From Chloroflexota bacterium (lineage in GTDB: Bacteria > Chloroflexota > Dehalococcoidia > UBA2979): a stretch of DNA of 32,479 bases. The stretch is from contig JAQCKI010000013.1 in the NCBI GenBank assembly GCA_027592645.1, positions 1 to 32,479 on the forward strand, given 5' to 3'. Numbering within the stretch: position 1 is the first letter of the stretch; every line of letters starts with the position of its first letter. The position numbers and the translations under genes were made by a program. A model generated the notes under the pieces. It had not been told where the DNA came from and ran no database searches. It worked only from the letters and a program-made list of their open reading frames with translations. Shown here piece after piece: positions 1 through 32,479 of the stretch.

Positions 1-1
1 G

Positions 2-1447
2 TTCGCGGCGGGCGTTGCGCCGTTCCGGGGCGGCTACCGCCCCACGCCAAAGCCCCCGCACGAGGGCCCACTGTCCCTGTGGGGGCCACCGGCCCTCCTC
101 GCCGTTGCGGGACTCCTCGCCGGGCCGCTCGCGACGGGATGGCTCGGCAGCGCCCTCAAACCGGCCGTGGAGGCTGCGGCCGGCGCGCCCGTCAGCGTGT
201 CAATCCACTTCTGGGGGGGCTTCGACCGAGTGCTCGCGATGAGCATCGTCGCGATCGGCGGGGGCGCGTTGATCGCGACCCGACACCGGTCACTGCCCTC
301 GGTGCCGTGGGTGCCCTGGCGGTCAGAGCACGCCGTCGGAGGCGTGCTGAACGGCCTGGCGCGCGGCGCGGCGCGATTGACGAAGACCGTCCAGCATGAC
401 TCGCTCCCGGGCCACATCGGACTGGCGATGGTGCTCATCACCGTGCCACTCGCCTACTTCGGGATCGTCGTCGCGCTCGACACCCCGCTCCGCTTCCGGA
501 CGGATCCGCCTGCGTTCGCCGGCGTGGTCGTGATCATCGCCGGAGCGATCGCAGCGGCGAGTTCGAGTACGCGGCTGCGATCCGTTGCAGCGCTCGGTGC
601 CACGGGATTTGGCATGACGTGGGTGTTCATGCGCTTCGGCGCCCCCGACCTTGCCATGACACAGGTACTGGTGGAGACGCTGACCGTGATCCTGTTCATT
701 TTCGCGTTCCGGTTCCTGCCGGTCGCGCCGGAGCGCCCGTCACGGGGCCGCGCGATGACCTCAATCGTGATCGCGGTCATCGGCGGCGTGGCGATGACCG
801 CGACGACGCTGGCGGCGGCGGGGACAGCGCGCCCGCAGGTGTTGCGCGAGTTCTTCGAGGTCGCCAGCGTGCCCGACGCGAAGGGCCGCAACGTGGTGAA
901 CACGATCCTGGTGGACTTCCGCGCGCTGGACACGATGGGCGAGATCACCGTGCTGGCGGTCGCCGCGCTCGGCATCCTGGCACTGCTGCGCCTCGCCGGG
1001 CGGCCCGCCGAGTCGTTCTGGGACGCCAGTTCCGCCGGCGGCGTGCTGCGCGCGGCGGTGCGTGCGACGTTCCCGGTGCTCCTGTTGTTCTCGATCTTCC
1101 TGTTCTGGCGTGGTCACGATCACCCGGGCGGCGGCTTCGTCGCGGGCCCCACCGCCGCCGCCGCCGTTGCGCTCTACGCCATCGCCTACGACGCCCCGAC
1201 GGCGCGGCGCCTGCTGCGAGTCCCGGCGCCGACGCTGATCACGGCGGGCCTGTTGGTCGCGTTCGGAAGCGCGACGCTGCCATTGTTCGCGGGCGATGCA
1301 GTGTTCACCGGGATGTGGTGGTACGCCTCGCTCGGTCTCGTCCAGGAGGTGAAAGTCGGGACGCCACTGTTCTTCGACTTCGGGGTGCTGCTCGTAGTGC
1401 TGGGCGTCGCGTCCACGCTGGCGACCGCGTTGCTGGAGGAGCGGTGA
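2..1447 (+). CDS. mrpA: Na+/H+ antiporter subunit A, C-terminal part fused to subunit B (5'-truncated by window edge)
   Basis: This is part of the membrane Mrp (Mnh/Pha) multisubunit cation/proton antiporter. The frame is open from base 2, so the start and the large proton-channel part of MrpA lie upstream of the window. The visible protein begins with the post-channel linker (FAAGVAPFRGG). It continues through the MrpA C-terminal membrane domain (GAPDLAMTQVLVETLTVILF, about 630-700). It ends in a full MrpB-like domain (LLLFSIFLFWRGHDHPGGGF, about 1080-1140, then several hydrophobic helices). No separate mrpB follows, so A and B are one polypeptide, as in the group 2 pha/mrp operons. The stop codon overlaps the mrpC start (TGATG). 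Family identity is clear; the transported ion cannot be read from the sequence. Confidence 0.93.
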   Translation, partial: FAAGVAPFRGGYRPTPKPPHEGPLSLWGPPALLAVAGLLAGPLATGWLGSALKPAVEAAAGAPVSVSIHFWGGFDRVLAMSIVAIGGGALIATRHRSLPSVPWVPWRSEHAVGGVLNGLARGAARLTKTVQHDSLPGHIGLAMVLITVPLAYFGIVVALDTPLRFRTDPPAFAGVVVIIAGAIAAASSSTRLRSVAALGATGFGMTWVFMRFGAPDLAMTQVLVETLTVILFIFAFRFLPVAPERPSRGRAMTSIVIAVIGGVAMTATTLAAAGTARPQVLREFFEVASVPDAKGRNVVNTILVDFRALDTMGEITVLAVAALGILALLRLAGRPAESFWDASSAGGVLRAAVRATFPVLLLFSIFLFWRGHDHPGGGFVAGPTAAAAVALYAIAYDAPTARRLLRVPAPTLITAGLLVAFGSATLPLFAGDAVFTGMWWYASLGLVQEVKVGTPLFFDFGVLLVVLGVASTLATALLEER

Positions 1448-1800
1448 TGGAAGGACCGCTCGCGATCGCCATCGGTGTGCTGTTTGGGTGCGCGGTCTAC
1501 CTGCTGCTGCAGCGTTCGCGCGGCCAGGCGATCATCGGTCTGGCGCTGCTCTCGAGCGCCGCGAACCTGTTCATCTTTGTCGCTGCCGGCGTCGGCAACG
1601 GCCTCGCACCGCTGGTACACGCCGGTGAATATCTGCCGCCCGAGGGCGCAGCAGACCCGGTTCCGCAGGCGCTCGTGCTGACGGCGATCGTGATTGGCTT
1701 CGGGCTGCTCGCGTTCTTCATCACGCTCTCCTATCGCGTGTATCGCATCACCGGCTCGGACGACCTCGATGCGCTCGCGGATGAGGACGGCCCCCAGTGA
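1447..1800 (+). CDS. mrpC: Na+/H+ antiporter subunit C (MnhC/MrpC, NuoK-like)
   Basis: This 117-residue protein belongs to the NuoK-like family and is a small membrane subunit of the Mrp antiporter. Three hydrophobic helices are visible: near the N-terminus (LAIAIGVLFGCAVYLLL), in the middle (AIIGLALLSSAANLFIFVAAG) and near residues 75-95 (ALVLTAIVIGFGLLAFFITL). An acidic tail follows. The length matches the usual 110-120 residues. The ATG at 1447 overlaps the last base of the mrpAB stop, and the next start (GTG 1797) overlaps this stop, so translation is coupled on both sides. A much longer open frame continues upstream, but that part reads through mrpAB and is not homologous. Confidence 0.93.
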   Translation: MEGPLAIAIGVLFGCAVYLLLQRSRGQAIIGLALLSSAANLFIFVAAGVGNGLAPLVHAGEYLPPEGAADPVPQALVLTAIVIGFGLLAFFITLSYRVYRITGSDDLDALADEDGPQ

Positions 1801-3287
1801 CCGCCACATGGCTGCTCCTGGCCATTGGCGGGCCGATGATCGCGGGCACGGTGGCGATCCCGTTCCTGCAACAGCACCGCGTGCAGGTGGCCGCCGGTGT
1901 GGCGGGAGCGGTGCTGCAGGCGGTGGCCGCGATCATGCTCGTGCGCCAGGTCGCGACACACGGCACGGTGGTAGTGCAGTCCGGCGGCTGGCCCGCGCCG
2001 TTCGGGATCTCGCTGGTTGCGGATCATTTCGCAGCGTTGGTGCTGCTAGCGGGCGCGATCGCTGCCCTCGCCGCGATCGCCTTCGCCACGATGAACGTGG
2101 AGGAAGACCGGAGCCGCCACGGCTACTTCGTCTTCTCCAACGTCCTACTGGGCGCGGTCGCCGCGGCGTTCCTGACGGGCGACCTGTTCAACCTCTATGT
2201 CTCGTTCGAGGTGATGCTGATCGCCTCGTTCGTGCTGCTATCGCTGGGGCACGCACGCCGCCAGGCGCGCGGCGCGGCGGTGTACGTCACGCTGAACCTG
2301 ATCGCGTCCGCCACGTTCCTCACCGGCGCGGGGCTGGCGTACGCCCTCACCGGCACGCTGAACTTTGCCGATCTCGCCGAGCGCCTGCCGCTGCTGGAAC
2401 ACCGCGAGCAGAGCCTGGCGCTGGCGCTGCTGCTGCTGGCGGCGTTCGTGACGAAGTCGGCCGCGTTCCCGTTTGCGGCGTGGCTGCCAGCCTCGTACCA
2501 CACGCCCGCCTCGGACGTGTCGGCGCTGTTCTCCGGCCTGCTCACGAAGGTCGGCGTATACGCCGTGGCGCGCACGGTGACACTGCTGTTCCCGCACGAG
2601 CCAGTGGTGCAGCAGGTGGTGCTGTTCCTGGCGGGCCTCACAATGATCGTCGGGGTGCTGGGAGCGCTCGCGCAGTACGAGATCCGCCGCCTGCTCGCGT
2701 TCCACATCTCCAGCCAGGTGGGGTACATGCTGATGGGCATTGGCCTGATGAGCCCGCTGGCCCTGGCCGGTGCGACGTTCTACATGATGCAGCACATGAT
2801 CACCAAGACCTCGCTGTTCCTCGTCTCCGGGTTCATCGAGCGGGGCGCGGGAAGCGGCTGGTTGCCGCGCATCGGTGGTCTCTACCGGCGCGACCCGGCC
2901 ACGTCCGCCGTATTCCTGGTGGCCGCACTGTCACTGGCGGGCATCCCGCCCTTCGCCGGCTTCGTGGCGAAGTTCACGCTGGCGCGCGCCGGCGTGGAGA
3001 TGGATGCGTGGCTGATCGTGGGCGTATCGCTGGCCGTGAGCCTGCTCACGTTGCTTTCGATGGTCAAGATCTGGGTGGACGCGTTCTGGGCGGCCGAGCC
3101 CGCCGAGTTCAGATGGCACGCCCCACCGAGGCGGCTCCTGATGCCCGCGGCCGCCCTGGCCGTGATCAGCGCCAGCATGGGCATCTTCGGCGCGCCGCTC
3201 GTAGAACTCGCGCTGACGGCCGGCGAGGAACTCGCCACGCCGGGCACCTACATCGATGCGGTGCTGGGAAGCAGGGCGGGCACATGA
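1797..3287 (+). CDS. mrpD: Na+/H+ antiporter subunit D (MrpD, NuoM/NuoN-like proton channel)
   Basis: This 496-residue polytopic protein is homologous to the complex I antiporter-like subunits and forms one of the ion channels of the Mrp complex. Typical stretches are visible: DLFNLYVSFEVMLIASFVLL near residue 125, with the conserved channel Glu, KSAAFPFAAWLPASY (conserved Lys before the broken helix), SALFSGLLTKVGVYA, and HISSQVGYMLMGIG with the helix-8 region. The length fits the family. The GTG start overlaps the mrpC stop by 3 bases, and the end overlaps the mrpE ATG, keeping the operon translationally coupled. Confidence 0.95.
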   Translation: MTATWLLLAIGGPMIAGTVAIPFLQQHRVQVAAGVAGAVLQAVAAIMLVRQVATHGTVVVQSGGWPAPFGISLVADHFAALVLLAGAIAALAAIAFATMNVEEDRSRHGYFVFSNVLLGAVAAAFLTGDLFNLYVSFEVMLIASFVLLSLGHARRQARGAAVYVTLNLIASATFLTGAGLAYALTGTLNFADLAERLPLLEHREQSLALALLLLAAFVTKSAAFPFAAWLPASYHTPASDVSALFSGLLTKVGVYAVARTVTLLFPHEPVVQQVVLFLAGLTMIVGVLGALAQYEIRRLLAFHISSQVGYMLMGIGLMSPLALAGATFYMMQHMITKTSLFLVSGFIERGAGSGWLPRIGGLYRRDPATSAVFLVAALSLAGIPPFAGFVAKFTLARAGVEMDAWLIVGVSLAVSLLTLLSMVKIWVDAFWAAEPAEFRWHAPPRRLLMPAAALAVISASMGIFGAPLVELALTAGEELATPGTYIDAVLGSRAGT

Positions 3288-3760
3288 ACAACGCCGCCAT
3301 TGCCAATGTGCTGCTGGCCCTCGTCTGGACGGCGATCACCGGCAGTTTCACCCTTCCGAACTTTGTCCTCGGGCTGGTGGCCGCGTTCGCTGCGCTTGCG
3401 CTGGTGCAGACCGTGCCGGGCATTCCGGCTTACTCCCGCAAGACGCTGGCGATCACGTCGTTGGGCCTCTTCTTCATCGGAGACGTGCTGCGCGCGAACT
3501 TCCGCGTCACACGCGACCTCATCAGCGCCGGGACGATCGAGCCCGCGCTGCTGGTGGTCCCGACCGATGCGAAGACCGACCTGGAGATGACGCTGCTGGT
3601 GACGCTGGTCACCGTGACGCCCGGTACGACGGTGATCGATGTCCACTCGGACGGCAGCCTGCTGGTCCACTTTACGAACCTGCCGCCCGGCGGCGCGGAC
3701 GCCGCGCGGCAGGACATCCGCGACGGCCTGGAGCGCCGCGTGCTGGACGCGATCCGATGA
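3284..3760 (+). CDS. mrpE: Na+/H+ antiporter subunit E (MrpE)
   Basis: This 158-residue protein is of the MrpE/MnhE family, an accessory membrane subunit of the antiporter. It has two to three N-terminal hydrophobic segments (IANVLLALVWTAITGSFTLPNFVLGLVAAFAALAL in two helices, then ITSLGLFFIGDVLRANFRV). A soluble C-terminal part carries the family-typical VTVTPGTTVIDV and LLVHF segments. The ATG at 3284 shares ATGA with the mrpD stop. A GTG or ATG upstream would run through mrpD, so this start is preferred on length and homology. Confidence 0.93.
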   Translation: MNNAAIANVLLALVWTAITGSFTLPNFVLGLVAAFAALALVQTVPGIPAYSRKTLAITSLGLFFIGDVLRANFRVTRDLISAGTIEPALLVVPTDAKTDLEMTLLVTLVTVTPGTTVIDVHSDGSLLVHFTNLPPGGADAARQDIRDGLERRVLDAIR

Positions 3761-4038
3761 TCGGAGACGCCGCCTTCGCCGTCCGCACGGTCGCGGAGAT
3801 CATCATCGTGATCTCGCTGCTCCTGTCGCTGCTGTTCCTGTGGGTGGCGAAGTCGCTGCTCGACCGGGTGATCGCGCTGGAGGTGATCGCGGCGGTCACG
3901 GTCGCAGGCGCGGCGATGCTCGCGATCACCGATGGCGACCCGGCGATGCTGGACGTGGCACTGGCCGTTGCGCTGGTGTCATTCACCGGCACCGTGGCGT
4001 TCGCCTCCTTCGTGGAGCGGAGGCGGCCCGATGATTGA
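3757..4038 (+). CDS. mrpF: Na+/H+ antiporter subunit F (MrpF)
   Basis: This 93-residue, three-helix protein of the MrpF/PhaF family is a small subunit of the Mrp antiporter. Helices are visible at about residues 10-32 (EIIIVISLLLSLLFLWVAKSLL), 38-58 and 66-86. The conserved segment SLLDRVIALEVI includes the D-R-x-x-A-L motif of the family. The ATG shares ATGA with the mrpE stop, and the C-terminus overlaps the mrpG start by 8 bases. The length is as expected for the family. Confidence 0.92.
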   Translation: MIGDAAFAVRTVAEIIIVISLLLSLLFLWVAKSLLDRVIALEVIAAVTVAGAAMLAITDGDPAMLDVALAVALVSFTGTVAFASFVERRRPDD

Positions 4039-4396
4039 GCTGATCGCCGCCACGGTCGCGCTCGTGGGGTCGCTGTTCCTGCTACTGGCAGCGGTGGCGC
4101 TCTTCCGCATGCCGGACTCCTACGGCCGACTCTCGGCGACCGGGAAGGCGGTCACGCTCGGTGCCGCCGTGGTACTGGCGGCGACGGCGATCGCGACGCG
4201 CCAGGACGGCATGGCGGCGCGCGCTGCTGCTGGCATCGCGTTCTTCCTGCTCACGGCACCGATCAGCGGATATGTGCTGGGCCGGGCCGCCTGGCGTTCC
4301 GGCACGCCTCCGGTGGTGACGGTGATGGAGGAGTTCCCCGGCGAGCCGGACGAACCGGTCAGCGAAGGGCCGGAAGACGGCACGCCACGTTATTGA
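4031..4396 (+). CDS. mrpG: Na+/H+ antiporter subunit G (MrpG)
   Basis: This 121-residue protein of the MrpG/MnhG family is the last gene of the antiporter operon. The diagnostic segment FRMPDSYGRLSATGKAVTLG follows the first helix, and two more helices follow (AAVVLAATAIAT; GIAFFLLTAPISGYVLGRAAW). An acidic, Pro/Glu-rich tail of about 30 residues extends beyond the last helix. The start overlaps mrpF by 8 bases. The 51 bases between the stop and the tRNA contain the tRNA promoter; no clear terminator hairpin is visible there. Confidence 0.93.
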   Translation: MIELIAATVALVGSLFLLLAAVALFRMPDSYGRLSATGKAVTLGAAVVLAATAIATRQDGMAARAAAGIAFFLLTAPISGYVLGRAAWRSGTPPVVTVMEEFPGEPDEPVSEGPEDGTPRY

Positions 4397-4405
4397 TCGC
4401 GTTGG

Positions 4406-4434
4406 TTGCCCGGGCACACCCCCCTCCCTACGAT
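4406..4434 (+). promoter_or_regulatory. Promoter of the tRNA-Ser gene
   Basis: A sigma70-like pair TTGCCC (4406-4411) and TACGAT (4429-4434) is separated by exactly 17 bases. The predicted transcription start (around 4441) lies about 7 bases before the mature tRNA 5' end, the arrangement expected for a tRNA promoter. Both hexamers match the consensus at 4 of 6 positions. Confidence 0.55.
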
Positions 4435-4447
4435 CACTGTCCGGCCT

Positions 4448-4539
4448 GGAGGGGTCGCATAGTGGTCTAGTGCGGGCGCCTGCTAAGCGCTTGTCTCGGG
4501 TTTCCGGGACCGAGGGTTCGAATCCCTCCCCCTCCGCCA
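4448..4539 (+). tRNA. tRNA-Ser (anticodon GCT)
   Basis: This is a full cloverleaf. The acceptor arm is GGAGGGG (4448-4454) paired with CCCCTCC (4529-4535), followed by discriminator G and an encoded CCA (4537-4539). The anticodon stem is GGCGC/GCGCT (4475-4479 with 4487-4491). The loop CTGCTAA carries anticodon GCT at 4482-4484. The T arm is GAGGG-TTCGAAT-CCCTC (4512-4528). The long variable arm at about 4492-4511 is characteristic of serine tRNAs. It decodes AGC/AGU. The upstream part of the open frame of miaB runs through this gene, so miaB must start downstream. Confidence 0.96.
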
Positions 4540-4580
4540 CCGGTCGCACGCGGGATTCGCCCGCAGCAGGGAGCCTGTTC

Positions 4581-5897
4581 GTGTCCACCTTCCACATCTG
4601 GACGCTCGGTTGCCAGATGAACCAGGCCGATTCGCTCAAACTCGCCGCCGGCATGGAGCGGCTGGGCTATCGCGCCGTGGACGAGGACACGGACGCGGAC
4701 GTCGTGGTGATCAACACGTGCTCCGTGCGGCAACACGCCGAGGATCGCGCGTACTCCCGCCTCGGCGTGCTGAACAAGCGCCGCACGCAGGGCGCGCAGC
4801 AGAAGATCGTGGTGATGGGCTGCATGGTCGGCCCGAAGACGGACGAGCTCCGCAAGCGCTTCCCCTACGTGGACGTGTGGGCACGGCCCCAGCAGTTCGA
4901 TGGCATCCTGGGGATGGCCGCGGACGCACGCGACGTGTCCGAGGGCGAACTCGGCGTGCTGATCCAGGGCGGGATGCGCAACACGTACGGCCTGCCGTCC
5001 GGCCCCACCGCTTACGTCCCCGTCATCCACGGTTGCGACAAGTTCTGCACATACTGCATCGTGCCGCTGCGCCGCGGGCGCGAGGAGTCGCGGCCGGCCG
5101 CGGACATCCTCGACGAGGTGCGCTTCCTCGCCGCCCACGGCGTGCGCGAGGTGACCCTGCTCGGCCAGACCGTGGAGGCGTATGGCCACGATCTGCCCGA
5201 CCGCCCCGACCTGGCGACGCTGTTCGAGGGCATCGATACGATCGATGGCATCGCGCGGGTGCGCTTCCTGACGTCCTACCCGAAGGACATGACCGACCGC
5301 ATCATCGACGCTGTGGCGGACCAGCCGAAGGTGTGCGAGTACTTCAACATCCCGGTGCAGTCCGGCTCGGAATCGATGCTGGCGCGGATGCGGCGCGGCT
5401 ATACGGTCGCGGACTTCGAGGATCGCGTCGCGCGGATCCGCTCGCGGATGCCGGACGCGGCGATCGTCACAGACGTGATCGTCGGATGTCCCGGGGAGAC
5501 CGAAGCAGAGTTCCAGGACACGATTGACCTGCTCCGTCGCATCCAGTTCGATACCGTCCACGTTGCGGCGTACTCCCCGCGCCCGGGCACCTTCGCCTCG
5601 CGCAACCTGCCGGACGATGTGCCGCTGGAGGTGAAGAAGGAGCGCCTGCAGGTGGTGGAGACGATCCACCGCGAGTCCTCCGACCGCATCAACCAGGCGC
5701 TGCTCGGCCGCACTGTGCAGGTGCTGGTGGAGCGCGAGGAAGTAGGCCGCGCGAGCGGCCGCACCCGTCGTGGACAGATCGTCCACTTCGATGGCACGGG
5801 CAACCTCGGCGGGATCGTCGATGTCACGATCTCGCAGGTGACGGCGTGGTCGCTTCAGGGACACCTGGCCGGCGACCTCGCGCTGTCCGTCCTCTAA
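4581..5897 (+). CDS. miaB: tRNA-2-methylthio-N6-dimethylallyladenosine synthase MiaB
   Basis: This is a radical-SAM methylthiotransferase that adds a methylthio group to i6A37 of tRNAs reading UNN codons. The 438-residue protein opens with the MiaB signature TLGCQMNQADS. The auxiliary cluster cysteines are C11, C47 and C81, and the radical-SAM motif is C152-DKF-C156-TY-C159. A C-terminal TRAM domain covers about residues 370-435 (LLGRTVQVLVE and following). GCQMN favours MiaB over RimO or MtaB. The GTG at 4581 is chosen because AGGGAG (4568-4573) lies 7 bases upstream and because any earlier start would fall in the tRNA gene. It sits 41 bases after tRNA-Ser(GCT), which itself is not a MiaB-type (UNN) tRNA. 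Confidence 0.95.
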   Translation: MSTFHIWTLGCQMNQADSLKLAAGMERLGYRAVDEDTDADVVVINTCSVRQHAEDRAYSRLGVLNKRRTQGAQQKIVVMGCMVGPKTDELRKRFPYVDVWARPQQFDGILGMAADARDVSEGELGVLIQGGMRNTYGLPSGPTAYVPVIHGCDKFCTYCIVPLRRGREESRPAADILDEVRFLAAHGVREVTLLGQTVEAYGHDLPDRPDLATLFEGIDTIDGIARVRFLTSYPKDMTDRIIDAVADQPKVCEYFNIPVQSGSESMLARMRRGYTVADFEDRVARIRSRMPDAAIVTDVIVGCPGETEAEFQDTIDLLRRIQFDTVHVAAYSPRPGTFASRNLPDDVPLEVKKERLQVVETIHRESSDRINQALLGRTVQVLVEREEVGRASGRTRRGQIVHFDGTGNLGGIVDVTISQVTAWSLQGHLAGDLALSVL

Positions 5898-5925
5898 CCG
5901 TCCGACCGAGAACAGCGCACGCGGC

Positions 5926-5931
5926 TACCCT
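5926..5931 (+). promoter_or_regulatory. Possible -10 element for a leaderless Nudix-gene transcript
   Basis: TACCCT lies 7 bases before the ATG at 5939, where no Shine-Dalgarno sequence is present. This spacing would place the transcription start at or next to the ATG. Only a weak -35 (CCGACC region near 5902) is visible, so confidence is low. Confidence 0.25.
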
Positions 5932-5938
5932 CGATCCC

Positions 5939-6604
5939 ATGACCAACAGCACCGGCCCGCGCAACCCGGATGCCGCGCCTGTCGTGGCGACGATCCTCGT
6001 GATCTTCGGGATCGTTGCGGGGCGCCTCCAGGTCCTGCTCGTCCACCGCTCCGCGGAACCGGAACGCGACCGCTGGGCGCTGCCGGGCGGGCGCTGGCGG
6101 GGCGACGAGTCGCTGGAGGGTGCCGCCCACCGCAACCTGGTGCGTGAGACGGGTGTCTCCGATCTCTACCTGGAGCAGTTGTTCACCACCTCCGGCCTGG
6201 ACCCACAGCACCCCTCGGTCGCCGTCGCCTACTTCGCGCTGGTCGAGGAGAGCAAGGTGCGCCTGCGCGAGGAGGAGGCCTGGCTGCCGGCGTGGCACCC
6301 GGTGGACGACCTCCCGGCGCTCGCCTTCGACAACAACCGCGTGATCGAGCAGGCCGTCCGCCGCGTAGGCGCGAAGCTGGACTACACCAACATCGCGTAC
6401 GGGCTCCTGCCCGAGGAGTTCACGCTGCGCCAACTCCAGACGGCGTACGAGGCGGTGCTCCGCGAACCCCTCGACCGCCGGAACTTCCGCAAGCGCATGA
6501 TCTCCACCGGCCTGATCGAGGCCGCGGGCGGCTCCCGCCGCGAAGGCGCGCACCGCCCGGCGACCCTCTACCGCTTCGTGAGCCGGGAGCCAGTCTTCCT
6601 GTAA
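5939..6604 (+). CDS. nrtR: NrtR-like Nudix-domain transcriptional regulator of NAD metabolism
   Basis: This 221-residue protein has an N-terminal Nudix domain (about 12-145) and a C-terminal winged-helix domain (about 155-218, LPEEFTLRQLQTAYEAVL, then PLDRRNFRKRM and RPATLYRF). This architecture is that of NrtR, a Nudix-derived repressor of NAD genes that senses ADP-ribose. The Nudix box runs from G51 to V73 but reads R65-N-L-V-R-E70 where an active enzyme has RExxEE. Two catalytic glutamates are replaced (N66, R69), which argues for ligand sensing rather than hydrolysis. The nad operon starts 3 kb downstream. The ATG at 5939 has no Shine-Dalgarno. The alternative is an ADP-ribose pyrophosphatase-like enzyme, made less likely by the box and the winged helix. 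The regulatory target is inferred. Confidence 0.8.
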   Translation: MTNSTGPRNPDAAPVVATILVIFGIVAGRLQVLLVHRSAEPERDRWALPGGRWRGDESLEGAAHRNLVRETGVSDLYLEQLFTTSGLDPQHPSVAVAYFALVEESKVRLREEEAWLPAWHPVDDLPALAFDNNRVIEQAVRRVGAKLDYTNIAYGLLPEEFTLRQLQTAYEAVLREPLDRRNFRKRMISTGLIEAAGGSRREGAHRPATLYRFVSREPVFL

Positions 6605-6615
6605 CCACGTCTGCT

Positions 6616-6658
6616 GGTATACCTCCGACATCTGGTAGGCTTTACTAATTCACCAGAT
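6616..6658 (+). promoter_or_regulatory. Candidate operator of the toxin-antitoxin operon
   Basis: Two inverted repeats lie just upstream of the antitoxin gene: GGTATACC (6616-6623, perfect) and ATCTGGT (6630-6636) facing ACCAGAT (6652-6658) across 15 bases. A -10-like TAGGCT (6636-6641) falls between the arms. Antitoxins of this type usually repress their own promoter through such repeats. A Shine-Dalgarno CGGAG (6659-6663) follows, 5 bases before the ATG. Confidence 0.45.
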
Positions 6659-6668
6659 CGGAGCCGAC

Positions 6669-6929
6669 ATGGGTGCCAGTACCTCGAACCGGATCACCAT
6701 CGACCCCCAGGGACGCATCGTCATCCCGGCGGAGGTCCGCAAAGCGCGCGGCTGGAAGCCGGGCGACCGGATGGTTGTGGTGGAGATAGACGGCCTGCTC
6801 ACGATTCTGACGGCTGAAGAGGCCGGTCGCCGCGCCCAGGAGATCGTGATGCGCTACGTCCCGGCCGGTGTCAGCCTCGTAGACGAACTCCTCAAAGAGC
6901 GGCGCGAAGCGGCGGCACGGGGCGACTAG
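6669..6929 (+). CDS. AbrB/MazE/SpoVT-family antitoxin
   Basis: This is an 86-residue swapped-hairpin DNA-binding protein. The N-terminal domain (about 7-52) carries the family pattern ITIDPQGRIVIPAEVRKARGWKPGD followed by a beta-rich stretch. The C-terminal tail (about 53-86) is charged and helical and probably wraps the toxin. The downstream PIN-domain gene overlaps the stop by 1 base (TAGTG), the usual arrangement of a VapB/VapC pair. CGGAG at 6659-6663 serves as ribosome binding site. Function is assigned by family and by the toxin partner. Confidence 0.85.
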   Translation: MGASTSNRITIDPQGRIVIPAEVRKARGWKPGDRMVVVEIDGLLTILTAEEAGRRAQEIVMRYVPAGVSLVDELLKERREAAARGD

Positions 6930-7309
6930 TGCCCGCGTTCGTCCTGGATTCGTCCGCTGTCATCGCCTACCTGCATCGCGAGCCAGGATGGGAGGTAGCC
7001 GAGGAGTATGTCTTCGGTGACAGCGTAGTCAGCGCGGTCAATCTCGCGGAGATCATCACGAAACTACTCGCGCGCGGCACATCGGAAGCAGACATCCGTG
7101 TGGCCTTCGCCTTCGTGACGCTGACATCAACCGCCCTCACCGATGAGATTGCGTTCGAGGCCGGTCGGATCCACGCGGCGACGAGGCACCTCGGGTTGTC
7201 GATGGCGGACGCGGCCTGCGTGGCCACGGCGCGGGCGCTCGGAGCGACCGCGGTCACGGCCGACCGCACGTGGGCGGACCTGCCCGACGAGGTGCGGATC
7301 ATCCGCTAG
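6929..7309 (+). CDS. vapC: PIN-domain ribonuclease toxin, VapC family
   Basis: This 126-residue PIN-domain protein is expected to be a Mg2+-dependent ribonuclease inhibited by the preceding antitoxin. The four acidic positions of the active site are visible: D7 (VLDSSA), E41 (NLAEI), D94 (SMADAAC) and D112 (TADRTW). None is lost, so the toxin looks intact. The GTG start overlaps the antitoxin stop, coupling translation so that antitoxin is made first. VapC toxins typically cleave tRNA or rRNA; the target here cannot be predicted. Confidence 0.88.
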   Translation: MPAFVLDSSAVIAYLHREPGWEVAEEYVFGDSVVSAVNLAEIITKLLARGTSEADIRVAFAFVTLTSTALTDEIAFEAGRIHAATRHLGLSMADAACVATARALGATAVTADRTWADLPDEVRIIR

Positions 7310-7312
7310 ACT
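7307..7312 (+). promoter_or_regulatory. Possible -10 element for the luciferase-like gene
   Basis: TAGACT (7307-7312) overlaps the vapC stop codon and lies 6 bases before the ATG at 7319. No Shine-Dalgarno is seen, so the transcript could be leaderless. No convincing -35 is visible. Confidence 0.25.
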
Positions 7313-7318
7313 CGCCCG

Positions 7319-8248
7319 ATGCCCCACGACCTCACGTTTGGTGTCCTGCCCGGCGGTAGCAGCCCGGCCGAGTTCCTTGCCGCCGCCCAGACGGCGGAGG
7401 CGCTCGGCTACGACTCCGTCTGGGTGGGCGACCACGTCCTCTGGCCGTCCTTCTGGCCATCTCCCCTCACGATGCTGGCCGCGGCGAGCGCGGTGACGGA
7501 GCGGGTGGGCCTCGGGACGGGCGTACTGCTCGCGGCGCTCCGCCGGCCGGCTGCGCTCGCCAAGGAGACCGCCACCCTGCAGTGGATGTCCGGCGGGCGC
7601 TTCCGCCTCGGTGTCGGGGCGGGGGGCGAGTACCCGAAGGAGTTCGAGGCCTCCGGGGTGCCGCTGGCAGAGCGCGGGCGCTACCTCGACGACACGCTCG
7701 AGGCGCTGACCGCGCTCTGGTCCGGGGAGCCCGCCTCCCTGCACAACCGTCAGATCGATGTCGACGATGCCACGCTCGACCTCGTGCCGGAGCCGCGCAT
7801 CCCCGTGTGGGTGGGTGGGCGCGCCCCGGCGGCGCAGCGTCGTGCCGCACAGTATGGCGACGCGTGGATGCCGTTCGTGATCACACCCGAGCGATTCGCC
7901 GAGGGCTGGGCGAACGTGCGCACCCGCGCCGAGGCGCTGGGACGCGACCCGGACGCGCTTGTGCCGGCGTTGCAGTTGTGGGGCCAGTTCGATGACGATC
8001 TCGCCGAGGCGCTCCCGACGATTGCCGCGCGGATCGAGGCGACGTACCGCGTCCCCTTCGATCGCTTCGAGCGGTACACGGTGTATGGCGATGCGGAGAT
8101 GTGGGCGGCACGCCTCGGTGAGTTCATGGACGCTGGCGTGCGGCACTTCAACTTCGTCTTCGCCGGCGGGGACCGATTGATGCAACTGACGCGGGTCGCG
8201 ACCGATGTGATCCCGCGACTCCAGGCGATCGACAGGGGAGGCGCATGA
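7319..8248 (+). CDS. LLM-class (luciferase-like, probably F420-dependent) oxidoreductase
   Basis: This is a 309-residue TIM-barrel protein of the bacterial luciferase superfamily. The typical pattern is visible: AQTAEALGYDSVWVGDHVLWP near the N-terminus, then RVGLGTGVLL, LDDTLEALTALWSGE and PRIPVWVGGRAPAAQRRAAQYGDAW. The subgroup resembles F420-dependent reductases more than FMN luciferases, but the cofactor and substrate are not defined by the sequence. It starts 9 bases after vapC and its stop overlaps the next gene by ATGA, so it is co-translated with the MFS transporter. A substrate shared by enzyme and transporter is plausible but unproven. Confidence 0.85.
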   Translation: MPHDLTFGVLPGGSSPAEFLAAAQTAEALGYDSVWVGDHVLWPSFWPSPLTMLAAASAVTERVGLGTGVLLAALRRPAALAKETATLQWMSGGRFRLGVGAGGEYPKEFEASGVPLAERGRYLDDTLEALTALWSGEPASLHNRQIDVDDATLDLVPEPRIPVWVGGRAPAAQRRAAQYGDAWMPFVITPERFAEGWANVRTRAEALGRDPDALVPALQLWGQFDDDLAEALPTIAARIEATYRVPFDRFERYTVYGDAEMWAARLGEFMDAGVRHFNFVFAGGDRLMQLTRVATDVIPRLQAIDRGGA

Positions 8249-9568
8249 CCCATACCGGTTCGACCACTCGACCGTTGGGAATGCGGATTCTGCCCAGGCG
8301 CTACTACTACGGATGGAACATCGCCGTCGCCGCTGCCGTGATGGGGATGGTGACCGCGGGCGTCGGCTACTACGGCCTGGCGGTCTTCTTGAAGCCACTG
8401 CAGGAGGAGCACGGCTGGTCCAATGCCGCCGTGTCCGGCGCCACCTCGATCTACTTCGTGATGACGGGCGTCTGGACGGCCTTCATTGGTCCTCAGATCA
8501 ACAAGTACGGCCCGAAGCGATTCCAGCTGATCGGCTTCACCTTGATCGGCCTGACGGCCGCATCAGTGCGGCTACGTCACCGCCCTCTGGCAGCTGTACG
8601 CGGTCTACATCACGCTGGCGCTCGGTTCCGGATTCGCCTCCGGCGTGGCGATCAACGCGATCATGTCGCGCTGGTTCGTGCGACGTCGAGCGCGCGCGAT
8701 GAGCGTCTCTTCCACGGGGGTCTCGTGGGGTGGCGTGATCCTCGCGCCGCTGGGCGCCGTCCTCGTGGAGCGCGGCGGCCTGGCACTGGCGACGCCGGTG
8801 CTCGGCGCGCTGGTGCTGATCGTGACGCTGCCGATCGTGCTCGGCGTGCTGGTCTTCGACCCGCGCAACGTGGGGCTGTTGCCCGATGGCGACAAGACCG
8901 AGGAGGAGGCGCGCGCGAAGACGCCGCAGAACTCCGCGCTCGGCGAGGCGACTCAGCGGCGGCGGTGGACGCTGAAGCAGGCGATGTCCACGCTGCCGTT
9001 CTGGGCGATCATCATCGCCTTCTCGCTGGTGCTCATGGCGCAGACCGGCTTCGTGATCCACCAGATCGCATTCCTGGAGGAACGCCTCGGCTCGCAGAGC
9101 GCGGCGGCGCGGGCGCTCTCGATCACGGCGCTCGGCAGCATCGTTGCGCGCCTGGCCATGGGCATGGTGGCGGACCAGATGGACAAGTGCTGGCTGACGG
9201 CCGGCGTGTTCGTGGTGCAGGCGGTCGCGGTGCTGCTCGTGCTGCGCGTCGAGGGCGCGTGGTCCACGTCCTTCTTCATCCTGCTGTTCGGGATGACCAT
9301 CGGGAACGTCTACATGCTGCAGTCGCTGCTGGTGAGCGAGATCTACGGCGTGGTCTCGTTTGGCGCCGTCTTCGGGATCATCAGCATGAGCGGGCAGATG
9401 GCGTCCGATTTCGGGCCGTTCGTCATCGGACTGTTGGATGACCGCACGGGCTCATACACGACGTCGTTCACGATCACCGCGACCGCCACACTGATCGCCG
9501 CCGTGGTGGTGCTGCTCGCGCGGCCGCTTCCACCGCCCCCACTGACCGAGGAGACCGCGAGCGCCTGA
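8245..9568 (+). pseudogene. MFS transporter interrupted by a frameshift
   Basis: The coding signal of a 12-helix major facilitator protein starts at ATG 8245 (RBS AGGGGAGG at 8235-8242, overlapping the previous stop by 4 bases). It reads normally to about 8564 (FTLIGLTAAS). It then continues one base later (CGYVTALWQLYAVYITLALG and onward) to the stop at 9566-9568. The crossover lies between the out-of-frame TGA at 8552-8554 and about 8570. One extra base near 8564-8566 explains it. Removing it would give an ordinary protein of about 440 residues, resembling the oxalate/formate-antiporter-like MFS group. Read literally, the first frame ends at 9441 as a nonsense tail. A sequencing error is as likely as a real mutation because the rest of the gene is well preserved. 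Confidence 0.82.
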
Positions 9569-9574
9569 CGTGCG

Positions 9575-9603
9575 TTGACACCCCCGGGGGGTAAGCGTAA
9601 GGT
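9575..9603 (+). promoter_or_regulatory. Promoter of the nad operon
   Basis: A perfect -35 TTGACA (9575-9580) is followed after 17 bases by TAAGGT (9598-9603). The predicted start is near 9610, inside or just before the palindrome at 9615-9639. The spacer contains the GC palindrome ACCCCC-G-GGGGGT (9580-9592), a possible second operator. Confidence 0.6.
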
Positions 9604-9614
9604 GAACACGAACC

Positions 9615-9639
9615 AGTTTGCGTAACAAGTACGCAAACT
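9615..9639 (+). promoter_or_regulatory. Perfect palindromic operator upstream of nadA
   Basis: AGTTTGCGTA (9615-9624) and its exact reverse complement TACGCAAACT (9630-9639) are separated by 5 bases. The site begins 11 bases after the proposed -10 and so covers the expected transcription start, a classical repressor position. The AT-rich arms stand out in GC-rich surroundings. A dimeric winged-helix repressor such as the NrtR-like protein encoded at 5939-6604 is the obvious candidate; no second copy was noticed in the window. Confidence 0.65.
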
Positions 9640-9697
9640 CACTTGCCCCGCACCGGCCCCCATTGACCGGCGCGGGCACCGACCGCCGAGGTGGCAC

Positions 9698-10915
9698 ATG
9701 GCACCGACCAATCCCATCACCCTCACCGCCGAGCGCTACCCGATCGCGCAACTCCAGTGCGAGACGGACACGGGGATCGAGACGATCCCGCTCAGCCAGG
9801 AAGTCGCCTTCGGCTCATGGCAGCCGGACATTCCGGCCGCGTACATGGATCTGGGTTCGGACGAACTGACGCGCCGCATCCACGCCGCCCGCGCGACGCT
9901 GGGCGACCGCGTCGTGATCCTCGGCCACCACTACCAGCGCGAGGACATCATCGCCTTCGCGGACGAACGCGGGGACTCCTTCCAACTGGCGCAGTACGCC
10001 GCGAACCGGGGTGAGTCGGAGTACATCGTGTTCTGTGGCGTGCACTTCATGGCGGAGGCGGCGGACGTGCTCCGCGCTCCGCACCAGCAGGTGATCCTGC
10101 CGAACATGGCCGCCGGCTGCTCGATGGCGGACATGGCCTCCGAGCCGGATGTGCATCGCGCCTGGGCCGAACTCAAGGAGTTCTACGGCTCCACGGATGA
10201 CATCATCCCCGTCACGTACATGAACTCCGCGGCCAGCCTGAAGGCGTTCTGTGGCGCCAACGGGGGCGTCGTCTGCACCTCCTCCAACGCGACGAAGGTG
10301 CTGGACTGGGCGTTCGAGCGCGGCAAGCGCGTCTTCTTCTTCCCTGACCAGCACCTGGGCCGCAACACCGGCCACGCCATGGGCATCACGCTGGACGAAA
10401 TGGTGCTGTGGAACTGGCGCACGCCCGCCGGCAACCTGGGCGGCGCCACTCCGGAGGCGCTGGAGCGCGCTCGCGTCATCCTCTGGCAGGGCCACTGCTC
10501 CGTGCACCAGCGGTTCACCGTCCAGCAGATCGAGCAGGCCCGTGTGGCCAACCCGGACGTGAAGATCGTCGTCCACCCGGAGTGCCGGTACGACGTGGTG
10601 CAGGCGGCGGACGCCAACGGCTCCACCGGCTACATCGTGAAGTACATCCAGGACGCCCCGGCTGGCTCCGTGATCGGCGTGGGCACCGAGATCAACCTGG
10701 TCTCCCGCCTGGCGAAGGAGCACCCGGACAAGACGATCTTCTGCCTGGACCCGGTGGTCTGCCCGTGCAGCACCATGTACCGCGTCCACCCGGCCTACCT
10801 GGCCTGGGTGATGGAGGAACTCGTCGCCGGTCGCGTCGTGAACCGCCTCGAAGTCCCCGAGCACCACCGCCGCGACGCCAAGGTCGCGCTCGATCGGATG
10901 CTTGCGCTGAAGTAG
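9698..10915 (+). CDS. nadA: Quinolinate synthase NadA
   Basis: NadA condenses iminoaspartate with dihydroxyacetone phosphate to quinolinate using a [4Fe-4S] cluster in de novo NAD synthesis. The 405-residue protein is the longer form of the family. Conserved stretches include ILGHHYQREDI (about 74-84), FCGVHFMAE with C113, VVCTSSNA with C193, FFPDQHLGRNTG, HPECRYDV and DPVVCPCSTMYR with C355. C113, C193 and C355 are the likely cluster ligands. GAGGTGG (9688-9694) lies just before the ATG. First gene of the nad operon, behind a strong promoter with an operator-like palindrome. Confidence 0.95.
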   Translation: MAPTNPITLTAERYPIAQLQCETDTGIETIPLSQEVAFGSWQPDIPAAYMDLGSDELTRRIHAARATLGDRVVILGHHYQREDIIAFADERGDSFQLAQYAANRGESEYIVFCGVHFMAEAADVLRAPHQQVILPNMAAGCSMADMASEPDVHRAWAELKEFYGSTDDIIPVTYMNSAASLKAFCGANGGVVCTSSNATKVLDWAFERGKRVFFFPDQHLGRNTGHAMGITLDEMVLWNWRTPAGNLGGATPEALERARVILWQGHCSVHQRFTVQQIEQARVANPDVKIVVHPECRYDVVQAADANGSTGYIVKYIQDAPAGSVIGVGTEINLVSRLAKEHPDKTIFCLDPVVCPCSTMYRVHPAYLAWVMEELVAGRVVNRLEVPEHHRRDAKVALDRMLALK

Positions 10916-10961
10916 GCGACGGCGCCCGCACTCACCCTGTCCGGCTGGCCGAGGACCATCG

Positions 10962-11420
10962 ATGCCTGAGTTCCGCTTCGAGGGGCGCTATCCCCTCCGT
11001 CACACGGACGCCTTCGGTGGGACCCCGTTCGTCCACGGTGGCGTGCTTCTCGCGCTCACCGAGATCGCGCTCGACGCCTACGACCGTGAGGCCGGCGTTC
11101 CGAGCCACCGCGAGGTGCTGCGCTTCCAGGCATCGTCCGAGGTGCGCTACCTGTCGCCGCTGCGCTGGGACGACGCCGCCATCGTACGGCTGCGCTGCGC
11201 CGAGGTGCGCCCGGGCCGCCTGCGCTTCGAGTGCGAAGTGGCCGCCGCGAGCGACGGGCGCGCAGTCGCGCGATTCACGCACCGCTATGTCTACGTGAAC
11301 GCCCAGAATGGACGCCCCGAGACCCCCGCCGACTGGCAGGCGATCGTGCGCGCGATCCGCTCGTTCGAGCCGGCTGTCGAGGTGCTCGACGAGGACGCCG
11401 CTCGGGCCCAGCGACCGTGA
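10962..11420 (+). CDS. Hotdog-fold acyl-CoA thioesterase-like protein
   Basis: This 152-residue protein of the 4HBT/YbgC-like hotdog superfamily has its core at about residues 5-125. The long helix pattern TPFVHGGVLLALTEIALDAYD is preceded by LRHTDAFG, matching the usual D-containing loop. The strands VLRFQASSEVRYLSPLRW and FTHRYVYVN follow. Thioester hydrolysis of an acyl-CoA is the family activity, but the substrate is unknown. GAGGA (10951-10955) precedes the ATG by 6 bases. It lies between nadA (46-base gap) and nadB (4-base overlap), so it is expressed as part of the NAD operon, although no thioesterase belongs to the known pathway. Confidence 0.8.
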   Translation: MPEFRFEGRYPLRHTDAFGGTPFVHGGVLLALTEIALDAYDREAGVPSHREVLRFQASSEVRYLSPLRWDDAAIVRLRCAEVRPGRLRFECEVAAASDGRAVARFTHRYVYVNAQNGRPETPADWQAIVRAIRSFEPAVEVLDEDAARAQRP

Positions 11421-12982
11421 CGAGCCGTGCCGATTACGACCTGATCGTGGTGGGGTCTGGCATCGCCGGGCTATATGCGGCGATCCAGGCGAAGGAGGAG
11501 GGCGCGCGCGTCCTTGTCGTCACCAAGGCCGGCATCGGCGAAGCGAGCACCCGGTACGCCCAGGGCGGCATCGCCGCCGCCGTGGGCGAGGGCGACTCGC
11601 CCGAGGAACACCTGCAGGACACGCTGGAGGCCGGCGCCGGCCTCGTTGACGAAGAGGCGGCACGCATCCTGGTGTACGAGGCCGCCGACCGGATCGCCGA
11701 CCTCGTGCGGTACGGGGTGCAGTTCGACTCCTCGAACGGCGAGGTGTCACTTGGGCGGGAGGCGGCGCACTCGCGCTCGCGCATCCTGCACGCCCGAGGC
11801 GATGCGACCGGGCTGGAGATCGAGCTCTCGCTCTCATCGCTCGCGCAGCGCGAGGTGGTGATCCTCGAACACACGCTCGCGGACCGGCTGCTGGTCGAAG
11901 GCGGGCGCATCGCGGGGGTGGAGGTGTTCACGCGCACCACCGGCGAGCACCGCATCTACACGGCGGGCACGGTGGTGCTCGCCACCGGCGGCGCCGGCCA
12001 GATGTACCGCACCACCACGAATCCGCTGATCTCCACCGGCGACGGCGTCGCAATCGCCTACGAGGCAGGCGCCGAGGTGCTGGACATGGAGTTCACGCAA
12101 TTCCACCCGACGGCGCTGGTGATCCCGGGCCAGCCGGTCTTCCTGATCTCCGAGGCGGTCCGGGGCGAAGGCGCCCTCCTATTCAACACCCGCGGCGAAC
12201 GCTTCATGACGAAGTACGACCCCACTCGTGCCGAACTGGCGCCGCGCGACGTGGTCGCTCGCGCCGCGGTGCGCGAGATGGCGGAGACGGGCGCAGCGCA
12301 CGTGCTGCTGGACATCACCGACCGCGACGACGCATGGCTGGCGGCACGCTTCCCGCAGATCTACGCGAAGTGCCTGGAGGCCGGCCTGGACATGGCGCGC
12401 GACCGCGTGCCCGTCTCGCCCGCCGCGCATTACACGATGGGTGGCGTCCGCACGAACACCTGGGGCGAGACCACCCTCCCCGGCCTCTTCGTGGTCGGCG
12501 AGGCGGCCTGTACCGGCGTGCACGGTGCCAACCGGCTGGCGAGCAACTCACTGCTGGAGACCGTGGTTTTCGCTCACCGCGCCGTGGAGCGCCTGCTGCA
12601 CCCGCCCAGCCCGGTGCCACCACCGCCCGAGCCCGCCACCAACGCCATCGACCTCGCCCCGCTGGATCCGGACGGGCACGTCCCCACGGCGGCGGAAGTG
12701 AAGGAACTGATGTGGCAGGACGTGGGCATCGTGCGCAGCGGTGAGAGCCTGCAGCGCGCATCCTCCACGCTCCGCCGCTGGGCCGCCTCGATCCCGCGAC
12801 CGGCCGACCGCGATGGGTACGAGTTGCGCTCGATCGTCACGTGCGCTCGACTGGCCTCGGAGGCTGCGCTGCTTCGCGAGGAGTCGCGCGGCGCGCACTA
12901 CCGCACCGACTTCCCCGAGCCGCTCGATGACTGGCGGCGGCACATCGTGTTCCGCAAGGACGCCGCAGGAGGCACCGCATGA
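11417..12982 (+). CDS. nadB: L-aspartate oxidase NadB
   Basis: This FAD enzyme oxidises L-aspartate to iminoaspartate, the substrate of NadA. The 521-residue protein starts with the dinucleotide fold YDLIVVGSGIAGLYAA. It contains the flavoprotein segments STRYAQGGIAAAVG, VVLATGGAGQMY and EFTQFHPTAL. It ends the catalytic part with HYTMGGVRTNTWGETTLPGLF and GEAACTGVHGANRLASNSLLE; the C-terminal helical domain follows. The length is usual for NadB, and the pattern together with the nad context excludes succinate dehydrogenase. The GTG at 11417 overlaps the thioesterase stop; an upstream extension of the frame would run inside that gene. Confidence 0.95.
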   Translation: MTSRADYDLIVVGSGIAGLYAAIQAKEEGARVLVVTKAGIGEASTRYAQGGIAAAVGEGDSPEEHLQDTLEAGAGLVDEEAARILVYEAADRIADLVRYGVQFDSSNGEVSLGREAAHSRSRILHARGDATGLEIELSLSSLAQREVVILEHTLADRLLVEGGRIAGVEVFTRTTGEHRIYTAGTVVLATGGAGQMYRTTTNPLISTGDGVAIAYEAGAEVLDMEFTQFHPTALVIPGQPVFLISEAVRGEGALLFNTRGERFMTKYDPTRAELAPRDVVARAAVREMAETGAAHVLLDITDRDDAWLAARFPQIYAKCLEAGLDMARDRVPVSPAAHYTMGGVRTNTWGETTLPGLFVVGEAACTGVHGANRLASNSLLETVVFAHRAVERLLHPPSPVPPPPEPATNAIDLAPLDPDGHVPTAAEVKELMWQDVGIVRSGESLQRASSTLRRWAASIPRPADRDGYELRSIVTCARLASEAALLREESRGAHYRTDFPEPLDDWRRHIVFRKDAAGGTA

Positions 12983-13869
12983 CCGACCCGACCACCCACC
13001 ATCCCGCCACGGAGACGGTCGCGGAGATCGTCGCGCTGGCGCTCGCCGAAGACCGTGTGGCGTTCGACGTGACCACGCGCGCGACCGTGCCGGCCGATCA
13101 GCCGGGCGAGGCGACGCTGCTCTACAAGCAGTCGGGCGTGGTGTGCGGCCTGGTGGTGTTCGCGGAGGCGTTCGCGCAGGTCTCCCCGGACGTGGAGGTG
13201 GAACTGCTGGTCGATGAGGGCCAGTGGGTGAAGGCGGGCACCACCGCCGCGGAGATCAGCGGGCCGCTGGCCGCCATCCTCTCCGCCGAGCGCGTGGCGT
13301 TGAACCTGCTACAGCGGATGTCGGGCATCGCCACGCTGACGCAGGAATACGTCGACAAGGCGAATGACGGTGGCGAGGCGCGCGTGGTGGACACGCGCAA
13401 GACCACGCCCGGCCTGCGCGCGCTCGAGCGCTACGCGGTGCGCATCGGCGGAGCGCACAACCATCGCAACACGCTGGAGGACGGCGTCCTGATCAAAGAC
13501 AACCACCTGGCCGCCGCCGCCGCGCGCGGGGTGGACATCGCCGCCCTCATCGCGGAGGTGCGCGAACGTGTGCCTCATACGCTGCGGATCGAGGTCGAGG
13601 TCACGTCCGAGGAGATGGCGCGCGACGCGCTCCGCGGCGGCGCGGACGTGGTGATGCTGGACAACATGCCACCCGACGCGATGGCGGCCGTGGTCTCCGA
13701 GACACGATCCAACCCCGCCTACGCACGCGTGCTGTTCGAGGCTTCCGGTGGGATCACGCTGGACACGATCAAGCAGGTCTCCGCGACCGGCGTCGACCTG
13801 ATCTCGTGCGGCGCGCTGACGCACTCGGCGCCGGCGCTGGACATCTCGCTGGATGTGCGGCCCGCATGA
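12979..13869 (+). CDS. nadC: Nicotinate-nucleotide pyrophosphorylase (quinolinate phosphoribosyltransferase) NadC
   Basis: NadC converts quinolinate and PRPP to nicotinate mononucleotide and CO2, completing the shared de novo route. The 296-residue length is standard. Recognisable segments are LALAEDRVAFDVTTRATVP, ERVALNLLQRMSGIAT, RVVDTRKTTPGLRALERYAV, GGAHNHRNTLEDGVLIKDNH and the C-terminal FEASGGITLDTI and GVDLISCGALTHS. These contain the Arg/Lys/His residues that bind quinolinate and PRPP. It overlaps nadB by ATGA and the kinase gene by ATGA. Confidence 0.95.
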   Translation: MTDPTTHHPATETVAEIVALALAEDRVAFDVTTRATVPADQPGEATLLYKQSGVVCGLVVFAEAFAQVSPDVEVELLVDEGQWVKAGTTAAEISGPLAAILSAERVALNLLQRMSGIATLTQEYVDKANDGGEARVVDTRKTTPGLRALERYAVRIGGAHNHRNTLEDGVLIKDNHLAAAAARGVDIAALIAEVRERVPHTLRIEVEVTSEEMARDALRGGADVVMLDNMPPDAMAAVVSETRSNPAYARVLFEASGGITLDTIKQVSATGVDLISCGALTHSAPALDISLDVRPA

Positions 13870-14408
13870 ACCAGGTGATCCTGCTCTCTGGCCCTCCCGG
13901 CTCAGGGAAGTCATCGGTCGCGGAGGCGCTCTGCGAGCGCTTCGACCGGATGATCCACATCGAAGTGGACGACCTGCGCCACTGGGTGAAGGCGGGCTAC
14001 CGCCGCCCGTGGGACGGCGATCAGCAAGCAGCGGAGCAAATCGAACTCGCCGCCCGCAACGCCTCGGCGATCGCACGCGAGAGCATCGCCATGCGCTACG
14101 CGGTCGTGATCACGGACGTGGTGCTGGGCGCGGCCATCGAGCACTATCGGGCCGCGTTGCAGGACATCGGCGTACCGGTGCACCTCGTCACATTGCTACC
14201 GGGCATCGAGGAGACGCAGCGACGCGACGCTCTGCGCGACCACTCGATCCCCGAGCGGGCGCGCGAAGTGCACGAGGAGATTGCGGCCGCGATCCGCGCC
14301 GGCACCATGCCCGGTGCCATCCTCGACACTACCGGGGATGCGGACGCCTGGGTCACCGGCGACCGCGTGCAGGACGTGGTCTCGCGGGGCCTCGCCGTCT
14401 TCATCTAA
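13866..14408 (+). CDS. Small P-loop kinase (AAA_33-like) coupled to nadC
   Basis: This 180-residue P-loop NTPase has a Walker A motif, GPPGSGKSS, at residues 9-17. It resembles small-molecule kinases of the adenylylsulfate/chloramphenicol phosphotransferase type. A candidate substrate-binding acidic pair occurs in HIEVDDLRHW. An Arg-rich lid-like segment TQRRDALRDHSIPERAREVHEEI lies near residues 120-142. The ATG shares ATGA with the nadC stop, so it belongs to the NAD operon. A role in phosphorylating a pyridine nucleoside (as nicotinamide riboside kinases do) is possible, but no specific signature supports it. The downstream repeat and terminator end the operon. Confidence 0.78.
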   Translation: MNQVILLSGPPGSGKSSVAEALCERFDRMIHIEVDDLRHWVKAGYRRPWDGDQQAAEQIELAARNASAIARESIAMRYAVVITDVVLGAAIEHYRAALQDIGVPVHLVTLLPGIEETQRRDALRDHSIPERAREVHEEIAAAIRAGTMPGAILDTTGDADAWVTGDRVQDVVSRGLAVFI

Positions 14409-14413
14409 CCTTG

Positions 14414-14581
14414 TGTTCCGTTCGCACTGAGCCTGTCGAAGTGCCGCCTCAATCCAATCACGATCCGATGAGCCGCCGGCCCGGGCGGAGGCCGCCCGAG
14501 TGCAGACGCCGCGAGGCCTCATCGCGAGGCGGTCGGACGGCGGGGGCGGTTCGACAGGCTCACCGCGAGCGGAACGGAACA
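14414..14581. repeat. Intergenic inverted-repeat element with GAGCCTGTCGAA ends
   Basis: The left arm (14414-14448) contains TGTTCCGTTC and TGAGCCTGTCGAA. The right arm (14545-14581) is its inverted copy, with TTCGACAGGCTCA and GAACGGAACA and a four-base length difference. About 100 bases of GC-rich sequence lie between. The GAGCCTGTCGAA core is a widespread intergenic repeat in many bacterial genomes. No open frame or transposase is present, so it is a REP/MITE-like element in the gap after the nad operon. Confidence 0.65.
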
Positions 14582-14596
14582 GGCCATGAGAGCGAT

Positions 14597-14620
14597 GAGG
14601 CCGCCCGTGGGGGCGGCCTC
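14597..14620 (+). terminator. Terminator hairpin between convergent operons
   Basis: There is a perfect 10-base-pair stem, GAGGCCGCCC (14597-14606) with GGGCGGCCTC (14611-14620), and a GTGG loop. It is followed on the plus strand by a modestly T-rich GTTGGTGTCGTCT. It sits between the end of the nad operon and the end of the minus-strand citrate synthase gene and could serve both. Confidence 0.7.
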
Positions 14621-14644
14621 GTTGGTGTCGTCTGACGGGTGCGC

Positions 14645-15793
14645 CTAGCGCTTCGCGAGCGGGACGAACGGGCGATCCGGTGCGCCGGTGTAGACCTGCG
14701 CGGGCCGGAAGAGGCGGTTCCCGGAGTCCCACTGCTCACGCATGTTCACCATCCACCCTGCCATGCGGGAGGCGGCGAATGCGGGCATAAAGAAGTCGAT
14801 CGGGACGCCGATGGCGAAGACGCAGCCGGAGAACAGGTCCACGTTCGGGAAGAGACCGCGGTCGCCGAGGCGGTCCGTGGCAACCTTCTCCACCGTAAGC
14901 GCGATCTGGTAGAGGTCGTGCTCCTTCGTGCCGGCCTTGACGACCTCGGCGGCGAGTACCTGGATCACCTTCGAGCGCGGGTCCTTGACGTGGTACACGC
15001 GGTGACCGAAGCCCGGGATCTTGTACTTGTCGTCCAGCAGCCGCTCCACCTTCGCCTCGGCACCACCGGGGTCGCCGATGTCCAGGAACAGGCGCAGCGA
15101 GTGCTCGTTGGCGCCGCCGTGGGCGGGCCCGGAGAGCGCGCCGATGGCGGCGGAGGCTACCGCCTCCGGCTCAGCCTTCGTCGAGGTCACCACGCGGGTG
15201 GTGAAGGTGGAGGCGTTCCCGGCGGAGTGGTCCGCCTGCAGGATCAGCAGCGCCTGCATCACGCGCAGGTGCTCCGGCGACGGCGTCTTGCCGGTGATCA
15301 TGCGGAGCATCATCTCCGCGTGCGACTCGCCCGGCTTCGGCCCGGTGTACGGACGGCCGGCCGCCGCCTCCGCAATCACGCCCACGAGGTGGCCAGTCTT
15401 CGCAATCAGCGAGATGCCACGCTTGGTGGCGGTCTCCACTTTCAGTTCGAAGTTATTATCCCGCGGCCCTAGCGCAGCCACGGCTGCCTGCAGAGCGAAC
15501 ATCGGGTGGGTGAGGGTGGCGGCGCTGCGGGCGAACTGAACCTGCTCGGGCGTCAGTGCGCGCTCGGTCTCCAGTTCGCGGGTGATCTCCTGCACACGGG
15601 CGGCGTTCGGCAGTTCGCCGTCGTAGAGCAGCGCCACGATCTCTTCGAAGGTCACACCCGGCTGGGTCAACTCCTCGATCGAGTATCCGCGGTAGGTCAG
15701 CCGGCCGGCCTGGCCGTTGACCAATGAGAGCGCGGATTCAGCAATGGGAACGCCTTCCAGGCCGGGTACCAGCTTGGGGGTGTCCGTCGTCAT
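14645..15793 (-). CDS. gltA: Citrate synthase
   Basis: This enzyme condenses oxaloacetate and acetyl-CoA to citrate. The 382-residue protein matches the short (type I-like) citrate synthases. Catalytic residues are visible: H225 (GPAHGGANE), H264 (GFGHRVY) and D319 (PNVDLFSG), with the conserved ADHS near residue 188 and the RAQ-type tail. The chosen ATG at 15793 begins MTTDTPKLVPG. An in-frame ATG 45 bases upstream adds residues unlike the family. 2-Methylcitrate synthases share this fold, so a dual function cannot be excluded. It faces the nad operon across the terminator at 14597-14620. The 185-base gap upstream contains a short palindrome. Confidence 0.93.
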   Translation of the reverse strand: MTTDTPKLVPGLEGVPIAESALSLVNGQAGRLTYRGYSIEELTQPGVTFEEIVALLYDGELPNAARVQEITRELETERALTPEQVQFARSAATLTHPMFALQAAVAALGPRDNNFELKVETATKRGISLIAKTGHLVGVIAEAAAGRPYTGPKPGESHAEMMLRMITGKTPSPEHLRVMQALLILQADHSAGNASTFTTRVVTSTKAEPEAVASAAIGALSGPAHGGANEHSLRLFLDIGDPGGAEAKVERLLDDKYKIPGFGHRVYHVKDPRSKVIQVLAAEVVKAGTKEHDLYQIALTVEKVATDRLGDRGLFPNVDLFSGCVFAIGVPIDFFMPAFAASRMAGWMVNMREQWDSGNRLFRPAQVYTGAPDRPFVPLAKR

Positions 15794-15943
15794 CGTTTCG
15801 TCCCATCTTGTGCTCCACGGCATCTGGCATACAGCCACCCCGTGGACCCCTCGGGGTCATCGACGAATTCGGCCCGGCTGCGGCCACCGCGGAAGGCGGG
15901 GGAGCCGGTGTGGGCCAAGGCCTCGGGAAGCATAGCATCCTCG

Positions 15944-15956
15944 CAATAGCCTATTG
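15944..15956. promoter_or_regulatory. Short palindrome upstream of citrate synthase
   Basis: CAATAG-C-CTATTG is a perfect 13-base palindrome, about 150 bases upstream of the citrate synthase start and 23 bases after the hydrolase stop on the minus strand. It is AT-rich in GC-rich surroundings. It could be an operator; no regulator can be named. Confidence 0.25.
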
Positions 15957-15978
15957 AGAAGGCGATGTAAGCGCCCTG

Positions 15979-16767
15979 CTAGGCGGATCCTCCGCCCTTT
16001 GTGATATTCGCCGTCACGAAGTCCATCAACAGGTCGTAGACCTCGTCTGTGTGCTCACGGAGGCTGTGGGTGCCGCCCGGCAGGATGACCAGACGCTTGG
16101 GATCCACGGCCCGCTCGAAGACATCCTCGGACGCGGCCTTGTCCAGCACCTCGTCCCGGGAGCCGTGGATCAGCAGCAGGGGCTTGCCCAGCTGCTCGAC
16201 CTCGAACGTCCCGAAGCGCTGCGTGGACATCGAGCAGACGGCCGTAGCCATCGCGGACATCTCGCCCGCCTTGATCGCGACCGCACCGCCGAAGGAGTGG
16301 CCCACCATGACTACCTGCTGCGCGCCGATGCCCTTGAGGAACGAGCAGGCCGCGAGCGCGTCGGCCAGGCATTCTTCCCACTCGCCAGCCTCGCGATATC
16401 GGACGCGCACAGAGGAGATCCCGCGCGGCACGAGCATGTGGCCGACGCGGACGTAGATGCCCTCCGCCGGACCGGTGCTGCCGCCGCCGGCACCACCGAG
16501 GAACACCGCGACGCCCGTGCTGCCCTCGGCCACGGTCATGTCGAGTGTGATGTTGCCACGGGTGGTGTCGAGCTCGACTTCGACTTCACCCTCGGCGTCC
16601 GGAGACTGCCGCGCGCGGACACCTTTGATGGAGAGCGTGACGTCTTCAGCTTCGCCTTCGCCATCAGAACCGCCGTCACCATCGCCGGGACCGCGGTCGC
16701 CGGGAGGCCGGCCGGAACCGTTCTCATCGCGTCTGGGGAGGCCGAAGCGGGAAGGTCCGTTTGTCAT
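15979..16767 (-). CDS. Alpha/beta-hydrolase (dienelactone hydrolase/esterase-like)
   Basis: This 262-residue alpha/beta-hydrolase-fold protein has a complete catalytic triad: nucleophile S158 in GHSFGG, acid D205 in HGSRDE and H234 in PGGTHSL. Before the fold, residues 15-42 form a Gly/Asp/Glu-rich low-complexity stretch that is probably disordered, followed by a beta-rich segment. The substrate is unknown. The start at 16767 (MTNGPSRFGL) is chosen because a longer in-frame extension would overlap the end of gatA. It lies 56 bases downstream of gatA on the same strand and may be co-transcribed with gatC-gatA. Confidence 0.8.
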   Translation of the reverse strand: MTNGPSRFGLPRRDENGSGRPPGDRGPGDGDGGSDGEGEAEDVTLSIKGVRARQSPDAEGEVEVELDTTRGNITLDMTVAEGSTGVAVFLGGAGGGSTGPAEGIYVRVGHMLVPRGISSVRVRYREAGEWEECLADALAACSFLKGIGAQQVVMVGHSFGGAVAIKAGEMSAMATAVCSMSTQRFGTFEVEQLGKPLLLIHGSRDEVLDKAASEDVFERAVDPKRLVILPGGTHSLREHTDEVYDLLMDFVTANITKGGGSA

Positions 16768-16823
16768 GGCCGCGGAGCGTAGCAGACCGTCCCGCGCGCG
16801 TCTCCGGGGGAATCCCCGTAACG

Positions 16824-18293
16824 CTATCCGCGCGCCGGCGGTGCCTGCCGGTGCCAGTCCGTGACCTGCTCCCACCCGTGCGCGGCACCCAGCAGCGTGG
16901 ACTCCTCGAACATGCGGCCGATGAGTTGCATCCCGACCGGGAGCCCGTCTGAGAAGCCGCACGGGAGGCTGATGCCGGGGTTCCCCGCGATGTTGACGGG
17001 GATGGTGTAGAGGTCGTTCAGGTACATCGCCATCGGGTCGTCGAGTTTCTCGGCCAGGCGGAAGGCGACGTTGGGGCTGGTGGGCGTGAGGATCACATCC
17101 ACCTCGTTCAGCGCCGCATCGAACTCCCGCTTGATCAGCGTGCGCACCTTCTGCGCCTTCAGGTAATAGGCGTCGTAGTAGCCGGCCGAGAGCGCGTAGG
17201 TGCCGAGCATGATCCGGCGCTTCACCTCGGCCCCGAAGCCGCGACCCCGCGTCTCCGACATCTCCTCCTCGGCGTTGCGGCCATCGCCGTAGGAGTAGCC
17301 GTACTTCACGCCGTCGTACCGCGCGAGGTTCGCGGAGGCCTCGGACGGGGCGATGATGTAGTAGACGGTGAGGCCGGCCTGCGCGGTCGGCAGCGTGATG
17401 TTGCGGTTGATCACCGCGCCATTTGCGGCGAGCACGTTGATGGAGCGCTCCATCGCCTCACGGACCCCGTCCTCCAGCCCCTCGCCGAAGAAGTCCGCGG
17501 GGACGCCCACGCGGAGCCCGTCCAGGCCACGAGCGAAACGCTCGGTGTAGTCGGGCACCGGCAGCGGCGCGCTCGTCGCGTCCAGCGGGTCGTGCCCGGC
17601 GATCACGCCGAGGAGCGCCGCCGCGTCCTCCGCGTCCCGTGCGAACGGTCCGACCTGATCCAGCGACGAGGCGAACGCGACCACGCCCCAGCGGGAGACG
17701 CGGCCATAGGTCGTCTTCAGGCCCAGGATGCCGCACAGCGCGGCGGGCTGCCGGATGCTGCCGCCGGTGTCCGTGCCGAGCGAGATCGGGACCCCTCGGG
17801 CCGCCACGGTGGCCGCGGAGCCGCCGGAGGAGCCGCCGGGCACGCGGTCGAGGTCCCACGGGTTCCTGGTGGGGCCGAACGCAGAGTGCTCCGTGGACGA
17901 GCCCATCGCGAACTCATCGAGGTTGGTCTTGCCGATGGTGACGGCACCGGCGGCGTTGAGCCGCTGCACCACCGTGCAGTCGTAGGGTGGCACGAACGTC
18001 TCGAGCATCTTCGACGCGGCGGTGGTGCGGACGCCCTTCGTCCCCAGGAGGTCCTTCACGCCGACCGGGATGCCGGTCAGCGGGCCGGCACCGCCGGCCT
18101 TCAGGGCCGCATCGGCCGCGTCCGCCTGACGGAGCGCCAGTTCGTCCGTGACGGTGATGTAGGCGTTGAGTGACGGCTCCTGGGCGCGCACGCGCACCAG
18201 CGTCGCCTCCGCCAGAGCGCGGGCCGTGTACTCGCTGGAGCGCAGCGCCGCCGCGTGCTCGTGGGCGGTGCGGTCGAGGTCGAGGGCGGCCAT
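16824..18293 (-). CDS. gatA: Asp-tRNA(Asn)/Glu-tRNA(Gln) amidotransferase subunit A
   Basis: This is the glutaminase/amidase subunit of the GatCAB transamidosome. It releases ammonia for converting misacylated Glu-tRNA(Gln) or Asp-tRNA(Asn). The 489-residue length is normal. The amidase-signature triad is visible as K80 (GVKDLLG), S155 (GGSSGGSA) and S179 (TGGSIRQP). The ATG overlaps the gatC stop by one base, so A and C are coupled. gatB is not adjacent in this window and must lie elsewhere. Its presence suggests that glutaminyl- or asparaginyl-tRNA is made by the indirect route. Confidence 0.95.
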   Translation of the reverse strand: MAALDLDRTAHEHAAALRSSEYTARALAEATLVRVRAQEPSLNAYITVTDELALRQADAADAALKAGGAGPLTGIPVGVKDLLGTKGVRTTAASKMLETFVPPYDCTVVQRLNAAGAVTIGKTNLDEFAMGSSTEHSAFGPTRNPWDLDRVPGGSSGGSAATVAARGVPISLGTDTGGSIRQPAALCGILGLKTTYGRVSRWGVVAFASSLDQVGPFARDAEDAAALLGVIAGHDPLDATSAPLPVPDYTERFARGLDGLRVGVPADFFGEGLEDGVREAMERSINVLAANGAVINRNITLPTAQAGLTVYYIIAPSEASANLARYDGVKYGYSYGDGRNAEEEMSETRGRGFGAEVKRRIMLGTYALSAGYYDAYYLKAQKVRTLIKREFDAALNEVDVILTPTSPNVAFRLAEKLDDPMAMYLNDLYTIPVNIAGNPGISLPCGFSDGLPVGMQLIGRMFEESTLLGAAHGWEQVTDWHRQAPPARG

Positions 18294-18580
18294 TACTCCA
18301 GCACCGTGCGGACGCGCAGGTAGCGATCCTCCATACGCGGGGCGTTCAGCGCCACGTCCTCCACCGAGAGCGAGGGCGTGACGACGTCATCCCGCTCCAC
18401 GTTGTGCAGGTCGAACGACTGCGCCGTGGGTGGCACGCCTTCCGTGTCGATCTCGTTGAGCACCTCGAAGTGGTCAAGGATGGCGGAGAGTTGCGCGCCC
18501 AGGCGGGACACCTCGTCGTCGCTCAGCGCGAGCCGCGCCAGCGTGGCAATGTGCCGGATCTCATCGGCCGTCAGGGCCAT
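18293..18580 (-). CDS. gatC: Asp-tRNA(Asn)/Glu-tRNA(Gln) amidotransferase subunit C
   Basis: This 95-residue stabilising subunit of GatCAB has the family start ALTADEIRHIATLARLALSDDEV, with the helix that packs on GatA. It ends in the conserved APRMEDRYLRVRTVLE type tail. The ATG at 18580 is preceded by a strong GAGGAG Shine-Dalgarno on the minus strand. First gene of the minus-strand gatC-gatA-hydrolase set, divergent from the methyltransferase. Confidence 0.95.
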   Translation of the reverse strand: MALTADEIRHIATLARLALSDDEVSRLGAQLSAILDHFEVLNEIDTEGVPPTAQSFDLHNVERDDVVTPSLSVEDVALNAPRMEDRYLRVRTVLE

Positions 18581-18631
18581 GCGAACGCTCCTCGCCCGGT
18601 CCGCGGTGCGCCGGGCGGCGCGGGGACATGG

Positions 18632-18659
18632 TCGACCGTCACTTGTAGATGGCTATTCT
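18632..18659 (+). promoter_or_regulatory. Promoter for the methyltransferase-PBP operon, possibly bidirectional
   Basis: TCGACC (18632-18637) and TATTCT (18654-18659) are separated by 16 bases. The same AT-rich patch read on the minus strand contains TAGAAT (18660-18655), a good -10 for gatC, but without a clear -35. The 217-base divergent gap contains no other feature I can support. Confidence 0.4.
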
Positions 18660-18797
18660 AGAAGTGCCTCCCCCCAGCGGGCCAGAGGACATAGGATGGT
18701 GGTGCTTCCTCCACCTGTGGCGCTGCCAGATCAGGCCACGCGAACCGCCTCGCATCGGGCCGTGGCACCGAATACCGGGCGGGCGCCTGGAGACGCA

Positions 18798-19616
18798 ATG
18801 ACAGATCACCCCGCCTCCGCCGTGCCGCCGCGTGACGGCAACGCGCCGCGGCCGGGCCCGGAGCAACCGGATGCCGCACGACTCGGCAATCCCTCGTTCG
18901 TCTGGCGCTCCGGCCAGGAGCGGCGGCTTGCGCTCATCGAACGTTATGTCTCGCTCAACGACCGACGCGTGCTCGACCTCGGCTGCGGCCTCGGCGAATA
19001 CGTCCGCGCCTTTGCGCGACGTGGCGCGCACGCCTTCGGCAGCGACATTGCCCTCGATCGGCTCGTGGAGGCGCGCGAGCGCGTCGCGAAGACAGCGACG
19101 ACCGGCGTCGATGGCTTCATGGCCGCCGCTGGCGAATCGCTCCCCTTCCGCGACCGTAGCCTGGACGTCATCGTCCTCAACGAGGTGATTGAGCACGTCG
19201 CTGACGACCGCGCGACGCTGGTGGAGATCGCTCGGGTGCTGAAGCCCGGCGGCACCTGCGTCCTGTACGCGCCGAACCGCCTTTACCCGTTCGAGACGCA
19301 CGGCATCTACCTGCGGGGGCGCTACATCTTCGGCAACATCCCCCTGGTGAACTGGCTGCCATCGCGCCTGCGTGACCGCCTGGTGCCACACGCGCGCGCC
19401 TACCGCCACGGCGACTGGCGGCGATTGATCGAAGACACGCCGCTGCGAATCGTGGATCACACCTACGTCTACCCCGGATTCGACAACATCGAGGCGCGCA
19501 GCGTGCCCCTCGCGAAGGCGGTGCGCGCCTTCTGCTACTGGGCGGAGCACAACCCATTGCGGCGGTTCGGCTTGTCGCACCTGGTGGTGCTGCGGCGTGA
19601 TGGAGCCGCCTCGTGA
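18798..19616 (+). CDS. Class I SAM-dependent methyltransferase
   Basis: This 272-residue protein has a Rossmann methyltransferase core. Motif I is VLDLGCGLGEY (58-68), followed by the acidic D83 of strand beta2, and the SAM-binding AAGESLPF segment. The Methyltransf_11-type VIVLNEVIEHVAD and VLKPGGTCVLYAPN follow. The first 30 residues are Pro/Ala-rich and probably disordered. The pattern is like ubiquinone/menaquinone- or lipid-glycan-type methyltransferases; the substrate is unknown. GGAG (18789-18792) precedes the ATG by 5 bases. The stop overlaps the GTG of the penicillin-binding protein gene, so a link to the cell envelope is suggested by context only. Confidence 0.85.
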   Translation: MTDHPASAVPPRDGNAPRPGPEQPDAARLGNPSFVWRSGQERRLALIERYVSLNDRRVLDLGCGLGEYVRAFARRGAHAFGSDIALDRLVEARERVAKTATTGVDGFMAAAGESLPFRDRSLDVIVLNEVIEHVADDRATLVEIARVLKPGGTCVLYAPNRLYPFETHGIYLRGRYIFGNIPLVNWLPSRLRDRLVPHARAYRHGDWRRLIEDTPLRIVDHTYVYPGFDNIEARSVPLAKAVRAFCYWAEHNPLRRFGLSHLVVLRRDGAAS

Positions 19617-22600
19617 GCGCCGGGCGCACGGCGATTCGCCGCCGCTCGCGCCGAGTGCGCAACGATCCCGGTAACCACGCGGGGCGCAACATCATCATGG
19701 GCGTGATGGGCGTTCTGCTGCTGTTCAGCGTTGCGGCCGCCGGTGTGGCTGGTGCTGGCGTGATCTATGCGATGGGCGAGTACGACGCGATCGCGGACGA
19801 CGTAGTGCCGGCGGAGGAACTGATTGCCCGCTTCTCACGCGGTGGTGCACGGATCTACGACCGTCACGGCGAGTTGATGTACGAGTTCGTGGACGAACTC
19901 AGCGGCCTGCGCCGCCCGATCGCGCTGTCCGAGATTTCACCGTGGATGTTGTCCGCCACCATGTCCGTGGAGGATCCGTCGTTCTATGAGAACAACGGCA
20001 TCAACGTGCGCGGCACGTTCCGCGCCGGCGTGGAGAACTTTGCGCCGTTCCTCATCGGCGGCGAAGGCTTCCTTGAGGGCTCCGGTGGCTCATCGATCAC
20101 GCAACAACTGGCCCGCAACGTCTACATGGAGCGCGAGGAGCGCGAGGAGCGTTCGATCGCCCGCAAGTTGAAGGAGATGGTGATCGCCGTCGAACTGACG
20201 GAGCGGTACCCGAAGGATCAGATCCTGGAGTGGTACCTGAACTCCATCTCTTACGGCGGCATCTATACCGGCATCCAGGCGGCGGCGGAGGGCTACTTCG
20301 GCAAGTCCGCCACGGACCTCAACCTCGCAGAGGCCTCCATGCTGGCGGGCATTCCGCAGTCGCCGGCGGTCTACAACCCCTTCAGCCCGACCAACCTGGA
20401 TCCCGCCACCGGCCGCCTGTCGCCGACGAGCCTGACCAAGGCGCGCCAGTCCGAAGTACTGGAACTGATGGTGCGCGCGGGCGTGATTTCGCCGGCCGAC
20501 GCCGACCGAGCGCTGGCCACGCCGCTGGTGTTCCGGCAGAGCCGCTTCGACATCGAGGCACCGCACTTCATACTCGGTCGCATCGCTGAGGAGATCACCG
20601 CACGCTTCGGTGAACGCGCGCTCTACGAGGGCGGCCTGGAGGTCACCACGACGCTCGACCTGCACCTGCAGCACGAGGCCGAGGAGATCATCGAGTCGCA
20701 CGTGACGGACTTCGGCGAGCAAGCGGGGCTGTTCAACGGCGCGTTTGTCGCCATGAACCCACGCACCGGCGAGATCCTTACCTACCTGGGTAGCCGCGAC
20801 TACTTCCGCGACGACATCGAGGGCCGCAACGACAACGCCGTCGCCCGCAACTCACCCGGTTCGACGCTGAAGCCGTTTGCCTTCATGACCGCGTTCATGA
20901 AGGGCTGGGGCACCGGGGCCGCGATCATCGACGCGCCGTTCGAGATCATCGACTTCGCGACGGGCGAAGGCTTCTCGCCCCGTAACCCGATCCAGGGGTA
21001 CCAAGGGCCGATGACCGCGGCGAGCGCGCTGGGCAACTCGCTCAACATCACCGCGATCAAGACGATCCTGTACGCGGGCGTGCCTGAGACGATCAACACG
21101 CTGAAGCGCGTGGGCTACACCACGCTGGACAATCCGCTGGGCTATGGACCGGCGCTGATCACCGGTGGTGGTGAGATCACGCTGATGGACCAGGTGATCG
21201 GATACGGCGTCCTCGCGACGAACGGCGTGATGAACGGCCAGGAGGCCATCGTCACGCCCGGCCTGGAGCCGGGCGACCGCACGCTGGAGCCGGTGGCACT
21301 GCTGAAGGTCGTGGATCCGGACGGCGTCACGCTGTACGAGTTCACCGAGCCGGTCTCGCGCCAGGTCATCGCGCCTGAGTACCCGTACCTCGTCACCTCG
21401 ATCCTGTCGGACGGCCGCAACCAGTGCATCACGTACGGCGTCTGTGGCGCGCTGGGGCTGTCCAACGGGTACCCCTCCGCCGCCAAGACCGGCACCAGCG
21501 AGCCGTTCGATGACTCCCGAGAGATCGGCGAGACGTGGACACTGGGGTACACCCCGGAACTCGTGGCCGGCGTGTGGGCCGGCAATGCGGACAACGCGCC
21601 GATCGTCGGCATCACCTCCACCAGCGTGTCACTGCGCGCATGGAAGGAATTCATGATCCGTGCGCTTGAGTACCTTGAAGCACCGCCCACGGCGTTCGAA
21701 CGGCCGGCTGGCATCGTTCAGCGCGAGGTGTGCTGGCCGTCCGGCCTGCTGCCCACACCGCAATGCCCGAACCTGAACCGGTACTCGAGCCTCTACGCCG
21801 CGGAGGTGATCCCCTCGGACCCGGATCAACTGGCGGCGTTGCAGGACACGTGGTGGCAGGAAGTGCCGATTGACGTCCGCACGGGCCAGCGCGCCACCCC
21901 ACTGACGCCCGCCCAGTTCGTACGCAACGAGGTACGCCTCGTCATGCCGTCGGACGAGGTCGAGAAGTGGGGCACGGGGCTGATCACGTGGGCGGCGGGC
22001 CGCGGTATCAGCACGCTGCTCGCCCCCGCCGAGGGTGGCGATACCGGCCCCCAGGTCGTGCGGATTGACACGCCCATCCCTTCGTCGCCTGTCTCGGGTC
22101 TGATCGAGATCCGCGGGATGGCGGCTTCACCTGGATTCATCAGTTACTGGGTGGAGTGGGGTCGCGGCCCGGCGCCGACCTCCTGGGTCCGGCTGTCGAG
22201 TTCGCTCGTGCCGATGCCCAACGGGGTGCTCGCGCTGTGGGACACGCAGTCCGTGATCGACGGGCAGTACAGCATCCGCGTCACCCTCGGTGACCAGGAA
22301 CTCGGGCGACGCTCGTACACAATCCCGGTGGTCGTGTTCAACGGCACACTGGCACCGCCCTCCGACATGGCGCCGGTGGTGATTATCACGGCTCCGGCGC
22401 AGGGCGCGCTGGTCAGTGGCGCGGTGAGCGTGCAGGGCACGGCTGCGTCTGAGTTCGCGCTCCAGGTGCGCGTCGAACTCGGCACGGGCATCAGCCCCAC
22501 CTCGTACACGATTCTGAACATCGAGCCGGGCAGCGTGCTCGCAGGCACGCTTGCGACATGGGACACCACCGCCATCGAGGACGGTCCATACACGCTGAGG

Positions 22601-22684
22601 GTGGTCGTGGTCGACCAGTTCTACGGCGAGACGTCCACCGAACGGCTCGTGGTGGTCAAGAACGACACCGAGGACGAAGACTAG
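19613..22684 (+). CDS. Class A penicillin-binding protein (bifunctional transglycosylase/transpeptidase) with C-terminal Ig-like repeats
   Basis: This is a 1023-residue membrane-anchored peptidoglycan synthase. It has a short cytoplasmic Arg-rich tail and one transmembrane helix (about 27-53). The GT51 transglycosylase domain follows (VEDPSFYENNGIN with catalytic E120; SSITQQLARNVYM near 160-172). The transpeptidase domain has active-site S417-TLK420, SLN at 476-478 and KTGT at 625-628. Beyond the catalytic part, two related beta-rich repeats fill about residues 820-910 and 920-1018. Both contain a VSG...I/V.G.AAS start and an LA.WDT....DG.Y..RV core. Such repeats are extracellular Ig-like modules. 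The GTG start overlaps the methyltransferase stop. The protein is longer than typical PBP1A because of the repeats. Confidence 0.93.
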   Translation: MSAGRTAIRRRSRRVRNDPGNHAGRNIIMGVMGVLLLFSVAAAGVAGAGVIYAMGEYDAIADDVVPAEELIARFSRGGARIYDRHGELMYEFVDELSGLRRPIALSEISPWMLSATMSVEDPSFYENNGINVRGTFRAGVENFAPFLIGGEGFLEGSGGSSITQQLARNVYMEREEREERSIARKLKEMVIAVELTERYPKDQILEWYLNSISYGGIYTGIQAAAEGYFGKSATDLNLAEASMLAGIPQSPAVYNPFSPTNLDPATGRLSPTSLTKARQSEVLELMVRAGVISPADADRALATPLVFRQSRFDIEAPHFILGRIAEEITARFGERALYEGGLEVTTTLDLHLQHEAEEIIESHVTDFGEQAGLFNGAFVAMNPRTGEILTYLGSRDYFRDDIEGRNDNAVARNSPGSTLKPFAFMTAFMKGWGTGAAIIDAPFEIIDFATGEGFSPRNPIQGYQGPMTAASALGNSLNITAIKTILYAGVPETINTLKRVGYTTLDNPLGYGPALITGGGEITLMDQVIGYGVLATNGVMNGQEAIVTPGLEPGDRTLEPVALLKVVDPDGVTLYEFTEPVSRQVIAPEYPYLVTSILSDGRNQCITYGVCGALGLSNGYPSAAKTGTSEPFDDSREIGETWTLGYTPELVAGVWAGNADNAPIVGITSTSVSLRAWKEFMIRALEYLEAPPTAFERPAGIVQREVCWPSGLLPTPQCPNLNRYSSLYAAEVIPSDPDQLAALQDTWWQEVPIDVRTGQRATPLTPAQFVRNEVRLVMPSDEVEKWGTGLITWAAGRGISTLLAPAEGGDTGPQVVRIDTPIPSSPVSGLIEIRGMAASPGFISYWVEWGRGPAPTSWVRLSSSLVPMPNGVLALWDTQSVIDGQYSIRVTLGDQELGRRSYTIPVVVFNGTLAPPSDMAPVVIITAPAQGALVSGAVSVQGTAASEFALQVRVELGTGISPTSYTILNIEPGSVLAGTLATWDTTAIEDGPYTLRVVVVDQFYGETSTERLVVVKNDTEDED

Positions 22685-22725
22685 CGAATTCTGGTGGCCC
22701 GGTTGATCACACCGCGCCACGCAGG

Positions 22726-22905
22726 ATGATCGATCCGATGGCCACCGAGCAGCGCACGCCGCCCCGGGCAGTCGCCCCGTCGGAACACCTCATCGAGGCG
22801 TGCGGGCCGCGCGTCGGCGACCGGCGGGTGCGAGTTCCGCGCCGCGAGCGCGGGCTCCTCAGCCGCATCGTCGCCAGCGTGCGCCGGGTCGTTCACTCCC
22901 GCTAG
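22726..22905 (+). CDS. Small hypothetical protein (59 residues)
   Basis: This short frame starts at ATG 22726, with an overlapping AGGA and a second ATG at 22738. It ends in TAG at 22903-22905. Nearly every third codon position is G or C, like the surrounding genes, and the C-terminus (GLLSRIVASVRRVVH) would form a basic amphipathic helix. Its stop overlaps the stop of the convergent metalloprotease gene in the tetramer CTAG. No family is recognised. It could be a chance frame in GC-rich sequence. Confidence 0.35.
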   Translation: MIDPMATEQRTPPRAVAPSEHLIEACGPRVGDRRVRVPRRERGLLSRIVASVRRVVHSR

Positions 22906-24047
22906 CGGTTCGCGCCGTCCGTCACCGCCCCCGTCAGTTGCGCGTGCAGCGCCTCCACGTCCGCGCGCGAGGTAAGGCCACGCACGCGCTCCACGAACTC
23001 GCTGAGACTGGACGAGCGCTCGCGCACCTCGCGCAGTTGCGCGCCGATCGGGTCCACCGTGTCCGGGCGAGCGGCGTAACTGCCGAACCATGCGAAGTAG
23101 GCCTGGTTGATGCGGCGGATCTGCACGCCGGCTTCCCACAATTCCAGCCGCACCACCTCCATCCGCGCCTCCGCCTCGGCAATCTGCCCGGCGGCGAGGA
23201 GGTCATCGACCTCCAGCCGGAGGTCGCGCAGCACCATGTTGCGGTCGATCGCGGGCGTGGGGGTGAGGGCAGGCGGCAGGACGGCATCGAGGGCGGTCGG
23301 GTCGCCCCACCGCGCGAGCACATCTGCCGCGACTTCGTCACCGATGAGGTCGGCGACGGTCTCGTTGATCGTGCGCAGGTCGGCGCTGGCGAAGTAACGG
23401 ATGCCCAGCGGGTAGAACGCCAGGTAGTGGTGCACCCACTCGTGCGCCGCCGTCGCCACGACCGAGGCGTACGTGCCGCGGTTGATCACCACCGCCGGAT
23501 ACGCGGCCACCCCGCCCGAGGGCACCACGAGCGCCGACACTGCCGGATCCGCATCCTCGGTGGACGCCTCGATCCGCTCGGCTTCGGCCAATACCAGGTC
23601 GGGACGGAGCAACACCGCACGGTCGCGGCGGACCTCGGCGCGGGGGGAGGCGACCAGCACGCGCGGCGTCGTTGCCAGTTCGATGTTCACGGGCGGCGTC
23701 ACGGAGCCCGGCAACGGCACCCGTGCCGACACACCGAATTCGCGCAGGACGCGGTCGATGCGCCCTTCGATCGCCGCTTCGACCACGTTCTCGAGCTCGC
23801 GCGCCTCCTCCGAGGTCGGGTCGAGCGCGAAGTAGCGACGGATCGCCTCATCGGGGTCGGGGTCATTGCGGAACGGCGCACCGATGACCTGCAGTGCCTT
23901 GCCGGGTACTTGATCGATCTGCCAGCGAACCACATCGAAGCCGTCGCCTGCCTGGCGGTCACGCACCGCGACGGCACCGAGCACGAGCCCGAGGCCACCG
24001 AGGGCGGCAAGCGATGCGGCGAGCCACCTCGCGCGGCGTGCTGGCAT
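22902..24047 (-). CDS. Membrane-anchored putative zinc metalloprotease (HExxH)
   Basis: This 381-residue protein starts with a signal-anchor: basic PARRARW, then a hydrophobic stretch to about residue 29. It should therefore act outside the membrane. The motif AHEWVHH gives H202, E203 and H206 as zinc/catalytic residues. NETVADLIGDE, 23 residues further on, offers E229 as the third ligand, a gluzincin-like arrangement. The C-terminal third (about 270-365) is Glu/Arg-rich and probably helical. Ahead of the ATG is a near-perfect AAGGAG at spacing 5 (complement of 24053-24058). I do not recognise a named family, so the protease call rests on the motif, the anchor and the spacing. Confidence 0.65.
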   Translation of the reverse strand: MPARRARWLAASLAALGGLGLVLGAVAVRDRQAGDGFDVVRWQIDQVPGKALQVIGAPFRNDPDPDEAIRRYFALDPTSEEARELENVVEAAIEGRIDRVLREFGVSARVPLPGSVTPPVNIELATTPRVLVASPRAEVRRDRAVLLRPDLVLAEAERIEASTEDADPAVSALVVPSGGVAAYPAVVINRGTYASVVATAAHEWVHHYLAFYPLGIRYFASADLRTINETVADLIGDEVAADVLARWGDPTALDAVLPPALTPTPAIDRNMVLRDLRLEVDDLLAAGQIAEAEARMEVVRLELWEAGVQIRRINQAYFAWFGSYAARPDTVDPIGAQLREVRERSSSLSEFVERVRGLTSRADVEALHAQLTGAVTDGANR

Positions 24048-24103
24048 GCGGGCTCCTTCAGGGTGCCGTGTGGGGGGGTGGCGATCCGATCCAGTGTCCG
24101 CGA

Positions 24104-24109
24104 TATGAT
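24104..24109 (+). promoter_or_regulatory. -10 element for a probably leaderless RDD-gene transcript
   Basis: TATGAT (24104-24109, 5 of 6 consensus) is followed 7 bases later by the ATG at 24117, with no Shine-Dalgarno. The predicted start of transcription falls on or next to the ATG. The -35 region is unconvincing. Confidence 0.4.
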
Positions 24110-24116
24110 TCTCCGA

Positions 24117-24659
24117 ATGTTATCGATGACGTTCCCGCTCGCAACGCTCGCATCGGCCCCACCGGTGGGGTCGCGACGCGCGCGCATCAATGCCGTGGCG
24201 TTCGACCTCGCCTGCATCGCGGGCAGCGCAGTGCTCGGCGGGTTGCTGGCGTTCACGTGGCTGTTCCTGCGCACCTCGGCGGGCGCGGTCGATGCCGGCC
24301 GCGGCGACAGCGCCCTGGCGCTCGCGATTGCGATGGCCGGCGTGCCGGCCTGGTACGGCCTCGCGGCGCTCGATGTCGCGACCGCGGGCGCCACGCCCGG
24401 TCAGCGTCGTGCGGGGCTGCGTGTCGAGGGCGGTCCGGTAGCCCGCCTCGCGCGGTTCGCAATGTCGCCGGCGGCGCTCCCCGCCTGGCTGTGGCTCTCC
24501 GTGATGGCGATGCTCACGAGCCTGTACCCCATCCAACTGCTGTTCGCCTCGCTGGCCGCAGCAGCGGTCGGACTCGCGCTGACCTCGACCGTTCTCGTCG
24601 CCACCGGCCACCGAGGCCTCCACGAACGCATCACCGCCACCCGTCTGGTGCGCGCATGA
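24117..24659 (+). CDS. RDD-family membrane protein
   Basis: This 180-residue membrane protein has four hydrophobic segments (about 29-51, 65-86, 118-136 and 138-162). RDD-type signatures are visible: basic residues with D30 at the first helix, the loop TPGQRRAGLRV (93-103) and the C-terminal LHERITATRLV. RDD proteins are of mixed or unknown function; some act in ion transport. Starts at 24105, 24117 and 24126 are all in frame; 24117 fits the -10 at 24104-24109 for a leaderless message. The stop overlaps the next gene by ATGA. Confidence 0.7.
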   Translation: MLSMTFPLATLASAPPVGSRRARINAVAFDLACIAGSAVLGGLLAFTWLFLRTSAGAVDAGRGDSALALAIAMAGVPAWYGLAALDVATAGATPGQRRAGLRVEGGPVARLARFAMSPAALPAWLWLSVMAMLTSLYPIQLLFASLAAAAVGLALTSTVLVATGHRGLHERITATRLVRA

Positions 24660-25633
24660 CCGGGGAACGCCGCGAGGGCGACGCGCCCGAGGAGCCACTG
24701 GAGCCGATGCCGCCGCCGGTGCGGCCACGCTACGACCCGCCGGCGCCCGTGGTGATGGAGGAAGGCGTGTTCGGCACGCCGCCCTCGCGCATGACGCTCG
24801 ATGACCTCGAACGGACGCGCTACCACGGCTCGGCGCCGTGGATCAGCGCCGCCGTGATCGGCTTTGCGCTGGCGGTGATGGTCTGGCTCGCCGCGTACTC
24901 CGCGGCGCAGGCGACCGGCCCCACCGTCGCCCTGCCCGTGCTCGAGCGGGCGGTCGAGTCGCTGACCGGGCTCCGTGGCCTCGTCACGGTGCAGGAGCCG
25001 GCGATCCGCGCCGCCGCCACGGCCGGCGATGCCGACGCACCGATCATCGTGCCGGGGTTCGAGGTGCCGGGCGTCGCCCTCACCCGCGCCCAGGTGCAGG
25101 AGGGCAGCCCGGACGACTGGTACGCCTCGCTGCTACGCGCGTCCGCCGAGGCGGTGCGCCAGGGCGGCGTGGAGGCGCTCGCGTTCTCGCCCGATGCCGA
25201 GACGGGCGGCTGGTTCAGCACGCCCGGCGGCGCCCGCCTGCTGGCGCGCATGCTCTCCGAGGACAACCACAACCGCGCGACGATGCTGCTCTGGCCGTCC
25301 GCGATCGCCTCGCTGCTACTCGGCACGCTGGTGTTCGTCGCGGGTCACGGGCTGGGCCGTCTCCAGGCGCTCGGCGTCGGGCTGGTGCTGGCGGCGGTGC
25401 CCGTCGGCGTCGCCGGGCTGGCGGGCATGGGCATCGTTGCCTTCGCCGGCAGCGATGGCTCCCCACTCGCCGACTCGCTCTCCGCCATGGCCGCCGAACT
25501 TGCGCGGACGCCGTTCCGGAACGCGATCACGCTCGCCTTCGCCGGCCTCGCCATCGCCGTCCCGGCGCTGATCGTGCGGTTCGTGGTCGAACGCCTGCAG
25601 CCGGACCCGCTCGCGGAGCAGGAACTCGCGTGA
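24656..25633 (+). CDS. Four-helix membrane protein of unknown function
   Basis: This 325-residue protein has a Pro/Glu-rich cytoplasmic-like N-terminus (1-55). Predicted membrane helices lie at about 62-85, 208-230, 236-265 and 289-311. The roughly 120-residue region between the first two helices is soluble and probably extracytoplasmic. No family is recognised. It is translationally coupled to the RDD gene upstream (ATGA) and to a 37-residue frame downstream (GTGA), so the three likely form one unit. Confidence 0.7.
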   Translation: MTGERREGDAPEEPLEPMPPPVRPRYDPPAPVVMEEGVFGTPPSRMTLDDLERTRYHGSAPWISAAVIGFALAVMVWLAAYSAAQATGPTVALPVLERAVESLTGLRGLVTVQEPAIRAAATAGDADAPIIVPGFEVPGVALTRAQVQEGSPDDWYASLLRASAEAVRQGGVEALAFSPDAETGGWFSTPGGARLLARMLSEDNHNRATMLLWPSAIASLLLGTLVFVAGHGLGRLQALGVGLVLAAVPVGVAGLAGMGIVAFAGSDGSPLADSLSAMAAELARTPFRNAITLAFAGLAIAVPALIVRFVVERLQPDPLAEQELA

Positions 25634-25743
25634 CCTTCCGCACCATCGACCCGCGCTGGGAGGACAGCGACCTGAACCAACTGAAGACCGTGCCCGGCAC
25701 CGCCTTCGAGGCGGTCGACACCGGGCCGATCCTCGGCCGGTAG
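25630..25743 (+). CDS. Small protein (37 residues) coupled to the membrane-protein gene
   Basis: The frame begins with GTG in GTGA, overlapping the preceding stop, and ends with TAG at 25741-25743. The product starts MTFRTIDPRWEDSDLNQLKTV and ends GPILGR. It is hydrophilic, with no helix of membrane type. The 4-base overlap, used at nearly every junction in this window, and a coding-like composition support it; the short length and lack of a known family limit confidence. The 161 bases after it up to the restriction-modification gene hold only weak promoter-like sequence. Confidence 0.45.
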   Translation: MTFRTIDPRWEDSDLNQLKTVPGTAFEAVDTGPILGR

Positions 25744-25904
25744 GCGGGGGACGGCGCGCACCCCTCGACGCCCTCGCCCAGAGTCACCAGCCGCACGGAG
25801 TCCTGTTCAGTTATCATTCCGCCGCTCGGTTCCTCTCGCCTCCCCTTAGCGGCACCACCTCGCTACTCTTCGATCCTCCCTGCAACTCATTCCCTGGGGT
25901 AAGC

Positions 25905-26579
25905 GTGTTCGATTCGCCGGACGATATCCTTGGCCTCGCGGACGTTGTGGAGGCGCAACGCCGCGGCTTCATTCACGTCGATGGCCTGCGAGTCACGTAC
26001 CTGCTTTCACAGCAGCGAGAGTACGACTGGTCAGACCCTGAGGAGTGGATCCGCGCTCACACCGTCGCGTGGCTCATCGTCTCCAGAGGCTACCCAGCCA
26101 ACCGCATCCGCACGGAGGTTCCCGTACCTCGGCGCACTCCCAATGACTCGGCTGATGTTGTGGTCTTTCGGGATGACGCCTGTCGCGACCCGTACCTCGT
26201 TGTCGAGAACAAGGCCGAGGGGCAGACCCTCGCCGCCCGCACGCAGGCCATAGAGCAAGGCTTCGGAAACGCGAACTCGCTCCGCGCCCCGCTGATGCTC
26301 TACGACGAGGGGGGCACGTCGAGACTCTTCAACGTTTCCGACTACCCATCGCTTAGCGAGACGCCAACGTACTGGGGGAGCGCGCCCAGGTCCCGGACCA
26401 GTATGGCGCCGTTCCCGTGTACGCCCATATCGCCGGACAGCCGGGCGACATCACCTCCGCGGACTCTAGCGCGGTTGAGGCTCGCATCCGTCGCGCACAT
26501 TCCACGATCTGGGCCGGCGGGAAGCGCGACCCCCTCACCGCCTTCGATGAGTGGAGCAAGCTCCTCTTCGCGAAAGTGA
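25905..26579 (+). CDS. Restriction-modification protein, N-terminal PD-(D/E)XK nuclease part (frameshifted after about 26360)
   Basis: The first 152 residues match the type I HsdR-like N-terminal nuclease domain. The PD-(D/E)XK core is visible as D84 in SADVVVF and E101-N-K103 in YLVVENKAEG. After LFNVSDYPSLSE (about 26360) the frame becomes nonsense and stops at 26579. The natural continuation (RDANVLGERAQVPDQYG) is found in the frame that leads into the methylase. The shift is equivalent to one lost base, or to loss of one 4-base GCGA-type unit. The GTG start at 25905 has a GGGG-type weak ribosome site. The gene is GC-poorer than its neighbours, so it was probably acquired. Confidence 0.75.
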   Translation: MFDSPDDILGLADVVEAQRRGFIHVDGLRVTYLLSQQREYDWSDPEEWIRAHTVAWLIVSRGYPANRIRTEVPVPRRTPNDSADVVVFRDDACRDPYLVVENKAEGQTLAARTQAIEQGFGNANSLRAPLMLYDEGGTSRLFNVSDYPSLSETPTYWGSAPRSRTSMAPFPCTPISPDSRATSPPRTLARLRLASVAHIPRSGPAGSATPSPPSMSGASSSSRK

Positions 26580-28615
26580 TTGACGAGAAGACCACGCCGA
26601 CCGGCCAGCCTCGGCGCTTTCAAGTTGGCGCAAACGAGACGGCCGCGTCTGTCGCTACCCGTATCCACACGCTCTTCGCGGAGGCCTGTCGGAGCGACCC
26701 GTCCATCTTTAGCCCCGACGTGCGGATCGCCCTTCCTGACAACAAGGTCGTGGAGGTCGTTCGCGCGCTACAACCGCTCAGTTTCACTAGGAGCGACGTC
26801 GACACGATAGGGACGGCTTTTGAGGGTTTCTTCGGTGGCATCTTCCGCGGCGAACTCGGGCAGTACTTCACCATGCGCCAGCTCGCCCGTTTCACTGTCG
26901 CCATGCTGGATATCCGCGAAACTGACTATGTGCTCGACCCGACCTGTGGAAGCGGAGGATTCCTTCTTGAGGCACTCCTGCAGACTTGGCATGGGGTCGA
27001 CGAGCGGTTTGCAGGCCAACCCCCGGAGCAGATTGAGCGGTTGAAAGTCGACTTCGCGGGGCTCCACGTCTATGGGATTGAGATCCACGAGATTCTGGCG
27101 CGGGTCTGCAAGATTAACCTGCTCTTACATCACGACGGCCATACGAACGTCGTCGCAGGTGCCACATGCCTGGATACCTCATTTCCTTTGCCAAGGCTGA
27201 ATCCACCCAGCGAGCGATTCTCACGGGTTGTCGGGAATCCCCCATTTGGTGACACCGTCCGAGCAGGCGACGAGGATCTTCTTGGCGCCAATTCACTCGG
27301 TACCTTCACGGTTGCCGCAGGTCGGCGCCAAGCTGATTCCGATCACGTCATCCTTGAGAGATCCATTGACCTGCTGGAACCTAGTGGTCGTCTCAGACTC
27401 GTCCTTCCGGATGGGCTCCTGAACAACCAAGGCGAACAGTCCAACTGTCCTCAGGTTCGGCTAATGCTCGCCACACGCGGGCGCGTTGACGCTGTTGTCT
27501 CTCTGCCGGATTTCGCGTTTCGCAAGTCCGGTGCGCAGAACAAGACCTCGATACTCTTTTTTACGAAGTACACGCACGCCGAACGTCGGGCGCTAGATCG
27601 CGCGCTCCAAAGACAGGAGTTCTCGGGGCTGCCCGCCGCGGAGGTCGTGCATCACGCGACTGTTCTCGCAGGACTCAACTACCGCACGTTTCTCGCCGAG
27701 GCCAATCACGTGGGCTATACAACGACGGGCGCCCAATCACCCAAGAACGAGCTCTACCACGCGACGCCAGAAGGACGCGTGACCCCTGATCAGACCGGTA
27801 CCGTTCTCGGCGAATGGCGCCTGTTCAAGCACTCTCCGGATAACTACCAAGCCCGCACCAGCCCGGACTGCGTTTCCGTCGCATTCGACGAGCTCTGGGC
27901 TGCGCATTCGAGTCACCGCCTGGACCCGAAGTATCACCTCTTCTTGAGGGAAGCCGCTCGTGCGCGACCGCCAGGCTGGGAAAGTGCGACGCTGGGCACG
28001 CTGATGCGGCGCCGCCTCAGCGATGCCAACCCGGGTACTGCGCCGGAGCGCGAATTTACCGTGATGACCATTGCGCAAACGGGGGAGATTCGGCCCCGGA
28101 TAGCTGGCAAGGGAAAGACGCCGCCGGAATGGCTTGGTAGTTATCTTGCCGAGACACCGTCAAGTTGGTACTCAGCAAATGCGGGTGACGTGGTGTTCTC
28201 GAGTATCGACCTGTGGAAGGGTTGCATCTCCGTCGTTCCTCCCGAGTTCGACGGCGCGATTGTGACCAAAGAATTCCCCATCTATGAGGTCATGGGTGGC
28301 ACCCTCGATCCGGAATTCCTACAAATTCTCCTCCGGAGCCGTTATTACCAACGTGCATTCCGCGCGATCACAACCGGCCACAGCAACCGGCGCAGAACGC
28401 AGTCTGCCGACTTCGAGGCGTTAGAGATTCACTACCCGCCAACCATCGACGCACAGCGCGAGGCGATTCGGGAGGTTCTAACCGCGAGTCACGATCAACG
28501 ATTAAGCCGCGTTGCTTTGGCGAGTGCCGTGCGACGATTCGACAATGCCATCGACGGTCGAGGAGACGAGGCCCTCCCCGAACTCGAGGACGAGGGCGAG
28601 GTAGAGCAGGATTAA
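26417..28615 (+). CDS. Restriction-modification protein, HsdM-like N6-adenine methylase plus HsdS-like specificity domain
   Basis: This is the second part of the same gene. The true reading frame is open from just after an in-frame TAG at 26354-26356; the GTG at 26417 is merely the first possible start. The numbered product shows a helical HsdM N-domain (about 35-150) and motif I DPTCGSGG (174-181, at 26936). The adenine-methylase motif NPPF is at 274-277 (27236). The C-terminal target-recognition region is at about 500-732, with GDVVFSSIDLWKGCISVVPPEFDGAIV typical of HsdS. Joined to the nuclease part the polypeptide would be about 900 residues, without any helicase motor. This points to a single-chain type IIG/IIL-like or type I-derived enzyme rather than a classic type I system. 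Confidence 0.85.
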   Translation: MYAHIAGQPGDITSADSSAVEARIRRAHSTIWAGGKRDPLTAFDEWSKLLFAKVIDEKTTPTGQPRRFQVGANETAASVATRIHTLFAEACRSDPSIFSPDVRIALPDNKVVEVVRALQPLSFTRSDVDTIGTAFEGFFGGIFRGELGQYFTMRQLARFTVAMLDIRETDYVLDPTCGSGGFLLEALLQTWHGVDERFAGQPPEQIERLKVDFAGLHVYGIEIHEILARVCKINLLLHHDGHTNVVAGATCLDTSFPLPRLNPPSERFSRVVGNPPFGDTVRAGDEDLLGANSLGTFTVAAGRRQADSDHVILERSIDLLEPSGRLRLVLPDGLLNNQGEQSNCPQVRLMLATRGRVDAVVSLPDFAFRKSGAQNKTSILFFTKYTHAERRALDRALQRQEFSGLPAAEVVHHATVLAGLNYRTFLAEANHVGYTTTGAQSPKNELYHATPEGRVTPDQTGTVLGEWRLFKHSPDNYQARTSPDCVSVAFDELWAAHSSHRLDPKYHLFLREAARARPPGWESATLGTLMRRRLSDANPGTAPEREFTVMTIAQTGEIRPRIAGKGKTPPEWLGSYLAETPSSWYSANAGDVVFSSIDLWKGCISVVPPEFDGAIVTKEFPIYEVMGGTLDPEFLQILLRSRYYQRAFRAITTGHSNRRRTQSADFEALEIHYPPTIDAQREAIREVLTASHDQRLSRVALASAVRRFDNAIDGRGDEALPELEDEGEVEQD

Positions 28616-28720
28616 TCGGGTGCCCAGGGCACGACGAATCGGCGGCCTGCGGCCTCTCATCGCACTATCTCCAGTGTTTACACGAGTGGCCGCCCGTCAA
28701 GGAGCCGTCACCCCCTCCCG

Positions 28721-28749
28721 TTGACGCTCCCCGGCGGCGCGGATAGCGT
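28721..28749 (+). promoter_or_regulatory. Promoter of the malyl-CoA lyase gene
   Basis: TTGACG (28721-28726) is separated by 17 bases from TAGCGT (28744-28749). The predicted start is near 28756, about 80 bases before the chosen ATG. The -35 matches at 5 of 6 positions and the -10 at 3 of 6. The rest of the 218-base gap contains only a short GTGCC-CAG-GGCAC inverted repeat (28620-28632) after the restriction-modification gene. Confidence 0.5.
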
Positions 28750-28833
28750 CCCTGCGACGCACGTTCCGTGCCTCGGACGGCCCGATGCTCGTACGCTGGA
28801 CGCCTCGCGGCGCCGATCCGCATGGAGATTCCT

Positions 28834-29892
28834 ATGCTCCGCAGCCCCAAGGACTTCTTCCAACCGCTCGCCATCGGCGCGCCCGAGCCGTGGCGCGAGA
28901 TCCCGGCGAAGCCGAGCCGCATGATCCACTTCCTGCCGGTGGTGACGCCCAAACTCGCCGAGCGCATCCCGGAGATCCTGACCCAGGTGGACGTACTCCT
29001 CGGCAACTTCGAGGACGCCATCGCGATCGACCGCAAGGAGGAGGCCCGCGAGGGCTTCATCCAGGCGGTGAAGGACAACGACTTCGGCGACGTGGGCTGC
29101 TGGGCGCGCGTCAACGCGCTCGACTCGCCGTGGTTCCTGGACGACGTGATGCGGCTGGTGTCCGAGGTGGGCGACCGCCTGGACGTGCTCATGCTGCCGA
29201 AGGTGCTGGGCGCGCAGGACATCCATTACATCGACCGGCTGCTCGCCCAACTCGAGGCGCGCGCCGGGGTGAAGCGCCCGATCATGGTGCACGCGATCCT
29301 TGAGACCGGCGGCGGCGTCGCGCAGGTCGAAGAGATCGCCCTCGCCAGCCCGCGGATGCAGGGGATGTCGTTCGGGCCGGCGGACCTGGCCGCCTCGCGA
29401 CGGATGAAGACCACGCGCGTGGGCGGCGGGCACCCGTCCTACCTCGTGCGGACGGACCCTGATCCGGCGAACGCGGACGCGCCCCGGCAGACGGCGCAAC
29501 AGGACCCGTGGCACTACTCGATCGCGCGGATGGTGGACGCCTGCGTGAACGCGGGGATCTACCCGTACTACGGCCCGTTCGGTGACATCTCCGACCCGCT
29601 GGGGTGCGAGGACCAGTTCCGCGCCTCGTTCCTGCTCGGGTGCGTGGGGGCGTGGTCGCTCCACCCGAGCCAGATCGAGATCGCGCGCAACGTCTTCTCG
29701 CCCGCCCCGGACGAGGTGAAGTTCGCGAAGCGCATCCTGGACGCGATGCCGGACGGTTCTGGCGTGGTGATGCTGGATGGCAAGATGCAGGACGACGCGA
29801 CCTGGAAGCAGGCGAAGGTGATCTGGGACCTGGCGGTGATGATCGCCAAGCGCGACCCGCAGATGGCCCAGCAGTACGGCATCGAGGGGTAG
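28834..29892 (+). CDS. mcl: L-malyl-CoA / beta-methylmalyl-CoA lyase
   Basis: This Mg2+-dependent HpcH/HpaI-fold lyase cleaves malyl-CoA to acetyl-CoA and glyoxylate, and methylmalyl-CoA to propionyl-CoA and glyoxylate. The 352-residue protein resembles the Chloroflexus enzyme along its length (from memory): [37 protein letters not shown] with R92, ILETGG with E157, [10 protein letters not shown] with D184 as a metal ligand, and [20 protein letters not shown] near the end. The ATG at 28834 is chosen because GGAG (28824-28827) lies 6 bases upstream; ATG 28822 is the alternative. A CoA-ligase pair follows downstream after a hairpin-rich gap, consistent with a malate-activating pathway. Confidence 0.9.
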
Positions 29893-29923
29893 CGGCGGCT
29901 CATCGGCGCCCCGTGAGGCCCTT

Positions 29924-29940
29924 GCGGCCCTGCGGGCCGC
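29924..29940 (+). terminator. GC-rich hairpin after malyl-CoA lyase
   Basis: GCGGCCC (29924-29930) and GGGCCGC (29934-29940) form a perfect 7-base-pair stem with a 3-base loop, 31 bases after the mcl stop. No T tract follows, so termination would be weak or factor-dependent. Confidence 0.4.
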
Positions 29941-29941
29941 C

Positions 29942-29982
29942 CTCACCCCCTACCCCCTCTCCCCGGGGGAGAAGGGGATGAG
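29942..29982. repeat. Long imperfect intergenic hairpin (CTCACCCC...GGGGATGAG)
   Basis: The stretch contains a C-rich left arm ending CTCTCCCC and a G-rich right arm beginning GGGGGAGA, with a final ATGAG. It folds into one long stem without a T tract. It resembles the CCCTCACCCC...CTCTCCC type repeat found in intergenic DNA of many GC-rich genomes. Confidence 0.5.
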
Positions 29983-29984
29983 AC

Positions 29985-30009
29985 GTGACGGGGGTTCCAC
30001 CCCCATCAC
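29985..30009. repeat. Second hairpin upstream of the CoA-ligase genes
   Basis: GTGA-C-GGGGG (29985-29994), a TTCCA loop (29995-29999) and CCCCC-A-TCAC (30000-30009) form a 10-base stem with one mismatch. It lies 130 bases before the ligase start and directly after the long hairpin. Confidence 0.45.
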
Positions 30010-30138
30010 GGCGAGGCCCCCGTTCAGACGCGAGGCGCTGCGCCATCGCGAGGCAGGGACGAGAGCCACTCGCCGGTAAGTGCGATGATGCGCCTCGGCG
30101 ACCAGTCGGGTGAGCGAGTGACGCGGTAAGGAGCGCCC

Positions 30139-31344
30139 ATGCGGTTCTATGAGTACGAGTCGAAGCGGATCCTGGCGAAGGCCGGCATCCCGCTGCCGAA
30201 GAGCCAGTTCTGCACCACCGCCGAGGAGGCTCGGGCGGCGGCGGCAGCCATCGGCGGGCCGGTGGTGGTGAAGTCGCAGGTGCTCTCCGGCGGCCGCATG
30301 AAGGCCGGCGGCGTGAAGTTCGCGGACACCCCGGACGAGGCCGCGAAGCACGCAACAGACATCCTGGTGCTGCCGATCCAGAGCCTGCTCCCCGTCGGCG
30401 TGCTCGTCGAGGAGAAGCAGCAGGTGGTGCAGGAGTACTACGCCGCCGTCACCTATGACGGACGTGCGAAGCGCCCCGTGATCATCTTCTCGGACATGGG
30501 CGGCATCGACATCGAAGAGGTCGCGGAGCAGCACCCGGAACACCTGTCGCGGACGCACTTCTCCGCGCTGCGGCCGTTCTCCGACTACATCGCAAAGAGC
30601 GCGGTGGCGGGCGTGGGCATCACCGGCAACGACCTGACGGCGCTCACGCGCATCGTCGCCGGCCTGACGCGTCTCTTCCTGGAGCGCGACCTGACGCTGG
30701 CGGAGATCAACCCGATCGGCAAACTGGCGGACGGGCGCATCATCGCGCTGGACTGCCACGCCGACATGGAGCAGGAGGCGCAACGCCAGCACCTCGATCT
30801 GCTCAAGGACCTCGGCCTCGTTGGTGACGAGAAGCGCCAGGCGCGCCCACCGACCGACTTCGAGATGGAGGCGGAACGCATCGATGGCGCGGATCCGCGC
30901 GGCGTCGCGGGCAACCTCACGGAGTTCGATGGCGACCTGGGCCTGATCATCGGTGCCGGCGGCGGCTCGCTGACGCTGTTCGACGCGGTGCGCGACGCGG
31001 GCGGCCGCCCGGCGAACTACTGCGAGATCGGCGGTAACCCGTCCGTCTCGAAGGCGGCCAACCTCACGAAGTTGATCATTTCCCGGCCGAACGTGAAGAA
31101 GATCGCCGTGATGATGAACGTGGTCTCCAACACCCGCGTGGACATCGTCGCGCGCGGCGTGGTGAAGGGCTGCATCGAGGCCGGCTTTGACCCGGCCCAG
31201 AAGATCGCGATCTTCCGCATCCCCGGCTCGTGGGAAGAAGAGGGCTTCGCAATCCTCAAGAAGTACGGCGTCCCGTACGTCGACCGCACCGTCTCAATGG
31301 ACGAGGCCGCCCGCCTCGCCGTTGAGAACACGAAGAAGGCGTAG
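30139..31344 (+). CDS. Succinyl-CoA/malate-CoA ligase beta subunit (ATP-grasp)
   Basis: This 401-residue beta subunit of the ADP-forming acyl-CoA synthetase family has an N-terminal ATP-grasp domain (about 1-215; YEYESKRILAKAGIPLP, VVVKSQVLSGGRMKAGGVKF, LTLAEINPIGKL). The C-terminal CoA-ligase domain is at about 250-395 (IIGAGGGSLTLFDAV, NYCEIGGNPS). A roughly 30-residue charged segment (DEKRQARPPTDFEMEAERI) joins the domains. It activates a dicarboxylate with CoA and ATP. The neighbouring malyl-CoA lyase suggests malate (mtkA-type); the fold alone does not distinguish it from sucC. AAGGAG (30128-30133) lies 5 bases before the ATG. Confidence 0.85.
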   Translation: MRFYEYESKRILAKAGIPLPKSQFCTTAEEARAAAAAIGGPVVVKSQVLSGGRMKAGGVKFADTPDEAAKHATDILVLPIQSLLPVGVLVEEKQQVVQEYYAAVTYDGRAKRPVIIFSDMGGIDIEEVAEQHPEHLSRTHFSALRPFSDYIAKSAVAGVGITGNDLTALTRIVAGLTRLFLERDLTLAEINPIGKLADGRIIALDCHADMEQEAQRQHLDLLKDLGLVGDEKRQARPPTDFEMEAERIDGADPRGVAGNLTEFDGDLGLIIGAGGGSLTLFDAVRDAGGRPANYCEIGGNPSVSKAANLTKLIISRPNVKKIAVMMNVVSNTRVDIVARGVVKGCIEAGFDPAQKIAIFRIPGSWEEEGFAILKKYGVPYVDRTVSMDEAARLAVENTKKA

Positions 31345-31348
31345 CCCG

Positions 31349-32251
31349 ATGAGCATCCTGGTCGACGAGAACACGACGTTCATCATCCAGGGCATCACCG
31401 GCCGCGAGGCCGTGACGATGGCCCGCGAGTGCCTGGACTACGGCGCGAAGCTGCTCGGTGGCGTGACCCCCGGCCGCAAGGGCCGCAACGTGCACGGCCT
31501 GCCGGTGGAGGACACCGTGCGTGCCTTCACCGAATCGCAGCGCGTGGACGCCGCCGTGGTCTCCGTGCCCCCGGTCGGCGCGGCCGACGCGGTCTTCGAG
31601 GCGATCGACGCGGGCATCCCGCTGATCGTGGTCGTGACCGAGCGCATCCCGCGCAAGCAGGTGGCGCAGTTCGTGGAGTACGCACAGCAGAAGGGCGTCC
31701 GCCTGATCGGCCCCAACTGCCTGGGCGTGATCTCGCCCGGCAAGACTCGAGTCGGGGGCATCGGTGGCGCGGCGGAGGCGACACGGCGCGCCTTCCAGCC
31801 CGGCAAGGTGGGCGTGATGTCCCGATCCGGCGGCATGACCGTGGAGATCGCGAACTCGCTCTCCACCGCCGGCCTGGGCGTCTCCACCGCCGTCAGCATC
31901 GGCGGCGACGCGATCATCGGCAGCACCTACGCGGAACTGATGCCGCTGTTCGATGCCGACCCGCAGACGGAGGCGATTGCGATCTACTCGGAACCGGGCG
32001 GCCGGGCCGAGTACGAACTGGCCGACTACATGAAGGCCTCCGGCTCCAGGAAGCCGATCGTTGCCTTCATGGCGGGCCGGTTCATGGACGACATGCCGGG
32101 GATGCGCTTCGGCCACGCCGGCACCATCGTCGAGGGCCGCGCCGACACGGCGACGTCTAAGGTCGCGAACCTCGCCGCCGCCGGCATCACCGTCGCGGAA
32201 CGCATCGGCGATATCCCGCGGCTGATCCAGCAGGGCCTGGAGGGCAAGTAG
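31349..32251 (+). CDS. Succinyl-CoA/malate-CoA ligase alpha subunit
   Basis: This 300-residue alpha subunit pairs with the preceding gene (4-base gap). The CoA-binding Rossmann domain has IIQGITGREAVTMARE at the start and LIGPNCLGVISPG at 119-131. The ligase domain contains GVMSRSGGMTVEIAN, the segment YSEPGGRAE with E215, and H256 in FGHAG, the residue that becomes phosphorylated. All expected catalytic features are kept, and the length is normal. The substrate (succinate or malate) is inferred from the mcl neighbour, as for the beta subunit. The ATG at 31349 is preferred over upstream starts that would run inside the beta gene. Confidence 0.87.
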   Translation: MSILVDENTTFIIQGITGREAVTMARECLDYGAKLLGGVTPGRKGRNVHGLPVEDTVRAFTESQRVDAAVVSVPPVGAADAVFEAIDAGIPLIVVVTERIPRKQVAQFVEYAQQKGVRLIGPNCLGVISPGKTRVGGIGGAAEATRRAFQPGKVGVMSRSGGMTVEIANSLSTAGLGVSTAVSIGGDAIIGSTYAELMPLFDADPQTEAIAIYSEPGGRAEYELADYMKASGSRKPIVAFMAGRFMDDMPGMRFGHAGTIVEGRADTATSKVANLAAAGITVAERIGDIPRLIQQGLEGK

Positions 32252-32253
32252 CG

Positions 32254-32475
32254 ATGGCCATGTTCATCCGCGTCGACATCGACCCCGCCGTCCAGGGCGA
32301 CGCCGCCCTCTGCAAGGCGCTGGTGGAGGCCTGCCCGGTCGACATCTTCAAGTCGCCGTCCGAGGGCACCATCGAGACCGTCGAGTCCAACCTCGACGAG
32401 TGCACGCTCTGCGACCTCTGCATCCAGGCCGCCCCCGGCAAGGTGCAGGTGGTGAAGTTGTACCGCGAGGCGTAG
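32254..32475 (+). CDS. Small single-cluster [4Fe-4S] ferredoxin-like protein
   Basis: This 73-residue acidic ferredoxin-like protein has cysteines at C20, C27 (ACPVD), C50, C53 and C56 (ECTLCDLC). In two-cluster ferredoxins the CxxCxxC of the second motif pairs with the CP cysteine of the first. Here that set (C50, C53, C56 and C27) is intact. The other cluster is lost: the first motif has only C20, and the second motif's CP cysteine is replaced (AAP). It starts 2 bases after the ligase alpha stop, behind GGAGG (32239-32243), and completes the block. The electron partner is unknown. Confidence 0.82.
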   Translation: MAMFIRVDIDPAVQGDAALCKALVEACPVDIFKSPSEGTIETVESNLDECTLCDLCIQAAPGKVQVVKLYREA

Positions 32476-32479
32476 CCCC

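Follow-up and report, generated by a model that had tools for sequence, protein, structure and literature searches.

An NrtR-family protein as the very probable regulator of NAD synthesis in an uncultured Dehalococcoidia family

Introduction

The stretch of DNA analysed here (32,479 nucleotides, referred to as a whole as the window) carries a gene for a Nudix protein whose end lies 3.1 kb before the start of nadA. This arrangement raises the question of whether the protein regulates NAD synthesis, and of which genes it might control and which signal it might answer. The original prediction described an NrtR-like regulator with a decayed Nudix active site and a local NAD regulon; it proposed a profile search against NrtR and a comparison of the nad promoters with those of orthologous genomes. 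The protein and its candidate operators were analysed in the window, in the source assembly (2.15 Mb, 87.5% complete), and in 60 related genomes. The results indicate that the protein, called NrtR below, very probably switches the NAD-synthesis genes of this uncultured Chloroflexota group on and off.

Results

Domain organization and fold of the protein

The nrtR gene (5939-6604, forward strand) encodes a protein of 221 residues. Two Pfam profiles match it above their cut-offs: NUDIX PF00293 (55.2 bits, cut-off 21.1; residues 23-135) and NrtR_WHD PF21906 (86.6 bits, cut-off 27; residues 155-213). The Nudix domain extends from about residue 16 to 145 and is fused to a C-terminal NrtR winged helix at about 149-215, as in the NrtR family. 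The AlphaFold2 model, made with 30 homologues, has a mean pLDDT of 87.4 and a pTM of 0.84. Its best folds in the PDB are BtAraR (5bs6, TM 0.83) and the SoNrtR-DNA complex (3gz6, TM 0.80), both matched along the length of the model; the NadQ fold is a poorer match than either. The profile search and the full-length fold match thus confirm the layout given by the original prediction, and the protein is a member of the NrtR family. Its score against the NCBIfam equivalog NF050029, the ADPR-responsive repressor NtrR, is 147.7 bits, far under the cut-off of 400; this model appears to be tuned to a narrow clade. The closest named relatives, with 84% identity, come from metagenome-assembled Chloroflexota, several of them labelled Dehalococcoidia (HGW-Chloroflexi-9 and others).

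The genome assembly encodes no PF21906 protein other than NrtR, and a profile search of the same assembly gave no NiaR-type 3H domain, which speaks against NiaR as an alternative NAD regulator. It should be mentioned that a second regulator could be hidden from view, since the assembly is 87.5% complete.

Nudix box

The Nudix box (6089-6154, forward strand) reads G51-x5-E57-x7-R65-N66-L67-V68-R69-E70-T-G72. When it is compared with the signature GX5EX7REUXEEXGU, the glutamate of "RE" is replaced by Asn66 and the first glutamate of "EE" by Arg69. The loss of two catalytic acids, as originally predicted, is therefore seen in the translation. In an alignment of 28 family orthologs, residue 66 is lysine in 25 sequences, asparagine in three, and glutamate in none, and residue 69 varies among E, D, Q, R, and G. 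Glu70 and Gly72 are invariant, and Glu57 is substituted in nine of the 28 sequences. An impaired signature is usual in NrtR regulators, several of which are inactive (PMC4666351, PMC6800001, PMC12735969). The description of the site as "decayed" holds for the missing acids but not as a peculiarity of this protein: the loss of catalytic acids in the orthologs, in SoNrtR, and in published NrtRs indicates a family trait rather than a dying gene. The residues suggest that Nudix catalysis has been lost.

Some features might still point to a protein that is mainly an enzyme, namely an ADP-ribose hydrolase of the Nudix type whose remaining activity would supply ribose-5-phosphate recycling. Both Glu57 and Glu70 are kept here, the latter throughout the family, and the EE pair is complete in many relatives. 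This role is extremely improbable when it is set against the lysine or asparagine at residue 66 in every family sequence, the inactivity of tested NrtRs with comparable changes (PMC6800001, PMC12735969), the strong winged-helix domain, and the conserved regulon described below. An intact RELLEE box is present in a distantly related NrtR-like protein from Cohnella sp. JJ-181 (L087:10001-10720), which is possibly still catalytic.

The nad operon and its promoter

The predicted target genes follow on the forward strand. They are nadA for quinolinate synthase (9698-10915; Pfam NadA 322 bits, TIGR00550 above cut-off), nadB for L-aspartate oxidase (about 11417-12982; TIGR00551 535 bits, cut-off 453), and nadC for quinolinate phosphoribosyltransferase (12979-13869; TIGR00078 307.6 bits, cut-off 198). 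A hotdog thioesterase-like gene (10962-11420; Pfam 4HBT_2 36.9 bits) lies between nadA and nadB, and its stop is overlapped by the GTG start of nadB, as read from the sequence. A P-loop kinase-like gene (13866-14408; Pfam AAA_33 52.7 bits) overlaps the nadC stop.

Upstream of nadA, a perfect dyad with arms of 10+10 bp, AGTTTGCGTA-ACAAG-TACGCAAACT, occupies 9615-9639 and is the main predicted NrtR operator. Its arms are 100% complementary, and no match was obtained in 100 shuffles of the window. The prediction that nadA-nadB-nadC lie about 3 kb away behind a palindrome is thus borne out, with the genes identified by Pfam and NCBIfam. The predicted nadA promoter (9575-9603, forward strand) consists of TTGACA (9575-9580), a 17-nt spacer, and TAAGGT (9598-9603). 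A weaker tandem box, TAAGCGTA-AGGTG-AACACGAA (9592-9612, forward strand), has three mismatches and overlaps the predicted -10. A sigma-70 scan gave no above-threshold site at nadA; the promoter prediction therefore relies on the conserved TTGAC spacing described below. At nadE, the scan gave one above-threshold site, TTGACG-18-TACCAT. In the spacer between the predicted nadA -35 and -10, there is also a short G+C palindrome, ACCCCCGGGGGGT (9579-9592).

The order miaB-nrtR-...-nadA-(hotdog)-nadB-nadC-P-loop kinase is kept in relatives, in several of which nrtR adjoins nadA. About half of the relatives with this synteny have the hotdog gene between nadA and nadB, and the kinase gene keeps its position after nadC. 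That these two gene products act in NAD metabolism, for example in the repair or phosphorylation of pyridine precursors, is a tentative idea that we consider doubtful; if it were true, the regulon would be broader than any described for NrtR that we know of.

In the window, miaB and nrtR are separated by about 41 bases, and nrtR is probably co-transcribed with miaB. No operator was found before nrtR in the window within three mismatches; autoregulation is therefore not indicated. Two further features were observed between nrtR and nadA. First, genes for an AbrB/MazE-type antitoxin (6669-6929) and a PIN toxin (6929-7309) are inserted between nrtR and a luciferase-like gene; this pair is absent there in two relatives of the same genus (L069 and L070), in which the gap is about 43 bases instead. 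Second, a major-facilitator transporter gene (8245-9568) is split by a frameshift into two frames, starting at 8245 and covering 8645-9568, respectively. Its halves appear in one frame in L069, and the frameshift is either an assembly error or a recent pseudogene.

Recurrence of the palindrome at nadE

Before a motif was derived, the exact palindrome of the window served as the query against the source genome, with up to three mismatches tolerated. Only two sites matched: the nadA promoter and, on another contig, C102:21151-21173. The reversed palindrome, used as a control in the same search, gave no match. The second site lies about 40 bp upstream of nadE, the gene for glutamine-dependent NAD synthetase (NF010588 540 bits, cut-off 479). 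Since the query contained nothing about nadE, this match is independent support for an operator of NAD genes. Palindromic operators upstream of NAD-metabolism genes, as known for NrtR, are thus present at both nadA and nadE and are kept in the family. The original idea of a local NAD regulon stands in substance, as the palindrome recurs at nadE and is conserved; it is not only local, as nadE sits on a different contig. A further search of this genome for regulon members, again with up to three mismatches, returned the two operators, the tandem box, and three more three-mismatch matches. These three were rejected as regulon members, since the reversed control gave 13.

Conservation of the operators in the family

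Inspection of nadA upstream regions led to the operator pattern TTwGyGTA-N5-TACrCwAA. The 60 related genomes were scanned with it, allowing at most one mismatch, and sites were assigned by the coordinates of nadA, nadE, and local ORFs. There are 53 sites across 33 genomes of the family, in which the reversed pattern matched 13 places. The sites comprise 28 at nadA (partly circular counts, as is that of the one second nadA box, because the pattern itself derives from nadA regions), and 22 at nadE and one before hotdog-nadB, neither of which is circular; the last one lies before a glutamate synthase gene. Accordingly, nad genes account for 52 of the 53 sites. The comparison of nad promoters therefore came out as the original prediction implied: the dyad is kept at nadA and nadE across the family. 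The hotdog-nadB site is found in G015 (L159), where an ORF on the opposite strand splits nadA from hotdog-nadB and the separated half has a perfect site of its own. This would be expected if control of each nad transcription unit is the trait under selection.

The glutamate synthase site belongs to G006, a reduced family member without glutamine-dependent nadE. It is a perfect NrtR-type dyad at L158:1845-1865 (C13:7344-7364), 24 bases before the gene, and might be there by chance or as a changed regulon member. As targets, both this site and one in G042 were rejected: they are single cases near the background rate.

The distance from the TTGAC of the -35 to the operator is nearly fixed in the family: both elements were scored at 44 loci, and at 41 of these the operator starts 41-46 nt after TTGAC (about 0.3% by chance per site). 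In 17 nadA loci, the main box is accompanied by a weaker one 24-26 nt upstream, over the -10; the nadE promoters have one box only. Boxes over and just past the predicted transcription start are at positions where a bound protein represses. This placement, together with the behaviour of known NrtRs, suggests repression rather than activation.

Co-occurrence of regulator and motif

Outside the family, the related dyad TTnGTGT-N7-ACACnAA, with 0-1 further mismatches, precedes nadA in four NrtR-positive genomes of the same class (G050, G054, G056, and G059); in G050, such a dyad also lies 14 bases before a separate nadB. None of the four has a nadE site, and control of nadE therefore seems to have been added within the family. 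No dyad was found at nadA in three NrtR-negative genomes that have this gene (G036, G048, and G057). Among all genomes, the motif is present in 33 of 39 NrtR-positive and 2 of 21 NrtR-negative ones; these counts are not corrected for the kinship of the genomes. One NrtR-negative family genome, G012, has a nadE site; this is explained by its incompleteness (77% complete).

The co-inheritance of regulator and motif bears on whether the palindrome might belong to another regulator, with NrtR as a neighbour by synteny only. The link between protein and operator is drawn indirectly, and the window contains no box for nrtR; both points would agree with such a case. On the other hand, NrtR and the motif co-occur within and beyond the family, the three NrtR-negative genomes have no site at nadA, and neither NiaR nor a second PF21906 protein was found in the assembly. 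Ownership by a different regulator is thus very unlikely, and we infer that NrtR itself binds the predicted operator.

Discussion

Proposed mechanism

With high confidence, we consider the protein to be an NrtR-family repressor of NAD synthesis that acts through the operators at nadA and nadE. A dimer of NrtR would bind the dyad that closely follows the -10 of the nadA(-hotdog-nadBC) promoter, where the weaker tandem box over the -10 might assist binding, and would bind the operator at the nadE promoter likewise. The bound protein would block transcription of both units. The Nudix domain seems to sense a ligand that it no longer hydrolyses; by homology, this might be ADP-ribose or else NAD or a similar nucleotide. 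Once bound, the ligand would turn the winged helices off the DNA and release the genes while NAD is consumed.

ADP-ribose is the best guess for the signal, judged from characterised relatives, and the main alternative is an NrtR-type regulator of nadABC and nadE with a different ligand: NAD, or another nucleotide or a sugar phosphate, as in NdnR of Corynebacterium glutamicum (NAD) and AraR of Bacteroides (L-arabinose). Ligands do vary among members of the family (PMC4666351), both sequence and fold match BtAraR best, and the score against the ADP-ribose equivalog model is far under its cut-off. However, all targets belong to NAD synthesis, and the NrtRs characterised for this pathway use ADP-ribose (PMC6800001, PMC12735969) or NAD; arabinose genes are absent among the targets. 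Furthermore, SoNrtR has the same RK-type change and binds ADP-ribose (structure 3gz8). A ligand other than ADP-ribose is thus rather unlikely. ADP-ribose is retained as the presumed signal.

Novelty of the regulon

In the papers examined, no published NrtR regulon was found for this Dehalococcoidia family; a collection for Chloroflexi exists in RegPrecise (PMC3840689). As far as this literature shows, the operator TTwGyGTA-N5-TACrCwAA, the weaker tandem box at nadA, and the membership of nadE in the regulon of this family are new. NrtR control of NAD synthesis is thereby extended, with a defined operator, to an uncultured Dehalococcoidia family, within which the last step (nadE) appears to have been drawn into the regulon; relatives outside keep nadA or nadB only. 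The DNA fragments with the nadA and nadE sites could serve directly as a pair for tests. The system adds a branch to one already known and is not of a new kind, and the general picture of NrtR is unchanged.

Comparison with known systems

NdnR of C. glutamicum represses a nad gene cluster. This actinobacterial member of the NrtR family, likened here by its description, responds to NAD (PMC4666351).

NadQ (7q91-7q94) has a C-terminal winged helix homologous to that of NrtR but a different N-terminal domain; its targets are nadABC, joined in some lineages by nadE and nadD (PMC5343134). Its operator, ttATRCTCannntGAGYATaa, is unlike the dyad found here. Identity with NadQ was rejected: the N-terminus here is a Nudix domain, and the NadQ sequence match is confined to residues 130-214. 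BtAraR of Bacteroides thetaiotaomicron (5bs6; 125 bits) is the best match among solved structures, but it controls arabinose genes and binds L-arabinose (PMC4666351), whereas the targets here are NAD genes. Identity with AraR was rejected, as 52 of the 53 family sites lie at nad genes.

SoNrtR of Shewanella oneidensis (3gz5, 3gz6, 3gz8) is about 35% identical to the present protein and matches its fold over the whole length. In the alignment, its Nudix box reads R-K-L-A-E-K, in which the first acid is likewise missing, and the structure of its ADP-ribose-bound domain is known. No regulon of nadABC plus nadE was found described for it in the literature examined.

MsNrtR of Mycobacterium smegmatis likewise combines a Nudix domain and a winged helix, with a degenerate Nudix box and no hydrolase activity, and represses the adjoining nadA-nadB-nadC through a palindromic operator similar in length to the predicted one (PMC6800001). 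The operators differ in detail: GTTTTCGA-N7-TCGAAAAC for MsNrtR and TTwGyGTA-N5-TACrCwAA here. The mycobacterial protein is autoregulated, repressing its own gene (PMC6800001), whereas nrtR has no box before it in the window; and nadE is a predicted target here, unlike in the MsNrtR system.

Follow-up and report, generated by a model that had tools for sequence, protein, structure and literature searches.

A conserved operator at the nadA promoter of a Dehalococcoidia bacterium, with a weaker tandem copy over the -10 box and NrtR as its probable repressor

The window, meaning the whole stretch of 32,479 nucleotides that was analysed, corresponds to contig 65 of a genome assembled in 157 contigs (2.15 Mb). 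Among named genomes, the closest relatives are MAGs that carry the labels Chloroflexi or Dehalococcoid(es/ia). The window includes a set of genes for NAD synthesis placed behind a promoter and a palindromic operator, as well as a regulator gene, nrtR, encoded 3 kb upstream of the main operator (Table 1). Judging from the sequence, nadA, a 4HBT thioesterase-like gene, nadB, nadC and a P-loop kinase-like ORF plausibly form a five-gene operon, the kinase-like ORF being a possible last gene. The homology of nadB begins near residue 63, and its true start is thus probably near 11414. The ORFs 13853-14635 and 14639-15472 were considered as the fourth and fifth genes and rejected, as they are without family match; the Pfam-matching frames there are the kinase-like one (13806-14408) and, on the minus strand, a citrate synthase (14645-15838). 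Several members of the family have a homologue of the 4HBT thioesterase-like gene in the same place, between nadA and nadB.

Table 1. Features of the nad locus and of the nadE locus, with positions in the window unless another locus is named
Feature	Position	Strand	Remarks
nrtR	5939..6604	+	NUDIX and NrtR winged-helix domain, 221 aa, probable repressor
-35 box TTGACA	9575..9580	+	TTGAC/TTGAT in 35/35 family promoters
Second, weaker operator copy GTAAGCGTAAGGTGAACACGAAC	9591..9613	.	starts 25 bp upstream of the main core, contains the -10 box
-10 box TAAGGT	9598..9603	+	ends 12 bp before the main operator core
Main operator	9615..9639	.	palindrome 10+5+10, conserved core 9616-9638
nadA, quinolinate synthase	9698..10915	+	first gene behind the operator
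4HBT thioesterase-like gene	10962..11420	+	between nadA and nadB
nadB, L-aspartate oxidase	11231..12982	+	mechanical ORF
nadC, quinolinate phosphoribosyltransferase	12979..13869	+	its end overlapped by the kinase-like ORF
P-loop kinase-like ORF (AAA_33)	13806..14408	+	uncertain start; overlap with the 3' end of nadC
nadE (true frame)	L003:12216-13943

Two further elements lie between nrtR and the nad genes. A candidate toxin-antitoxin pair is made up of an AbrB-like ORF at about 6669-6930 and a PIN-like one at 6929-7309, both named by eye, and the PIN-like ORF has no match in NCBIfam. Before the nad promoter, an MFS transporter gene (8245-9568) is split over two frames, with the change located in its first third. 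Its orthologue in the related genome G002 is open throughout, and the window copy is thus either frameshifted or affected by an assembly indel.

The main operator is an exact inverted repeat, AGTTTGCGTA-ACAAG-TACGCAAACT, and both of its 10-nucleotide arms are perfect, as the original prediction had described them around a five-nucleotide centre at 9615-9639. The conserved unit is of 23 bp (9616-9638), GTTTGCGTA-N5-TACGCAAAC, with a family consensus of about STTWGYGTAY-NNN-RTACRCWAAS. No further match to the palindrome with up to three mismatches occurs in the window, and none of 100 dinucleotide shuffles contained any palindrome match at that threshold. With a score of 32.6, the main operator is also the best site of the window for a motif matrix derived from the family nadA sites; because of this origin, the matrix is put to an independent test only at the nadE sites and outside the family.

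A TTGACA-N17-TAAGGT promoter had likewise been proposed ahead of the palindrome, and it was found at 9575-9603 as the only match with no more than one mismatch in the window, where 0.03 would be expected. Its register is fixed in all 35 readable nadA promoters of the family, in which TTGA.. and TAnnnT are separated by a spacer of 17-18 and the gap between the -10 box and the operator is 11-13 bp. As a control, the upstream DNA was shuffled and a wider gap of 9-16 bp allowed, and a -35/-10 pair then arose in 16 of 7000 trials. Relative to the nadA start predicted from this promoter, the operator would span about +5 to +29.

NadA was found in 37 of the 44 genomes of the family, from which 35 nadA promoters were readable, the two further ones being truncated by contig ends. 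The 23-bp palindrome stands upstream of nadA in every one of the 35, representing 16 genera, so that the check proposed for the palindrome, namely its conservation upstream of nadA in close relatives, came out in its favour. When the 44 genomes were scanned with a degenerate pattern at one mismatch at most, 70 sites were obtained against 18 for the reversed pattern used as a control, and 66 of the 70 were assigned to nadA or nadE. Two sites (G004:C63 and G013:C1, scores 12.8 and 16.6) lie within ORFs and were taken as chance occurrences. The palindrome is a conserved operator and a genuine regulatory site.

Besides the nadA site, the whole genome includes one further site only at up to three mismatches to the 23-bp core, and this site (CTTTGCGTATCTAGTACGCTAAC), absent from the original prediction, lies ahead of nadE on contig 102. 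It starts 64 bp before the ATG of a gene whose product is a 575-aa glutamine-dependent NAD synthase. As NadA, NadB and NadC carry out the first steps of NAD synthesis and NadE the last one, the operator is present at the beginning and at the end of the pathway. Within the family, the site precedes the glutamine-dependent nadE in 31 of 37 readable cases (23/28 plus a further 8/9), a count from which the copies cut at contig ends in G021 and G042 were left out; the six promoters without a site are those of G035, G003, G004, G028, G016 and G030.

The regulon also varies between members of the family. In genus g5 (G006 and G020, both small AT-rich genomes), the operator is found ahead of a gene that is presumably, from its sequence, the glutamate synthase large subunit (L172:1844-1866 and L354). 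These two sites score 39.2 and 28.5, whereas the other 28 homologues examined do not exceed 4.6. The NAD synthase match in the same genomes is only short and is without a site. In G015, an additional site is found directly upstream of the thioesterase-like gene ahead of nadB.

The second, weaker operator copy of the window, which had not been described in the original prediction, is the runner-up in motif score, with 11.4 versus 32.6 for the main site and 5.4 for the next best. In 22 of the 35 family promoters, one of the offsets -24, -25 and -26 holds a copy with a positive score, whereas at the other offsets tested a positive score was obtained at 1 of 1225 positions. In the survey of the family nadA promoters, the main site is the most downstream one with up to six mismatches, except in G043, where the best-scoring one was used; in some genomes, such as G017, the upstream copy is a closer match than the downstream one. 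Outside the family, a further copy was found in the range of -48 to -54 in 12 of 39 promoters, and the remaining offsets within -110 to -23 gave none (score above 3 with a class matrix in both cases). The right arm of this out-of-family copy usually overlaps the -35 TTGACA. These two distributions indicate that the two lineage sets pair their operators differently, a candidate second copy being merged in each set with one of the core promoter elements.

The nrtR ORF covers 5846-6604, with a start probably at 5939. Its product exceeds the cut-offs of both PF00293 and PF21906 in a profile search, whereas it reaches 147 bits against NF050029, under the curated cut-off of 400. The best PDB match is AraR of Bacteroides thetaiotaomicron (5bs6, E 3e-35), and the NrtR structures 3gz5/3gz6 of Shewanella oneidensis are matched with E 4e-23, both nearly over the full length. 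What had been called an NrtR-like protein is thus a full-length NrtR made of a NUDIX and a winged-helix domain. NrtR was found in 40 of the 44 family genomes, and of the 35 that have both nrtR and nadA, 28 hold the two genes on a single contig. In G017 and G042, the nadA site is present and no NrtR match was obtained, these two genomes being incomplete (86% and 70%).

In the available excerpts of PMC4666351, the Nudix catalytic consensus is given as GX5EX7REUXEEXGU. The corresponding motif of NrtR reads G-x5-E-x7-RNLVRETGV, in which only one Glu out of the three in REUXEE is retained, as expected for an impaired motif. This is in line with a Nudix domain that would bind a ligand rather than act as a catalyst; the second Glu pair is retained (RKLVEETG) in many NrtR proteins of the family. 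No positive motif score was found in up to 300 bp upstream of nrtR among the family and out-of-family regions examined, and autoregulation of nrtR of the mycobacterial type was rejected for want of an operator at this place.

The relationship between operator and regulator was followed in a class sample of 197 genomes, of which 70 have an NrtR winged helix and 167 a NadA match. An initial pattern search at three mismatches was too loose for use at this level. The NrtR-positive set consists of the nadA upstream regions of 39 of the 56 out-of-family NrtR genomes, and the NrtR-negative set of 18 of the 19 out-of-family genomes that lack NrtR and whose NadA match is close (E below 1e-100). A related palindrome, with a consensus of about gTTAGTGTannnnntACACTAAc, stands upstream of nadA in all 39 genomes of the former set (38 scores of at least 10.0 and one of 6.1), whereas a comparable one was found in 0 of the 18 genomes of the latter, whose best score is 7.0, so that the lowest positive score falls just below the highest negative one. 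Thus, the site is tied to NrtR and not to nadA itself. Together with its presence in all 35 family promoters, this co-occurrence with NrtR supports the earlier reading of the palindrome as an operator. Beyond the class, a named-genome set was considered with 80 nadA loci, 37 of them with an NrtR match; no strong family-matrix score was found in the 400 bp before nadA in other phyla, that is, beyond the Chloroflexota loci. In NrtR genomes of other phyla, the operators may be located before nrtR instead.

From these comparisons, the protein acting on the operator is very probably the NrtR encoded nearby. The symmetry of an operator names no protein by itself, and a match to the NadQ structure 7q91 was also obtained for the C-terminal part of NrtR, so that another NAD regulator (NiaR, NadQ or NadR) or an unrelated repressor might be considered. 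Such an assignment is unlikely, as the motif tracks NrtR across the class, nrtR so often shares a contig with nadA, and the NUDIX and NrtR_WHD protein is the sole PF21906 match of the 2.15-Mb genome. That the palindrome would be a chance structure without function is hardly worth considering in view of the shuffles and of its retention in 16 genera and at a second locus, nadE.

Alternatively, the inverted repeat could act at the RNA level, forming a hairpin in the 5' leader that serves as riboswitch, attenuator or mRNA stabiliser. Indeed, a 10-bp hairpin folds at the predicted mRNA start (z -2.5). This role is very improbable because the RNA pairs are broken across relatives: among the 35 family nadA sites, positions 6/18 read C.A in 9, positions 4/20 are mismatched in 8 and positions 1/23 in 12, and the nadE sites likewise vary arm by arm. 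The element retained across sites is the half-site GYGTA, and arms varying independently point to an element that works as DNA and not as an RNA hairpin. Moreover, the -10 box lies within the second copy, which would thus fall mostly outside the transcript, and an Rfam search of 9400-9800 with E values up to 1 gave no match. An RNA leader or riboswitch was rejected on the grounds that pairing is not kept and that no Rfam family is matched.

Binding and repression of the nad operon operator by the nearby NrtR, with the tandem copy and nadE included, is the explanation that is regarded as highly probable as a whole. Beyond the observed site, promoter, tandem copy, conservation, regulon and NrtR co-occurrence, we infer binding, repression, a ligand and cooperation of the two copies. 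An NrtR dimer on the main operator, just behind the -10 box, would block nadA, the thioesterase-like gene, nadB, nadC and the kinase-like ORF. At a higher level of NrtR, a second dimer would occupy the weaker copy 25 bp upstream, and, as this copy contains the -10 box, RNA polymerase and the repressor would compete directly. NrtR would also repress nadE through the single site on another contig. Upon NAD shortage or breakdown, a ligand of the Nudix domain, which would be ADP-ribose or NAD as in characterised relatives, would alter the DNA binding of NrtR and NAD synthesis would resume.

The type of regulator is known, and the unusual feature is the doubled site partly built into the promoter. 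A wider reading, for which the chances seem about even, is that NrtR control in the Dehalococcoidia relies on paired operators, the weaker copy being merged with a core promoter element, and that glutamate synthase was recruited in one genus. If so, two dimers per promoter could provide a graded or sharper response to NAD, and the glutamate synthase operator of genus g5 would couple the NAD level to nitrogen assimilation. The tandem layout, repeated yet differently placed, would point to selection for an arrangement in which repressor and RNA polymerase compete directly. As it covers the -10 box in this family and the -35 box in others, it would constitute a natural experiment on the sharing of bases between operator and promoter. 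The nadA operon and nadE also offer a testable NAD regulon with defined regulator, operator and promoter in a mostly uncultured class.

The NrtR family was reportedly defined in 2008 by Rodionov et al. through comparative genomics, as a Nudix-related regulator with palindromes before NAD genes. According to the excerpts available of PMC6800001, the NrtR box of Mycobacterium smegmatis is a 23-bp element, GTTTTCGA-N7-TCGAAAAC, located before nadA-nadB-nadC, and ADP-ribose releases MsNrtR. Compared with what these excerpts describe, both systems have an NrtR encoded beside nadABC and a 23-bp palindrome, and six of the eight outermost positions in each arm agree (GTTTGCGT here versus GTTTTCGA). 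MsNrtR represses its own gene (PMC6800001, same excerpts), whereas no site precedes nrtR here; the inner arm GTA...TAC, the tandem copy over the -10 box and the inclusion of nadE on another contig are further differences from the mycobacterial system as described there.

The NUDIX and winged-helix architecture is common to the present NrtR and to SoNrtR of S. oneidensis (3gz5/3gz6), with a nearly full-length sequence match. In the parts available of PMC4666351, SoNrtR was solved with a 27-bp DNA, and NrtR motifs are referred to as highly variable between groups. AraR of B. thetaiotaomicron (5bs6) belongs to the same NrtR family and has the same domain order, and it governs arabinose genes and answers L-arabinose (PMC4666351, in part), whereas the sites described here precede NAD genes. 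Release by ADP-ribose is reported for the NrtR of Streptococcus sobrinus in the available text of PMC12735969 and for those of S. oneidensis and Synechocystis in that of PMC4666351, in which NdnR of Corynebacterium glutamicum is said to respond to NAD. For paired NrtR sites, a phrase search returned only PMC6800001, with a single occurrence of 'two NrtR', and no description of the present layout was found. Among the papers listed in literature searches for NrtR in Chloroflexi or Dehalococcoidia, none was recognised as a description of this regulon; a Chloroflexi collection exists in RegPrecise.

In the putative DNA-reading region of NrtR, all the family proteins shown have DRRNFR, whereas all the out-of-family ones shown have DKRNFR. 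This difference accompanies the change in the operator core. Genus g8 keeps the TTAGTGT core together with DRRNFR, and the link between residue and core is thus not strict. The operator of a single regulator drifts between families, with TTAGTGT versus TTTGCGT cores, beside the protein that would read it.
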